Shown: positions 1-64,000 of the stretch, one piece after another
How the letters are laid out: each line of letters opens with the position of its first letter
How positions within the stretch are numbered: position 1 is the first letter of the stretch
Assembly (NCBI GenBank): GCA_025201375.1
Contig: JAIWZP010000028.1
Location: forward strand, 248,001 to 312,000
Direction of reading: 5' to 3'
DNA length: 64,000 nucleotides
Source of the DNA: Gongronella butleri
Taxonomy: Eukaryota; Mucoromycota; Mucoromycetes; Mucorales; Cunninghamellaceae
Program-made: the position numbers and the translations under genes
Notes under the pieces: generated by a model
What the model saw: only the letters and a program-made list of their open reading frames with translations
The model's database searches: none
Told to the model about the DNA's origin: nothing

Positions 1-141
1 TATTAAATTTTCAAACAGTATTTGTGAGTTTATTTGTCGAATAAAAAAGAATATAGAAATTTGCATAAAAACCACCGCGAGTAAAAAAAAAAAAAAAAAA
101 ATTGGCTGGGAACAAATCACTTGGTCAGGGCACGTCAGCAT
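1..141. other. Fanzor 3' flank (possible omega RNA/guide region), cut by window edge
   Basis: Only 141 bp lie downstream of the Fanzor stop. They are AT-rich and contain an 18 nt A-run at about 84-101. In TnpB/Fanzor systems the guide RNA usually overlaps the end of the gene and reads into the flanking element end, so the right end of any element and its guide would be here or beyond the window. No clear terminal repeat is visible. Confidence 0.3.
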
Positions 142-2499
142 CTACGCACCTCCTCGCGTGAAAACATCAGGCACAGGATTGTCGTTGAGGATGGCGTCTC
201 CAATGATGACCATATTTCTGCAGGCCATATTATCGCGATTGAACGTACGGTGGCAATTAGAGCATCTAAATAATTCATGTCACGCCGTTAAAAATCTATC
301 GTTCACTTTTTTGTTTTTGTCTTACATAAGCTTTCCCCAGACCTTGACTGTCGAGTTTTGCCACGGACGTGGGTTTTCAATCCGCTGAGGACCCATGCGC
401 GCTGTATTTGTCAGGCAAACAGGGCAAACCTTCGAGTTGCGGTATTCATCGATTAGATACACCTCAAACCCAAGTTTCTTCAGGGCGCTCCGCAGGCCAA
501 TGCCGCGAATCGGTTCATGAAACCGCATGTGCGGCGCGCTCCAGTTGCCCATGACGAGTACCGTGTTGTCATGAAACGCCGTACGGATGGCATTCCCAAG
601 GTCTTGATCGTGCTGTTGCCGCGCGTTATACTGATTAAATCGCAACTTGCGGTAAAGAGGCTGCGGCTGGCCTGTCTCACCGTTACCCAAAGTCGTGGCA
701 TTCGCGTACCAGTCGTGGAGAATCTCCCATTCCACTGCTTGCTGGCCCAGGTAATCCACATAGGCGGCCAGATTTTGAGTCTTGCTGCTGACAGTGCTCA
801 TTCGTTGCAGCGATTGAGAAACCCCGTGTGGGACATCTTCCCGCAACGTGCGATAATGTCGACGATGAAGTGCTTTGCGTCGGCTGCTGCTGGTGTAACG
901 GTGCGTTTGCCGGTTTTGAGGTGTGCTCGTGCTTGACATACAATACATGAGGTCGCGACGCCCACAGTCAACGTACACGAGGCTGCTCTGGGCGTCTTGG
1001 TGAATGGCCAAAAGACGTTGGCGGTCCACTTGCTCCAGCTCGTGAATGTATGTCGTCTCCCGAACCGATGGCACAAACGTGCGCCGGGGCCCCCCAGCAT
1101 TGGTAGCCCGAGTTGTTTTTAGGATGCTGACAGACACACCATCTGTGTAGATTGTGCCATTAAAGCAAAAGGGCCGCCAGTGTCCGTCGTGTGGCCATGC
1201 CGGAGGCTGCTGCTCATCTCCTTGGATTTGACCTTGCGACCACCAAACGTCATTGGCAAAATTGACCACCAGGCTCCAGATATCAAATTTGTAGTCTTGA
1301 GTGTTCTGGCGACCAGCTGGTCGAAGGTTCGCATTATTTTCAAAACGTAATCTCTGCACGCATTCACGGAGAATCATCGTGTCAATCTGAACCGCTGATG
1401 GCACCCATGATTTGCGCGTCGGGTACCAATTGTAAGATCGGTAGGACTGGAAGTCTACTTGTTCACCAGGCTCTTGTTGATGCCCCAGAGGGGCCACATG
1501 GGCAGCAGCATAACGACTCAATAGGTAAAAAGCGTTGACGTAGCGTTTTGGGGTATACTTGACGTCGACAAAGTAGTTGTCCGCGCGAATAAATTCATTT
1601 GGTTGCAATTGAATTTGCGCGAAACAAAGCCGCAAATCATTGACGAGCTCCTGAGCTTCTTGCAACATGGGGCCTCGAAGATGCGCTGGAACAGCGGCGA
1701 CAACGTTCTCGATTAGCTGTGGCACACCTTCGGCATTGATGGCACCAATTTGCGCCTTCAGCTGGCGTACATTTGTCGCGTAAGCGCCCTCATTGAACTC
1801 GGTGTTTTCTTCGTCTTCGTCGTCCTCGACACCAGGGTTCTCGGCATTTCGCTGTCGTCTGGCCCATTCGCGCACATTGCGCCGCTTGAATACAAAGTCC
1901 AGCGTGTACAGAACTCGCCTCTCGAAATTCTGCTGCACATTGTTCAGGTAGGCGGCGTTGACCTGATTGGTGGCGTAATGCGACGTCTGCTGCACACGGC
2001 CAAAAAATACCGAGCGCTGGAACTGCGAATGGCGGATGTACTCTTCCATGAGTGTTTGAAAACCGGGAACAAGGATGTACTGTTGGCCTGGAATGGTGCC
2101 ATCGGCAAGATAGGTAAACACGCACCGGCTGAAGTATTCGTCATTGACCAGTCTGGACATGTCAGGATGGGCTTGTTGCTGGCTATTGAGTAAAGTGTTG
2201 CCGTGGATGTCGAAGAGCGCCAGATAAATGTATTTTAAGGCTTGCAACTGATGTTTGATCAAGTAATTCACACGGATGACATAGTCCTCGAGATTGTTGC
2301 CAATGTTGCCAATATTCAATCCAACAGACGAAATGGACGTTTTCACGATAGTGTATCTGGTTTGGGGACCGCCTCCAGGTACGTCCAGCTCCGTGCGGCG
2401 AATGACATGGTGCTGCAGCGGGATTTCATCCATTCGAAAAAGACAATGCGTAGTAAAACGAGAAGAAAAAGAAAGAAAAAAAACAATCGACCGTAACAA
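142..2499 (-). CDS. Fanzor (eukaryotic TnpB-like RNA-guided nuclease), two exons
   Basis: A two-exon gene for a protein of about 765 aa, the size of larger Fanzor1-type proteins. Exon 1 runs 2499-326, a 60 nt intron (GTAAG...TTTAG) covers 325-266, and exon 2 runs 265-142 ending in TAG. The C-terminal half carries the TnpB/Fanzor signature in order: RuvC-I VYVDCGRRD (Asp about 511), VMGNWS, LIDEYRNSKVCPVC (Glu about 685, Cys 692 and 695), then after splicing ICSNCHRTFNRDNMACRNM (Cys 726 and 729, last catalytic Asp 736). Without splicing, exon 1 ends at KLM-stop and lacks half the zinc ribbon and the RuvC-III Asp. Known Fanzors cut DNA guided by an omega RNA encoded near the gene's 3' end; activity here is inferred. 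Met22 (MDEIPLQHH) is an alternative start, since the first 21 residues are hydrophobic and lie in a T-rich stretch. The N-terminal 500 residues are not recognisable by eye. Class (Fanzor1 rather than 2) is a guess from length. Confidence 0.88.
266..325 (-). other. 60 nt intron splitting the Fanzor zinc ribbon
   Basis: The donor reads AT|GTAAGACA and the acceptor TTATTTAG|ATGC. A TGACAT branch-like site lies about 15 nt before the acceptor. Joining the exons turns the codon AT/A into Ile and continues directly into CSNC, the second metal-binding pair. The intron contains in-frame stops, so retention would give a truncated, catalytically incomplete product. Confidence 0.85.
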
Positions 2500-3551
2500 C
2501 TATCACGGCCTTTGAAGAGGACAATCAAGCGCTGCAGATCCTTCATGCTTTGATTTGATTGTTCCATTGAATTTGATTTTCATTGTTCAATAACTGCCAC
2601 CGTTTTCAATCATCAGCTTGTATGATATTTTCCATCCCGCGGAACACTTTATTAGATGAATGTTAGAGCATTACATGTTTCTGTTGTGCTCGTCAATAAT
2701 AGCTGGACATCGCGCCTCTTGGAAAGCACAGTACATGACCGCTGCGGCACTGGAATCTAGACGGCGTCTTGGCGAGGAGGGGGGGTTTAAAAAAGATTGG
2801 TGGGAGCGGGGTTTGCCCCTCTTTGGCCCCCTATTTTTGGCTACGTCTGCACTCACGTCAGGAACACTTGCGGGAGCAGTCATATCATCACCACTTCCCG
2901 ATTTTCGTGTTGTTTTCATCGCCGGCATTGCATCACCTCCGCGCAAAATATGGAATCCTTTCTTTCTCTGATTTTTTTTAAATATTTTTTTTCTTTATAT
3001 TTCAAGGTTACAATACCCATTGACTTTTAAATTAACCACTCCAATCGGACAGAAGCACAGCATTGTAAAGAGCACGATCGAAATATAAAGGGGAGATATT
3101 AAGTACGTACTCGTCGTCGAGAATGCCATCGAACACTGTATCGCTAATATTACCGCTGTTACCCAGTGGTTCTTAGCGCAGCGATGGATGAAAGACTTCA
3201 GAAACCAGTTGGCTGCAGGGCCCAGCAAGGGCGATTCCATGTTTCGTGTGACGACGAGCAAATTTGATTTCAATCCACGCACAGCCCTAAGCGTCGCTCT
3301 ATTCGAAGTGACGTGTCACTTTGGGCATGTCGTTATCCAACACACCGCTGTTCACCACATCATAAAAGACAAAATGCAATTGATTTTCAAACGCGAGTGT
3401 TTTAAAGAAGAACAAATGGTTATGAAAGAATCAGACAATGACGGTTTAGCTTTTATCGAGCGACATTTCTGATTTTGGACCGCGACAACCTAAATGGGAC
3501 GGTGCGACATCTTTAATTTCAAATTGTGACAACAAAATGTGAATCCAGTGT
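2500..3551. other. Gene-free stretch upstream of Fanzor
   Basis: No supported ORF was found. The 2500-2600 segment is presumably the Fanzor promoter and 5' UTR on the minus strand. From 3250 to 3500 the sequence is interspersed with words such as GCGACAT that recur inside the neighbouring inverted-repeat element, suggesting that older mobile-element debris extends this way. Confidence 0.4.
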
Positions 3552-3736
3552 AGTACACCGTTTCCATGAATAAGTTGCGGCTTTCATGAAAATGGATGAC
3601 GGGCTTTGAGAAATCAAATGTCGCGGAAAAAAGTGCCGTTTCAGGGCTTAGATGTCGCAAATTTCGCGACATTTGGTTACTCAAAATACGACATTATTTC
3701 TTGCAAGGCGCAACTTATTCATGAAAACGGTGTACT
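3552..3736. mobile_element. 185 bp MITE-like element with 28 bp terminal inverted repeats
   Basis: The sequence at 3552-3579 (AGTACACCGTTTCCATGAAT then AAGTTGCG) is the inverted copy of 3709-3736, with one mismatch over 28 bp. Between them are further inverted words (AAATGTCGCGGAAA at about 3618 and its partner near 3655), so a single strand could fold into a long hairpin. There is no coding capacity. This structure is typical of a non-autonomous DNA transposon. No clean target-site duplication is visible in the immediate flanks. The right end abuts and interrupts the helix-turn-helix ORF that begins at 3872. Confidence 0.7.
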
Positions 3737-3872
3737 GAGCGATGCGAGTTGACACACCAAATTTCAATGCTGCAGCACGGCCGCTACAGCGAGTTTCCAG
3801 AATGTGTTTGACTACATCATGCTTTGTTTTGGCAGAGTATACTTTCTTGGGCCTGGGCTTGGGCTTGGTCAT
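3681..3872 (-). pseudogene. Truncated transposase-like helix-turn-helix ORF
   Basis: An ORF of about 63 aa starting MTKPKPRPKKVYSAKTKHDV. The segment KHDVVKHILETRCSGRAA and the following ALKFGVSTRIAQ resemble the N-terminal Psq/homeodomain-like DNA-binding domain of pogo- or Tc1-type transposases. This is a fold-level judgement by eye, not a match. After ...STRIAQ the reading frame runs straight into the terminal repeat of the 185 bp inverted-repeat element (YTVFMNK...) and stops. It is therefore read as a transposase or domesticated HTH gene fragment broken by that insertion. It lies on the same strand as the Fanzor gene and about 1.2 kb upstream of it. Confidence 0.45.
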
Positions 3873-4077
3873 TTTAATGCGATTTTTCCAACAAAAAAAA
3901 AAAAAAAGAAAAAAAAAGCACAAAAACTCCGGAAATGTACTCGATGCGTCCATTGTTAAGCGTGCAACATTTGAGCGCCTTGCGTCGTGCGATTTGCGCA
4001 GTACGACTGGAATATGCTCGATTGCACAAGATCTATGAATAAGATTTTTTGAAAACGAACAAAAACGAAGGGGCACA

Positions 4078-4253
4078 GGTGGAATGAACTCAATGCCACA
4101 AGCACAACGAATTAAGGTTTATAAAAACGAAAAAAAACGAACAAAAACGAACAAAAAAGAACAAAAAGAACAAAAAAGAACAAAAACGAATATGCATAGG
4201 CTGGAATGAACTGGAACCCGCAAGACCAATAATAAGGTTTTTAAAAGTGAACA
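4078..4253. repeat. Imperfect direct duplication with A-rich (acgaacaaaa) microsatellite
   Basis: The segments at about 4078-4132 and 4199-4253 are diverged copies sharing TGGAATGAACT and a tail of the form AAGGTTTATAAAA. They are separated by a run of ACGAACAAAAACGAACAAAA-type repeats at about 4126-4192. The duplicates sit between the two HTH ORF remnants, so they may be ends of an old element. Confidence 0.6.
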
Positions 4254-4317
4254 AAATGAACAGGTATGGATTCCAAGTTCATTGCACGCAGGCAGCAAGA
4301 TGTGTGAGATATAAAGT

Positions 4318-4596
4318 TTATTGACATATTTTTTCTTGCACTAAGGCATACAACTCCGGTTCCTCAGCGCGAAGTTGCTGAAAGCCGGATGGGTAGTCTT
4401 TGGAGTACTTTTTCGCGTATTTGTTCACAGTGGAACCGGTGACCTTCTAGCAAGCACCCAATTGTCGCTGAGTCGGCCGAGTCGCGTTCTTTTTGGCAAG
4501 AACGATTTCTAAAATAATGCTGTGCTTCACGTCCAGGGTAATCAGCTGCCTGCCTGTCGATCTGGGCGGCAGCATTGGGCCTAGCGGACTATTCAT
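4318..4596 (-). pseudogene. Second HTH-like ORF with in-frame TAG
   Basis: From ATG at 4596 the minus strand reads MNSPLGPMLPPRSTGRQLIT, then a helical stretch DVKHSIILEIVLAKKN, then an HTH-like RQLGAC, an in-frame TAG at 4447-4449, and on through KVTGSTVNKYAKKYSKDYP to a TAA at 4318-4320 (92 codons). The layout resembles the Psq/CENP-B-type HTH of the ORF at 3681-3872. The stop and the short length suggest a decayed transposase N-terminus. A short intron around the TAG cannot be excluded. Confidence 0.4.
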
Positions 4597-4983
4597 GACC
4601 ATGCATGTTGTTCATGTCCCTTGTTGAGACATTTACCATTGCTGCATCTGCCCAGGGCACATCTGCCAATGCCGCATCTGACCTGTACAGTACAGTACAG
4701 TATTCCAATTCTAGATTCGGCATGAATTCTTATGAAATGGCTTTCAGCGGCACCTGTCAATGCAAAAAATGCGTCAGCCACAACAACGTCAAGACCTCAA
4801 GAGGACGACGACGCGCGCACAGCCTCAATCCGTGCTCCAATTGTGACCAGAAAAGGAGGGTCCAAGCGGTGGGACGGTACGACCCCAGAAAGAAAAAGAA
4901 CAATCGAAAAAACATGTCCAATTTGAAGAATTGGCCTGTCACAGGATCAAGTTTTGCATTAATTTGCAATTTTTGCGTTTATT
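4597..4983. other. Gene-free stretch
   Basis: Nothing supported. It contains a short GTACA tandem (about 4685-4701) and open frames without family features. It lies between the mobile-element debris and the 3' end of the membrane-protein gene on the minus strand. Confidence 0.4.
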
Positions 4984-5993
4984 TCAATCCCAAATCAGCT
5001 TGCCCTTTTCATTCAAGCTTGCTGTGCTGGTGGGTCTCTTGGACGAGGGTGCCGGCTGCCATTTGTTGGCCGTGGACGACGACGGCGATGATGGCTTTTT
5101 GTAAAATTCGTTGATGCGCGTGTTGAGCAGCTCGCGCTGATGTTTGCGCAGCCGCTCTTCCTGCAGCGCGTCCGCCTGTGCCTTGGCCGCTTTCTTTTTC
5201 GCTGCGCGCGCCATGTTTTCGCGCTGTTTCTTGGACAATGCCTCTTCATCCGCGGTTGGCGACTTGCGCACAACAGCTTCCTTGACCGCTAAATCAGTAA
5301 AAAAAAAAAAAAAGAGAAAACATGAGATCCAATCGCTTCTAAATGCGTTCAACACTCACGAATCTGCGACCATCCGTCCTCGTAGGGCACAGCGGATGGC
5401 GCATTGGCCGGTTGTGGACGCGTAATTCTCAAAACACGCGTCGTGGTGCCCAAAGACGTGCCCATCTCGTCGAAATCGTCGTCAATGCGCGCATTCGGCG
5501 ATGCTTTTGATGATGCTGCAGTCGCGTTGGCCACGTTTGGTGGAGTCGACGATGACGGCGACGCTGAAGGTGACGATGGCGCCGGTTTGGGAGCTTGTGT
5601 TGGCGCACTGGTATTGGATGGCGACGTCGATGGCGATTTCGACGGGCTTGGAGCATGCGGCGTGTCCTCTTGCTTGCGCACAGGCGTCACGGGCGACACG
5701 GCGCGCGTGTCACGCGTTTTCTCACCCAAAGTCTTGTCATTAGTGCCTTTTTTGCTCTTTTTCTCGCCACGAGGCTGTGCTGGCTGCGGCTGAGAAGCGA
5801 CCGAGACATTTGTTGACGTGGCCGAGGGACCGCTTGTCGATGGCGAGTCGCTCGCCTTTGTCTGTTTCTTTTTTTTGTTCTTCTTTTTCTTGTTTGCCTT
5901 TTTTATCGCCGTATCCGCGGGTGTCTGACGTAAAAGTACAAAGACAACCACAGGCAGGAGCAAGACAAACAAGACAGCGACAAGTTGACTCAT
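4984..5993 (-). CDS. Single-pass membrane protein with low-complexity linker and charged C-terminus, function unknown
   Basis: Two exons: 5993-5360 and 5288-4984, with a 71 nt intron (GTGAGT...TTTAG), giving about 312 aa. The start MSQLVAVLFVLLLPVVVFVL is an N-terminal membrane anchor. It is followed by a Lys-rich patch (KKANKKKKNKKKK), a long Ser/Pro/Thr/Ala linker, EDGWSQIPVKEAVVRK across the splice, a charged helical region (KKQRENMARAAKKKAAKAQA...EERLRKHQRELL) and the end GKLIWD. The short N-terminal anchor and large basic/coiled-coil tail suggest an ER or nuclear-envelope protein facing the cytosol. I do not recognise the family. The upstream in-frame Met (to 6176) was not used because the sequence before Met 5993 lacks the exon composition and would precede the anchor. 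Confidence 0.7.
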
Positions 5994-6138
5994 GAAGACA
6001 AGGACAAACAGGGGGGAAGTGGGGGGAAATTGGGAAGAAAGCGAGAAGAAATGGCAAAAAGACGGAGTTTCATTTATGCGCCCGCGCCAATGGTGCTGCG
6101 ACAGATCAAAAAGAGCCGTGCGCAACACTTGGGACGCT

Positions 6139-7401
6139 TTATTTGCCATACAAGGAGTGTGCGTGGATGTAGTCAATTACAGGATTAGGTAATAAGTACT
6201 TGATCGACATGCCGCGCTTGACAAACAGTCTAAAAGGCAAAAAAAAAAAAAGGACATGAGTACGCGTGTCCTCGGCCTCAATGGCTCCAATGGCTCCAAT
6301 GGCTCTCCCCCTGCTCTCACCTAATCTTGGTGGAACTAATGTCGTTGTGGATGAGCTGCTTAATCACAGTGACATTCATCTAATGGCCAAAAAAAATGAG
6401 AGAAAAGAATAAAAAGTAAGCCTTTTGGACCCACATGAACCGTATCACATGCGACTTACGCGGTGTTGATATAAAATGTCGTGTGATAGTAAAAAGCCAT
6501 AAACATCTGTGCCTGTTCGCTCGATAATGACACTGCCATAATGGCCGACAATGTGATGCAAATCGTCGGGTGCCCACACGCCAGGATGGCCAAAGCTCGC
6601 AATCAAATCACCACCGGCCAGCAACATGATCCTGATGCGCTTTCGCTCGCCTATGATGATAAGAGTATGAAGCGTTGGCCATTGGCTCTTCTTTTTTTTT
6701 TTTTTTTGGAAACATACCTGACGCAGTCAAGATGCCGCCGTCAGCCTTGTTGAGTTCATTGTCAAAGTGATCAAGGACGACGGCTGTGCGTTGGTACGTC
6801 TTTTGCCTAGGCTCCCAAGAATCCACCATCAACCAGTCCGATGTGCTCTCGACGGCCAATTGGCACATTTTGACGCGATGCTCGGCCGACGCCAATCCTT
6901 CCTTCATATACGCGTCCGATACGGGCGAGTAGTAACCTGTCAGCAGCTCAAACTCATTTCGCTCCATAAAGTGGTCCTTGGCCATCTCTGCAATGTCGAA
7001 AAAGGCACGTGAGGCACAATTAGTCAGCGTCCACAATGGCACGAGCAGTAAAAAAATTAAAAATACAGCGCGTTTTCGGCAGCCATGCCGCCCCAACTGC
7101 CTTTTAAACCTACCAAACATCCGCAGGTGCAAGTATGTGATGGGTGAAAACGAGCCACAGGCCACCAAAACAAGTGGTATCTTGGAGTCGTCTAGCAAAA
7201 ATTGAAAAAATAGCAAAAACACAACGTCAGTTGGCAAAAAACGAGATTCAGAGACCTGTCCGCAAAGCTTCTATGTCAAAAAGAAGTAGGACCCTTACCT
7301 TTCATGACGGTGGGCAGAAAATGTCTAGGAAATTCATAGTCGGTATCAAAGGCACATGGTGTCAGAGGCTCGCTGAGCGCACTGGGGATAGGCGAGGTCA
7401 T
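6139..7401 (-). CDS. Nicotinamide/nicotinate mononucleotide adenylyltransferase
   Basis: Catalyses NMN (or NaMN) + ATP to NAD (or NaAD), the core step of NAD synthesis. Six exons can be joined in frame. They encode an N-terminal leader (MTSPIPSALSEPLTPCAFDT), the nucleotidyltransferase signature LVACGSFSPITYLHLRMF with its HxxH-like YLHL, EMAKDHF, the region GYYSPVSDAYMKEGL, DSWEP, then MLLAGGDLIASFGHPGVWAP, the second signature ISSTKIR just before the last intron, and the C-terminus VKRGMSIKYLLPNPVIDYI. Length about 290-300 aa fits fungal NMA1/NMA2 and animal NMNAT. Introns are short and homopolymer-rich. The start at 7401 is the only Met that gives the usual leader ahead of the catalytic domain. 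It is divergent from the Psf1 gene. Confidence 0.92.
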
Positions 7402-7964
7402 ATGTGATCGTCGAGGAAAAGGAAAAGGGTGAAAGAAAAAGAAAAAGCGAAGCAATGGAATCAAAACAAGAAGAGCACAATGATCTTATCAATGGATCGG
7501 CGCCTTCCATTGGGCACAAAAATGGGTCAGAGTGAGCCCGCTCAATGAATTGATTCCCCTCACAATCTTCATGCAAGCGCACTATGCAAAAGAGATGGTG
7601 CAGGCACACCGCCTTGCTTTCTCAATGGCATCAAAAGCGAGCAAAGCGCACTTTTAAGCTTTTTTCGTTTTTTACTTTTTTTTCTCTTTTTCTTGCTTTC
7701 GTGCCCCCTTTTTTTCCACGAGCCATGTCCAAGAGGTTGATGCAGTGGTCACATGACCTTGCGGCAAGCCAGGGCGGCAAGTCAGTCCGCGCGGGGGCGG
7801 CGCGCTACGCCAAATTTTATTTTTTTTCTTCCAAAAGCGTGTCGCTGCCTTTTCTGTCGCCCTTCTTTCCTCTTTTTTTTTTTTTTTCTTGTCGCCTGTA
7901 TTCCCCTCCTCTCTTTATTTATCCCCCCTCTCCCTTTTATCTTATAGTCTCTTGTTTTAAAACT
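7402..7964. promoter_or_regulatory. Divergent intergenic region NMNAT / Psf1
   Basis: This 563 bp stretch has the two genes pointing away from it. The Psf1-proximal side (about 7655-7955) is a strong T/CT-rich run ending directly before the ATG, as expected for a pyrimidine-rich fungal core promoter and 5' UTR. Open frames here are low-complexity Phe/Leu/Pro and are not treated as coding. Confidence 0.45.
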
Positions 7965-8588
7965 ATGGCGTCCCTCGGCGAGACCAGCTACAAACTTGCA
8001 AAGGAGGCCAAGCGCACGGCGGACCTGCTCGTGTCGCCTTACAATGAGGATCATGTGCAGAGCATATGTCGCGAGATCCGGATGCTGCACACCAAGGCCG
8101 AGAGCATTTTAAAATCGATGCGCGACAACCAGGATGTCTCCATGGACAGCGAAGACCGCAAGAGCCAGCTTGCGCAGCTCGTCTTGCACCACGCCGCCGT
8201 CAAGCACAATAAGCGCGTCCTGTTCGCCTACCACCGCCAGCGCATGGACAAGCTAAAGGAGCTATCATGGGACGTGGGCCGACAGGGCGAGTACCAGCGC
8301 GAGATTAAATCGGCATTGGGGCCCCAAGAACACCGCTTCCTAGAGCAGTATGGCGAAATGATCGCCACCTACAAGCAGAGCTTCCTCGAAATCGACCTCG
8401 GCGGCAACGGCGGCGTCGGCCTCATCCCGCCAAAGGACCTCTTCATCGAAGTACGCGTTCTCAAGGAAATCGGCGAAATCCACACAGAATACGGCGTCCT
8501 CAACCTCGTCAAGGGCAACCAGTACTACGTGCGCCGGTCAGACGTCGAATCCCTCATCAAGGCAGGCTATCTAAAACATGTCTCATGA
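7965..8588 (+). CDS. PSF1: GINS complex subunit Psf1
   Basis: A single-exon gene for 207 aa, the normal length of Psf1 (about 200). Psf1 is part of the GINS tetramer, which joins Cdc45 and Mcm2-7 in the replicative CMG helicase in the nucleus. The N-terminal A domain begins MASLGETSYKLAKEAKR and includes HHAAVKHNKRVLFAYHRQRM. The C-terminal B domain is very characteristic: PPKDLFIEVRVLKEIGEI, TEYGVLNLVKGNQYYVRRSD and IKAGYLKHVS at the end. The start chosen is the Met right after the pyrimidine-rich leader; the longer in-frame reading from 7584 is low-complexity and rejected. It is unusual here in having no intron. Confidence 0.95.
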   Translation: MASLGETSYKLAKEAKRTADLLVSPYNEDHVQSICREIRMLHTKAESILKSMRDNQDVSMDSEDRKSQLAQLVLHHAAVKHNKRVLFAYHRQRMDKLKELSWDVGRQGEYQREIKSALGPQEHRFLEQYGEMIATYKQSFLEIDLGGNGGVGLIPPKDLFIEVRVLKEIGEIHTEYGVLNLVKGNQYYVRRSDVESLIKAGYLKHVS

Positions 8589-8979
8589 GCCAAAATACGA
8601 AAAAAAAATAAAAAAATTGCATTTTTCATCCATTCTACACGTTTGTTTCAAAGGAAAAGAGGCGTAGGCAAAGACAAATGTGTCCTGAGAGAGTGGCTTC
8701 AGAGACATACGTCGATGAAAAAGATCATCATATTGTAATGGCATCATGGCCAGACACGCGGCACGACGGCGCGTCGCGTGACAAGAAAAGCGCGTCGCGC
8801 CTTTTTTTTTTTTTTTTTACGTACCGGTGCCTGCTACAAGATCGTCTTCAAATTTTTATCATAATCTTTAAAAATTTTACTTTGAAAAAGAACGAAAAAG
8901 ATTGCTCCATTCGACTGTGATGCGCATGGGAGTCAATCAGGATGCTGAACACAAAAAGCCGGCGATGTCAATTTTTTCC
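8589..8979. other. Psf1 3' flank, no gene seen
   Basis: An A-rich stretch directly after the Psf1 stop could hold the polyadenylation site. A GCGTCGCG-rich segment at about 8765-8800 and a T-run follow. No gene is supported. Confidence 0.4.
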
Positions 8980-11220
8980 CCAAATCGGATCACTCAACAT
9001 TCATTTTTCATAAAATCAGGGCCAAACCAGAATAATAACGAGCCCTGAAGGCTAACTCGCCGAAAACTTGAAGCGATATCCCCAAACCACAAGCGCTTTA
9101 CCGCGTTTGCCCGCTGATTCATTTGAGGTGACTCACGCGTCGGAGCGCTCAGCTGTTGCCACAGTACGTGGCCAAATGGTGTTTATTTTACCCCCTTTAC
9201 GCCTATGAAACCGGCGCTTCATCAGAAACTTGCTCATCTGGTCCCAAATTTGGATCAGTCGATGGTAGACCCAATTCTTCAGTGTACTTAATTTTGTTCG
9301 CGAGTCGGATCACTCAGTCGCGAGAAATCTCGAAATTCGTGTTTGCTGGTGGAAACCCAGCGCCAAACAATATTTTACGTGTTTCTCTCAACGAGGCTGA
9401 TTATCTAGCTCCAAATTTAGGTCAGTGGATACTTGACCCAAAAAGTCGACGATGTCAAGTTTTTTCCCAATTCGGATCACTCAGTCCTGAGAACATGCAT
9501 TTTTCATAAAATCAGGGCCAAACCAGGGTCCAAAAGAGCCCTCAAGGCTAACTTGCCGAAAACTCGAAGCGATGTCCCCAAGACACAAGCGCTTTTACCG
9601 TGTTTGGCTGCTGATTCATTTGAGGTGGCTCTCGCGTCGGGGCTCTTAGCTGTTGCCGCTGTACGAGACCAAATGGTGGTGATCTTACCCCTTTACGCCC
9701 TTGAAACTGGTGCTTCGTCAGAAACTTGCTCATCAGCTCGCAAATTCGGATCAGTTGATGGTAGATCTAATTCTCCAACGGTGGTAATTTATTTCGCGAA
9801 TCGGATCACTCAGTCTCGAGAAATCTCGAGATTCGTGTTTGCTAATGAAAATCCAGGGCCAAACAATATTTTACGCGTTCCTCCCGATGAAGCTGACCAT
9901 CTGGGGCCAACTTTAGATCAGTGGATACTCGACCCAAAACTTTGAAGATTCCATGTTTTTCGAGAGATCGAATCACTCATTCCTGAGAAAATGCATTTTG
10001 CATAAATTCAGGGCCAAATCAGGTCCAATGGCCATGATATTTGTGATACAACGTTGTTCGTGACGTCTTCACAACGTTCGTTCGAATTTTTACGAACGTG
10101 GTTTGTCGCGAAGTCTTCACAATAACGTTCGTCCGATTTTTTTACGAAGGTTGTTCGCGAAGTCTTCACAGCGTTTGTTCGATTTTTTACGCACAAATGT
10201 TGTTCGCGAAGTCTTGTGTCTTGATAACAGCGTTCATTCAATTTTTTTTTTACAATCTTTGTTTACGAAGTCTTCACAACGTTCGTTTGTTTTTTTACTG
10301 TACAAATGTTGTTTGCGAAGTCTTCACACCGTTCATTCGAATTTTTACGCACAAATGTTGCTCGCGAAGTCTTGACAACAATGTTCGTTCGATGTTTTTT
10401 TTTACGCACAAACGTTGTTCACTAAGTCACACAACAGCGTTCGTTCGATTTTTTTTACGAACGTTGTTCGCGAAGTCTTTACCATTTTCATTCGATTTTT
10501 TACGAACTTTGTTCGTGAAGTCTTTACAACGTGCGTTCAATTTTTTACGAACGTTCGCGAATTCTTCACAGCGTTAGTTCGTTCGGTTTTTTTTACGAAC
10601 GTTCGCCAAAGCGTTCGTTAAACATATGGTTCGTCGAACGCTCGTTAAGAGGTCCTTGATAATTTTACAGTACCCCCTTTATGCCAATGAAATGGCGCTT
10701 CATTTTCAGAAACTTTCTCATCTGGTCCCAAATTTATATCGGTTGCCGGTAGACCCGATTCTCCAGTGGTGTTAATTTTTTTTTTCGCGAATCGGGTCTC
10801 TCGGTCTCGAGAAATCTCGAAATTCATGTTTGCTAGTGAAAACCCAGTGCCAAGTAACATTTCACGTGTTTCTCCCAATGAGCCTGACCGAATGACTCCA
10901 AATTTATACCAGTGGATGCTCGACTCAAAAATCCTACGGTATCAAGTTTTTTTCAGAGGTCGCATCACTCAGTCCTGAGAACGAGATTCGTGTTTGCTTG
11001 TGAAAACCCAGAGCCAAAATAATATTTTACGCGTTTCTCCCAGTGAGCTTAACCGCATGGCTCCAAATTTAAACCAGTGGTTAATCAACTCAAGGCGCGC
11101 AGATGTTGCCAATTTTTTTTTTTTTTTGCAAAACGGATTATTCAATCTTGAGAAATCTCGAAATTATCGGCTGCTAGTGAAAATCAGTGCCAAAATAATA
11201 TTTTACGCGTTTTTCGTCTT
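8980..11220 (+). repeat. Degenerate tandem array, unit about 490 bp
   Basis: Two nearly complete units (about 8985-9470 and 9470-9965) begin with TCGGATCACTCA and CATAAAATCAGGGCCAAACC. They share a series of landmarks: CGCTGATTCATTTGAGGTG-like, TTTACGCC, GCTTCATCAGAAACTTGCTC, GATGGTAGA, CGAGAAATCTCGA, CCAAACAATATTTTACG, CAGTGGATACT. Partial units recur at about 10660-10985, 10985-11100 and 11130-11215. Copies are clearly diverged, with no shared open frame and no RNA gene. The ORFs that cross it are accidental. A minisatellite at about 10065-10620 separates the whole and partial units. Confidence 0.8.
10065..10625 (+). repeat. Minisatellite, about 11 units of 45-58 bp
   Basis: The repeating core is CTTCACAACGTTCGTTCGAT, a T-run, ACGAACGTTGTTCGCGAAGT. 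Units start near 10065, 10115, 10163, 10212, 10270, 10320, 10369, 10425, 10475, 10520 and 10563. Each contains inverted words (TTCGTTCG / CGAACGTT / ACGAACGTTCG) so transcripts or single strands could fold repeatedly. It ends with a run of short AACG/TTCG palindromes near 10600-10640. It lies inside the 490 bp tandem array. Confidence 0.85.
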
Positions 11221-11655
11221 TCCCGATGAGTCATGCTTGAATCACTGCCAAAGGCAGCCAGTTTGATATTTCTTGGCTTCTCTTTTCATAGAAAATTTTT
11301 AAAAATCCCAAAAAAAAAAAGTGACAGTGCACAGTCAAAAAAGAAGGATGATGAGAAAACGCTGGCCCATGCAACGTTGGTACTACAATGGGGGGTTTGT
11401 GACCCCTGGGCGGTCCAGGAAAAATGTTGAGCCTTCGGCTCGTCGCGCAGTCCGATGACACGCGCGCATCGTGTAGCACACGGCTCATGCAAGAAGGTCA
11501 ATCTCAGCTCAAAATGAAGCTCCATCGCTCGGGCCCGGGAAAATGGCGTGTCTGACCAGGGGCGGCATGTGTCTGTGTTGAAGACGCGACGTACACGAGG
11601 CGTGGGCGACCACAAAGAGACTATTTATTATAATGGGTATGAAGGAATAAGACAA
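11221..11655. other. Gene-free stretch between repeat array and SPT small-subunit gene
   Basis: A minus-strand open frame at 11286-11615 is present, but it lacks domain features and its low-complexity tail is unconvincing. The part next to 11655 is probably the 3' UTR of the small serine palmitoyltransferase subunit gene. Confidence 0.35.
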
Positions 11656-11918
11656 TTACAGGCAGCAAATGGCCTTGTGCACAATGACAGGCAGCTTTGT
11701 CACCAAGAGAGTTAGGATGACCCAGAGAAGAACGTCTATGATAGGTCACGAAAGGAATCGCGATTAGCTACTTTTTTATTATTCCTTTTTTATTGACGAG
11801 ACTCACTAAAGATGGCCTTTTCCCAAGGCTCGAGGACATACGTTGCTGTTATCAGCTCGTACTGAAATACTCGGCGCTTGATGAGTGATTTTGTGTGCTG
11901 TAATGAGAAGGTGAACAT
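11656..11918 (-). CDS. Serine palmitoyltransferase small subunit (ssSPT-like)
   Basis: A small gene in two exons: 11918-11807 and 11735-11656, with a 71 nt intron (GTGAGT...CATAG), giving 63 aa. The joined product contains FQYELITATYVLEPWEKAIF, matching the hallmark YxYLLVTALYMLEPWE-type segment of animal ssSPTa/b, followed by a single membrane helix (NVLLWVILTLLVTKLPVIV) and a short tail. The family activates the LCB1/LCB2 serine palmitoyltransferase dimer in the ER and tunes acyl-CoA choice in sphingolipid synthesis. The start is the first in-frame Met (MFTFSLQ), 30 codons before the Trp-Glu motif as in animals. The sequence resembles the animal family; I cannot see a Tsc3-like relation. 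Confidence 0.82.
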
Positions 11919-12364
11919 TGCAAAGATGAAAAAATGCAAAAAAAAGCGGCACAACGCAAGATTTTAAAATCCCAAACAAATGTCAGATGAAGAGGCAAGC
12001 GGAAATCGGTTAAACTTATGCAACCGCAGATTTTTACCGAGATGATACTTCTTCTGTTCTCTGTACGCAGCAATTGCAACAAAAAAAAATAAAAGCGATC
12101 TCTTTGTCACCCTTTGGGCTCTATGATAGCGACGATCGTGGATCTGGCGATTTATGATACACCGCGTCGGGGACAGAGCATGGGGCTCTTCAAGAGGGGG
12201 CGCATATAATATAGATGGCGCAGCGCGCAACAAGATTATTCAGCAAGGTAGCAAACAAAAGGGGGCAATCACATTCGAAAGGAGGCAAACTATTTTATTT
12301 TTCGGGGAAGGGGGGTATTTGTTGCCGATGGACGAGCATTGGGGCCAAAAAGAGATTACGAGTG
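11919..12364. other. Intergenic spacer, SPT small subunit / Gemin5
   Basis: About 450 bp between two minus-strand genes. It serves as the Gemin5 3' flank and the SPT small subunit promoter. No additional exon with good splice sites was found. Confidence 0.4.
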
Positions 12365-15300
12365 CTAGGGCGCATTGACACGCTGTTTCACGAGCTGATG
12401 CCATCGGCCGTCACACGTGTCTCTGAGCGGCGTCTGGTCCTGCAGGCGGGCAATACAGGCTGCCCAAAAACACGCCGACTCGGCATCACGTCGGCCCATG
12501 AGGCTCGCCGCCTGAGCCTGCCAGCCAGGCAATTGCGCTTGGATGTGGCTAAAAACATGAAAAAAATCATTTATCAGGCACCGTTCCTATTTTTTTTCTT
12601 TTTTTTTTTTTCTTACCACAAGGCTGCCAATTCCTCCTGACCCTGACTTTGCAAGGTGGTGGCCCACTCGGAGAGCAATTGTGCATTGAGTTCCTGGTCA
12701 TTGGGCAGCCGCATCTTGGCGACGGCAAGCGCTTCCCTAAAAAAAGAAGAGAAAATCATGCGATGAGAAATGAATTTTTTGCCGCTTTCATCTTCGGGTT
12801 TATGGTGTTACCTAGGCATCCCTGCCTGCCGGTAAACGGCAATGGCATCGTACACCTTGGAGCATGCAAGGTAACAGCTGGCGGCCAGGTGGAACTTTTC
12901 ACAGGCGCGCAACTTGGCGGCTTGGTCCTCCATCATGGCCAGCCATGCCTCCTTTCCGGCGGCTGGGCTCAGTGCAAGCGCGACCCAATCCATCATGGCC
13001 ATCCCCGAGTTACTGAAATGCGTCGCCAGCGCGGAATAATCGGATTGCATCACATGGAGCAGCAATTGCTCATCCGTGTACGTGTCGGGTTGCATGACCG
13101 CGGCCTTGGCACCGGTCATGTCTTGCTGTTGCATGTGCTCGACTAGCAAAAAAAGAAAAAAAGCCGGTTGACCATCAGTTTCTCCTAAATTTCAACAAAA
13201 ATCAAACGTACCTTCCATTTTGATGAGCTTGCGCACGTCATTCTTGCCGCCGACGACCAAGGGTGCGAGTCCGGCAGGCATGGGCGCGTCTTCCGAGGGA
13301 AGAAGGCTGTAGTGTGAGATGATATCGTCGATTTCCGGGGCGGTGGCCAGTGTGGCGTCAATGGCGTCGGTGGGGTCGTGGCCGGCAAGACGCGCGGCCG
13401 TGGTAAAGCAATGTTGCTGTAGCGCGAGCGCGTCACCTTCGTTGCACTTGGCATCGAGCGTCGTCGCCACGTGCTCAAACAATGGCGCACTCGCTCGCAT
13501 CTTTTGCTTTTTGGCGGGCGACGGCGACGCGCCATTGCCTCGCCCATCCACATGGTCTGTGCGCTTCTTTTGTTGCTCCAGCCGCCTGCGCCCAAGATCA
13601 CGCTTTTGCACGAGTTTGTCTGCGCGTAAAAAAAGAGGGGATATTTAGTCGAATTGATCGTTTTGGATCTTGTTTTTTTTTTTATACCGATTTCATCTTT
13701 GCTCGCGACCTTGTGGCCTTTCCAGTTCCACATGTAGAGGAATCGGTCCTCTGCACCACTGAGGACGATATCGGGCTCGAGATGGTGCCATTGGACACAC
13801 AGAGCGCGCTGGCGGTGGCGATCAAAGCATGCGGCAAGGTGATGCAGCGTGTCATCGCACACGTCCCACACCAAAATTAAGCCATCCACCGAGCTGGACG
13901 CCAACAGCCACTGGTCCACGTGCATGCTCCACTTTACATCCGTCACCTTGCCCTTGTGCTGCCGCAATTCGCAAAATGCCGATGTTTGCGCGACGGGGAG
14001 CGCTAAAAAGAACGAGAATTGAGTTTCTTTTTTCTTTTTTTTTTTTCTTTGCTATTTTTTTTTTGTGTACCTGTTTCATTCTCTTTTTCGGTGTTTTTGC
14101 CACTGACGCGTTGTGCGGGGGGATCGATTTTGTGGATGATGATGGAGCCATCTTGGCATCCTGTTGCGAGCAATGCGGTGCCGTCCTTGTGAGTTTTCCA
14201 ATCCATGCAAGTGATGGTGTTGCGCTGGCAGATGGACGCATAGTGGATGCGCAGACCGTGGAAGCTGTAGACTTCGACGAATCCATCGCTGTAGCCAATG
14301 GCAAGGTAGTTGTCCGCCAGCGACGCGACGCAGGTGGGTATCATGGCGCGCGACTCGGTCTGCGTGTGCCATTTTGGGTTGATCGAGCGCAGCACGTCGA
14401 GTGCATCGATCGGGGGATTGCGTGGGTTGCTTGGCGTGCGGAAATACACATGGTCGGCGCCACACGAGACCAAGATGGTTTCTTGTGCCCATTGGCTGGA
14501 ATCGAGCGATTGACATTCGGATGGGAGCAGATACGGAATGAGCGGCGGCAGCCATGCGAGTGACACGGCGGGCGCTGACGCGTTGTTGGAAGAGGAGGCG
14601 GCGTGGTGCTTTGAAAAGAGCACGGGGGTGGATTTGCGCAGGTCGTAGAGGCCGACATGGCCGTATTCCGTGGCGTACGCGAGCGTCTCCTCAATTTGAG
14701 GGTGCCAATGTACGCGCACAATCTGTCCTTGCAATCCACGCCACAGAACCACGCTCGCGTACGGATTGACGCGCTTTTTGCCGCGTTTCGCGGTCGCCAA
14801 TTGCTGCCACAGCTTGATGTTGCCATCGCCAAGCCCCACCGCCGCCTGCGTCGGATTCAGCGCAGAAATCGCAATCGAATGGATAAACCCGCTATGTGTC
14901 TTGATCGCCACCTGCGGCTGCTGCGCACACCACGAGATGATCTGACCAAAAAAATAATAATAATAATAATGAAAAAATGAAAAAAAAAAGGGATCAGATT
15001 TGATTCGCGCCCACTTTTTTCCGTTTTCATGATTTTACCATCTTGTCGTGCCCGGTGCTGATGTAGCGATCATAGGTGTTTAGCGGGCACAGATTAAAGA
15101 CGGAGCGCGTGTGTGTGTCGCGTGCGCCCTTGACGACGATTTCACGGACGTGGTTGCCCTGGATGGCAAAGGCGCAGATGTGGCCCATATGCGTGGACAC
15201 CATGAGGACGTCTGTACCCTTTTTGTCGCGCTGCCACAGCACATCGATCCATACTTTGGCGCGTTGCGCGTCAGTCACGTGTGCAGGCGCCGCAGGTAGA

Positions 15301-16216
15301 CGCACCGTGTGCTTTTCTTCCCTTGTCGCCAGCGACCACACCACCACGGCCTTTGTCCGCCGCCCGCTCGACGCCAGCAACGGCCAGGGCGCCATCGTCG
15401 CTTCCTCGTACGCGTCGAGATCGTCCGAAAGCGTCGATCCACGCCCACCCGCAGGCGCCGCCGATGCCGCCGACAACGACCCGACGCCAGGCACAGACCA
15501 TGCAAGCGCATTGACCATGTCGTTGGGCTGCGAGAATTGGCAATGTTCCTTGAGCTGCATCGCCGCACGGTCCACAGAAAACACGAGAATCATCCCATTC
15601 TGATACCCGACCGCGACAAACGTCTCGTCCTGCCGCTCCGTCACCGCCAGAGACGTGATCTCTGATTTCACAGGCGTCAGCTCGCACCGCTTCTTGAGAA
15701 ACACGTGCTGCAGAATCAGAAGCCCCGATTTGTCGCCTAAAAAACGCGTGAGATGATCCTTTTTTTCCCATTTCTTCCCAATTTTTTTTACCCGAGATCA
15801 CAAGCACGTCGTCCGCGGTCTTTGGCAAGAATTTGAGCGCCCGGACCTCGGTCTGCAAACAGAATTAAAAAAAAACACGCGTTAATGGGTTAAAAAAAAG
15901 AAATAGGTTGTACCTTGTGGCCGTGCAGACTGGTCAAAAGCGCGCCATCGAGCAAGTTGAGAACACGCAGCACGGGATCGTTGCCACCGGCGATGCAGAA
16001 CCGGTCGATAATGTCGATGGCGTTGATCTTTGCCTGCGCAGCGTCGATGGTGCGCACATACTTGAGCGAGTCGCGTTCCATGACGACCAGGAGACTGTTT
16101 GTCGCGTACACAAAGAATTGGTGCGATGCTGCCGTGCTGTAGCACGTGTACCAGTTGGCCGTCGGCGGCAGCGCGCGTACCTCGGCCACACTCGACGCGT
16201 CAGACGGCAAGGCCAT
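12365..16216 (-). CDS. Gemin5-like WD-repeat protein (SMN complex/snRNA recognition)
   Basis: A multi-exon gene of about 1,100 aa. The N-terminus (MALPSDASSVAEVRALPPTA) carries the LPPxxNWY signature; in human Gemin5 the corresponding Trp-Tyr pair contacts the snRNA cap. Successive exons encode many WD repeats (for example YDRYISTGHDKMV, GFIHSIAISALNPTQAAVGL, LLATGCQDGSIIIHK, WSMHVDQWLLASSSVDGLIL, IVLSGAEDRFLYMWNWKG), consistent with tandem propellers. After a low-complexity linker comes an alpha-helical TPR-like tail (KFHLAASCYLACSKVYDAIA, EALAVAKMRLPNDQELNAQL, then HIQAQLPGWQAQAASLMGRR) with stop TAG at 12365. Gemin5 selects snRNAs for Sm-core assembly in the cytoplasm. Exon boundaries carry GTxxxx/TAG sites with homopolymer-filled introns. 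Gemin5 is absent from the model yeasts, so its presence here is informative. Confidence 0.85.
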
Positions 16217-16368
16217 TTAAAAAAAAAATGCAAAAGAGAGGAAAGAGGAGTGAAAAAAAAAAGGGTCGGGGCGGCGCAGGCATAAATAAGTTTAAAACGA
16301 TTCAATGGCCGCCATTTTTGCTTTTTTGTTGGTTTTTCTTTCTTTTTTCTTTTTCACAAATAAAAAAA

Positions 16369-17213
16369 TGGACGACCTGCAAGTGGTGATGCCTGGTGAT
16401 CTGATACCCGTTGACAGCGATCACAGCCGCGACCACACTCTGGTGCTTGGACCCGGATTACGTCAAGAGGGCGATCAGATCGTCGCCATCAAGGCCGGCA
16501 TGCTCAAACACGCCACCGATCGCTGGTGGATCGAGAGCAACCAAAAGCGAGTGAGTTTTGTTTTCTAGCAATAAAAGCAAAAAGAAACAAAGAAATACGA
16601 GGCAATTGACGCGCTTTTCTTTCCATTTTTTCATAGTATGTTGCGGCGTCGGGCGAATCGGTGCTGGGCATTGTGGTGGCCAAGCTGGGGGAATATTACC
16701 GCGTGGACATTGGCACGGCACGGCCGGCGATCCTGCATCAGCTCGCCTTTGAGGGCGCCACAAAGCGCAACAAGCCCAATCTGGCACTGCGCTCGCTCGT
16801 TTATGCTCGCGTCAGCCTCGCCAATCCGGACATGGAGGCCGAGCTCGACTGCATCAACCCGACGACATCCAAAGCAGACGGATTTGGCGAATTGAAGCAT
16901 GGATTTGTCTTTTCATGCTCCCTGGGCCTGTGCCGACGGTAAGAAAAAGCTGAAAAGACGTGAAAAGAACTACATCCATTGACGATGCCCCTTTTTTATT
17001 TTATTTTTTTAGCCTGTTGGACCCCGCGACGCCGATCCTCAGCATGCTCGGCGAGCACATCCCCTTTGAAATGGCGGTCGGCATGAACGGACGCGTTTGG
17101 ATCAATAGCAACAGCCCCAAAGAAACCATTTTGATTAGCAACGCGATCCAAAACTCAGAATACCTCAATGCCGATGAATGCCAGGCCATGGTCAACAGCC
17201 TGGTCGTGCAATA
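16369..17213 (+). CDS. RRP40: Exosome complex component Rrp40
   Basis: Three exons joined in frame give about 235 aa, typical for Rrp40/EXOSC3. It is a cap subunit of the RNA exosome (nucleus and cytoplasm). The N-terminal domain contains VVMPGDLIPVDSD and LRQEGDQIVAIKAGMLKH. The S1 domain includes RYVAASGESVLGIVVAKLGE and YRVDIG. The KH domain has the hallmark GMNGRVWINS (GxNG) and ends NADECQAMVNSLVVQ. Introns at about 16551-16635 and 16939-17010 have GTGAGT and GTAAG donors. The ATG at 16369 follows a T-rich leader. It is divergent from Gemin5 with only about 150 bp between the start codons. Confidence 0.93.
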
Positions 17214-17465
17214 GAGAAAAAAAAAAAGACAAATAATAAAAAAAAGCACAATGGAATCACAATTTAATAGGTTAAATAACGAAATACCGGAGAGATCGCC
17301 AATAGAGAGAGACAAGGGGAAAAAAAAAAGAAAGAAAAAACAGCGGGGTGAGCAAAAGGAGGAGAGAGAGAGAAAAAAAAAAAAGGCGGCCTGTGTTGGA
17401 AGGGAGATGGTTTTTTTTTTCTTTTGGTTTTTTAAAAAAAGAAAAAAGAAGAAGGGGGGGGGAAT
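17214..17465. other. Convergent 3' region Rrp40 / Snf5
   Basis: About 250 bp of A/G-rich sequence between two converging genes, with long purine runs. It presumably holds both polyadenylation regions. Confidence 0.4.
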
Positions 17466-19797
17466 CTAGTATGACGGTGGCATGTGGCGCGGGGACGGCG
17501 CGTTTGGCGGTGTCTGGCTGCCTGGGAAGCCTGCAGCCTCGGCGGCGATGTTTTGGCGCGCGCGCATAGCGCTCTTGCGGTGGGAGTGTGAGGTGGCCCC
17601 TTCGGGTGTCGACGAGCGGCCATTGACGGCATTCATGCTGGCAAAGAATTGCTCATCCGTCATCTCAATCTCCGGCTGTGTCTCGTGGTTCGTGCGGTTC
17701 GTCTTGAGCGGCTCGCGGTCCGGCAAAATAATGCCACGACGCCCGCGCGTCTGCCGTCGTTTCCGTCTATTTTTGTAAAACGACGCGTCAATCGCGTGAT
17801 GGACGCGTTTTTTCGCGTTTTTTTCGCGTTTTTTTTTGACATGCTTACCTGGCTTCACGCAGTCGATCCTTTTCGTTCTTTTGTAGCTCTGCGTCGGTCA
17901 ATTCGAGGATGGCGGGCGTGTAGCGGTGCAACGTGTCATTGTCGCGGACCACGGTCTTGACAGGGGTCAAAAAGCTGTATTTGAGGTCGTCGTCAACGAC
18001 GGGGCCATCGAATTCGTGGCCCACGAGCAGCAGCGACTTGGTATACACATGTACCTGCTCACGAATCGAGTGCGCCACCGCCGTCTTGAATTCACCGCCC
18101 AAACCGAGCTCGTTGCAAAGCATCTCTGCAAAGTCCTCGGGCGAATTGTCCGCACAGCTGATGTCCCATTCGAATTGATCAATCAGCGCCTTGTGGCCCA
18201 CCGTAATGTCAAGCTAACAACAGTGAAAATATGTAAGAAGTCTATATTCGTCTTTTTTTTCATCTCTTTTTTTCATCATTTTTTTTAATACCTTGATAAT
18301 CATGCGCAGCTCACTGCCGCTGCGCTTGGACGATTTTTGCGAGACTGGTGCGGGCTCCTCCACGACAGGTTCGACCGATTCCTCTTGTTTGACATCGACA
18401 ACCATGTCAGAGGAAGAAGCAGTGGCAGCAGCAGCAGCAGCAGCAGCAGCGGCGGCGGCGGCGGCATTGGCCTCCTCGGCGTCGGATGGTTCGGTAGTGA
18501 CCATGCTGGACGCGTGCAAATAGTAATCTTGAACTTGTTCGCGTATGGATCGAGCAATTTGAGGTATAAACGAGGCGGGCGGCAGCCGCAAATCTTCGCA
18601 CATCACCTGTGCAAACAGCTCGGGCGTCACCAGCGACTCGTTGAGATTCCACGTAAACGTGTCACGCAATTTGTACCCATCCGCCTCGAATTCAAGGCGA
18701 ATCGGCAGCAAATTATCCTTTTTGCCCGCCTGCTCCTTCATGTCCTTGAGCGCGCTAAAAGCATGAGGGGGAAAAAAGAGAGAGAAATGAGCCCTCGATT
18801 GCGCTTTTTTTTTTAAAAAAAAAAAAAAAAAAAGTGGTTCTTACAATTTAAAGGGCGGTGTCCTCCGGACGTGCTTCTTGTCGCGCGGGTAGACGACCTT
18901 TGAGTGCATGCCTGTGTTGCCATTGCCATTGCCCTGGTAGCCGGGGCCAAAGGCGGCGACGATGCCCATGCCGCCTTGCATACGTGTGCGGCGCTCGATG
19001 GAGCTGATCTCAATTTCGCGCTTCTTCTCGTGGGCAAGCTGCAAATGGTGTTTTTGTTGCACGTTGAGGATTTCTTGGTACGCGCGATCGCGGTGCTGAT
19101 ACTGGATCAAAATCTCTTTTTGCGCGGGCCATTCGGCTTTGACGGGTTCAATGGGCAACGACGTGGGCAATGGGTACGATGCTGGATGCTGCTGTGGTTG
19201 CGGGTGCGGGTGTTGCGGGTGTTGCGGGTGTTGCTGTTGCTGTTGCTGTGGGTGGTGTGGATGATGCGGATGTTGAGGATGTCCCGCAGGCCGCATGAGA
19301 TTGGCAGCCGTGGCGGTGGGCACCATAGGCGGGCGTGAAGGCAGCACGCCGTGAGGCGACATGCCCGCGTGGAATTTGCTATTGGGTGGCGTGCCAGCCG
19401 ACGTGGGCGACACCATCATCCCAGGACGCGCCTGTTGCTGATGTAATTGCTGTTGTTGCGCCTGTTGTTGTTGCAATTGCTGCTGTAATTGCTGCTGCTG
19501 CTGCAAATACGCTTGTTGCTGCTGCGGTGCCATCGCCACGGGCTGTCCAGGCATCGGCGGTCGCGCATTCAACTTGTCGTGCATGTACATCCCTGGTGGC
19601 CCCGCCATCGACCCATTGGGCGCAAACATGCCAGCAGTGGCGCCAGGTGGCACTTGCTGCTGCTGCTGCTGCTGCTGCTGTTGACGCTGCATAGCAAGCA
19701 TGGCCGCCATACGCTGCTGCTGAAGCTGCTGCTGCTGTTGGAGCTGCTGTTGCTGAAGCTTTTGTTGTTGTTGTTGTTGCTGCTGGAACGTGTTCAT
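17466..19797 (-). CDS. SNF5: SNF5/SMARCB1-type SWI/SNF subunit with poly-Gln N-terminus
   Basis: Core subunit of SWI/SNF-type chromatin remodellers in the nucleus. The first exon (from 19797) encodes an N-terminal region of about 250 residues dominated by Gln, His, Pro and Met (MNTF followed by long Q runs). It then has KVVYPRDKKHVRRTPPFKL. The next exons carry the two SNF5 repeats: RPT1 with LLPIRLEFEADGYKLRDTFT and PQIARSIREQVQDYY, interrupted by a poly-Ala insertion, and RPT2 with FEWDISCADNSPEDFAEMLC and VAHSIREQVHVYTKSLLLVG. The last exon is basic (RRKRRQTRGRR) and ends PPSY at the TAG at 17466. Poly-Q and poly-A stretches are likely variable between strains. At least four exons are supported by in-frame GT/AG junctions. 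Confidence 0.92.
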
Positions 19798-20300
19798 GAC
19801 AAAACGATGTAAAACGACAACAAAACCGTCCAGAAAGGCAACGAATCAAGGGAAAAGGGGGAACGAGCGCAAGAGCCAAAAAAAATGAGAGGCGTGAATA
19901 AAAGCGAAAAAAAGGGCACAAACAAGAAAACAAGAAAACACACGCTCCAACGACGGAAACAAAAAAAAAAAAAAAAAAAAACGAGTCGTAGCACAGCACA
20001 AAAGAATAAAAAAAAAAAAAGGGTGTGTGTGCAAGTCAACAGAAAAAGAAAAAATAAGGAGGCGCCGAGGGAAAAGGCTGCAAAAAGTGGCCCATCCTTT
20101 TAAAACACCGCATCTACAAGTTCAATTGTGACGTGCAAAGCAAAATGGATCATCACTCAGCCCATTTGCCTTTACGACGGCGCGCCTACTACGCGACGCG
20201 TGCCACACACACCCTCATGCAGCCTCAAAAAGATGCTTTTTAGTGTTTTTTTTTCTTTAATTCGGCAAAAAGATGAGATGAAAATGGTGCTACAGAAAAT
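19798..20300. other. Spacer Snf5 promoter / Mic10 3' end
   Basis: It is rich in A-runs (19960-20020). No gene is seen. The Snf5 promoter is expected near 19800-20050 on the minus strand. Confidence 0.4.
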
Positions 20301-20837
20301 CTAGACGGTGGGCTTCTCCTTTTTGAATTCAACGCCAGGCACATGGTATGGGTGGAAGATGCGCTAAAACGAAAAAAAAAAAAGAGCGTGTCAGCCCCCA
20401 CAATTGACAAAAACATGCTCTTGTCATCACTCTTTTTTACCTGAGCGTCAGCATACGCCACGCCAAAGCCCCAGCCGGACGCAATGGCAATGGGCCACGT
20501 TCGCTCTAGAAAAACAAAATCAATTTCAGCCATCCATGGCCCCTCCATGGCCGCCAATGCAACGCCAAAACGGCTCATTTCGCCTCAAATCACAGACTTA
20601 CTCTTGAACAGCAGGGCCGACGCAACAATACCAACACTAAGACCAAGGCCAGTCTTCACAACAAAGTTGGAAACAACACGATCCCACTAAAACGAGTATC
20701 ATAAAAAAAAAAAGAAAAAAAACGTCAAATTCGCTGTTTTGTCTCGTGTATCAAAAAAAAAAAACAGAAACACAAGCGCCGCAAAATAATACCTTGTGAG
20801 AGAGGAGATCCTCACTAGCAATTTTTCCGTCGCTCAT
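20301..20837 (-). CDS. MIC10: MICOS complex subunit Mic10
   Basis: Four short exons spread over 537 bp give about 86 aa, the normal Mic10 length. The joined product begins MSDGKIASEDLLSHKWDRVV and contains the two glycine-rich membrane hairpin helices, KTGLGLSVGIVASALLFK and WPIAIASGWGFGVAYADAQ, each with the GxGxGxG-type pattern that drives Mic10 oligomerisation. It ends HPYHVPGVEFKKEKPTV. Mic10 bends the inner mitochondrial membrane at crista junctions. Introns of 65-110 nt are A/T-homopolymer-rich and use GTAAG or GTAAAA donors. Confidence 0.93.
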
Positions 20838-23216
20838 GCTGTCAGGCAGATATGTAGAGAGTGAAAGAAAAAGAAGAAAAAAAATCAAGAAGGACGATGT
20901 TTGGGCCGTGATTGTTCCTCGGTCGACCCCCGTTCAATTTTGACACTCCGTCCGCTTGACCCCCTCACCTCTCCAATTTTGTGCAACGCCGCTGCCAACC
21001 TCTTTTATGGCCAAATCCGGCCATCTTCCTTGGAAAAAGTTGATTCCAATGCTCAAATCTAGGAATGCGACAAGGGGAATTCCATCAAAAACAGATACAG
21101 GGTTGCTTTCTGCGATCATCGGGCTTGATGAATTGTGCCTCGCCCTTTTGCTGCCTTGCCCTGCCGGGAAATCATAGGCTGATCTGCTGCGGACCGTGAT
21201 TTCAAGTGCAGTATCCTTTGGATCGCCTTGATATAGCGCTCGCGCACCCGTAAGTAAGTTGGCGCTCTCCTTTACTATTTACTAGAACACGCGAGTTTCA
21301 CGTCGCTTGGATAGTTTGAATCACGAGAAACGCGTGATTTTCTGATTTTATTGGTCGTTTGCTTTTTACGCGGCCACGAGACACTTGTGAAGCGCTTGAA
21401 ACGAAGGTAAGCAGGCATGGCAGGCCAGAATATCTGAATGGACCGCCATTTGCATCTTCAAAATTATCATTTGGGCGCGCTTCACGTAAAATCAAAAATG
21501 GACCATGTCGAGCTCGAAAACCAAACTCGAAAACTTGGGTTCCCTGAATCGCACCAAACTAACACACACGAAGCTTGCCAGGGAGAAACCACGGAAAATG
21601 CCGAAAAAGAGCGAGGTCCATCTGCTCAGTGACAAATAATGGGCAATTTTGGCTTAAACTTTGCAGGCAGATTGCGCCAGAAAAGTGCAGTATAAATCCA
21701 CTTTTGGTACGTCCATCCGAAAGAGACGCCCCGAGTGCATGGACGATGAGAAACTGGCGCGTGTCGATCGACGTTTGACGCGGCTTTTCATGCGTCGAAA
21801 TTTTACTATGCTCTTCAAACCGCGTCGAAAGTGCCCAAAAATCACTTTTTGCATCGATCACCAATGTCCATAAACGCAGCGAACCATGCTCTTTCTTGTG
21901 GTGTGTGCTTGGAGAAGATCCAGATACTTTTCGTTGAGTTTGACTTGATGTGAAAATTTGCAGCTTTTCGCGAATTACGCGACAAGCAGTCAATGGATCC
22001 CTCGTTTTTAGTTGATTTTCGTCTGTGCATGCAATGTGGTTATCATGTGGTTGAATGGCGTAGTGATCTGAGGACCTTAATTTCACTGATTTCAAGTCCT
22101 CGACTGCACCCCTTGGAAAATTCGTGAATTTTGAAAATGGTCATTGCACGCCATCCAGCAGCCACAGTGCCTCGTGGGTGGGCTCATTTGAACAAGTCAG
22201 ACGGCCAATCTTGGTTTATCATGCAAATTTTTCTTTTACATTTACGAATTCGTTGAACGGAGATCAAAAGAAGCAGAAAACGTTAAAATTGACATTTTCT
22301 CGATCGTTACTGAATAATTGGTGCTTTTACTTTTGCATAGCATGCAGTGAACAACAACATCGACTCACCAAAAGAAGGTTTCATCCGCGTCGGCTTAAGC
22401 AAGATTGATCTATTCATCGTTTAAATGTGTCCGCAGGCACTTATTTGATATTACTCGCGCTCTTATGATCCAATTCCTGCCAAATTTAAACGAGTTGTTC
22501 TTCAAGGCCATGGAAAAGCAACCACGCCAAGTTGGAGAGACCTTTTGAACGAGGTTCTCCCGTGCAACACGTGAAAAGGAGGGTAAATCGACATCACGCT
22601 TGGAACATTTACTTTTTTGATCTAGTTGATTGCATGTCCAACTGAGGGTAACTCTTTTTCTTCTGCGATTCATCGTGTTCAAGATTAGAATGGCTGTAAT
22701 GAGTTTTCGTGGCGAATACCGAAAATAGGGTGATTTACAGTATGACCTTTGACCGTGCAACAACATCTCGGACGCGCTTGGGGTTTGTCCATATCACTTT
22801 TAGCACGTCTTGCGTGCGTCATTGACACTCAAGATGCGCCTTTCGACGCGCTTTTCACGCGTTTGACGCGCTTTTGACACGCGTCTGGGGGGTTGGTCAC
22901 GGTTCATTGCTTTCCTTTTTGGCTTGATTTGGCTTGACTGGGACGCACTGAACGTCCTCCAGCCGGAGCCGTGGAGACGATTTTTTTTATTTTAATAGTT
23001 GAGGGTGTTTGGAGGGGAAAAGGGGAGGGGGTGGCATCAAATTTTAGAGAGAAAAAAAATAGTAGATGAACAAAGAAAAATATGAAGGGAGAGTGGTGTC
23101 AGGTGTGGGATGATTGCAATCGGGTTGGGGGTAACAAGGTCAACGAGACGGAAAAAGAAGTCAGTGGGGACAATGGTGGCAGCAATAAAAAAAAATGAAA
23201 AATAGACAGCTTGAAT
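20838..23216. other. Gene-poor island with dispersed-repeat copy A
   Basis: 2.4 kb without a supported gene. It holds one copy of the dispersed repeat at about 21950-22310 and many CGCG/ACGCG words, with a cluster of GACGCGCTTTT-type repeats at 22840-22885. Open frames (for example 21559-22095) are long mainly by chance and cover the repeat. The last 200 bp, after about 22975, is the 3' flank of the following gene. Confidence 0.55.
21950..22310 (-). repeat. Dispersed repeat family, copy A
   Basis: Read on the minus strand it shares, in order, CGATCGAGAAAATG, TTCAAATGAGCCCACCCACG, GCAGTCGAGGACTTGAAATC, GTCCTCAGATCACTACGCCA, TTCAACCACATG, GACGAAAATCAACTAAAAAC and GATCCATTGACTG with copy B at 31040-31400. 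No coding sequence is convincingly conserved. Confidence 0.75.
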
Positions 23217-25497
23217 CTAAGAATCCAGCCTGGGCTTCTTTGGTGATGGCTCGTCGTCGGGTTTTTCTGTGTCATCGTCGTCGGTCTGTTGATGGTGGAT
23301 GGGTTCAGGAGCGGTGTCTGTGGCTGTTGCTGCTGATTCTTCGGCGACGGGGGTGACGGGGGTGGATGCAGAGGCAGAGGCAGAGGCAGAGGCGGCGGCG
23401 GCGGCGGCGGCAATGGCAGCAGCAGCGGCGGCGGCGGCGTCTGCAGCCGTGGTGTCGTTGTGGTGATTGTGGTGATCATTGTCGGGCAGAGTAGGTGTGA
23501 TTTCCATGGGGGTTGCGGAGGAAGATGCATTGTCGTGCTGTTCGGCGTGCAATTGGTGCTGCTGCTGCTGCTGCTGCTCCTGCTGGGCCTTGGACAATAA
23601 TGGCAGCACCTCCATGGCGGCAGCATTGGCGGCCTCGGCGCTCAGGGCCAGATGATGATGATGTTGATGATGATGCGTGTCATCGACGGCGAGATGTGTC
23701 GGTGTGGACGTGGCGCTGCTGCTGGAAGTGGTCGCAGCAGTAGTAGTAGTGGCAGCGGCGGCAGCAGCAGCGGCGGCGGCAGCAGCAGCAGCAGCAGCCG
23801 AGGCGGCGGCAGTTGCATTGGCCATCTCAAAGAGTCTGTCTGGAGAGAGCTTTGTCTGGAGCATTTGGAGCAATTGGGCGTTTTCGGGCAGTTCGAATTC
23901 GCGAGAGAATTGGTTCCATTCCTGGGCATTAAAGTTGTGCAGAAGCTTGCGGCCCGAGACTTGCTTTGAGAGCAAGAGGAAGCCGCGGCCGAGGGTATTG
24001 CACAATTGATGGATACGCTCGCCAATGGTCAGGCGCCGACGAATGGCCTCCCAATTGGTGTTGACAAGCACCTTCTCAATGTCTGCACGGCACTGCACCA
24101 TGACCGGCCGCGGCGGGTTGATCGCCATTGCCGCGCTCTTGCCGGGCTTGGCTTCTTGCTCCATTTGCCGTTGTCGCTCCTTTTGCTGCTTGAGCACCTC
24201 CTCACGTTCAAGCGTGCGCTCAATCTCAAGATCGCGGAACGCCAAGTACAGCTGGAAATACTCGTAATTAAAATACACACCCGCGTTCTTGGGCGCAAAA
24301 TCCGTGTCATAGTGCGCAGGCATATTCGCAAGCTCCGAAAATCGGTGCAATGGCGACATGGACGCAAGCCGTGTCTCGCGTTCGCGTCCTTGGATCACAA
24401 GCCGTGCCTGGTCGTCGATCGACCGCGCCTGATGCGCCAATTCGTCGTCCGTCACCTTCATCAGGTCCTGGAAGATCTCGGATCCTGATAAGAAAAATCA
24501 AAAAAAAAAAAAAAAAATTCAACATTTGTGAGCATTTTTTTTTTTTGTTTCCTCGTTATCCTGTCCAATTTTGGCTCTCCCAAGCCTGTCTCTCTTTTTT
24601 TTTTTTTTTTGGCCCAATTGACCTATTTTTTTCTTTTTTTTTAAAAAAAAAAAAAGTCATCTTACGTCGGACGGCATACTCCTTGGATCGGGGGCTGGGT
24701 TTTTTGCGCTTGTCACCCTGTTTGCGCTTGCGCTTTGAGTCGTCGACGGCGGCGGCAAGGTCAGGGGAGCCGAAGGCGCCGTTGGCATGTGACCCGACCG
24801 ATGATAGAGCCGCCTGCAAGAGTTGCTGTGAATCGGACATGGAGAAGATATTGGCGGCTGCGGCCGCGGCGGCTGCAAGCGTGGACGTGTGGCCCTGGTC
24901 GAGATGCTGTGGGTGATGGTGGTGGTGATGATGATGGTGCTGTTGTTGCTGCACAAGCGCTTCCAATTGCTCCAATTCGTGCGCCGCAGGGGTTCCGTGC
25001 AAATTGACGGCAAAAATCCCATTTTCTTGCCTAAACATGATCTTGTTCATGTTGGGCACCTTGAGAAACGTCACGTCGTCGCCCAAGGCATGATACAGCG
25101 CGTAAAACAGCACACTCGTCGCCTCGGGCGATTGTCGCACCTTGATTTCCTTGACATCCTGGTACAATCGGATCATGGCAGGGTCCGTCAGCACGTCTTG
25201 CAGCGATGGCGCAAGAATCGTGCACTCCATCTGCGCCATATCCCCGCCGTCCACCGCAGGCGCTTCGCTCATCGGCTCGTCTTCTTTGCCAGCGCCCTCC
25301 AATGGCACATGCGCAGCCCCCGCAGCCTCGTGCTGCCTGTCATCGTGCGATTCGTGTGGCTGTACCGCCGCAATGGCTTCGTCATGCACCTGTTCCGTGT
25401 GTTCACCCTTGATCTGCTCCTCCGTCAACGCAGGATCGCCTCCAACTTGCGACGGAGACGCGTGGGTCGACGTGTCGTCTTGCGTGTGGTGGTCCAT
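23217..25497 (-). CDS. Poly-Ala/poly-Gln/His-rich nuclear protein of unknown family
   Basis: Two exons, 25497-24665 and 24486-23217, joined through a donor CGAC|GTAAG and acceptor TTATCAG, giving about 700 aa. The N-terminal acidic region (MDHHTQDDTSTHASPSQVGG) is followed by a folded-looking stretch ILAPSLQDVLTDPAMIRLYQ, VRQSPEATSVLFYALYHALG and MNKIMFRQENGIFAVNLHG. Then come His and Ala runs, a basic patch SKRKRKQGDKRKK that could be a nuclear localisation signal, and RSEIFQDLMKVTDDELAHQA. The next part is well ordered (SMSPLHRFSELANMPAHYDT, FNYEYFQLYLAFRDLEIERT, LLHNFNAQEWNQFSREFELP). The end is dominated by Ala, Gln, His and Asp runs and closes with SPKKPRLDS. The composition suggests a transcription or chromatin regulator. 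I do not recognise the family. Confidence 0.72.
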
Positions 25498-26366
25498 GTC
25501 AGTCTGTCAAAAAAAAAAAAAGAGCGGTGGCTTTGCTTGGCAAAAAAAAAAGACACAAGCAAAAAAATGGAACAAAAAAGCAAGAACGAAAAAAAAAAAG
25601 TGGGAAACAAAAGAACACTGCGCGTCTTTTTTGTAAAAAGGAAAAAAAAAAAAAAAGGGACGGGCGAGCAAAAGAGAGAGAGGTATGCGAAAAAGAGACC
25701 TTGCCGGGCCTCGCGCAACCTTTTTGTTGTTGTTTCTCAGTGCCGACGTCCAAATGGTCATGAAAAAATTTTCCGGCTCCAAGAAAGCCCGGACTGCCTT
25801 TTTTTTTTTTTTGGCATCCCTTTTTTCATCCCATTTTGTGTCACCTTGCGTCCCTTTGGCACGCCTTTCTACTTTTTATTGCTCGCGCGCACTGGTCGAT
25901 CGTCCGACATTGCCATTGGACCCGTCATCCATAGGCGAGGACTCTTTGAATGGCCTCAATTGAATAATTTCATGCATCCTCTTGCTAAATTAAGAGATAA
26001 AGGGGGACCCGCAATCACATGCTTTTATTGAATCATCCCGTTTTGAGATTGAATGACGGGCTGCATGGCACGTTTTCGCCCTACATTGTACTTTTTTATA
26101 AAATGGCTCAAGCATATGAGAGACACAAGGGTAACTGCTACAAGCAAGGTATATTCACGTCGACGAGTTCCCTGCAAGTGTCAATTGCACAAAAATAAAA
26201 AAAAAAAGATGAAAAAAAAGGAAAAGAATGTTGGTGAGTGGCATGCCAATTGCATGAAAAAAGGGGGAAAAAAAGCCATGGGCCGCGGGGAGGGGGAGGG
26301 AAACGTCTCTATTCTATCACGGTCAGAGACACGCTTTCGAAGAGCCAAAAAAAGAGTGATTGCGTC
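25498..26366. other. Gene-free stretch
   Basis: 870 bp. The promoter side of the poly-Ala protein gene is at 25500-25700, with A-runs. A possible extra terminal exon for the small helical protein (acceptor TTGCAG near 26180) lies here. Otherwise nothing is seen. Confidence 0.35.
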
Positions 26367-26890
26367 TTACCAATCACCTTGGGCCGCATCATTCATCATT
26401 TCGTAGCTCACTGTCGCGCGCGCAATCAAGTCCAGCGTCTGCTGCACATTGTCGATGCCCTCCTTGTCCGTCACGGCCCACAATTGCTCATTCAAGTACT
26501 CGCGCAGCTTGAGACACGCCATGTACGCATCCTAAGCCAGAGAAGAAAAAAAGAAGGAAACAAATCAGCTGATGGGCTTGGTCACACCCTCTTCTTTCTT
26601 ACCTTTGCAACCTCATTTGTCGCCACGTCCTGAGGGGCAAGCATTTCCAGCATATTTTCAAGGAGGTTGGCCGTGTGGGTGCCTTGTGTCACCGCATCTT
26701 CAACCGAAAGAGACAAATCGGTCGTCTAGTTTTCCCCACACATACAAAAAAAAGGCCGTGTGAGCTGTTCGTGAACCGATGCTGTGCATGAATCCGCTAG
26801 CAATGGGGCTCATCCACACGCGAAAAAAAAAACAATTGCTCACCTTGTCAAGCTGGAAGCCTGCCACTTGCGCCACGTCGCTGGACATCT
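26367..26890 (-). CDS. Small helical protein, possibly GAT-domain-like
   Basis: Three in-frame exons give MSSDVAQVAGFQLDK, then TTDLSLSVEDAVTQGTHTAN...LLENMLEMLAPQDVATNEVAK, then DAYMACLKLREYLNEQLWAV...LDLIARATVSYEMM, about 110 aa if the TAA at 26367 is used. Splice donors are GTGAGC and GTAAGA; acceptors are ACTAG and CTTAG. The predicted fold is an all-helical bundle. The pattern LLENMLEML-P...L...L.....YE is reminiscent of the GAT domain of TOM1/GGA adaptors, but this is weak. The stop overlaps a good donor (TTG|GTAAGA), so the gene may continue into a further exon near 26150-26180. The ending is uncertain. Confidence 0.55.
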
Positions 26891-28132
26891 TGATGAAATT
26901 GATTAAAAAGAGAGGAGAAAAAGAGAAATAGGGGGATTAAAAAAAAAAAGAGAGAGAAATGTGAAAAAGAAGAAGAAAATGGCACAAGACCTCGAGGGTG
27001 GAGGAAAAAAAGGCACACCCTGCCTTCTTTTCGCATCCAGGCGTTTTGCATGTGATTTCTCCATCACCTTTTGGAATTTCTCCATCATCGCCGCATTTGG
27101 GCAACGGTCAATCTGGCCAATGGCAGTGCGTGCATCAACAGGGACCGAGACAGACGACCGTGCACGATGTTCTACGCCTCCCTGCGCCCATTTCCATATG
27201 TTTCTCTTTTTTTTTTTTTGTTTGTTGCGCTTTTTGCATTGTCAATTCGGAGCTGGCCTCCGCTGAGCCTTGCGCCGATTTCGGCCAGGGTGGGACGCGA
27301 CGCGTTTTATGTGCCCCTGTTGCCATTTTATGCGTTTTGCCTTTGCGTTTTACCTTTTCTTTGCGCGACGACCTTTTGTATGCTTATCTTTGGCCTCCAT
27401 TCCCTTTCTTTTCCTTTTTCACCGCGTTTCTTGCTCTCTGGTACATTTGTGCTCTCGTGTGTTTTTGGATGCCCTTGTGCTGATGCGGCGGCAGGGGAGC
27501 GTTGGCATCCAAACCAAGCATTTTACTCGTTTTTAGTCCGAAACGCAACCTCAGACGCTTATCCCTGGGCTCAAAAGGCCGCATGACAAGCCATAGATGA
27601 TAAGCAATGTTTTGTAAGAAAAGCTTATAAGATGGCTCTTGGTGAAAATGATCAAAATGGCCAAAATGCCTCAATCTGGTGAGTTCGTGTCACGCGCCTG
27701 CCTCCGCGCGCGGAGGATGGATGACGTCGTCGTCTTTTTTATTTTTTTTGGGCTCTTGGGAACCCTGGGAGTATGCAACACTAGTGCGCACGGGGTTGCA
27801 TGGATGTTGGCAGAAACCAAAATGACAGAAATTACAATAGGATGCATCATTTCTAGTTTGTTGTCCTTATTTTTTTTCTGCTGACCGGCAGTGACGTCAA
27901 AGGTCAGGACGATCACATACGCATATTTTTTTTCCAGCCCAGGCACTGCCAATCACGACATGCGTCATTTATGCCAGCAGCACAAATAAAGCAACTTTCA
28001 AGTCAAATGTGCATGACCTTTTAGCCAATTTTCTCGTTTCGAGTTTAAAAAAAAAAACTGGGTTTCTTGCCCATTGGCTCCCCTTTTCTTTTCTTTCACC
28101 CCCCCCCCAGTTTCATTTTATTCTTTTTCAGC
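26891..28132. promoter_or_regulatory. Divergent intergenic region upstream of Nha1
   Basis: 1.24 kb between a minus-strand and a plus-strand gene. It has T-rich runs at about 27200, 27360-27430 and 28070-28130; the last leads into the antiporter start codon. The longer open frames are Phe/Leu/Cys-rich and look spurious. A possible 33-codon two-exon microgene (ATG at about 27631) was considered and not called. Confidence 0.4.
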
Positions 28133-30187
28133 ATGATGTCACTGGACGACACCGTCTCTTTGATCTCGCTCACGCTGGGCGGCTTCATCCTGCTCTTTGG
28201 ATTGTGCTCGTTGGCCATCAAGGAACGATTGTACATGTCTGAAGCCTGTGAGTCGCCGCAATGGCAAATGGAAAACGAGAAAATGAGAAAATGAGAAAAT
28301 GAGAAAATGAGGAAATGAGGGCATGGAAGTGACGCATTTTTTATTTTGATGGGCCAGTTGTCGCGCTTGTTTTTGGCGTCCTGTTTGGCCCTGTGTGTCT
28401 CAATGTGATCAACATGGATCAATGGCAATACAAGGACGAATTCACCGGCCAATTGACGCGCATCGTCATTGCCATTCAGGTAAAAACACGAAAACTCGCG
28501 ATGCACTGCGCATCGCAAAGCATCCGAGAGCTCAATTTCCCTTTAGGTGATGGCAGCTGGGATTATGTTGCCAAAACGGTACTTGTACACCGAATTAAAA
28601 TCCCTCAGCGTCCTGTTGGGCCCTGTGATGATCTACATGTGGCTTGCCAGCGCCGTGAGCGTCAAATACATCTTCCCATCTCTATCCTTTGTAAGTAAAA
28701 TAGAAAAAAAAGAAAAAAAAAAAAAGTCGAAGCAATACGCATGGCTCATCACTTTTCCCATCCCATCCCTTGTTTTTGTTCTCACACAGCTCGAAGCGCT
28801 GATGCTGGCGTCCTGCTTCACGCCAACGGACCCTGTGCTTGCCAATTCCATTGTCCAGGGCCACTTTGCTGAGAAGCACGTCCCGCGCAACGTGCGCCAC
28901 ATCATCTCGGCAGAGAGGTAAAAAGCAAAATCTTGGATGGAGTAACCAAAATCTCACCATGTGCGCTATTTCTTTCGCGTTTTTTTAGCGGCGCCAATGA
29001 CGGACTTGGCTACCCCTTTTTGTTCCTGGCCATGTACCTGATCAAAGACCCCGTGACAAAGGCGGTGAGTGAATGGACATTTGGCATTCTCTTGTACAAC
29101 ATCGGCATGTCCGTTGTCCTTGGCTTTCTCCTAGGTCACGGGGCCAAACGACTCCTGCATTTCGCAAAGGACAGGTAATGGCGGGAAAAAAAAAAAAAAA
29201 AAAAAAAAAAACGAGCCTATTCTCATCTCCATTTCTGCCAAATGTAGAAAAATCATCGACCATGAGTCTTTTCTCGCGTATACCATTGCCTTTACCTTTT
29301 TCCTGATGGGTGCCGTGTCCCTCATCGGTTGCGACGACTTGCTCGCTTGCTTCATTGCAGGCAATGCCCTCACATGGGATGATTGGTTCAACAACGAGAC
29401 AGAAGACAGCAAAATCATGGAGGTAACATATAAAATGAAGGGGGAAAAACACGTCGATTCACCCCTTTTTTTCAGGTGACCGAGATGCTGTTGAATCTGA
29501 ATACTTTTGTGTACATTGGCGCTACGATTGTAAGGCATTGCGATGATCGTTTAAAAATAGCCAATTGGGTTTGACTGACTTTTTTCGCGTTTAGCCGTGG
29601 TCCAGCTTTGTCAATGCCGACATCCACATGAACTGGTCCAAGCTGGTGATGCTTGCGGTGCTTGTGCTTCTTTTCCGGCGGCTGCCCGTGATCATGGCGC
29701 TGTACAAGTATATCCCTGCGGTGCGCAATTGGCGCGAGGCGCTGTTTTTGGGCTGGTTTGGCCCCATTGGCGTCGGCGCCATCTTTTACTACACGGTGGC
29801 CGTCGAGGCCGCGCACCATTATACCCTGGCGTCGTCAACCATCGCCATGTTTGAACCCATCACCTACTTTATGGTCCTGTCGTCCGTCGTCGTCCACGGA
29901 TGCACCATCCCTATATTCCGCCTCGGACAGCAATTCGGACGCACACTCTCAAAATCCAGCCTCGACTTTGCACCGCTGCCATCCACCGAGTCACAACAAC
30001 AACAGCGCCAGGTACAACCGGAAAACAAAAAAACAAAAATGATATTTCTCTCTCATGTATGTCTCAATTCTTTTTTTTTCATCAGGCATTGCGGAGCTCG
30101 GAAGATGACGCCGCGCATGCTGCATCATACGGAACGATGGCTGCGTGTCGCGTGACCAATTCAAATGATTCGGACGACCTCGTATAG
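28133..30187 (+). CDS. NHA1: Plasma-membrane Na+/H+ antiporter of the Nha1/Sod2 type
   Basis: About eight exons joined at GT/AG sites. The product is a polytopic membrane protein of about 480 aa with successive hydrophobic helices, e.g. LISLTLGGFILLFGLCSLAI and YLIKDPVTKAVSEWTFGILL. The family core is plain: ASCFTPTDPVLANSIVQGHF with the conserved TDPVLA, FAEKHVPRNVRHIISAE, and SGANDGLGYPFLFLAMYL with the conserved ND pair that binds and translocates the cation. Later come VEAAHHYTLASSTIAMFEPI and a short cytosolic tail ending DSDDLV-like. Nha1/Sod2 proteins export Na+, Li+ and K+ in exchange for protons at the fungal plasma membrane. The long C-terminal tail of S. cerevisiae Nha1 is absent, which makes it closer in size to S. 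pombe Sod2. Confidence 0.93.
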
Positions 30188-32640
30188 CTGATTTTAAAGA
30201 GATAAATCCTCTTTTAGATACCTTTTTTTGTTTTAAAATGGCCCATTTCTCGATGATGAAAGACAAAGCACCACTGAAACAAACAACACAACTATGATAT
30301 TTACCACAACAATGTTCAATAACAATAAAAACAGCATAAAAGTTCGGTTTGGGGCAAAGGAAACAGTTGGACTCGGCCATAAAGAGGCTGACAGCGTCAT
30401 TGTACAGAATAAAGAGGCGACGGAGCATCCTAATCTATCCAAAGAGGCAAATCATTGGACCGTAAGTGCCATAACCGCGCGTCAAATTCGCGTCAAGTGC
30501 CTGAAAAGCACGTCGAACACGAGAAATGCGTGTCGAAAGCGCGTCGTGTGTGTTCGAGAGGCGCATGGCGTGCTAGAAGCCACTTGAACGGGTGCCAAAC
30601 GCGTCCAAAATGCCACAGCGCCCACCAAAATTCAAAACTCGCGATATTTTTGATTCTTTCCACGGAAAACCCTTTACAACCAATTGAAACTTTTGACGCG
30701 CTGAGCATGACGCCAAGAAAATATGATCTCTCACCAGCTGGAGATCATTCGTCCAGATCAAAGAGCAGATGATCTGGTGAGCAGTGCTGGCTCAGGCTCT
30801 TTTTTGCACGCTGTTTCGGAAGAGCTAGTCCAAAGAGTTCTCATGCTTTGTGTGCCACTGCGGGAATGTCTGCAAAGGATGGCCGGTTCAGATTTGACAA
30901 AGGTATGATAAGAGTATCGCAAGAAATCTTGAAAAAAGTGCGCAGTGACACTTTTATCGATGATAGCTCCATAGTGTTTGAGTTGACGCGTATGAAACTT
31001 TTTTTCAGATGCCTTCGTCCTCTTGTCAGTCGCGCTTCATGCAAACGAAAAAGAGAAATCAATCGGTGGCGATCGAGAAAATGCCGATTTTAGCTATTTA
31101 TGAGTGATTTGATCCATTGTCAACGAAATAACTAGTGCAATGGTCCGTCACATTTTGTGCCAGTAATCGCAGCCTTGCTCTTTTGAAAGAGCCTACCCAC
31201 GAGGCACAGAGATCCCTGGTTGGTGCACAATGCCCATGGTCAAAAATTACGGATTTGCCTGGGGGTACAGTCGCCCATTTGAAATCGATGAGATTTAGGT
31301 CGTCAGATCGCCACGCCATTCAACCCCATGGTAGACGGCCCTCATTCACCGACGAAAATCAATTAAAAACCAGGGGTCCATTGACTGGCTTTGGAGCAAA
31401 ACGCGTTTTGGGCTATTTTTTGGCCATTGGTCGAAGCCGACGAGGATTAGGTGTAGCGTCCGGAAACTCTCATCATTAGAAAGAAGACATTCTGGCGCGC
31501 ATGTTGATATCGACGATTTATGAAAAGGACCAGGTTTTGCCGGATTTTGCACGAGCTTTGATTTTGCGGGGCAAGTTAGACTCGCGATTACTTGGCTTCC
31601 ACCTTAACCATCCACTTGCTACGGGCATCACATTTGTACATCTGCATCACCTCTTTTGAATGGATCTGTCGGCGCGGCTCGATCGCGCGTTTCAGTTGCG
31701 CCATTCGCGTGCGAATTTAATTCTAAAATTTCAAATTGCTCGGCAACTAAGAAATGAGGCATCCATTTTTTTCCATTTTTCTTCGTTTCGCCATGCAATG
31801 TTGCTTGTGTGCAAGTATGGCATCATTCTGGAGACCCAAGTTTTCCATTTTGGTTTTGAAGCTCGATTCGGCTCATTTTTCATTCTGCGCGTTGCACGCT
31901 CAAATGATGACTGAGAAGCTGCAAACCGTGATCTACACCAATTTTCTGGTCCGTCTTTCCATGCATGTCATCGTTTCGAGGCCATTGCTGTGTCCTCATG
32001 GCCAATTAAAAGAGGATTACCGCTGAAATGGCTCATTTACTGAAAATCGTCCCTGGATCTTGTTTCTTTTGGTCCCGAAGTTGATTCATCGGACGACTAG
32101 CCGCCGCCCGTGTCCTCGATGTCTCGTTTTCATGGCAATTTACTTTTGCACACTCAAACCATCTCGTCGGTTAAAATGAGCCAAGCGCCACTTTTGGTGG
32201 CTAGCTCGCCGAGAACGCAACTGATTCGTCTCGATATGATAGACTCTCGTTCTAAGCACGCTGTCGCGCTGGTTCATACGACGCTCTCGCTCGCCTTGGG
32301 CGGTAGCTGTCCTTGTCGAGAAAAAGGCGAAAAGCTCCCAAAATGCACCGCTTTTTGACTTTTTGGCGCCGCAAGAGCGCGTTACAGCGCGTCAAACGTA
32401 TGGCAAGCGCGCAGAGACGTCAATGACGCGTCGCGTGCGCACAAAGACGCGTAAACCGCGTATTAAAATGTCAATCATGAAAAAAAAAGACAAATTTGGA
32501 ATCTAAACTGACCACCTTGCTGGCCGTTTTTTTAATCTTCTACTCGTAAAAAAAATAATTAAAAAAGTGTGTGAGGGGGGATCTATAATGCAACATTTGG
32601 AGGGAAAAGGGGAAAAGAGAGAATAAAAACGAAAAAAGGC
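30188..32640. other. Gene-poor island with dispersed-repeat copy B
   Basis: 2.45 kb between the antiporter and the reductase 3' end. It contains repeat copy B at about 31040-31400. The final part (32380-32470) is rich in ACGCG/GCGTC words similar to the end of the 20.8-23.2 kb island. No gene is supported. Confidence 0.55.
31040..31400 (+). repeat. Dispersed repeat family, copy B
   Basis: Plus-strand copy sharing GCGATCGAGAAAATGCCGAT, GAGCCTACCCACGAGGCACA, GGGTACAGTCGCCCATTTGA, GTCGTCAGATCGCCACGCCA, TTCAACCCCATG and GACGAAAATCAATTAAAAAC with copy A on the opposite strand. Confidence 0.75.
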
Positions 32641-35101
32641 TTATGACCAGACATCTTCCTGGTAGCGGCCTGTGTTGCGGAGTGATTTGATGAATTCGGT
32701 GGCGCGAGCCTCCTCCTTGCCACCGTACTTTACGGCGAGGTTGACGAACATTTGCTGGACGTCGCGCGCCATGCCTGCGGCGTCGCCACAAACATACAGA
32801 TACGCGCCAGCATCAATCAATTTCCACATTTGTTCGCCGTGCTCCTCGAGGCGGTGCTGCACGTAGACTTTGTGGTCTGTTTCACGCGAGAAGGCGGTGA
32901 TGATGCGCGAGTCTTGGGTGTCGTTGCCGGCATTGAGGGTGGCAAACAGGCCGTCCCATTCGTCCTTGTACAAAAAGTCCTGTTCCGAGTGGCGGCAGCC
33001 AAAGAAGAGGACCGTGGGACCCACTTGCTTGCCATCGGTTTTCTGGAGCGCGCGTTCACGCACGAAGCCGCGGAACGGCGCGACACCGGTGCCGGGGCCG
33101 ACCATGATGACGGGGACGCTGGTGTTGCGCGGCAATTTGAATTGCGAGCGGCGCACGTGGATGGGCAGCTTGGTGGTCAGGCCGTCGGCGTTCAAGTACG
33201 ACTGGCGTGGGCCCGCAAGGTCGTAAACGGGCAAAGACGCGGTTTCCTCAGTGGAAGGGTGATGCTGAAGATGCACGCGATACAAAAAGTTGGTGTTGAC
33301 GCCATAAACCGTGCGTTCGGGCGCAGGCTCATAGGCGAGCGTGACGGCCGTGGCACTAATGGCATTGGGGCTTTCCTTGGCCGACGACGAAATCGAATAG
33401 TAACGCGGCTGCATGCGCGACACGGATTCCACAATCAGGTCAAATGGCACAGAGCTAAAGGCATGCACCTGATTGGGCGCCACCAATTCAAGCACCTCGC
33501 CCAAGTTGCGCACAGGCTCTGCCACTTGCAGGCGGTACGCGTCCTTGTCCGTGGCCAATTCCTGCAATTTCTGCTTAATCTCGTCATTCGCCGCAAATTC
33601 AACCAACGGAAGAAGTGCCTGGCGCGACGCCACCGCACTAATGTCCAAATAGTGGCGGAAAATCGCGCGGTACGTGGCAGGCACAGGGAACGGATGCTGC
33701 TTGGACGCCGTCGGGTCCACGGCCTTGACCGTGACAACAGCATCGAGCTTGTCCGTCAACCCAAGCACGCTCGCAAGACGCGTCACCTGCTCCTCGCTAT
33801 TCGTCGGCCACATCGCCACATGGTCGCCCGTCTGGTACGACAAGTTCGTGTTGCTAATGTCAATGTCCACATGCAAGCAATGACGATCCGTGCCCTGGAA
33901 CAGCTCGCGCGTCGTGATGGGTGCCAAATAAGGACGCTTCGCATCGTAAATGGGTTTGCTAAAAAGAAAAAAATTGTCAAAAAATGCAAAAAAGCAAAGC
34001 ATTATTCCATTTTCTTTCTTTACCTGCCAGGCTTGGCCTTTGGGCCGATTTCACCAAAGTACACGTCGTCCTTTTCATAGACCTCGAGCTCTTCGACGCT
34101 GTAGATGGGCTGGCGAGGGCCCTGCTTGACGCTGTTCTCGTCGACTCCGAGGGCCTCGCAAAAGGCGGGCCACATGGATTCTTGCCATGCGAGGAAATCC
34201 TCCTCGAGCGAGCCATCGTCGTCGCCCTCGCCGCGCTCACCGACGCGCTTGGCACCCAGCTTGGTCAGGCGCTTGTCCAGCACGCGGCACACCTCATTGT
34301 AGTGCTCGTACGTCTTGTTGCCCAGGCCAAACACCATGTAGCGGAGGTTTTCCAACGATTCGCCCTGTGAAAACGATGGCTCCTCATCCGTCACCAATTG
34401 CTCCCAAAAGTCAACCGCATTGTCCGTGGGCTCGCCTAACAAAAAACAAAAAAAAAAAAAAAAAAAAAAAGAGACACAGAAAACGAACAAAGAGAATTGA
34501 GTGGTCCATTTTCTCCCTTTTTTTCGTTTCTTTTTTATGCACATGCCCCAATTGGCCCGATTTCGGTCTCCAAGGGGATTCTCTCGTGCTCTCCTCCCCA
34601 CCTCTCTTTGCTTACCTTCGCCATAGGTGGCCATGACAAAGCACACAAGGCAATCCTCATCGAGGGTATCCAAGTAGGTCAGATCGTAAAGCTCCAAATC
34701 GGCGGTCATGCAGCTAACGCCATAACGCTGCGAGCATTCCTTGGCGAGACGGGCCGCATAGTCTTCAGCGGTGCCTGTCTGCGAGCCGTAAAAGAAGATG
34801 ACCTTGCGACCCTGCAAAAGAAAAACGGCAAAAAACGACAAAATATGAGCAAAATCGCACAAAAAAGTTTCAAGCTTGCTTTTTTTTATACCTGTTCCTG
34901 CATCAGCTTGACAAAGTTGCGCTCTCGCTTGGGGGCTTGAGGGGCGGCTGAAGGCTTGTTGGCGGCCGTCGAAGCGTCCGAACTGCCAAACAGCTTATCT
35001 GTCAGCTGCTTGCGAGCAAACCAGGCAATGGTACCGAGGCCCACGGTGCCCAGCAAGATAAGGTCGAATGTGTCAATCACAGAGGGCGTCGTTTGAGACA
35101 T
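32641..35101 (-). CDS. NADPH-cytochrome P450 reductase
   Basis: Four exons: about 35101-34892, 34812-34616, 34436-34024 and 33960-32641, giving about 710 aa, normal for CPR. It transfers electrons from NADPH via FAD and FMN to P450s and squalene epoxidase at the ER. The N-terminal anchor is SVIDTFDLILLGTVGLGTIA. FMN domain: GSQTGTAEDYAARLAKE, VMATYGEGEPTDNA and GLGNKTYEHYN. FAD domain: QPRYYSISSSAKESP. NADPH domain: VIMVGPGTGVAPFRGFVRER, LFFGCRHSEQDFLYKDEW and YLYVCGDAAGMARDV. It ends EDVWS, with the conserved C-terminal Trp as in animal CPR. An Asp-rich insert (GERGEGDDDGSLEED) in the FMN/linker region is also usual. Confidence 0.97.
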
Positions 35102-36155
35102 TGCAAAAGAGAACAACCGACAAAAAAAAAAAGGAACGGGGGGATTAAAAAAGAGAGAGAAAAAAAATAGAAACAAAGAAAAAAGAAGCGGCACCCCTTT
35201 TTTTTACATCTGATTTTTATTTCTTGTTCGGGCCTGGTCGGCCCGGTGAAATCCACCCGGCTCGCCTATCAGATTTGTCGTCCAATATCTGTCTTTTGTC
35301 GCACCAGCGAAAAAGGGCGGGTGCACCGCCCGCACTATGATGCAGATCATCCACTTTTTTTTTCATGTGGCCCCCCAGCCATTCACGCTAGCTATTGACC
35401 CGTCACAACGACATGAAAACAGAAACATTCATTCACGGAAAAACAAAAAGGGATCCAGGGTGTTGGTGCAAAGTTTCATCATTGGCAAGGCCATGATCGA
35501 TCACCTGTCCTTGGCTTTGCATGGCCAATTTCCACTCATTGCATGCCACAGGGGCCACAGGTGCACGGGGGGACCCACAGCAAAATATAGCTTCCAATTT
35601 TGTGCGGGGAAAACACCAGAAAAAAAAAATTATAAAATTGACAGACCCCCAATGGGCTCAGCATTGACGGCCCGAGCCATTGGCACATCACACGCGGGCT
35701 CGTCAGCGGCTTACTGTAGTATTCCCCTTTCTTCATGATTGACTTTTTTTTACTAGCCAATTCACCTCATTTCGTCCATTTCTTCTCGTTTTTTTTATCT
35801 TTTGGCCGGCTTCTTTTCTTTTTTTGCATGCTGTATCCTCTTTTTTATCAAATAAAGAGGACTATTGTGGAACGTATCATGAAAATGGCAGGAAAAAAAA
35901 TAAAAACAGTGGGCGTGAATCACGCGTTTTGAGAACCTTTATAGTGAAAAAGACGGAACACCAGGTACGGGGAACGGCGGGGCAAGGACGCGCAAATGCG
36001 CGGCCAATCAAAAGAGGGCATCTGAACAATTTAGATTCATCCGCCATGTCTTTTTCATTTCATCCTGTCGCCTTGTGCGACCATGGGGGACGATTGAACC
36101 TAGCAACCGCTTTCTTTGCCCCTCTTTTCACTTTTTCGCTCCCTTCATCTTTGCC
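35102..36155. promoter_or_regulatory. Divergent region CPR / ADF-H protein
   Basis: 1.05 kb between divergent genes. A short inverted GC-rich segment (GGGCCTGGTCGGCCCGGTG, about 35229-35247) and T-rich tracts at 35730-35830 are seen. There is no supported gene. Confidence 0.4.
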
Positions 36156-38416
36156 ATGTGTGATCTCTCTGACCCACGTATCACGCAGACATACCAGGAT
36201 ATCGTCGACGGCGCGGCCACCGACTGGTAAAAGACCGCCTTTTGCCTATCTTTTGCCCTTTTTGTTAATTTCTGCCCCCTTTTTTCTACTTTTTTTTTCT
36301 TTTGCCCAGGATGATACTTGGCTACAATGACTCTCGCGATGTGATCTCTCTTTATGAAAGCGGCAGCCAAGGACTCGGGTACAAAAACAAAAAAGAAAAA
36401 AGGGAAATTTACTCAAAAATTGGACGCGTCGCGCTCACTCGTGCCTTTTACAGCGAATTCCGCACCAAGCTTACGGAGGAAATCCTCTTTGGCTATGTGC
36501 GCGTCGAAGACCGATTCATTTTGATCTCTTACGTGCCCGATAAAGTCAGGTAAACGCGTCAAAACGATTGAAAATGGCCACCTTTTTCCGGGGAAACTCA
36601 CCTCCTTGGTTTTTTTTTTCTCTCCCCTTTTTTTTCCCCTCATTGATTTAGTGGTGTTCGACGAGGTAGGACGACGACGAATACACGAAAAAAAAAAAAA
36701 AAAAAACCAGGGGTCAATCAATGCGAAAAAAAAAAAAAAAAAAATAGAAAATGGGCGTTTTGTGTGAAATTTTGTTCACGATGACGGGTTTTTCATGCAT
36801 CTAAATGGGCGCTTTTTTTTCTCCTTTTTTTCAATTAGCACGTACGCTTGTTCATAGTCGGTCGGTGGCGGCACTGTTGCAAGTGCATCACGCGTCGCTG
36901 ACGGCATCGTCTTTGTCAGATTTGAGCGATTTGAACGTGCGCACACGCCTCAAGCTGGGCGAGAACCAGGTGCCGAACCGCTCACGTCCGCCATCGCTGT
37001 CGGAGCGCAAACGCAACTCGCTGCAGGCGAAGCGTCAATCGCTGCAACAGCAAGAAAACATCCCGTCGATGCCATCGTCGCCAGCTTCGTATGTCGACAC
37101 GTTTGAAGAAGCGCAGGAACACCTGACAATGAACGACCAAATGTCAGCCGACGAGCAGGAGCGCCTCGAACGCGTGCGTCTCGAACACCAGCGCATCGAG
37201 GACCAGAAACGCCAGGACGAGCTCGCGCGCCTCGAAGAACAGCGACGCGTCGACGAGGAGAACAAGAAACGCGCCGCCGACGAACAAAAGCGCATCGAGG
37301 AAGAAAAGAAACGCCGCGAGGATGAAGAACGCGCCGCTGCGGAGCAAAAGCGCATCGCGGACGAGCAAAGACGCGCCGCAGAGGAAGAAAAGCGCGTCGC
37401 ACTGGAGCAAAAGCGCGTCGCCGAGGAGAAAAAGCGCGTCGCCGACGAGCAAAAGCGCGCCGCGGAAGCCGAACGCGCTCGTCAGCAGCAAGAAGAAGCC
37501 GAACACGCTCGAAAGCAACAAGAAGAAGCTGACCGCGTCCGAAAGCAACAAGAAGAGGCCGATCGCGCGCAAAAGCAGCAAGAAGAAGCCGAGCGAGTGC
37601 GAAAGCAACAAGAAGAGGCCGAGCGACAGCGCCGTGAGCAAGAATTGGTCGAGCAGCGCCGTCTTCAGCAAGAAGCCGAGGCCAGAAAACGTGCAGATGA
37701 GGAAAAGAAGCGCGTCGCCGAGGAAAAGCGCCGTGCCGAGGAACAAAGCCGCCTAGAGGAAGAAAAGCGCGTCAAGGACCAAAAGCGCATCGAGCAGCTC
37801 AAGAAACAGGCCGAGGACGAGCAAAAGCGCAAGCTTCAGCAGCAAATGCGCCAGGCTGAAAAGACAAAAGACGTAAGAAAGCCATAAAAAAACCAATTGA
37901 TTCCTCCTTTGACGCACCATTTCTCTCCTCTTAGGTGCTCATTCAAGGCGTGGCCAACATTCAATCGCACCTCAGCCCGGTAAAAAAAAAAATACACGCT
38001 TCATTTCAAAAAGAAAGAGAAACTCAACGCGTTTTTTTATACTTTTTTGCTTTTTCGTGCATTTCTCTAGTTTTGGCATCGTCGCTTCTTCACGATTCGT
38101 GGCAAATCGCTGTCTCTTTATGCTGACCAACTTGTAAGTCACCCTTGGCATGCCGACGTGTAAAATAAAAAAAAACCAGAACTGACGCGCCGATTTCGTG
38201 CTCTTTTATTTCTTTTTTGTACAGGCTTCGCAACCATTGACGGTTGTGGATTTGACCGGCACGGTGGCCCTGCGCTGGGCCGACCCAGAGGTGGACGCGT
38301 TCTTGTCCAATGCGTTTGTGATTTGCAACAAGGATGGCTCGTCGTACCAGGTGTTCGCCGAGCGCCAGCAGGATGCTAGCACCATCTTTACTGCGCTTCA
38401 GACCGTCATCGGCTAA
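36156..38416 (+). CDS. ADF-H (coactosin/Abp1-like) - coiled coil - PH domain protein
   Basis: Eight exons joined in frame give about 550 aa. Residues 1 to about 130 form an ADF-homology domain of the coactosin/drebrin-like kind: MCDLSDPRITQTYQDIVDGA, DWMILGYNDSRDVISLYESG, TEEILFGYVRVEDRFILISY and VSGVRRARTLVHSRSVAALL. A Ser/Pro linker follows, then about 240 residues of K/E/R/Q/A-rich single-helix or coiled coil made of near-repeats (QQEEADRVRK, QQEEAERVRK, KRVAEEKKR). The C-terminus is a PH domain: VLIQGVANIQSHLSPFWHRR, FFTIRGKSLSLYADQL, QPLTVVDLTG and TIFTALQTVIG. One exon is only 14 nt (36652-36665) and is needed for the frame. It likely binds actin and membrane phosphoinositides at the cortex; this is inferred from domains. 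There are no SH3 domains as in Abp1. Confidence 0.83.
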
Positions 38417-38740
38417 ATTTATTTGTCGTAGATTCCCCCCTCCTTTTCCCCTTTGCTCCACATACACACAAATCTCCTCCAATTTCGCCCATTTTTCCAT
38501 TTTTTTCCTATTTTTCTAGCCTTAATGATTGTACCAAACTAATTATGTGATATAAAAAAAAAAAGAACGCTTTATTTGGTCAACTATGTGGATGCAGGCA
38601 AAACAACAACGGAGGGCAAGCATGAGCGATATAAAAAAAAAGGAAAGGAGAACAAAAGAGAGTAAAAAAGTATGGTACATGAAATAAAAAAAAAAAAAAA
38701 AGGAGGGGGAATGAGAGGGGAGGGACAATGAATTGGGGAG

Positions 38741-38772
<32 letters not shown>

Positions 38773-38773
38773 T
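38417..38773. other. Convergent 3' region
   Basis: A stretch of about 360 bp between two converging genes with several A-runs of 12-30 nt. AATAAA-like words are present on both strands. No gene. Confidence 0.4.
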
Positions 38774-40741
38774 CTACTCGTCATCCCAGCCTTCCATCAG
38801 GCCATTGGTGTCGTCACCATCCGATTTGTTCAATCCGTTTCTATAGGATGAAAGGGGGTCGATTTGATCCTGTGCGCGGCGGCTGTGTCCGTTTTGCCGC
38901 GGCGACCCATTGGTCATGCCATTGGATGCATCAAACAGCACATGGTTTTCTTGATCGTCGTCATGGTGCGACAAGAAATCTAAAATAGGGCGTGTCAGTT
39001 AAACTTTTTTTTTTCGTCCGCGTCTGCGCCCATTCATGGATCTTTCCATTAAATGTCCATGCCCTTGCCAATTCCATCATTTTTTTACCTTTTTGTTTGT
39101 TCTTTTTCACGGGTTCCATGTGGATCGCGTCGCCATAGGGATGTGGTGCAGGAACCAATTCGATGCTTTCTCCGCGGTCCATGGAATTTTGGTTGGCGCG
39201 GCGCATGGACAGCGAGCGGCGCGACGACGACGCGTAATGGGACACGCCGGTCAGCGGCTTGGGGAACAAATCAGCAGGGCCGGCCTCATCATCGTCGTCA
39301 TCGTCGTCATCCAGGTATTTCTCGTTTTCAAACAGGTGCATGAGGCTGGGGCGACGCGGTCTGCTGCCGCCCTCGAGGCTGCCGAGGCTGCCACGGCCGT
39401 CAAGGGGCTGGTGATCCTGCGGCTGCGACCGCGAGTGGTGCAAAAGCGAAATACCGCTGACAATGATCAAAAAGCCAAAGACGCAGCTGGTCACGTCGGT
39501 GCCCGAAGCGTCAAACCCGCGATAAAACACAGTGGCACTGATGATGGTGAGCGTGGTGAAGATGACGTAGTAGGTTGGCGTGACAATGGCCGTGTTGAAG
39601 ATATTGAGCGCCTTGTTCAGGTAAACAATCTCGACCATGAGCGTGACAATGGTCAGTGCAAGCACCAGGTAGACAAACCAGTCGTTGAATTGATTCTCCA
39701 CCGCCAGCGAATGGACAATCGTGCCGCCAATGCCCTGTGTAAACACCACAGACAAAGATCCAATCAACGAGCAAATGGTGATGTACACAAGCATGTTTTT
39801 GTTGCCCCAGCGTGGACCGCAGTAGTACACCAGGAACAGTGACACGCCCACAGCAATCACAGAGTACGTCATGAAGCCCCCAGACAGCATGAGTGTCCGG
39901 AACGTCGCAATTGAGTTGTCAGCCGCGCCTTCCTCAGGCGCGTGTAACACAATGATGATCGCACCTAAAACGCATTGTACACACCCAATCTTGCCTTGGA
40001 ACGTCAGCCCCTCTTTCAAAAAGATGGACGACAGCACAGCACTTTTAAAAAAAATAATAATAACAAAAAATGAGCCATTTGCTCGCTTTTCTCGGATTCT
40101 CGTTCCTTTTTTTTTTTTTTTTTTACCTGATGACGACCGAGATGGCGCCCAAGGGTGTAATCATAATCGCAGGACCAAAGGCATAGGCCACGAAATTGCA
40201 GCCTTCGCCGACAACCACTGTAACAAGAGGATGCTTAGCTCAAAAGTGCCTTTTTTTGCCCACGAGCGGCTAAACTTACTAAGGATCATGCCTGTCCACC
40301 ACATGGGCGATTTCAGGTAGCCGTAGCCTTCACCGGCCGCGTCACCTAAGGATAAAAAAAAAAACAAAAAAACAAGGGTCGTCAGGCGACCTGGTTCCCG
40401 CTTTTTGCACTTTTTTGGTTCTTTTCGCTCTGTTTCGGCGCATTGGCCCGCCTGTCCACGGGTGCGCCGTGCCTTTTTGCTATTGCTCAGCTCAGCGTGT
40501 CTATCCTCTCTGCGTTACCTGAGCGGGCATTGGAGTCGAGCAGGCCCTTTTTCTTAAAGACAAAGCTGCTGCCAATAAAGACGCCTTAAAAAAAAGGGGG
40601 GGGTCAGTCGGCCGGTCGTTGTTCCATCTCGCCAAACTTACCACTGAGTACGGCAAGCGTGACACCTATGCCTTTGTAAAGCGCACCGTGCGTGTCAAGC
40701 ACTTCTGGTGTTATTGGTAGCGTGGAGTTGTGGTCGGACAT
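38774..40741 (-). CDS. NIPA-type magnesium transporter
   Basis: Six or so exons give about 500 aa. The N-terminus MSDHNSTLPITPEVL leads into GIGVTLAVLSG|VFIGSSFVFKKKGLLDSNA, the family hallmark around the first helices. It continues YLKSPMWWTGMILMVVGEGC, VAYAFGPAIMITPLGAISVV and EGLTFQGKIGCVQCVLGAII, with VLHAPEE and further helices to TVFYRGFDASGTDVTSCVFG and IIVSGISLLHHSR. There are nine or so membrane segments, then a cytosolic tail of about 140 residues with Asp-rich (YLDDDDDDDDEAG) and Ser-rich stretches. NIPA (DUF803) proteins carry Mg2+ in plasma membrane and endosomes. The stop is TAG at 38774 after LMEGWDDE. Confidence 0.93.
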
Positions 40742-41427
40742 GTAAAACTAGAGAAAACAGGGTCTTTTTCGCTTTTTGACCGTGTGGAGGAGCAGAGAGA
40801 CGAAGGCGAGGCGTGCGTGCAAGTTGTTTGAGAGACTGGAGTGAGAGGGAGACCTAGCAAACGCACTTTTTTGGAGAAAAAGAAGAAAAAAGGGTGGAGG
40901 TGGGTGGGTGGTGGAGGAGGAAAGCGAGTGATATAGACGAAGCTTGGGCCGGGGCTGGACAAGAAGGACAAAAAAAGGGGGAGGGAAGACGAAAAGAAGA
41001 AGAAAAATGAGACACACAAAAGGGAAAGCCAAGAAAAAGAACAAGAGAAAAGAGGAAAAGCCCTTTTTTTATTTTTCGCTCTGTGATTGACCCCCCGACA
41101 TGAAATGGCCAATTGATGTGTACGACTTTCCTTTTTTTGTGATGGATCAAAAAAACACACGCACACCTCAATTTGCAAAAAAAAAAAAAAAAATGGTTAC
41201 TGGGGCGAAAAAAAGGGTCCCAAACAGATTTTCCTTTTATACATAATATTACAGGCAATAAAAAACAATAAATAGGGGACGATGGATGGTGCGGAGCAGA
41301 AGAATAAAAAAAAAAAACGCAAAAAGGAGGGGGACAATGGGCAAAAAAAATAAAAAAAGACGGTGGAAAAAAAAAGTGGGAAGAGGATCATCCATGGAAA
41401 GGGAAAAAAAAGAGTAAAAAGAGGAGC
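40742..41427. other. Spacer: NIPA promoter / mucin 3' end
   Basis: 686 bp of A/G- or T/C-skewed sequence (pyrimidine-rich on the minus strand next to the NIPA start). Open frames here are low-complexity Ser/Phe/Pro and are rejected. Confidence 0.45.
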
Positions 41428-43808
41428 CTAAAAATAGGTATAATTCTTGGACGAGCCTGACGCCTGGCTTGCATTGTCATTGTGGCGGAAGGGATTGTAT
41501 TCATGCTTGCTGTCCAGGTCCGTGTCGGAGCCATTGGCAGCGGCAGCGGCAAGCAGCTGCGGCTGGTACACTTGGCTGCTGACCCTGCTTTGATTGTACA
41601 TGGGCTGGCTGAGCACGCCTGCTGCTGCTGCTGTTCCGGCGGCAGGGGCGGCCACGGCCTGGTACGGGTCATGCGTGGAAGAGGAGGAAAGCATGGATTG
41701 CGGGTGCGTGTGGTCCACGCTACCATAGAATTGAGCATCATCAATGTCATTTGTGCCGTGCTGAGTTTCTGCAAGATCTTGCTGGCTCGGATGCAACGCC
41801 TGTGTGAGGAAATTGTACTTTGACTGGCGATGATCCGTGAAATCCGGCGTTTCCAACATATCGTGCTCCTTGAAACGCGCGGCGCGCAGGTGCAAGCGTC
41901 GATTGCGACGCTGCCAGAGCAAAAAGGCAACAACAAGAGCCACACCGCCGGCAACACAACCAACAGTGATGCCTGCAATTTGGCCACCGCTCATGGTCGT
42001 GACATTATTCTTGGATTGCTGATCTTGGCATGTGCCACCCGTGCCGCAGTATGACGACAAGCATTGGAAGTCTTCGTAGCATTGGCTGCCATTGTTTTCA
42101 AGAGCAATACACTTGGCCAATGCCGCATTACAATAGTAATTGTTCGGGCAATACCCATTGGACGCCATTGGATCATCTTTGCATTGATTTGTGCCCAACA
42201 CCAGCGATGGCACGGCCGTCGACGACGTGATGGAGAATGACGGCGTGGAAGTGATCGTCGTTGAGAACGATGGCGTCGAATACGTCGAGTGATCCATAGA
42301 TGTGGGCTCCACGGCCGACGAAGACACTTGTTGCGTCGTTGTTTGCTCTTGTTGCGATGACGCGGACGACGTCAATTCCTGCGTGGTGGTGCTAGATGTC
42401 GGGATGATGGCCGCTGCGGACACGGACGACTCGGTCGTGGTCGTTGTGGGCTGTTCCGACGTGGTTGTGGGCATTTCCGTCGTGGAGGACGCCTCGGACG
42501 TGGTTACCTCCGATGAAGAGCTGGTGTCGGATGTCGACGACTCCCAGGACATGGTCGTGGACGACGACGACGACGTGGGCACGGGCACCACCGTGGTCGA
42601 TTCTTCCGTCGTGGACATGGAATCCGTGGTCGAAAACGAGCTGGACATGGAATCCGTGGGCGTGGGCGTGTCTGTGGGCGTGCTTGACAAGGAATCCGTC
42701 GGCGACTCCGTGGGCGTGCTTGACATCGAGTCGGTGGGCGTGCTGGAGAGGGAATCCGTTGGCGAATCCGTCGGCGTGCTTGAAATCGAGTCAGTGGGCG
42801 TATCTGTGGGCGCCTCCGTGGGCGTGTGATGGTGCGAATCCGTGGGCGTGTCCGTAGGCGTGTTCGTAGGCGTGTCCTTGGGCGTGGGCGTCTCGGTAGC
42901 CGAATCGCTAGGCGAATCCGTCGCGGATGGACCATGCGTGGGCTTGTCAGTGGGCGAATCCGTGGGCGAATCGGTTGCCTTATCCGTGGGCGAATCAGTC
43001 GCCTTGTCCGTAGGCGAGTCAGTCGCCTTGTCTGTGGGCGAATCCGTGGGCGAATGGCCATGTGTAGCCGCGTCGGTGGGCGAATCGGTCGCCTTGTCTG
43101 TGGGCGAACCAGTCGCCTTGTCTGTGGGCGAATCCGTGGGCGAATGGCCATGTGTAGCCGCGTCGGTGGGAGAATCCGTCGCCTTTGGCGAATCCGTAGG
43201 CGAATTCGTCGCGTTGCCGCCCTTGTCTTGCGTAGGGGTCGCATCGCCGCCTTTGCCTTGAGTGGGAGACGCGCCATTGCCACTGTCTTTGGTCGGCGCG
43301 TCCGTGGGACCATTGTCGTGCGTCGCCACATCCGTGGCCTTGGATCCACTATCATTGGTCGGCGACGCATCACTGCCAGCAGCGTCAGCAGTAGGGCTGT
43401 CGTTGATAAGATTGCCAAGGACGCCTAAAAACGTGGAAAAGGGGGGGAAATGAATAAAAACGAGAAAAAAAAGAGGCAAAAGAGGCAAAAGCAAGCTTAC
43501 CTGACCCTGCGCGACGCACCAATTGAGGGCTCTTGTCCAAATTCACTAGAGTAACACAATGAAATGAGTCTTTCTTGAACAAGGGCACAGGGGAGGGGGG
43601 TGTGGGGACAATCAAAGGTGGATGGAAACGAAGGAGAAAACGACAGCACGACGAACTGATGGGATGTCGTCGGGATGACATTTTCATTTGCCCTTTTTTT
43701 TTTGTTTTATCGTGTTGCTATTTTACCTGCGGCTGCATGGGTGGATGACGCCAACAACAGGCACAGACACAAGATCAAGCACAAAAAGGTGGGTGATTTG
43801 ATCGACAT
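41428..43808 (-). CDS. Mucin-like cell-surface protein, signal peptide to single TM
   Basis: Three exons: 43808 to about 43727 (signal peptide MSIKSPTFLCLILCLCLLLA), a short exon (VNLDKSPQLVRRAGSG) and the large exon ending at TAG 41428; about 720 aa. After the signal the ectodomain is a Ser/Thr/Pro/Asp-rich stalk of about 370 residues built from DSPTDKAT / TDAATHGHSP-type repeats, then SSTPTDS- and TTT-type blocks, an obvious O-glycosylation substrate. A Cys-rich module follows (CKDDPMASNGYCPNNYYCNA, CYEDFQCLSSYCGTGGTC). It has one membrane helix (IAGITVGCVAGGVALVVAFL), a basic stop-transfer (WQRRNRRLHLR) and a cytosolic tail of about 140 residues. It is likely a wall-spanning sensor or adhesin; the specific family is not recognised. 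The repeats are probably length-variable. Confidence 0.85.
42840..43200 (-). repeat. Coding minisatellite in the mucin stalk
   Basis: Tandem 12 nt and 24 nt units encoding DSPT / DKAT and a larger duplicated block encoding DAATHGHSPTDSPTDKAT, present twice at about 43030-43170. The copies are nearly identical at DNA level, suggesting recent expansion. Confidence 0.75.
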
Positions 43809-44853
43809 GTGGGTGGCCATTCAGAAAATAAAAAAAAGGAGGGGAAAGGCTCGTATTAGGATAGGATGAAAGGAGGATGGTAAAGAGTAGGAGGATCAAG
43901 GAATGTAGAGGGGAATCAAATGAATGACAAAATTGGGCGAAGGAATGCGTAAAGGAAAGAAGAAAGAGAAAAAAAGAGGTTAAAAAATAAGTGGATAATG
44001 GAAATGAAAAAAAAAAAGGACAATCAATTGTGAGGCTGATCAGAAACAGGGCATCCAAACCCGAAAATCAATCGCGGAAAATGGGTGACACAATGTGCTT
44101 GTCGACATCTAAAAATGAAAAATGAAAAAGGATGAGCCAAGAGCTTAATTTTGTCATTTTGGCTCGTGTCGATGAGATCGTGTCATGGGCCGTGATGATG
44201 GCTATCACTTGAATCACGCATTAAAGAAAAAAAAAACGAGGTGCATCTTGGGGGAAAGGCGGCCGTGAAAGTAGAATGTGCACGCTCGTTCAATGGTAAC
44301 CTCTTTTTTTATTTCCTCCTTTTTCCCTCCTCCCTTGTAACCTTGAGTATCCGCTTGTAAAGGACACTAGAGTGCTGGAAAGAGGGATTCGTGCTTTCCA
44401 ACATGCGTGCTGAATTACCAAATAAGCCTAGCTTACAGAAAAGCTGGCCAATCCGTCGTTTTAATTAAAACAAGGCGTCGCACAAGGTTCACCGGTTATT
44501 TCTGTAATGAAATTGACCCGCGTCACCTTGGATTGAACTGATTCGGTAGGTGTGAGATGAAAAAAAGGTGATGTGCAACGCGCAGCTTCATTTGGGTGAT
44601 GCAAACATCCCGCTGGAATTGGTGAACCAAAAGAGGTAAGACCACGGCCGCGGGGAAAAGGGCGGGCGCTGAAGGGTAATGGCGAGCACCGGACCCTGTC
44701 GGACAAGCGGGGCATGCGATCGCCCGGCCCTCGCCAATGCGGCGCACACGGATCTTTTTGCTTTATTTGACCATTGCGCTTAGGAAATCTCATCCGTGTC
44801 TATCAATCCATCTTCAAAATTGCCCCCACGGCCACCTACGACACGCGGCTTGA
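43809..44853. other. Divergent intergenic region mucin / RNF220-like
   Basis: About 1 kb. The mucin promoter side has A/G-rich tracts. A minus-strand open frame at 44461-44793 lacks recognisable features. No gene is called. Confidence 0.4.
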
Positions 44854-46421
44854 ATGAGCGACACGCAAGATACTGCCATCAATTCACAAGCCAAGGCCCC
44901 GGACGCGTACGACCGAGCAATTCGCCATTATGCCATTTTTAATTAGGAATCTCTCACACTCAATTGCTTTATTTCTTTTTTTGTACACCCTCACCAGTGC
45001 CAAACGACCGCGCATACGTATTGCCACGCGCGAATTGTCGTCGCTTGCCGAAACAAGCGGTGGTAACGTCATTTTTTTTCACTTTTATTACGTTCCAGTC
45101 GCGTCTGATCCCCTCGTTTCTCTCTCCTAGTGAGCAAGAGTGCGCCAAAGTGCCCGATATGCCTGCAACGGATCCCGCCAAAGCACCAGCAAGCACACTA
45201 CGACTATGAAGTTGCGCGCCTAAACGACCCAACGTCAAACGCGTACACTGACCCACTAAGCAAAACGTACGACACGCACGCTCAAAATAAAAAAAAACAC
45301 GCGCCGCTCACGTTTTTTGTTTATTCGTTTTGCCAGGAATGGTAAGCGCGGCGCGGCGGTCGCAGCACGCCAGCACATGGAAAAGAAGCGCAAGCGCCCA
45401 GGGTCTGTCTACGAAGAACGCCTCGATACCATCAAGCAAAATGCCAAGCGCCGATCCAATGTTCTCAAGCACCTCGACGCGCCAGCACGAAACAGCGCCG
45501 GCCAGCAACAGGAGATCGATCAAGGTAAGCGAAAAAAAGAAAAAAAACCACGCGTGTAAACTTGCAAAAGACTCAATTCCTTTTTTTTTTTACTGCAGCT
45601 ATCTTTAGCCAGCAAGGCGAGCAAACGTGCTTTGTGTGCAACCAGGTGCTCTTTGGCGACTCGGACGCCATCAATGCACACATTGACCACTGTTTAGAAA
45701 ACATGAACGATCCATCTTCGTCTTTTGCACGCCAGACCACAACACCACAATCACAACCATCACTGGAAACAGCATCGCCCGCGCCACAGCCGGGTGCTTG
45801 GGACGTGTACGAGTGGGACGGCGAGGTGCGCGTGCGCGCATCGGCCATGATGGAAGGCGGCTACCGCGGCGCCGGGTTCGCCACGACCAAAAAGGAAGAA
45901 GACGTCGACATTGACGAGGATCTGGACATCGAGGACGACGACAATGCGTACGGCCAGGCCCAGTACACAGAACAGGATATCCATATTGACGATGACGACG
46001 ATGACGACGCCGAACTCTCCATCGACGATGACGGCGACATGCCCGGCGCCTCTTCTTCCACTTCCGCACCCAACCCATACCCGCCCACAGGCAACCTCGT
46101 CATGGACGCACTCAGAGCACGCATACACCAATTGGTAAAAAAAAAAAAAAAAAAAATCCAGACAACAAAGACGCGGATGCCAAAAGAAAAAAATAACGAC
46201 ATTGACCCACTTTTTTTTTTTCTTTTGAGCAGGAAATGGCAACAAAGAGTGTGCAACGGTGCCTGATCTGCCTGGAGCCATACACAAAGCCCGTGGCGTC
46301 CGTCGTGTGCTGGCATGTCCACTGTGAAAAATGCTGGATGCAAACCCTGAGTTCCAAGAAATTGTGTCCTCAGTGCCAAAAGATCACTGCGCCCGCCGAC
46401 CTGCGACGTGTCTACCTGTAG
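44854..46421 (+). CDS. RNF220-like RING E3 ubiquitin ligase
   Basis: Six exons can be joined in frame. Exon 1 MSDTQDTAINSQAKAPDA (44854-44906) uses a GTACGA donor; exon 2 gives KRPRIRIATRELSSLAETS; exon 3 begins SKSAPKCPICLQRIPPKHQQ. Later come RGAAVAARQHMEKKRKRPGS, a central zinc-finger-like CFVCNQVLFGDSDAINAHID (C-x2-C...H), an acidic region and the C-terminal RING. The last, CLICLEPYTKPVASVVCWHV, HCEKCWMQTL, KKLCPQCQKITAPADLRRVY, closely follows the RNF220 C-terminus (WHVHCEECWL...KLCPQC..ITAPGDLRRIYL). RNF220 ubiquitinates transcription regulators in animals; the fungal role is unknown. The second and third exon junctions are my reconstruction and less certain than the RING exon. Confidence 0.83.
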
Positions 46422-49049
46422 CATAATTTTAATCAATATCTCCTCCCCCCTTCCTCCATTGAAACTTGTAAATAGACCCCTTTGCATGAGATGGCGCCAA
46501 AACAGACAAAATAACAAAATAAAACCATCATACATCCCACCGAATGCTCATTCTTATTTGATAATCCCGGTTTTATGATACTAATCAACAGGAGGCCAGT
46601 GCTTCAATTGGCACCACTTTTACGCGGTTTCTGGACACCGATTTTGCGCGGTATTATCCAAGCCCTGACCGCAGGTGCCCTAATCGAAAATCGGAAATCA
46701 GGGTCCGCAGTGTCAAGCCCAACTCACACACAAGAGTCAAGGGGGATGGAAACCCGGAGAAATGGCAAAAAGGCGAGGATTTATCTGCACATTATTGTCG
46801 AGCAACGGGCAATTTTAGCTCATACGGTATCATATTTTAAAGGCGACTAACGCCGGCAAAACGCACCCCAGAGTCGCACTGATGTATCATACCCATCGGT
46901 ATGACACGCTCTTGGCGCATGAATATGCTGCGCGCAGCGAGTCGGTATTATGACCAATGTAGCGCGAAAAATCGCACACACAAATCCAGCCCATCATATC
47001 ATAAGGCTCGCCTTTGCGGACGTGTCAGCGTCTCCAGAACGCGTTTTATCATAGATCATGGGTGCTCTTTTCGGTGGTGTGCATTCAAGCGCACTGCAGC
47101 AAATCTTCGTCGAGATGGCCTATGGGCGAAAATCAACGTTGTACTGTATGTCAAACCGAGGTTTTTCGATTTTTCCTCCAAACCCAGGTGGCGGACCCCG
47201 AGTTTTTATATCATTTCTATTGGAAAACAGGCACGATGCACCATGTGGTTGAATGGCACGGTGATCTGAGGACAAAAAATTCACCGCTTGAAAATGATCG
47301 ACTGTGTCCCTTGGATGCTTGGAAAATCGGTGAAAAAAGCACGATTTTCCGAATTGACATGGCGCGTCGTCAAGTGACTGCAGCCCGTTGAAACTTTGCC
47401 ATCTAAGCATTTTGGCCTTTCTCTTTTCAGAACAGTCGTAAAAATTGGGGGTCGATCGAGCCGTTGGCGAGAAAATCAACATTTATCTTTAAATTCACGT
47501 TTTCCGCTACAGTATGACGCGCTAAATTGTGCCTCGATCGCGCTGAAACTTGCACGCGCGGAAAGATACGTGTTTGGGAATCATTTTGTCTCTGCCCACA
47601 AAGTTGATGCGTGATATTTCTACACTTGCGACACGCGATCAACGATTTCAATCCCATTTTGCTCGGCAATGTGCAAAGCAAACCCACAGCGTGCTTCTGT
47701 GACAAAAGGCGCATCATGCGATTCTCTATCTGTCGAATGAGCTCTCTACAGTTTCACCGGCGCGCGACCAAAACTGAGCAAAAAATTCCATTTTCTAAAA
47801 TTTGTCTTTAATCACCATTTCCTTCTTGCGACCTGTGAATGAAAAGGACAAATGATAGGACTAAAGGTAGGCTTTTACTGTATGTCAAAAGTGAGAGAGA
47901 GAGAAAAGAAAGGGAAAATAGAGGGGAAAGAGACGTTTAAATAGGCTATGGAAATAGGCTATGAGGCGAATTAGATGTCAGGCATCACACGTCAGAGCGT
48001 GTACCATATGCAACTCGTCGTGAGCTTACTGTAAATGCAGGTCTGATCTGCTGCGCATCATCCAGATCAATGCCAAATTTGACACAACATATCATAAAAA
48101 AATAAAAAAAATAAAAAATAAAAATTCCATGCAATCCACGCACTAAATTTGGAACTCTCAAACGTTACTGTAAATTTTGCAAAAAAAATGCCCAAAGCAG
48201 GCAATTTTCTCAGTCGATCGCCGTTCATGCGTCACTCTTTGTCCTTTTTTCTTAAGCTGGGGCGACCTGTCATTTTTGTCTGCCAATAGCGAATCGTCGG
48301 AGTTACCTGTTTGGGATGCATTGATCGCTCGGAGTTCGAATTTTCCCAAGTTTGGCATTTTCTGACTTTCAAATGTGTGACCCCTGACCCCTGAGTGACC
48401 CCTGAATTTTTAAAAAGTGGTCGTAGATACAGTACCGGTAGCGCTTTGGGGGGTTTGAACTTTTTTGTTGCAAATTTTGCGTTGATTCCAATGCCGCTGT
48501 TTTTGAACAGGGTCGTCCAAACAGATGGCGAGATCAATGCAAAATAGAACAAATTTGAGTTTTTTGGAATTTGCGAGGCCAAAAAAAATCGGGTGGACCC
48601 ATCCAGTGTTCAGACCGACAGCTCATCCCGCGACACGTGTTTCAACAGCGGGCAGCTAGGCTGTAAAAAAATTTCTGGAGGCACAACACGCCGGTAAAGT
48701 CCGGAAAACACACCTTTTCGTCTTTGACAGGCAAATGTGTACCGCCTACAGCATGATACAGTACTCGTTTTTGCAATTATGTGCACGTGTGAGGTGTGAG
48801 CGTGTGACTGGACGGCAATGGCGAGAGGCTCCACAAATTGCAAAAAAACAGCAGTATGATACGGTGGTACTGTATCATATGATGCTACAGTATGATATTG
48901 TATCGTGTCTCGAAAAATCGGCATTTCTGAGCATTGATGATTCTGATTCTGCACAAAAGTGGGTCATTTTATTAATTTATCGAGGTGGGGGGAGTAAACC
49001 GAGGAGGAGTATGGGGTGGGGAAGAAAGAGACAAAAATAAAAAAAAAGG
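46422..49049. other. Gene-poor island with dispersed-repeat copy C
   Basis: 2.6 kb without a supported gene. It contains repeat copy C at about 47150-47385 and several ACAGTATGA / CAGTACA words near 47510, 48430 and 48750-48900, including a local cluster of GATAC/GTATCA inverted words at 48850-48905. The last 100 bp before 49050 is the Pcf11 3' flank. Confidence 0.5.
47150..47385 (-). repeat. Dispersed repeat family, copy C (diverged)
   Basis: Read on the minus strand: CCGATTTTCCAAGCATCCAA, GGGACACAGTCGATCATTTT, GTCCTCAGATCACCGTGCCA, TTCAACCACATGG, then ACTCGGGGTCCGCCACCTGG. It aligns in order with copies A and B but is more diverged. Confidence 0.6.
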
Positions 49050-51319
49050 TTATGTTTTGGCCACCTTGGCAAGGATGCTGTCGCTGTCGGTATCGAGTTT
49101 GCGTTTCTGTGGGGTGGAGACTTTTGGTGGGCCGTTGCTATTGTCAACGTCGGCGCGGCATGTCGCGTGGTAAATCTAAAAAAATAAAGCGCGTGAGCTT
49201 TGGGTCATTGGAGGCGACGCGCACGCGTGCACACTTTTTTTTTGGTCTTTTTTTTTTACCTTTCCGTCGACGAGGACCGAGTTTTTGTACATCCATTCTT
49301 CCTGCTCGTCGTTCCACACGTCGACAAAGGGTTCGCCGCAAATGGGGCAGGGCACACGGTCGGCGTCGTTGGCAGGTTTGACGACCATGCACTCCTCGAG
49401 CGCCAGCTTGTCGGCGAGCGGATCGGATTTTTGCGCGCGGTCGTCGTCCGTGGCGCCGTCATGCTTGTCGGACATGAAGACGGGCATCTGCTGGTGCGCC
49501 ACCTGGCCCTCGGCGCCCTCGATCCAGTCATCGACCGACACAAACCACGACCGTGACAGACCGCGCTTGCCACGATCCTTCATGCGCCGATTCTGCCGAA
49601 AGTGCGAATCCAGATGCGCGTCCATCCTCGTTTCGCCGTCGTGTGTGTCGGGGTAACGGATGCCACATTGCTTGCACTTTAGTGGCAAATCCGCGTAAAG
49701 GCACTCGACGGCATTGGGACGCGTCCGCTGCAGATCCTTGCTGTCCAGCTTTACAATGACACGCAGCGTTGCGGAAGGGCTGCCGGAGGCGTTGGGCGGC
49801 GACGCTGTGGCGAGCGCAGCGGCAAGTGGTGACTGGCCAATGATGCCCTTGGACATAAGCGATGCAAGCAGCGCATTGGTATCCACGGGTGATGGGCTAA
49901 ACGCGGCGGGTGGCGCAGGGGCCTGCTGCGGCGGCATGGATGTATTAGGCGGCGTCGACGGTATCGGCTGGAAAATCTGCAAACAAACAAAAAAAAAAAA
50001 AAAAAGACAATCACATAAAAATGGTGAGTATTTGGCCCTTCAAGATCGTGCTTTTGTTGTAAATTACCTGGCCCATGAAAGGGACGGGCTGTGGCGGCAT
50101 CATTTTGGGTGGTGGTGTGCCCGTGGCGGGGTCGGCGGCATGCCTTTGACGCGGGTCGCGGCTGACGATGGGCTGCTGCTGCTGTGTTTGGTGTTGCTGC
50201 TGCTGCTGATGGTGTTGTAGCTGCTGTTGTTGCTGCGGCGCCATCGGTTGGCGTGGCATGGATTGTGGGGATGGCACCATGGGCGCATTGGTGGGTGGTG
50301 GTGGCTGGAGTGGCGGCCGGCCATTCTTTTGTCTGATGTACGTGACGGAGCGCTCCATGGACTCGATGATGTGGCGTGCAAAAACGGGCCCGCCGTTGGG
50401 CATGCCGTTCTTCCACGTGTGCAACAGGCGCTCAAAGCTCTTTTGCGTGCCGGCATCCACAAGCGCATACGAATCAATAAACACGGACACAATGTTGCGC
50501 GAGAAATGTGTAATGTACATCCCGCCCACGTTTTTGCATATCGAGTCAATCAGGTACAAGATGGGCAGCTTCTGGTCAGGGGAATTCTACAGTTTAAAAG
50601 AAAAAAAAAAAGAAAGAGAGAGAGGGGTGTCAGCCATTCCATTTGCCTTGAGGTGGAGAGGAGAGAGGAGAGAGAGAGATAGTAAAGGAAGGAGGAGGAA
50701 TTGGTTGGAGGTTGAGGTGGGGCTGGCTAGATCCAATCCCAAGATTGAAGGGTATATTCATTTTATTGATATAAGCAAGTTCAACAGAGGCCACATAGGC
50801 ACACACACTCACACCACGAGAGAGATAGAAGAGAGAGACAGAGACACCAGGCATCAATGCAGCTTTTGGGTGTGCAGGTCGAGATGAAAAAGAAGAGAAA
50901 GAGAGGGATGCACACGCCGGGGGCCTGTCAAGGCGATTTGACGAGCAATTGCTGGCGTGGCAATGCAAAAAGATCACATCAAAATGGCACCCAGGTCGCG
51001 TCCATGGTGTCTGTGTGTATGCTTGTGTGTGCAACGCGCACTGTCTCTTTTTATCTCATCTTAGCCATGCACACCCTAAAAAGATGAAGCAACCGAGCCC
51101 AGGCCCTCGCCTCCCTCCTTTTGCCAAATGCCAAACCTCCTTTCTGAATGGATTCAAATATCGACTTACCATACGGATGCGCTGCTCGATTTCCCGGACA
51201 ATGGCATTGGAGGCCGCTTGACCTTCTTTGGCACGAATCGTCAGCGCCGTGATTATCGGCTTGCTGTTAAACGTCAATTCATCCAGCGCAGAGTGAAATG
51301 ACTGTCGAATGGCTTCCAT
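49050..51319 (-). CDS. PCF11: Pcf11-type pre-mRNA cleavage factor subunit
   Basis: Component of the cleavage/polyadenylation factor CF IA (CFII in animals). Its CID domain binds the Pol II CTD and helps termination. Exon 1 (51319-51170) encodes the start of the CID (MEAIRQSFHSALDELTFNSK, PIITALTIRAKEGQAASNAI). A 583 nt intron follows; exon 2 begins NSPDQKLPILYLIDSICKNV and GGMYITHFSRNIVSVF, the classic CID core, then a Q/P/H-rich linker. Exon 3 has PSATLRVIVKLDSKDLQRTR, the first zinc finger CKQCGIRY...HLDSHFRQN and RGLSRSWFVSVDDWIEGAEG. The second finger CPICGEPFVDVWNDEQEEWM runs on to the last exon, which ends SDSILAKVAKT at TAA 49050. Total about 520 aa, shorter than the animal protein and close to yeast Pcf11. 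Confidence 0.92.
50587..51169 (-). other. Unusually long first intron of Pcf11
   Basis: Donor ATG|GTAAGTCG at 51169 and acceptor CTGTAG at 50587. At 583 nt it is several times longer than other introns here, with long CT-rich tracts on the sense strand. Confidence 0.7.
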
Positions 51320-51775
51320 GAGATGAGGAGGGTCCACAAAATTTCAAACCAAATTTAATATAAAAGAAAGAAAAAACGTCGACAACGTTATAAAATACAA
51401 AAAGAAAAGAAAAAGAGAGGAAATGGGAAGGGGTATTATACAAAAACCAATGACTAGATCCACAGGTGATGTATGAAAAGGCAAGAAAAAAAAAAGACAA
51501 AACAATAAAAAACCTTTTGGACGGAAGAGAAGAGGCAAAAATGACCGTGATCCTTTGGGAAAGAAAAAAAAACACTTTGGTCCGCCAGGCAGCTCCGAGG
51601 TCCGGCAGGTGACACCAATCACAATGCAAGAGCGGGGGATTTGCAACAATGGCACCCCTGTGCCAGTGAGACGCCCAGTGTGATGCCATGCGAACGTCAG
51701 AATGAATAAAATGACAAAGGAATTTGGCAAATGGGTTTCTTTTTTTCTTCACCCTTTTTTCTCTTTTAACACATC
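51320..51775. promoter_or_regulatory. Divergent promoter Pcf11 / v-SNARE
   Basis: About 455 bp between the Pcf11 ATG and the v-SNARE first exon. T-rich toward the v-SNARE (51740-51770). No gene. Confidence 0.45.
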
Positions 51776-52446
51776 ATGTAAGCTTTAAGCAGGAATTGAG
51801 ATGACAATGCGTCCAAAAACATGCTCACTCATCATTGCCACGCTTCTTGTAGGTCCACGCCATACGATCCATATGTTCCCAATTCGCCGCAGCAGCCCGG
51901 TGGAAGCAAAACTGCTCACGTGCAGCAGCAAGTCGACGATGTCGTCAATATCATGCAGCAAAACATTGACAAGGCCATGAATCGCGGCGAGCGCTTAGAT
52001 GATTTACAAAACAAAACAGGTAAAAAAGGGAAAATTTTTATTTTATTTGATTCCTTATCCACTTTTACAGAGGATCTTAATGCGACGTCGTCACAATTCC
52101 GCCGAGGCGCCAATCAGGTGCGCAAGCGAATGTGGTGGAAGGATTGCAAGTGGAAAATCATCATTGCACTTACGGTGATCATCATCCTGGCCGTCATCAT
52201 TGGTAAGAGGCGAGAAAACTCGAGATCGTGGGCTGGCGTGTATCTTACTTTTTTTTTTTTTCCATTCTCCAGGCTCCATAGCAGGCACTCAGGTAAGCCT
52301 TTTGAATCGCTTCATTTGGTCATAAAATTCATTTTTTTTTTTTGAAATCCTAGGCCAACAAGAACGACAATAGCAGCAGCAGCAGCAGCAGCCAGCCACA
52401 GGCGTCGCCCACGGAATCAGCGGCTGTAACGGGGTCCGCGACGTGA
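51776..52446 (+). CDS. Synaptobrevin-type v-SNARE (Snc1/2-like)
   Basis: An R-SNARE for secretory vesicle fusion at the plasma membrane and for endosome recycling. The SNARE motif reads AHVQQQVDDVVNIMQQNIDK, AMNRGERLDDLQNKT, EDLNATSSQFRRGANQVRKR, with the zero-layer Arg in NRGERL. It is followed by MWWKDCKWK, as in Snc proteins, and the tail anchor IIIALTVIIILAVIIGSIAG. It ends with a luminal Ser-rich tail (about 25 residues; SSSSSSS run, stop TGA at 52444). The start codon appears split by an intron: AT at 51776-51777, donor GTAAGC, acceptor TTGTAG at 51852, then G of exon 2, giving MSTPYDPYVPNSPQQ, the usual Snc-type opening. The alternative start MLTHHCHASCRS would keep intron sequence in the protein and is less likely. 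Confidence 0.9.
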
Positions 52447-52616
52447 AAAACACATTACGCATCTTTTTAAAATAAAAAGGATATGATATGTACTTTTACT
52501 GAGTTTGTATTCACATTGTCTATTGGAGGATTGGAGGATTGGAGGATTGGGGAGAAGGGATATGCACGGCGCGTGGAGAAGTAAAAAATAAAAAAAAGAG
52601 CGAAAAAAGATGCCAA

Positions 52617-55085
52617 TTAAGCTTGCACCTTCTTGTCCTGCTCGACGGTCTTGTTCATGCTGATCTCCAGCAAGCGATTAAGGCGCTGGACCATGGAGCG
52701 AGGGTCGTCCAAGACGCCGGCGGCACACAGCGCATTGTCATACACCTGTTCCGCGACCATCTTGGCCAATTCAGGATCCTGGTCGCGGATTTGATGCAGA
52801 CCGCGCATGACGGCGTGATCCGGGTTGATTTCAAGACGCGACGGCGATGGAGGCACCTCGTCCAGCTTGGCCGAACCCTGCATCATCTGCATCATCTTGC
52901 GCATCGCGGGGCTTTCGTGCTCCAAAACTGAGAAAAAGAGAGAAAAAGATGAGAAAAAGATGGGTCTAATGGCGCATTCCCCCCTCCCCAATTTTTTGAA
53001 GGGTCTTACCGATGGCAGGGAAGGTGGCCAGACGGCGCGACACGTCGACTTGCTTGACAGCGTCGGCACCGAGCGTCTTTTCCATCCATTGCGCGAGTTC
53101 CTTGGCATCCGCGTCCGAGAGCGACGCCTGCGACGCGTCGGCGGACTGCTGCTGAAGGAGTGGGTCGGCGGCGGCCTCGGGCGAGTCGGCGGCAATGAGC
53201 TTGATGCCCTGGAATTCCTTGAGGTGGTTCACGACAAACTCGTCGACGGTGTCGTACAAGTACAACAATTCAACATCATTGGTCTTGAACATCTCCGTGT
53301 AGGGCGATTCCTCGGCATAGCGGCGCTTGGGTGTCAGCAGGTAATAAATAGCCTCTTGCTTGTCCTTTTTGCGCTCTTGGTAATCCTCGAGGCTCGTGAG
53401 CTCGCCAGACGTCGTTTTCGAGCTCTCAAAGCGCAGCAGCTTGGCAAGGTCGCGCTTGTGCATGTGGTCCGTGCACGCACCCTCCTTGAGGAAGTGGCCA
53501 AAGTCCAAAAAGAAGTTGTTGTACTTTTTCGTGTCCTTTTTGGCCTCCGAGTCGAGCCATTTGAGCACGCGCGACGTCATGAGATTGCGCAGGCGCGCCA
53601 GGATGTTGTCCTGGAGAAGCTCGCGTGACACGTTGAGCGGAATGTCCTCGGAATCGACCACACCCTTCAAAAAGCGCAAGTAATCGGGCAAAAGGCCGCG
53701 CGACTTGGGCTGGATCAGCACTTTGCGCGAGTACAACGACACACCGGGCTCCTGGCGCTCGCCGAGCATCTCCATGTGCCGCTCAGGCACGTACACCACC
53801 GATGAGATCGAAATGGGCGCGTCCGTCTTGAAATGCATCGTGTATTGAGGATCGTCCCATGCATTCGCGATAAATCTGTAGAATTGCTTGTGCTGCTCCG
53901 CAGTAACCTCATTCTTGTTCTTTGTCCACAATGGCTCCACCGTGTTCACCTCGCCATCGTTCAAATAAATGGGAAAACCGACAAAGCTGTGGAAAAAAAA
54001 ATTAAAAAAATGCGAAACACATTTGCGTCGTCTCCCCCCTTGCCTTTTTCCTTCCCTGACACTTACTTTGAGTACTTTTTGATGATGGCATCCACCTCCA
54101 ATTGCGTGGCAAACGCCTTGCAGTCCTCGCGCAGCTCAATGACAATCTTGGTGCCAACAGCGACATTGTCGGCTTCGGCAACGCTGTACGAGCCCTGGCC
54201 ATCCGTCGTCCAGCAGTAGCCCTTGGAACCAGGCTTGGCCGACTTTGTGTACACCTTGATGCGCTCGCCAACCATAAACTAATCAACACAAAACAACAAC
54301 AAAAATGAGTAAACAGGGCCATTTTGAAAAAAAAAATCACCCAGATTTTACCGTCGAGTAAAAGCCGACACCAAATTGGCCGATGATGTTCTCGCGCGAG
54401 CCCGAGGCATCCTTGTCCAGCTTGTCGAGGAAGCTCTTGGAGCCGGAGCGCGCAATGGTGCCGAGATGATCGTTCAATTCGTCGAGGGTCATACCAATGC
54501 CGTGGTCCTGAATCACAAATTGTCGCTTGTCCTGGTCAAGCGAAATGCGGATCTCGAGCGGCTTGCCCGTGTCCACATTCTCCGTCGCCTGCAAATGGCG
54601 CAGCTTTTCAAGCGCATCTGCCGCGTTTGAAATCAATTCGCGCACAAAGATCTAGAAAATGGGCGGGGCCAAACGCGTGAGGCCTTGGTGGTGAAAAGGG
54701 GAACGCTCTTTTTTTTTTTACCTCTTTTTCAGAGTACAGCGAGTTGGCCACGATATCGAGCAAGCGCTTGGTTTCGGTTTTAAACTCGTAGACTTGCTCT
54801 TCGCCCGTGACAACCTCCTTTTCGTCGTCCTTGCTGGACGTGGCGTCCGTCGAGTATTGGGCCACAGGCTGCCACAGCTGGCGGGACGCCGCAGACGCCG
54901 AACCAGGGCGAGCAGTGTTCTTGAAACGAAAAAAAAAAAAAGTGAGAAAGTGTCCTCTTTTGGCATTTTTTTCCCGGGGAGTGTCTTACCAACACGCGCG
55001 ACAGCGACGCCGAAGAGGGACGAGCAGAGTTCTTGGTGGTCGCCGCCAAGCGAGCGAGACCGGTGCGAGCAGCGGAACGCAACAT
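52617..55085 (-). CDS. TRAP1: TRAP1, mitochondrial Hsp90
   Basis: Multi-exon gene of about 700 aa. The first exon (MLRSAARTGLARLAATTKNS) is a typical mitochondrial presequence, rich in Arg, Ser and Ala. ATPase domain: FVRELISNAADALEKLRH, IQDHGIGMTLDELN, IARSGSKSFLDKL and IGQFGVGFYSTV. Middle domain: KFVGFPIYLNDGEVNT, EPLWTKNKNEVTAEQH, FIANAWDDP, FLKGVVDSEDIPLNVSRELL and RMLKEF-like segments. C-terminal domain: HESPAMRKMMQMMQGS, RLEINPDHAVMRGLHQIRDQ and YDNALCAAGVLDDP. It lacks the charged linker and MEEVD tail of cytosolic Hsp90, as TRAP1 does. TRAP1 is a matrix chaperone for respiratory and redox proteins; it is missing from baker's yeast. Confidence 0.95.
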
Positions 55086-55305
55086 GGTGTAAAGGAAGAA
55101 AAAGAGAAAAAAGCAAGAAAAAGAAGTGTATCTGCCACCCCAGATGGCGAGAGCCAGGGGGCCACCAAAAAATGTATGCAGATTTTGGCAGGCCGCGGCC
55201 GAATTTGGTAATGCCCGAAAAAGCCACTTTTTTTTTTTGGGCTTCTGGCCCTTGACCATCTCTTTTGCCTCTTTTTCTTCTTCAACACACAACATATCCT
55301 CCACC
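55086..55305. promoter_or_regulatory. Short divergent promoter TRAP1 / small winged-helix-like gene
   Basis: 220 bp between divergent start codons, with a CT-rich leader (TTTTGCCTCTTTTTCTTCTT) just before the plus-strand ATG. The shared promoter suggests co-expression with mitochondrial genes. Confidence 0.5.
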
Positions 55306-55551
55306 ATGAACACCGGCGGCAAAGTCATTAAGCACCTTCTCTCTCAGCACGGCCCCATGACGACCAATGCGCTTGCCAAGCACATTCCCGCGTACGAGCA
55401 ATTGCTCGTGTCCAAGAGCCACATGAAAAAGCGCATTTTGAACAACCTCGAGAACCAAGGTGTCCTCGCCAAGCGCATCTACCGTGATGCCTCCATGACC
55501 AAGCCCGAGTGGCGATGGGAATTGGGCCAGCAAAAGACCATGGAATTGTAA
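55306..55551 (+). CDS. Small basic winged-helix-like protein, unknown function
   Basis: A single-exon gene of 81 aa: MNTGGKVIKHLLSQHGPMTT, NALAKHIPAYEQLLVSKSHM, KKRILNNLENQGVLAKRIYR and EWRWELGQQKTMEL. The helix-turn-helix order (LLSQHGPMTTNALAKHIP...SKSHMKKRILNNLENQGVLAK) followed by a short strand is characteristic of a winged helix. Small basic proteins of this kind occur in the fungal mitochondrial ribosome and in transcription factors, but I do not recognise this one. ATG context CCACCATGA and a good pyrimidine leader support the start. It shares a 220 bp divergent promoter with TRAP1. Confidence 0.78.
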   Translation: MNTGGKVIKHLLSQHGPMTTNALAKHIPAYEQLLVSKSHMKKRILNNLENQGVLAKRIYRDASMTKPEWRWELGQQKTMEL

Positions 55552-56024
55552 AAAAGGGGCTCTTTTTTTCCTGCTTTCTCGCCACTTTTTTTATATTTTC
55601 TCGCCACGTTTTATTTTCTCGCCATTCCCCCCGTTCCTCGCCACCTCCACTTTTGTCGTTGTTTGCACAAAACTTGCCCTGGCCACCCTCGGCTTTTTTT
55701 TGTGATAAAGCCCTGCTCCACGTTTTTGTTAGAAAAAAAATCACCCACTCTCGCCTCAATCTTGATCATTTCTGTCACCACTACGCAACATCGTCTCCGT
55801 CATGAAAAAGCCAACCTTTGCTGCGCTTGCCGGTCAAAATCAAAGCCAGGCGACTTGTCAAATGCTGTCATTATTCGATTTCCCCCCCCCTCACTTTTTC
55901 ACTTTTTTTCCGCTATTTAGACGCGATTATTCCCTCCGTGGGCCTTGTCCCAGGCCAATTGCGGTCATTTCAACAATAAAAATACACAATTTATTCTAAA
56001 TGGCTGATCTTTTGCGCGATTTTT
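55552..56024. other. Convergent 3' region
   Basis: 470 bp between a plus-strand and a minus-strand gene. A 65-codon plus-strand frame (55802-55999, MKKPTFAALAGQNQSQATCQ) ends in low-complexity Phe/Pro and is not called. An AATAAA word lies at about 55975. Confidence 0.4.
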
Positions 56025-57436
56025 TTACACCTGGTGTTGGGAGCCAGTGGGGAAAGTGTAAGCATCCAGAGACTCGCGCTTCATTTCAATGCTGTAGCCG
56101 GGGGCGAGGGGCGCGACATAGCGGCCATCCTTCATGATGACAGGCTCCAAAAAGTGCTCATGGAGGTGGTCAACGTATTCGAGCATGCGATCTTCGAGAG
56201 TGGCGGACACGAGGATATAATCGATGAGCGACAAATGCTGGACGTATTCGCAGAGACCAACGCCGCCGGCGTGGGGGACGACAGGCACATTGAACTTTTT
56301 GGCCATGAGGAGAATAGACAAGATTTCATTGACACCACCAACGCGGCACGAGTCAATCTGGCAATAGTCGATGGCGCCGGCCTGGAACAATTGCTTGAAG
56401 ATGATGCGATTCTGGATGTGTTCGCCGGTGGCCACCTTGGTGTGTGGGTACAGCGCCTTGCGGATCGTCGCGTGGCCCAAGACATCATCGGGAGATGTGG
56501 GCTCCTCGATGAAAAGGGGCTTGAAAGGCAAAAGATCCTTCATCCAGTCAATGGCCTCTTGCACATCCCACACCTGGTTGGCATCAACCATCAGCGTTGC
56601 ATCGTCGCCAATTTCTTCACGAATCAGACGCGCACGGCGGATATCTTGCTCGCGATCCGAGCCAACCTTTTGCTTGAACACATTGAAACCTTGTTCACGC
56701 GCCTCCTTGATCAAACGACGCACCTTGTCGTCGCTGTAGCCTGTTAAAAAAAAAAAAAAGAAGAAAAAAAACGGTCCGTGTGAGTCTCAAACTAGCGTCG
56801 AGCGGGGTCCGACCGCGTTTCATCTTTTTTTTTTCTCACGAACTTACCAAGCCAGCCAGCGGAAGTGGTGTATGCGGGGTAACCCTGCTCGAGCATGATC
56901 TTTTCGCGCTCATGTTTGGTAGGCTCATTGGCCTTGAGGATTTCCAGGGCTTCGTCAGGGGTCAGGGCATCGGTAATGTAGCGGAAATCAATGCAGGCGA
57001 CGACTTGTTCCGGGGTCATGTCGGTAATGAGCTTCCAGAGGGGCTTCTTCTCGTGCTTGGCCCACAAGTCCCACACGGCATTGATGACGGCGGCCGTGGC
57101 AAGGTGGATCGCGCCCTTTTCGGGACCGATCCAGCGCAATTGAGAGTCGCCCGTGCAGATTTGGTGCGTGGCGCGCATATCTTGTGTCAATTCCGCAAGG
57201 GTCTTGCCAACAAACTTGGATGCGAGCGCTTCAATTGCTGAGCAGCACACCTCGGTGCCACGACCACATGTAAACGTCATGCCGTGGCCCTCCAGGGCGC
57301 CATCCGTGTACAAAATCACATAGGCAGCAGAGTAATCGGGGTCCTTGTTCATGGCGTCCGAGCCGTCCAAGTGCTTGGACGTGGGGAAACGCACATCCAG
57401 CACCTCGTACTTGGTAATGGTCAATGTTTGAGTCAT
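56025..57436 (-). CDS. Enolase-superfamily sugar-acid dehydratase (ENOSF1/L-fuconate dehydratase)
   Basis: Two exons (57436 to about 56847; about 56742-56025) joined through SAGWLG|YSDDKVRRLIKE, about 435 aa, normal for the family. It dehydrates L-fuconate-type sugar acids; in animals ENOSF1 is linked to fucose catabolism in mitochondria. Seen: N-terminal capping domain (ITKYEVLDVRFPTSKHLDGS, TFTCGRGTEVC), then the barrel with KxK base NVFKQKVGSD, metal ligands in VDANQVW, FIEEPTSPDDV and ATGEHIQNR, and the His base in VVPHAGGVGLCEYVQHL. It ends LAPGYSIEMKRESLDAYTFP. No strong presequence is visible, so a cytosolic location is possible. All catalytic residues appear intact. Confidence 0.93.
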
Positions 57437-57878
57437 GATAAATGTAAGAAAAAGAGTGTTGTGTGAGTTTTTTTTATATTTTTTTCTGCGTCTTAGCCCC
57501 TTTTTATAATCTTTTTTTTTTTCGCGCAAGGACCTATTGCTTTTTCTGGCTTCACCCAATCAGTGCCAAAACAAGGCAAAAAGGGTCTCTCGGCGAATTT
57601 GGGGACATTTTATTTCCCTTTTGCCCCGGCCAGCCCGCGGTCAACTTTAATCCAGGCGCATATGGCCGAGCAGCGAAGATTCAGGGATCCTCCATTCAGA
57701 GTTTGACAACCTGCGATTTATTTTCCAATGAAAGACGACGAGAGACGAAAAGAACAAGAAACCCTTCCGAGCAAGAGAAAAGGGAAGAGATAGAAAATAA
57801 AAAGAGAGCGAGAAACAAATGAATTCTATGGTACAAAGAGGCGCGCCACTGGAGGGGCCGATAATTTGGCTTGGAGCA
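57437..57878. other. Spacer ENOSF1 promoter / sphingomyelinase 3' end
   Basis: About 440 bp, with T-rich runs near 57460-57530 on the plus strand (A-rich on the sense strand of the minus-strand genes). Nothing else is seen. Confidence 0.4.
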
Positions 57879-59913
57879 TCAAGAGAGCGCCAACTGACAC
57901 TTGAGACCATAGTGATCTACATTGCGAAAATGGCAAATAGGGGCAAATCGTGAGATTTTTGCAACGAATGGAGCCAAAAAGGGCCGTAGCCCGCGCTTTT
58001 CCCGCCACCGTCTCCCCCTTTATTTTTCATTTTTTCTCCTCTCTTTCTCATCCTTTTTTTTTTCTTACCTGAAATCTGGGTAAAGTCAATGGCGGCGCGG
58101 TCATTGTCGGACAAGTCCTTGTTGTCCCTGACCTTGTTTGGCTCGACGACGGCGTGCATGACGGTCAATGCGGTGGTGTTGCGCGCAGACCAATACAGGC
58201 GATCGATGCTCTGCATGGTCATGAGCTGGTCGTGGTCGGTGAGGATGGTTTCGCCGGGGACGAGGCGCGTGGGGTCCTGGAGGATGTCAATGTCGCCAAA
58301 TGTCACGGGGTGATAGCCATACTCGGCGTACACCTTGTCCACGAGGTCCAGCAGTCGCCAGTCGTGTTGGTAAATGATGTCACTGTCGTCTTCGTCGCCG
58401 CCAACCTCGCGCGCAGGCACGCCCACGCCCTTGAGCACCTGCGTCATCCATGTGTAGTGCACGGAGCTCTCTTTGGAATGATGAGTGGGCGGCAAATCCG
58501 CGTGATGCACCGCCGCGTCCACGTTTAAATCACCAAGCACCATGATCGGTGCGTCGTCGGCGCGTGCCGTCGCGCTAATGAACTCGTGCAATTGCGCAAA
58601 TTGAGACAAGCGGATGCGTGTGTCGTCCGGATTGATCACGTTGTTCAAATCGTACGACGCTTGCGTGTGCGTGGTATACAGATGGAAAGACGACGACGAG
58701 CTCACTTGGATCTTGGCATGCAGCGCGCCCTTGAGTGATAGCCTAAGTTGAAGAATTGGGAAAAAATGAGTCCATTTTTTTAAAAAAATAATAAAAAGAG
58801 CACGTTTTTTCTTTTTCTTTTTCTTTTTCTTTTTATCTCTTTTTACCAGTCGCTATGCTTGCCGCGTGGGTACTGGATGACATCGGCCTGAAGGATGGGG
58901 TACTTTGAGAGGATGAGGAGGCCGCCGTCGATGCCAATGTTCCAGGGGTATTTTCGAGGCGATTCGACGTGGTAATTGAAGCCATAACGGAGTCGCGCCT
59001 CCTTGATGAGCTTGTCCTTGCGCCTCGTCGCAAAGGCAAAGGCCTCTTGGAGGCAGATGATGTCGTAATGCGGGAAAATGTGCTCGATCAAATAATCAAT
59101 TCGTTGGTCCTTGTAGTCGGACCAATTGTTCTTGATGCCTGGCGGGCGCATGATGATGTTTTGGGTGAGGATGCGTGCAGCAGAACCCGGGACAAGCACC
59201 TGGTCAGGGATGACGGGTGGCGGCAGGTCCATGGGAGCAAAGAAGATGGCACAAAAGAGCAAAAATGAGCACAACAACAAGGCCAAGATGCACAGGCACA
59301 CGAGCAATGGCCTGTAACGGGCCACGGAAGACGGCAATGGGTACTTTGGCAAGGCTTGAACGCGCGTGACCCACTGCTGATAGTAGCTGTACGCATTGGA
59401 CGCGATGGAATCGATGGATGTGGACGACAAGGACGATGTCGCTGTCGATGGCAGCGGCTGATGATTATACGGCGCTTGCTCGCCTTGTGAATGTTGCGTG
59501 TGCGCGTGCCTGCGCCGGCGCCGCCGTCGGCTGCCCATTGTCGGCAAATAAATCGCCTGGTGTGTCGCAAACCTGGGCAATTGCCGCACCCAATTGTATA
59601 TCCGCCCCGTCCACGTCCTGGCTGGTGGGTAAAGCTCGTACGGAGGCGGCGCAGATTGCGTGCTCACAAAGCTCTCGGTCGACGCCGACCGCGACATCAT
59701 GGACGGCGTCGCAGACGCTTGAATCCGATGTGTCCGCTCATGTTCGTCGCCGTCGTCGTCATTGTCGTCCCCGTTGTCTTGGCCATGACCAAGAAGAGGC
59801 TGCTGCTGCTCAAGGTCGTCGCCTGCCAAGGCAAACCCCGTGCTGCCGTGCCCCGCACTCTGACTTTCGTCCACCTCAGAGGCATGGTCTTGTGTGGGCG
59901 CGTCTTGTGACAT
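57879..59913 (-). CDS. Neutral sphingomyelinase-like phosphodiesterase (membrane anchored)
   Basis: Three exons: 59913 to about 58850, about 58742-58069 and 57916-57879, giving about 590 aa. The last exon is only 38 nt but supplies the catalytic SDHYGL. An N-terminal cytosolic region rich in Asp/Ser (MSQDAPTQDHASEVDESQSA) precedes a membrane helix (LVCLCILALLLCSFLLFCAI). Then comes the endonuclease/exonuclease/phosphatase fold: ILTQNIIMRPPGIKNNW, ICLQEAFAF with the metal-binding Glu, GLLILSKYPI, YTTHTQAS, VLGDLNVDA with the Asp-Asn pair, and SDHYGLKCQLALS. These match neutral sphingomyelinase/Isc1-type phospholipases C that release ceramide. Isc1 has its membrane helices at the C-terminus, so the N-terminal anchor is a difference. 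Substrate choice is inferred. Confidence 0.85.
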
Positions 59914-60220
59914 GGAAAAAAAAGAAAGAAAGCAGGCGAAAGAAAAAGAGAGAGAACGAGAGGGGCAAAAAAATAAAAAAAAAACAAAAAAGAAATGGTA
60001 TAAAAGAAAAAAAGGAGGGAAACAAGGAGAAAGTGTAAGCCGAGGCGACTTTTATTTTCCCCAAATGAGGACTGGGCTGAGCGGAACGCCATAGACTCCG
60101 CCTTTTTTCATGCTAGGTTTCATCCAAGCGCCAAGGCGAGCATTTGCCAATTTGCCATTCTCCCCTTTTTTTTTTTTTTTTTTTTACCCATTTTGCGCCA
60201 TTTTTTTTCGATTTTAATCG
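59914..60220. other. Spacer sphingomyelinase promoter / arrestin 3' end
   Basis: 300 bp with pyrimidine-rich tracts next to the sphingomyelinase ATG on the minus strand. No gene. Confidence 0.4.
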
Positions 60221-61919
60221 CTAAGATTTGGTGTCAAAGTCGTGGATATCTGGTGCAGACGGCTCGACAAGAGTCCATGCTTGCAAATTGGCCAGAGCAA
60301 ATGGGTCTGTCACGGAGCGTGGTGGCAGTGGCGGCTTGTAGTGCTTTTCCACGGCAAACAGGGCAGGCGAGCTTGCCTGGTGCGACAAGCCAAGTGTCGA
60401 TCGCGGTCGCGCAGGCAATTGCGGCGGCGAGTGCGCCGACGAGCGATCTTCCAGGAAGAACAGCTGCTTTTTATCCTTTTTATCCCAATTTTCAGTCAAA
60501 AAATGCGTTGATGGCGTGACGACAGAATGGACACGATAAGGCTGATGTTTTTCGTTGTCGTTTTCGTCGTCATTGTCATCGTTCGGTTGTAGCGCCGCGT
60601 TTTCCGTCGTACCAATGACAATGGGCAGCTCCAGGTCAATCACATTGCCAAAAAGCGCATTGGCAGGCACCGCCCCATCGTCGCCATCGTCATTGGCCAG
60701 CACCACGAGCCGCTTGCCCCATGACTTTACCTGGTCGCGCTTGCGCACTGGCGAGCAGCCGTCTTCTACCAATTGCGACGGATCCACGGAAATCGCAACT
60801 CGGACACGGTACGACACCTGCATGGGCGCACTCGCATGCAATGTCGACGCGATCGTGGCCTCGGGTACCGCAAGACGCGTGTGGATCGACGCGCGCGACG
60901 CGTCAACGTCACAAATCAAGGGAAGTGTAGCATGTGACACCAATTGGCTGTCCATTGACCGCTCCCCGCCAGGCCGCAGCACAACCACGAGCCGCTCAAG
61001 GTGCAATTGCACGCCCTGCATGTGCTTCACAGGCACCACGTGCTGAACAACCAAGCTAATGGGTATGCTGTGCCCTATTTTAATGGAGAAAAGCAAAATT
61101 TGTAAGAAAAAAAAAAAAAAAAGACAGGGTGGCCCAATCCTTTTTTTTCCTGATTGTACCTGGAAGAAAGCACGAATGTGGCAGCGAGAGCTTGGCAGAC
61201 ACGGGCAGCGCCGCACCTTTTGTCCACTTTTTCTCCTTGGTAGTGAGATCTTTGTCTGTTGTGAATTTGATCTCCTTTTCATTGCTAATGGGCGACTGGT
61301 AGGCGTTGCTCGTGCTGCTGATGTGGTCGAGGATCGTCAATGGTACCGACGCCTTGGGCTGCAAACAGAGGGGCAAGGACGGCACCTCCTGCATCGCCTT
61401 GATCTTGTACGTCACAGCGCCCGGCAAGGACTACACCAAAGAGTAAATCTCGTTATCCCTCAGTTTCATGCCCCTTTTCCTTGTTTTATCTTACCGAATC
61501 GTTCATTGTGCAGGGCAGATTCGATGGCAATGGCAGGCAAAAGCCGACAGACGTCTCATTGGCCTGGATCACGGGGCTGGGCGACACAAGCAGCTTGAAC
61601 AGCGTCGTCTTGGACTCGCTGTCGCGATACGTGCACGACAGCGCTACCGCGACGCGCGACGCCGCGGTCACAGCACCAGGCGCCACAATTTTGCCTAGAA
61701 AAACAACCAAAATAGCCAAAATAGCCAAAATGATGCGTGTGACAGCAACATAGCCGATGAGCAAAGCGCGTCAAAGTCCTAAAAGGGGCTCGTACCTTGA
61801 ATGGCGTCGCCCGCAAAGAACGGGGACGTCGCACCGTCGCCGTCCAACTCGATAGTCAGCGCTTGTTTGTCAATAAAGGCGCCCTCTGCCACAAGAGTGC
61901 CGGTTTTGGGCAGCACCAT
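60221..61919 (-). CDS. Alpha-arrestin-like protein
   Basis: Four exons joined in frame give about 520 aa. The N-terminal arrestin sandwich starts MVLPKTGTLVAEGAFIDKQA, then PFFAGDAIQGKIVAPGAVTA, CTYRDSESKTTLFKLLVSPS and SVGFCLPLPSNLPCTM. The C-terminal arrestin domain includes VTYKIKAMQEVPS, IGHSIPISLVVQHVV, LVVVLRPGGERSMDSQLVSH and FGNVIDLELPIVIGTTENAA. The tail is Pro/Ser-rich (PPQLPARPRSTL, KHYKPPLPPRSVTD). Such proteins recruit ubiquitin ligases to membrane cargo; I see no PPxY motif, so the adaptor function is uncertain. Sequence similarity is by fold and motif order rather than strong identity. Confidence 0.7.
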
Positions 61920-63176
61920 GAAGAAAAGAAACGAAGAAAAGAAACGAAAAAGTAATGAGAAGAAATAGAGAGAAGAAGAAAAAAAGGAGAAATAAGGTTT
62001 GAGTTCCTGCACTCACTTTACAACAAAAAGGTGGGGAAATGGGACGCCGATCACATCATTTGTGAATTCTTGCGACACATCCCAGCCCTCAGGTACCTTT
62101 CAAGTGTCCATTGAGTAGCAATTGGATCCCGAGACACGTGTCATGGGAGCGTGCACAGCATCAAAACGGCCAGCTTGAGCCCCGTATGATAACGGTGTTT
62201 TTGTGATCTGCGCGCCTTTTTTGATCCCGCTTGGTCCCGCTTACCGGTATTTGTCGCACGCAATGGATCAAGCAACAATGAATTCATGATGAATCAGATC
62301 ATTTCAAGGTGTCTTACAAGGATCACACGCAAAATTCAACGCGTAAATAACAAAAAATGCACTGAATGCGATCCTGTCGTCCCTGTGATCAATGACATCA
62401 TGTTGCTCTTTACAATGCACTGATTTCCACTCCGACACATATCCGCCTGTTGTCTTGTCATGAAAATTCAAACAACAGATAAAATCACTCCGCGCCAAGG
62501 CCATCCGAAGCATTTGCATTGGTCACACGGCAAAACCACGCGTTTAGCCCTTCTCTTTTGCACTCCCGGCGCGTCGTTGACGTCTCTGGCGCGTTTGACG
62601 AGCCTTTACCCGTTCCTGGGACACTAAAAATTAAAACGTATCGCATTTTCGCCTTTACAATAGTTATTCGGCGAGTACATCAGCATCCAATACAAGCTGT
62701 ATTCCTCAAATGTATCAGCGCAATGGCTTCAAAAGAACGATTTGATCTCGCGAGACGGCTCGGTGGCAATCTCACAATGTATCACCAAAAAGCAACCATT
62801 TCGTTCATTTTAAAAGACAAAACCACCAAAAAGTGTGCACTTTCTGCCAACAAACTCTTTGATTCGACAGTGTCAAGCGCTCTAGTTCAAATGAGCCCAC
62901 TCTCAGGCCAATGTACTGGCTAGATCGTGCGCAATCGCCATTTTCAAAAATCGTGGATATTCCTAGGGTGACAGTCGAGGGTTTGAAATGAGGTGAATTT
63001 GTCCCCAGATCGCCACGCCAATGCAGTGACAAATTGGCCGCCTTTAAGCGATTTTTGAATTTTCAGGCATAATCACACACACTGCAAGCACCAGCCCGCG
63101 ATACTTTACAGAGCACCAGCCCGCGACTCTTTGAAGACATCCGTTGCACACGACATAATAAAAGCCTGTTGTTTGG
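61920..63176. other. Gene-poor island with dispersed-repeat copy D
   Basis: Contains repeat copy D at about 62860-63060. The segment 62040-62850 shows no gene. A minor direct repeat, CACCAGCCCGCGA, occurs at about 63090 and 63115. Confidence 0.5.
62860..63060 (+). repeat. Dispersed repeat family, copy D
   Basis: Plus-strand copy: CTAGTTCAAATGAGCCCACT, GCAATCGCCATTTTCAAAAA, GTGACAGTCGAGGGTTTGAA, CCCCAGATCGCCACGCCA. Same order as copies A-C. Confidence 0.7.
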
Positions 63177-63193
63177 TTGCTCTCTAACCACCA

Positions 63194-63458
63194 GATGACG
63201 TCGCAATCGCGGTTTTCGTTCTTTTTTTTCATAAAACCATCGCTCAAAAAGAAACAAAATAAATGGAGCGTGAATGCGGATGAGTACCATGTTGTTCGTG
63301 ATGACCATGTCAATATGCCAAATACCCCGTCTTCAACACGGAAATCAAACTTTTTTTCATTTTCTTTTTTTTTTTTTCTCTTTTTGATGCCAATCGATTT
63401 AGGATTCACCGACCCACGAGAGCTCTTTGAAGATATGGAGCCCGCGTTGGGTGACTAA
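63194..63458 (+). other. Possible small gene, structure uncertain
   Basis: A plus-strand open frame ends with a natural-looking acidic C-terminus (GFTDPRELFEDMEPALGD, TAA at 63456). A T-rich tract and TTTAG acceptor-like site come just before it at about 63401. The upstream part is low-complexity, so the true first exon is unclear. It may be the last exon of a short gene; no family is recognised. Confidence 0.25.
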
Positions 63459-63699
63459 GACAACCCCAGGTATCGTTTGGCACTACTTTCGGCTCAGACG
63501 TCATTGAAGAAAAAAAAATACAAGATGGCATCTGGAATTTGACATAGCGTGCGTGGGTAAGGTTCAATAAAAATACGCTTCGGAGCGCGGGGTTTAATGG
63601 CTGAATTAAGCAAGTGACTTGTGGGTCCTGCACGGAGACGGAATATAAAGAGAAAAAGCGACTCCCGTTTTTTCGTCCCCTAATTTGCTGCGGTCGAGC

Positions 63700-64000
63700 T
63701 CAATCCGCAAGAGCCTGTGCGAGGTCCTTGATGAGATCCTTGATGTCCTCGATACCGACGGACATGCGCACAAGGGTGCTTGTGATGCCCAATGCGTTTC
63801 TTTGGTCTTCGTTGACATTGACATGGGTCATTGTGGCGGGGATCTGAACAAGCGTGTGGACGCCGCCGAGCGATTCGGCGAGCTCAATGAGCTGCAATCG
63901 CTCGAGCATCCTGGCGAGGTCCGGCTCGGAGCGCAGGCGGAAGGCGAGCATACCGCCAAAGCCAGATTGTTGTTTTTTGGCAAGTTCGTGCTGTGGATGC
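63700..64000 (-). CDS. Cystathionine gamma-synthase/lyase family enzyme, C-terminal part
   Basis: Only the last 100 residues lie inside the window, which ends within the gene. Seen: HELAKKQQSGFGGMLAFRL, LQLIELAESLGGVHTLVQIP, ATMTHVNVNEDQR and VRMSVGIEDIKDLIKDLAQ, stop TGA at 63700. The motifs LAESLGGV, PATMTH and RMSVGIED are diagnostic of PLP-dependent Cys/Met metabolism enzymes (cystathionine gamma-synthase, gamma-lyase or beta-lyase). The last 100 residues do not tell which one. The PLP lysine lies outside the window. Confidence 0.92.
   Translation of the reverse strand, partial: HPQHELAKKQQSGFGGMLAFRLRSEPDLARMLERLQLIELAESLGGVHTLVQIPATMTHVNVNEDQRNALGITSTLVRMSVGIEDIKDLIKDLAQALAD

Follow-up and report, generated by a model that had tools for sequence, protein, structure and literature searches.

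The window analysed here is a stretch of 64,000 nucleotides on contig C32 of Gongronella butleri (Mucorales, Cunninghamellaceae), whose searched genome comprises 33.0 Mb in 110 contigs. A first-pass annotation had placed an apparently intact Fanzor nuclease gene of a fungal genome at positions 142..2499, and the locus raises the question of whether this gene encodes a complete RNA-guided nuclease, what has kept its frame readable, and what kind of element it belongs to. Direct reading of the frame, the intron and the motifs, together with homology, confirmed the intact gene, and the fungal assignment is supported by the identity of the host. As far as can be judged from its sequence and that of its relatives, the gene is very probably a protein-coding, spliced Fanzor1, that is, the gene of a TnpB-type RNA-guided DNA endonuclease of a mobile element.

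The gene lies in a minus-strand open frame that is free of stops from 2499 to 326 (Table 1). The absence of a stop in the first exon had been reported correctly, but the length given for it, 725 codons, takes an upstream TTG as the start, and the first ATG follows at 2433. The 60-nt intron and its junction (326/265) had been placed correctly (325-266), and the position and phase of the intron are kept in a paralogue of 46% amino-acid identity. The spliced product is 743 residues long and contains the complete D-E-D triad (D489, E663 and D714) and the zinc-ribbon cysteines 670, 673, 704 and 707; the RuvC aspartate, the glutamate, the four cysteines and the NRD aspartate are thus all found where they had been assigned after removal of the intron. 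The segment LIDEYRNSKVCPVC starts at residue 660. E663 is followed by YRNSKV and then by C670, so that its spacing from the zinc finger is the six residues described for the alternative RuvC-II glutamate of Fanzors (PMC10711439). RuvC-I of Fanzors is ‘near exclusively’ DPG in the motif description of the same paper (PMC10711439). The three readable G. butleri copies depart from this expectation with DCG, while DPG is found in a partial G. butleri copy (on contig C67) and in Coemansia proteins; since both the catalytic D and the G remain and DPG is typical rather than absolute, DCG is taken as a trait of the lineage. The window copy also appears to agree with the Fanzor1 motif D-X(125,275)-[TS]-[TS]-X-X-C4-X(5,50)-RD as given in PMC3627910, except at the first [TS]: the pair before the zinc ribbon is N666-S667 in the window copy (T666N) and T-S in the copies on contigs C2 and C43.

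Table 1. Features of the Fanzor1 locus and of the linked orphan gene. Positions are those of the window unless a contig is named.
Feature	Position	Strand	Remarks
Exon 1, Fanzor1 gene	326..2433	-	ATG 2433-2431; 702 codons + 2 nt; from ORF, splicing and homology
Intron, 60 nt, GTAAGA...TTTAG	266..325	-	Position kept in C2 (60 nt) and C43 (116 nt)
Exon 2: second half of zinc ribbon, RuvC-III, stop TAG	142..265	-	
TDG motif, residues 430-432, Fanzor1 WED domain	1138..1146	-	From alignment; motif as described in PMC10711439
RuvC-I VDCGRRD, residues 488-494	952..972	-	Catalytic D489; D-C-G replaces D-P-G
RuvC-II, alternative glutamate E663 in LIDEY, residues 660-664	442..456	-	
Zinc-ribbon cysteine pair 1, CPVC, residues 670-673	415..426	-	
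Zinc-ribbon cysteine pair 2, CSNC, residues 704-707	253..264	-	CSNNDC in the C2 copy
RuvC-III NRD, residues 712-714	232..240	-	Catalytic D714
5' flank shared with the C2 copy	2434..2705	.	255/270 aligned sites equal; homology stops at 2705
3' flank shared with the C2 copy	1..141	.	Sharing continues beyond the window to ~C32:247302; folds worse than shuffles
Orphan gene, 323 aa	C32:237688-238656		Outside the window, ~9.5 kb from Fanzor
Orphan gene, 323 aa, 97%	C2:478165-479133		
Orphan gene, 286 aa	C43:295850-296710		33% over the matched part, 295907-296560

By its profile matches to PpFz1, SpuFz1 and GtFz1 the window protein belongs to Fanzor1. A single-sequence search of the PDB returned PpFz1 (E 3.8e-40) and SpuFz1 (E 1.8e-22), with two other rows at chance level (E 0.95 and 2.4). 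The protein search, in which the best 8000 candidates from a collection clustered at 90% were scored, gave 12 hits; a profile built from exon 1, the C2 copy and ten of these (P0007 and P0011 were left out) matched PpFz1 at 2.7e-148, SpuFz1 at 1.3e-66 and GtFz1 at 6.4e-13, the rest of the nine PDB rows being noise. No TnpB, Cas12 or Fanzor2 chain is present among the nine rows, and a kinship with Fanzor2 or IS607 TnpB, judged solely by the PDB chains matched by the profile, is not indicated. The TDG motif and the D and G of RuvC-I are invariant in 12/12 aligned rows. The spliced window protein reaches 24.4 bits with the zinc-ribbon model PF07282, under the model's cut-off of 26.3, and 28.2 bits are obtained with neighbours in a six-frame search of the genome, which reads through the intron stops. 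An AlphaFold model of exon 1 alone is poor, with a mean pLDDT of 51 and a pTM of 0.53, and gives no help with the REC/WED/RuvC/TNB fold expected of a Fanzor1. The other 18 of the 20 PF07282 matches in the genome (for example L001, L003, L006 and L007) apparently belong to a second TnpB-like family, Fanzor2-like in character, with the motifs E.(Y/W)TS..C and RD.NAARNI, as judged by eye in six of eight loci, the other two having been read on the wrong strand.

The best sequence match to the window protein among solved structures is PpFz1 (PDB 9cf0-9cf3) from Parasitella parasitica, which is likewise a Mucorales fungus. The two proteins share TDG, GRRD, NWSAP and IDE(Y/F)R.S..CP.C, and they differ in RuvC-I, which is DPG in PpFz1 and DCG here. 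Two aligned parts are separated by about 110 residues in PpFz1 (chain 986-1096) and by about 13 in the window protein (query 581-594); this short stretch fits the place of the FRI insertion described for PpFz1 (PMC11423790). SpuFz1 of Spizellomyces punctatus (PDB 8gkh) is aligned from before TDG, through NRD, to residue 741/743 of the window protein. Hypothetical proteins of Coemansia, a genus outside the Mucorales, are 26-32% identical, have the same catalytic motifs and mostly carry PF26935, but have DPG in RuvC-I. If the window protein works as its characterised relatives do, it would bind an omega RNA derived from the element's 3' end and would cut double-stranded DNA beside a short TAM through a single RuvC site, and such guided cutting would help the element to persist or spread.

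The gene is a new Fanzor1 of the Mucorales, a lineage in which Fanzor1s have been described since 2013: elements from Mucor circinelloides, Rhizopus oryzae and Phycomyces were presented by Bao and Jurka (PMC3627910). With two more readable copies in the same genome, the view that such an intact gene is unusual is therefore not supported. Among the full texts searched, no publication names Gongronella together with Fanzor.

Searching the genome with exon 1 located a copy on C2 with 91% amino-acid identity, one on C43 matched as two pieces (54% and 37%), a partial locus on C67 and, on C82, a broken one. The copies on C2 and C43 read through and carry exon 2, making three readable copies with that of the window; the C43 copy is 46% identical to the window copy over 725 aligned residues. 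It is also the best match in the protein collection, as BC940DRAFT_306747 (P0001, G. butleri). This model ends exactly at the intron donor, at contig position ~299638, without exon 2, and therefore loses RuvC-III. None of the 12 hits of the protein search (best 8000 candidates, 90% clustering) is as near as the window copy's own protein or that of C2 would be, so the window gene seems to be unannotated in that collection.

The window copy and the C2 copy (C2:489510-491801, matching window 142-2433) lie at the right end of a block of 22-25 kb that is common to C32 (~225941-250705) and C2 (~470379-492071). The block is broken by insertions, and its left part is about 80% alike. A long inverted repeat at C32:~228098-228411, noted by eye, is missing at the same site in C2. 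The two blocks are unlikely to be allelic haplotigs, as the flanks on both sides fail to match within C32:218001-268000 and C2:460000-505000 (matches of at least 150 nt).

The Fanzor gene is more diverged than the block in which it lies. In the closely matching part of the block the non-coding DNA differs by 3.2% (359/11337) and the other gene by 2.1% (20/969), while the Fanzor coding sequence with its intron differs by 7.0% (159/2286), about twice the block level (Fisher p 1.5e-15). The excess is most pronounced at silent sites, with 0.17 changes per site in Fanzor against 0.046 in the neighbouring gene (p 1e-6) and 0.032 in non-coding DNA, a four- to six-fold difference. The 5' flank, with 15/270 sites different, is likewise above the block rate. 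Neither base composition nor the mix of transitions and transversions explains the excess. The simplest reading is that recombination replaced the Fanzor frame of one of the two copies with that of a more distant one; no donor is found among the copies recovered by the exon 1 search of the genome.

Compared with the C2 copy, the window copy has 86.5 synonymous differences over 500.7 sites (dS 0.196) and 68.5 non-synonymous differences over 1728.3 sites (dN 0.041), giving an omega of 0.207 with a bootstrap 95% interval of 0.148-0.283 (1000 draws). The Fanzor coding sequence and intron (2286 sites) contain two indels, both multiples of three. The non-coding block (11337 sites) contains 58, of which 47 are not a multiple of three and 34 are beside homopolymers. 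The block rate predicts 11.7 indels in Fanzor against the two observed (P 0.0007), and 4.8 when homopolymer-adjacent indels are left out (P 0.14), so that the deficit is significant solely if homopolymer sites count. The non-synonymous divergence is not lower than that of the non-coding DNA (0.040 against 0.032; 68.5/1728 against 359/11337; p 0.10); the low omega thus comes from many silent changes, and in part reflects an older history of the coding sequence. Nine antisense or otherwise off-frame readings of the Fanzor stretch have ratios of 0.92 to 4.93, save for one of 0.19 at the 3' edge. Window-only changes occur at 4/118 conserved columns (I603N, A613G, R649S and T666N), C2-only changes at 2 and changes in both copies at 25. 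When the gap-free amino-acid differences are polarised by C43, 18 fall on the window copy, 11 on the C2 copy and 32 are undecided. On the substitution and indel counts, the reading frame is one that has been guarded for most of its history.

The other long gene of the block codes for a cysteine-rich protein with two C-x2-C pairs, here called the orphan. A search of the genome found it in only two other places, C2 and C43 (3/3 candidates scored), each of which also holds a readable Fanzor copy. On C43 the orphan and the Fanzor gene are head to head with their start codons about 690 bases apart; on C32 and C2 they point towards one another. The linkages count as two independent ones and not three, because C32 and C2 represent one duplication. 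When the C43 locus was set against the C32 region by tblastx (minimum piece 25 residues), the two genes were recovered along with an abundant repeat and isolated short pieces of low identity. The DNA upstream of the orphan shows a weak T-rich match between C32 and C43, scoring 48 against 46 for the best of 200 shuffles. No trace of the orphan was found on C67 (1-20000) or C82 (23001-53000).

Between C32 and C2 the orphan has 10 synonymous changes over 219.5 sites and 10 non-synonymous changes over 749.5 sites; the non-synonymous changes are below the prediction from the block rate (p 0.001 and 0.003 in two tests), and no indel is seen where 5.0 are expected. The block was also screened for open frames of at least 70 codons, 103 in all, by a procedure that drops frames with a shifting gap and misses genes split by introns. 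In C2, 31/103 are free of stops and frame-shifting gaps, and among these only the orphan exceeds 160 codons; some short frames have low ratios based on few changes, such as C32:243419-243805 (129 codons, 4 against 2). The Fanzor frame is absent from the output, apparently owing to a 2-nt gap in its leader. By these comparisons the orphan is a constrained gene and, besides Fanzor, the one conserved long gene of the block.

Two protein searches, sensitive only to shared short exact words, returned no relatives of the orphan protein outside G. butleri. No domain was found in NCBIfam, PADLOC or PHROGs (E up to 10, 1 and 1, respectively) or in the PDB, and the two matches in Pfam are at chance level (best E 0.087). 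The predicted model has a pLDDT of 45 and a pTM of 0.30. The layout C-x2-C ... PH..G ... LC-x2-CR, noted by eye, presumably recalls treble-clef/HNH proteins, and the C-terminus, as we take it, a helix-turn-helix.

The borders of a mobile element are not apparent at the locus. No terminal inverted repeat or direct repeat at the block ends, and no terminal inverted repeat at the ends of the 3.4-kb shared unit, rises above shuffles, and no target-site duplication is seen by eye. There is no clear structured RNA at the 3' side, where the best of 39 windows in the flank has z -2.03 and the first 141 nt have z +2.1; the 3' flanks of C32, C43 and C67 are not more alike than shuffles, and Rfam has no match in 84355 bases. 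A Pfam scan of ten frames recognised no transposase. SpuFz1 differs from the window copy: it is described as flanked by 30-nt inverted repeats and accompanied by a 3' omega RNA and numerous ghost elements (PMC10432273), none of which was found here. Some Mucorales Fanzor1 elements, MCi-2 and MCi-5, are without recognisable terminal inverted repeats in the account of Bao and Jurka (PMC3627910); the elements in that account have target-site duplications and in part pieces of a transposase, whereas the window locus shows no such duplication and is linked to the orphan gene instead.

Two repeats were considered as parts of the element and rejected. The repeat TE-X (C32:232852-235026), a candidate for an element shared by five Fanzor1 loci, is abundant, with 41 matches from the best 40 of 1092 candidates; because it is abundant genome-wide, its matches at Fanzor1 loci are no sign of association. 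The second repeat (C32:247302 on) lies at the shared unit's 3' end and was a candidate for the end of ghost elements; it has 41 matches among the best 40 of 149 candidates. Ten of its loci other than those on C32 and C2 were inspected, and since their similarity continues past the border, it is probably part of another repeat. Elsewhere in the window, a short element with inverted ends (GTACACCGTTT.CATGAATAAGTTGC and the complement, by eye) occupies 3552-3736 and is adjoined by a minus-strand open frame (3681-4076) with no Pfam match. At 8996-10581 a 496-bp unit stands in tandem in about two copies, after which comes a 45-57-bp array; a tandem array at 37267-37622 has units of 21, 30, 42 and 63 bp, all multiples of three.

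The proposal that the copy is ‘recently active or under selection’ can now be divided. Its second part is supported, within the limits given above, by an omega of 0.21 and the lack of a frame-shifting indel relative to C2. Recent activity is not shown: no terminal inverted repeat was found at the unit and block ends, no target-site duplication is visible, the nearest copy is 7% different in coding sequence and intron, and the window copy has its four private substitutions.

Two other readings would leave the window product without nuclease activity or impaired. Were the intron retained, always or sometimes, translation would stop at the donor (KLM), and the product, without the third catalytic aspartate and half of the zinc ribbon, would be an RNA-binding protein that does not cut. 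The collection entry for the C43 copy (P0001), which ends precisely at the donor, agrees with such a product, but a model terminated at a donor is likely an annotation error; exon 2, with its cysteine pair and NRD, is kept in all three readable copies, and the alignment of the spliced protein to SpuFz1 extends through it to residue 741/743, so that intron retention appears very improbable. An early pseudogene, still readable but impaired in catalysis or RNA binding, with C2 or C43 as the working copy, is unlikely on balance, though to be taken seriously. The four substitutions are at positions invariant in the other rows, T666N in the [TS][TS] pair ahead of the zinc ribbon among them, the second cysteine knuckle is two residues shorter than in C2, and non-synonymous divergence equals non-coding divergence. 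The frame, however, has neither a stop nor a frame-shifting indel and has fewer indels than predicted (with the dependence on homopolymer sites given above), the C-x2-C knuckle is also present in C43, and four changes against two are too few to separate the copies.

The spliced Fanzor1 favoured here might also be read as a host gene that has ceased to belong to a transposable element and is retained, with its orphan neighbour, for a cellular function. Such domestication would suit the low copy number (three readable), the omega of 0.2, the lack of terminal inverted repeats and target-site duplications, and the constraint on the companion gene; it seems improbable, as the C32 and C2 copies lie in unrelated flanks among repeats, there are also one broken and one partial copy, and on C43 the gene stands in another order and orientation to its companion than on C32 and C2. 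We suggest, tentatively and as a rather unlikely proposal as it stands, that some Mucorales Fanzor1s travel as a two-gene module consisting of the nuclease and the cysteine-rich protein of 286-323 residues, possibly a mobilising, guide-processing or restraining factor, with the nuclease frame exchanged between copies of the module. Such an exchange would explain the several-fold silent-site excess over the surrounding block.

New here, and deserving attention, are an orphan gene in linkage with each of the three readable copies, and a Fanzor coding sequence that is over-diverged at silent sites relative to its surroundings. With the window gene, the set of Fanzor1s worth testing gains a compact, spliced Mucorales member that has the unusual residues DCG, N-S and C-x2-C. 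The position of its intron inside the zinc ribbon means that a gene model may truncate such a protein there, hiding an active-site residue. Several of the Fanzor1 elements described in PMC3627910 are without a transposase; if the orphan proves to be a partner, it would help to show what such elements rely on in addition to the nuclease.
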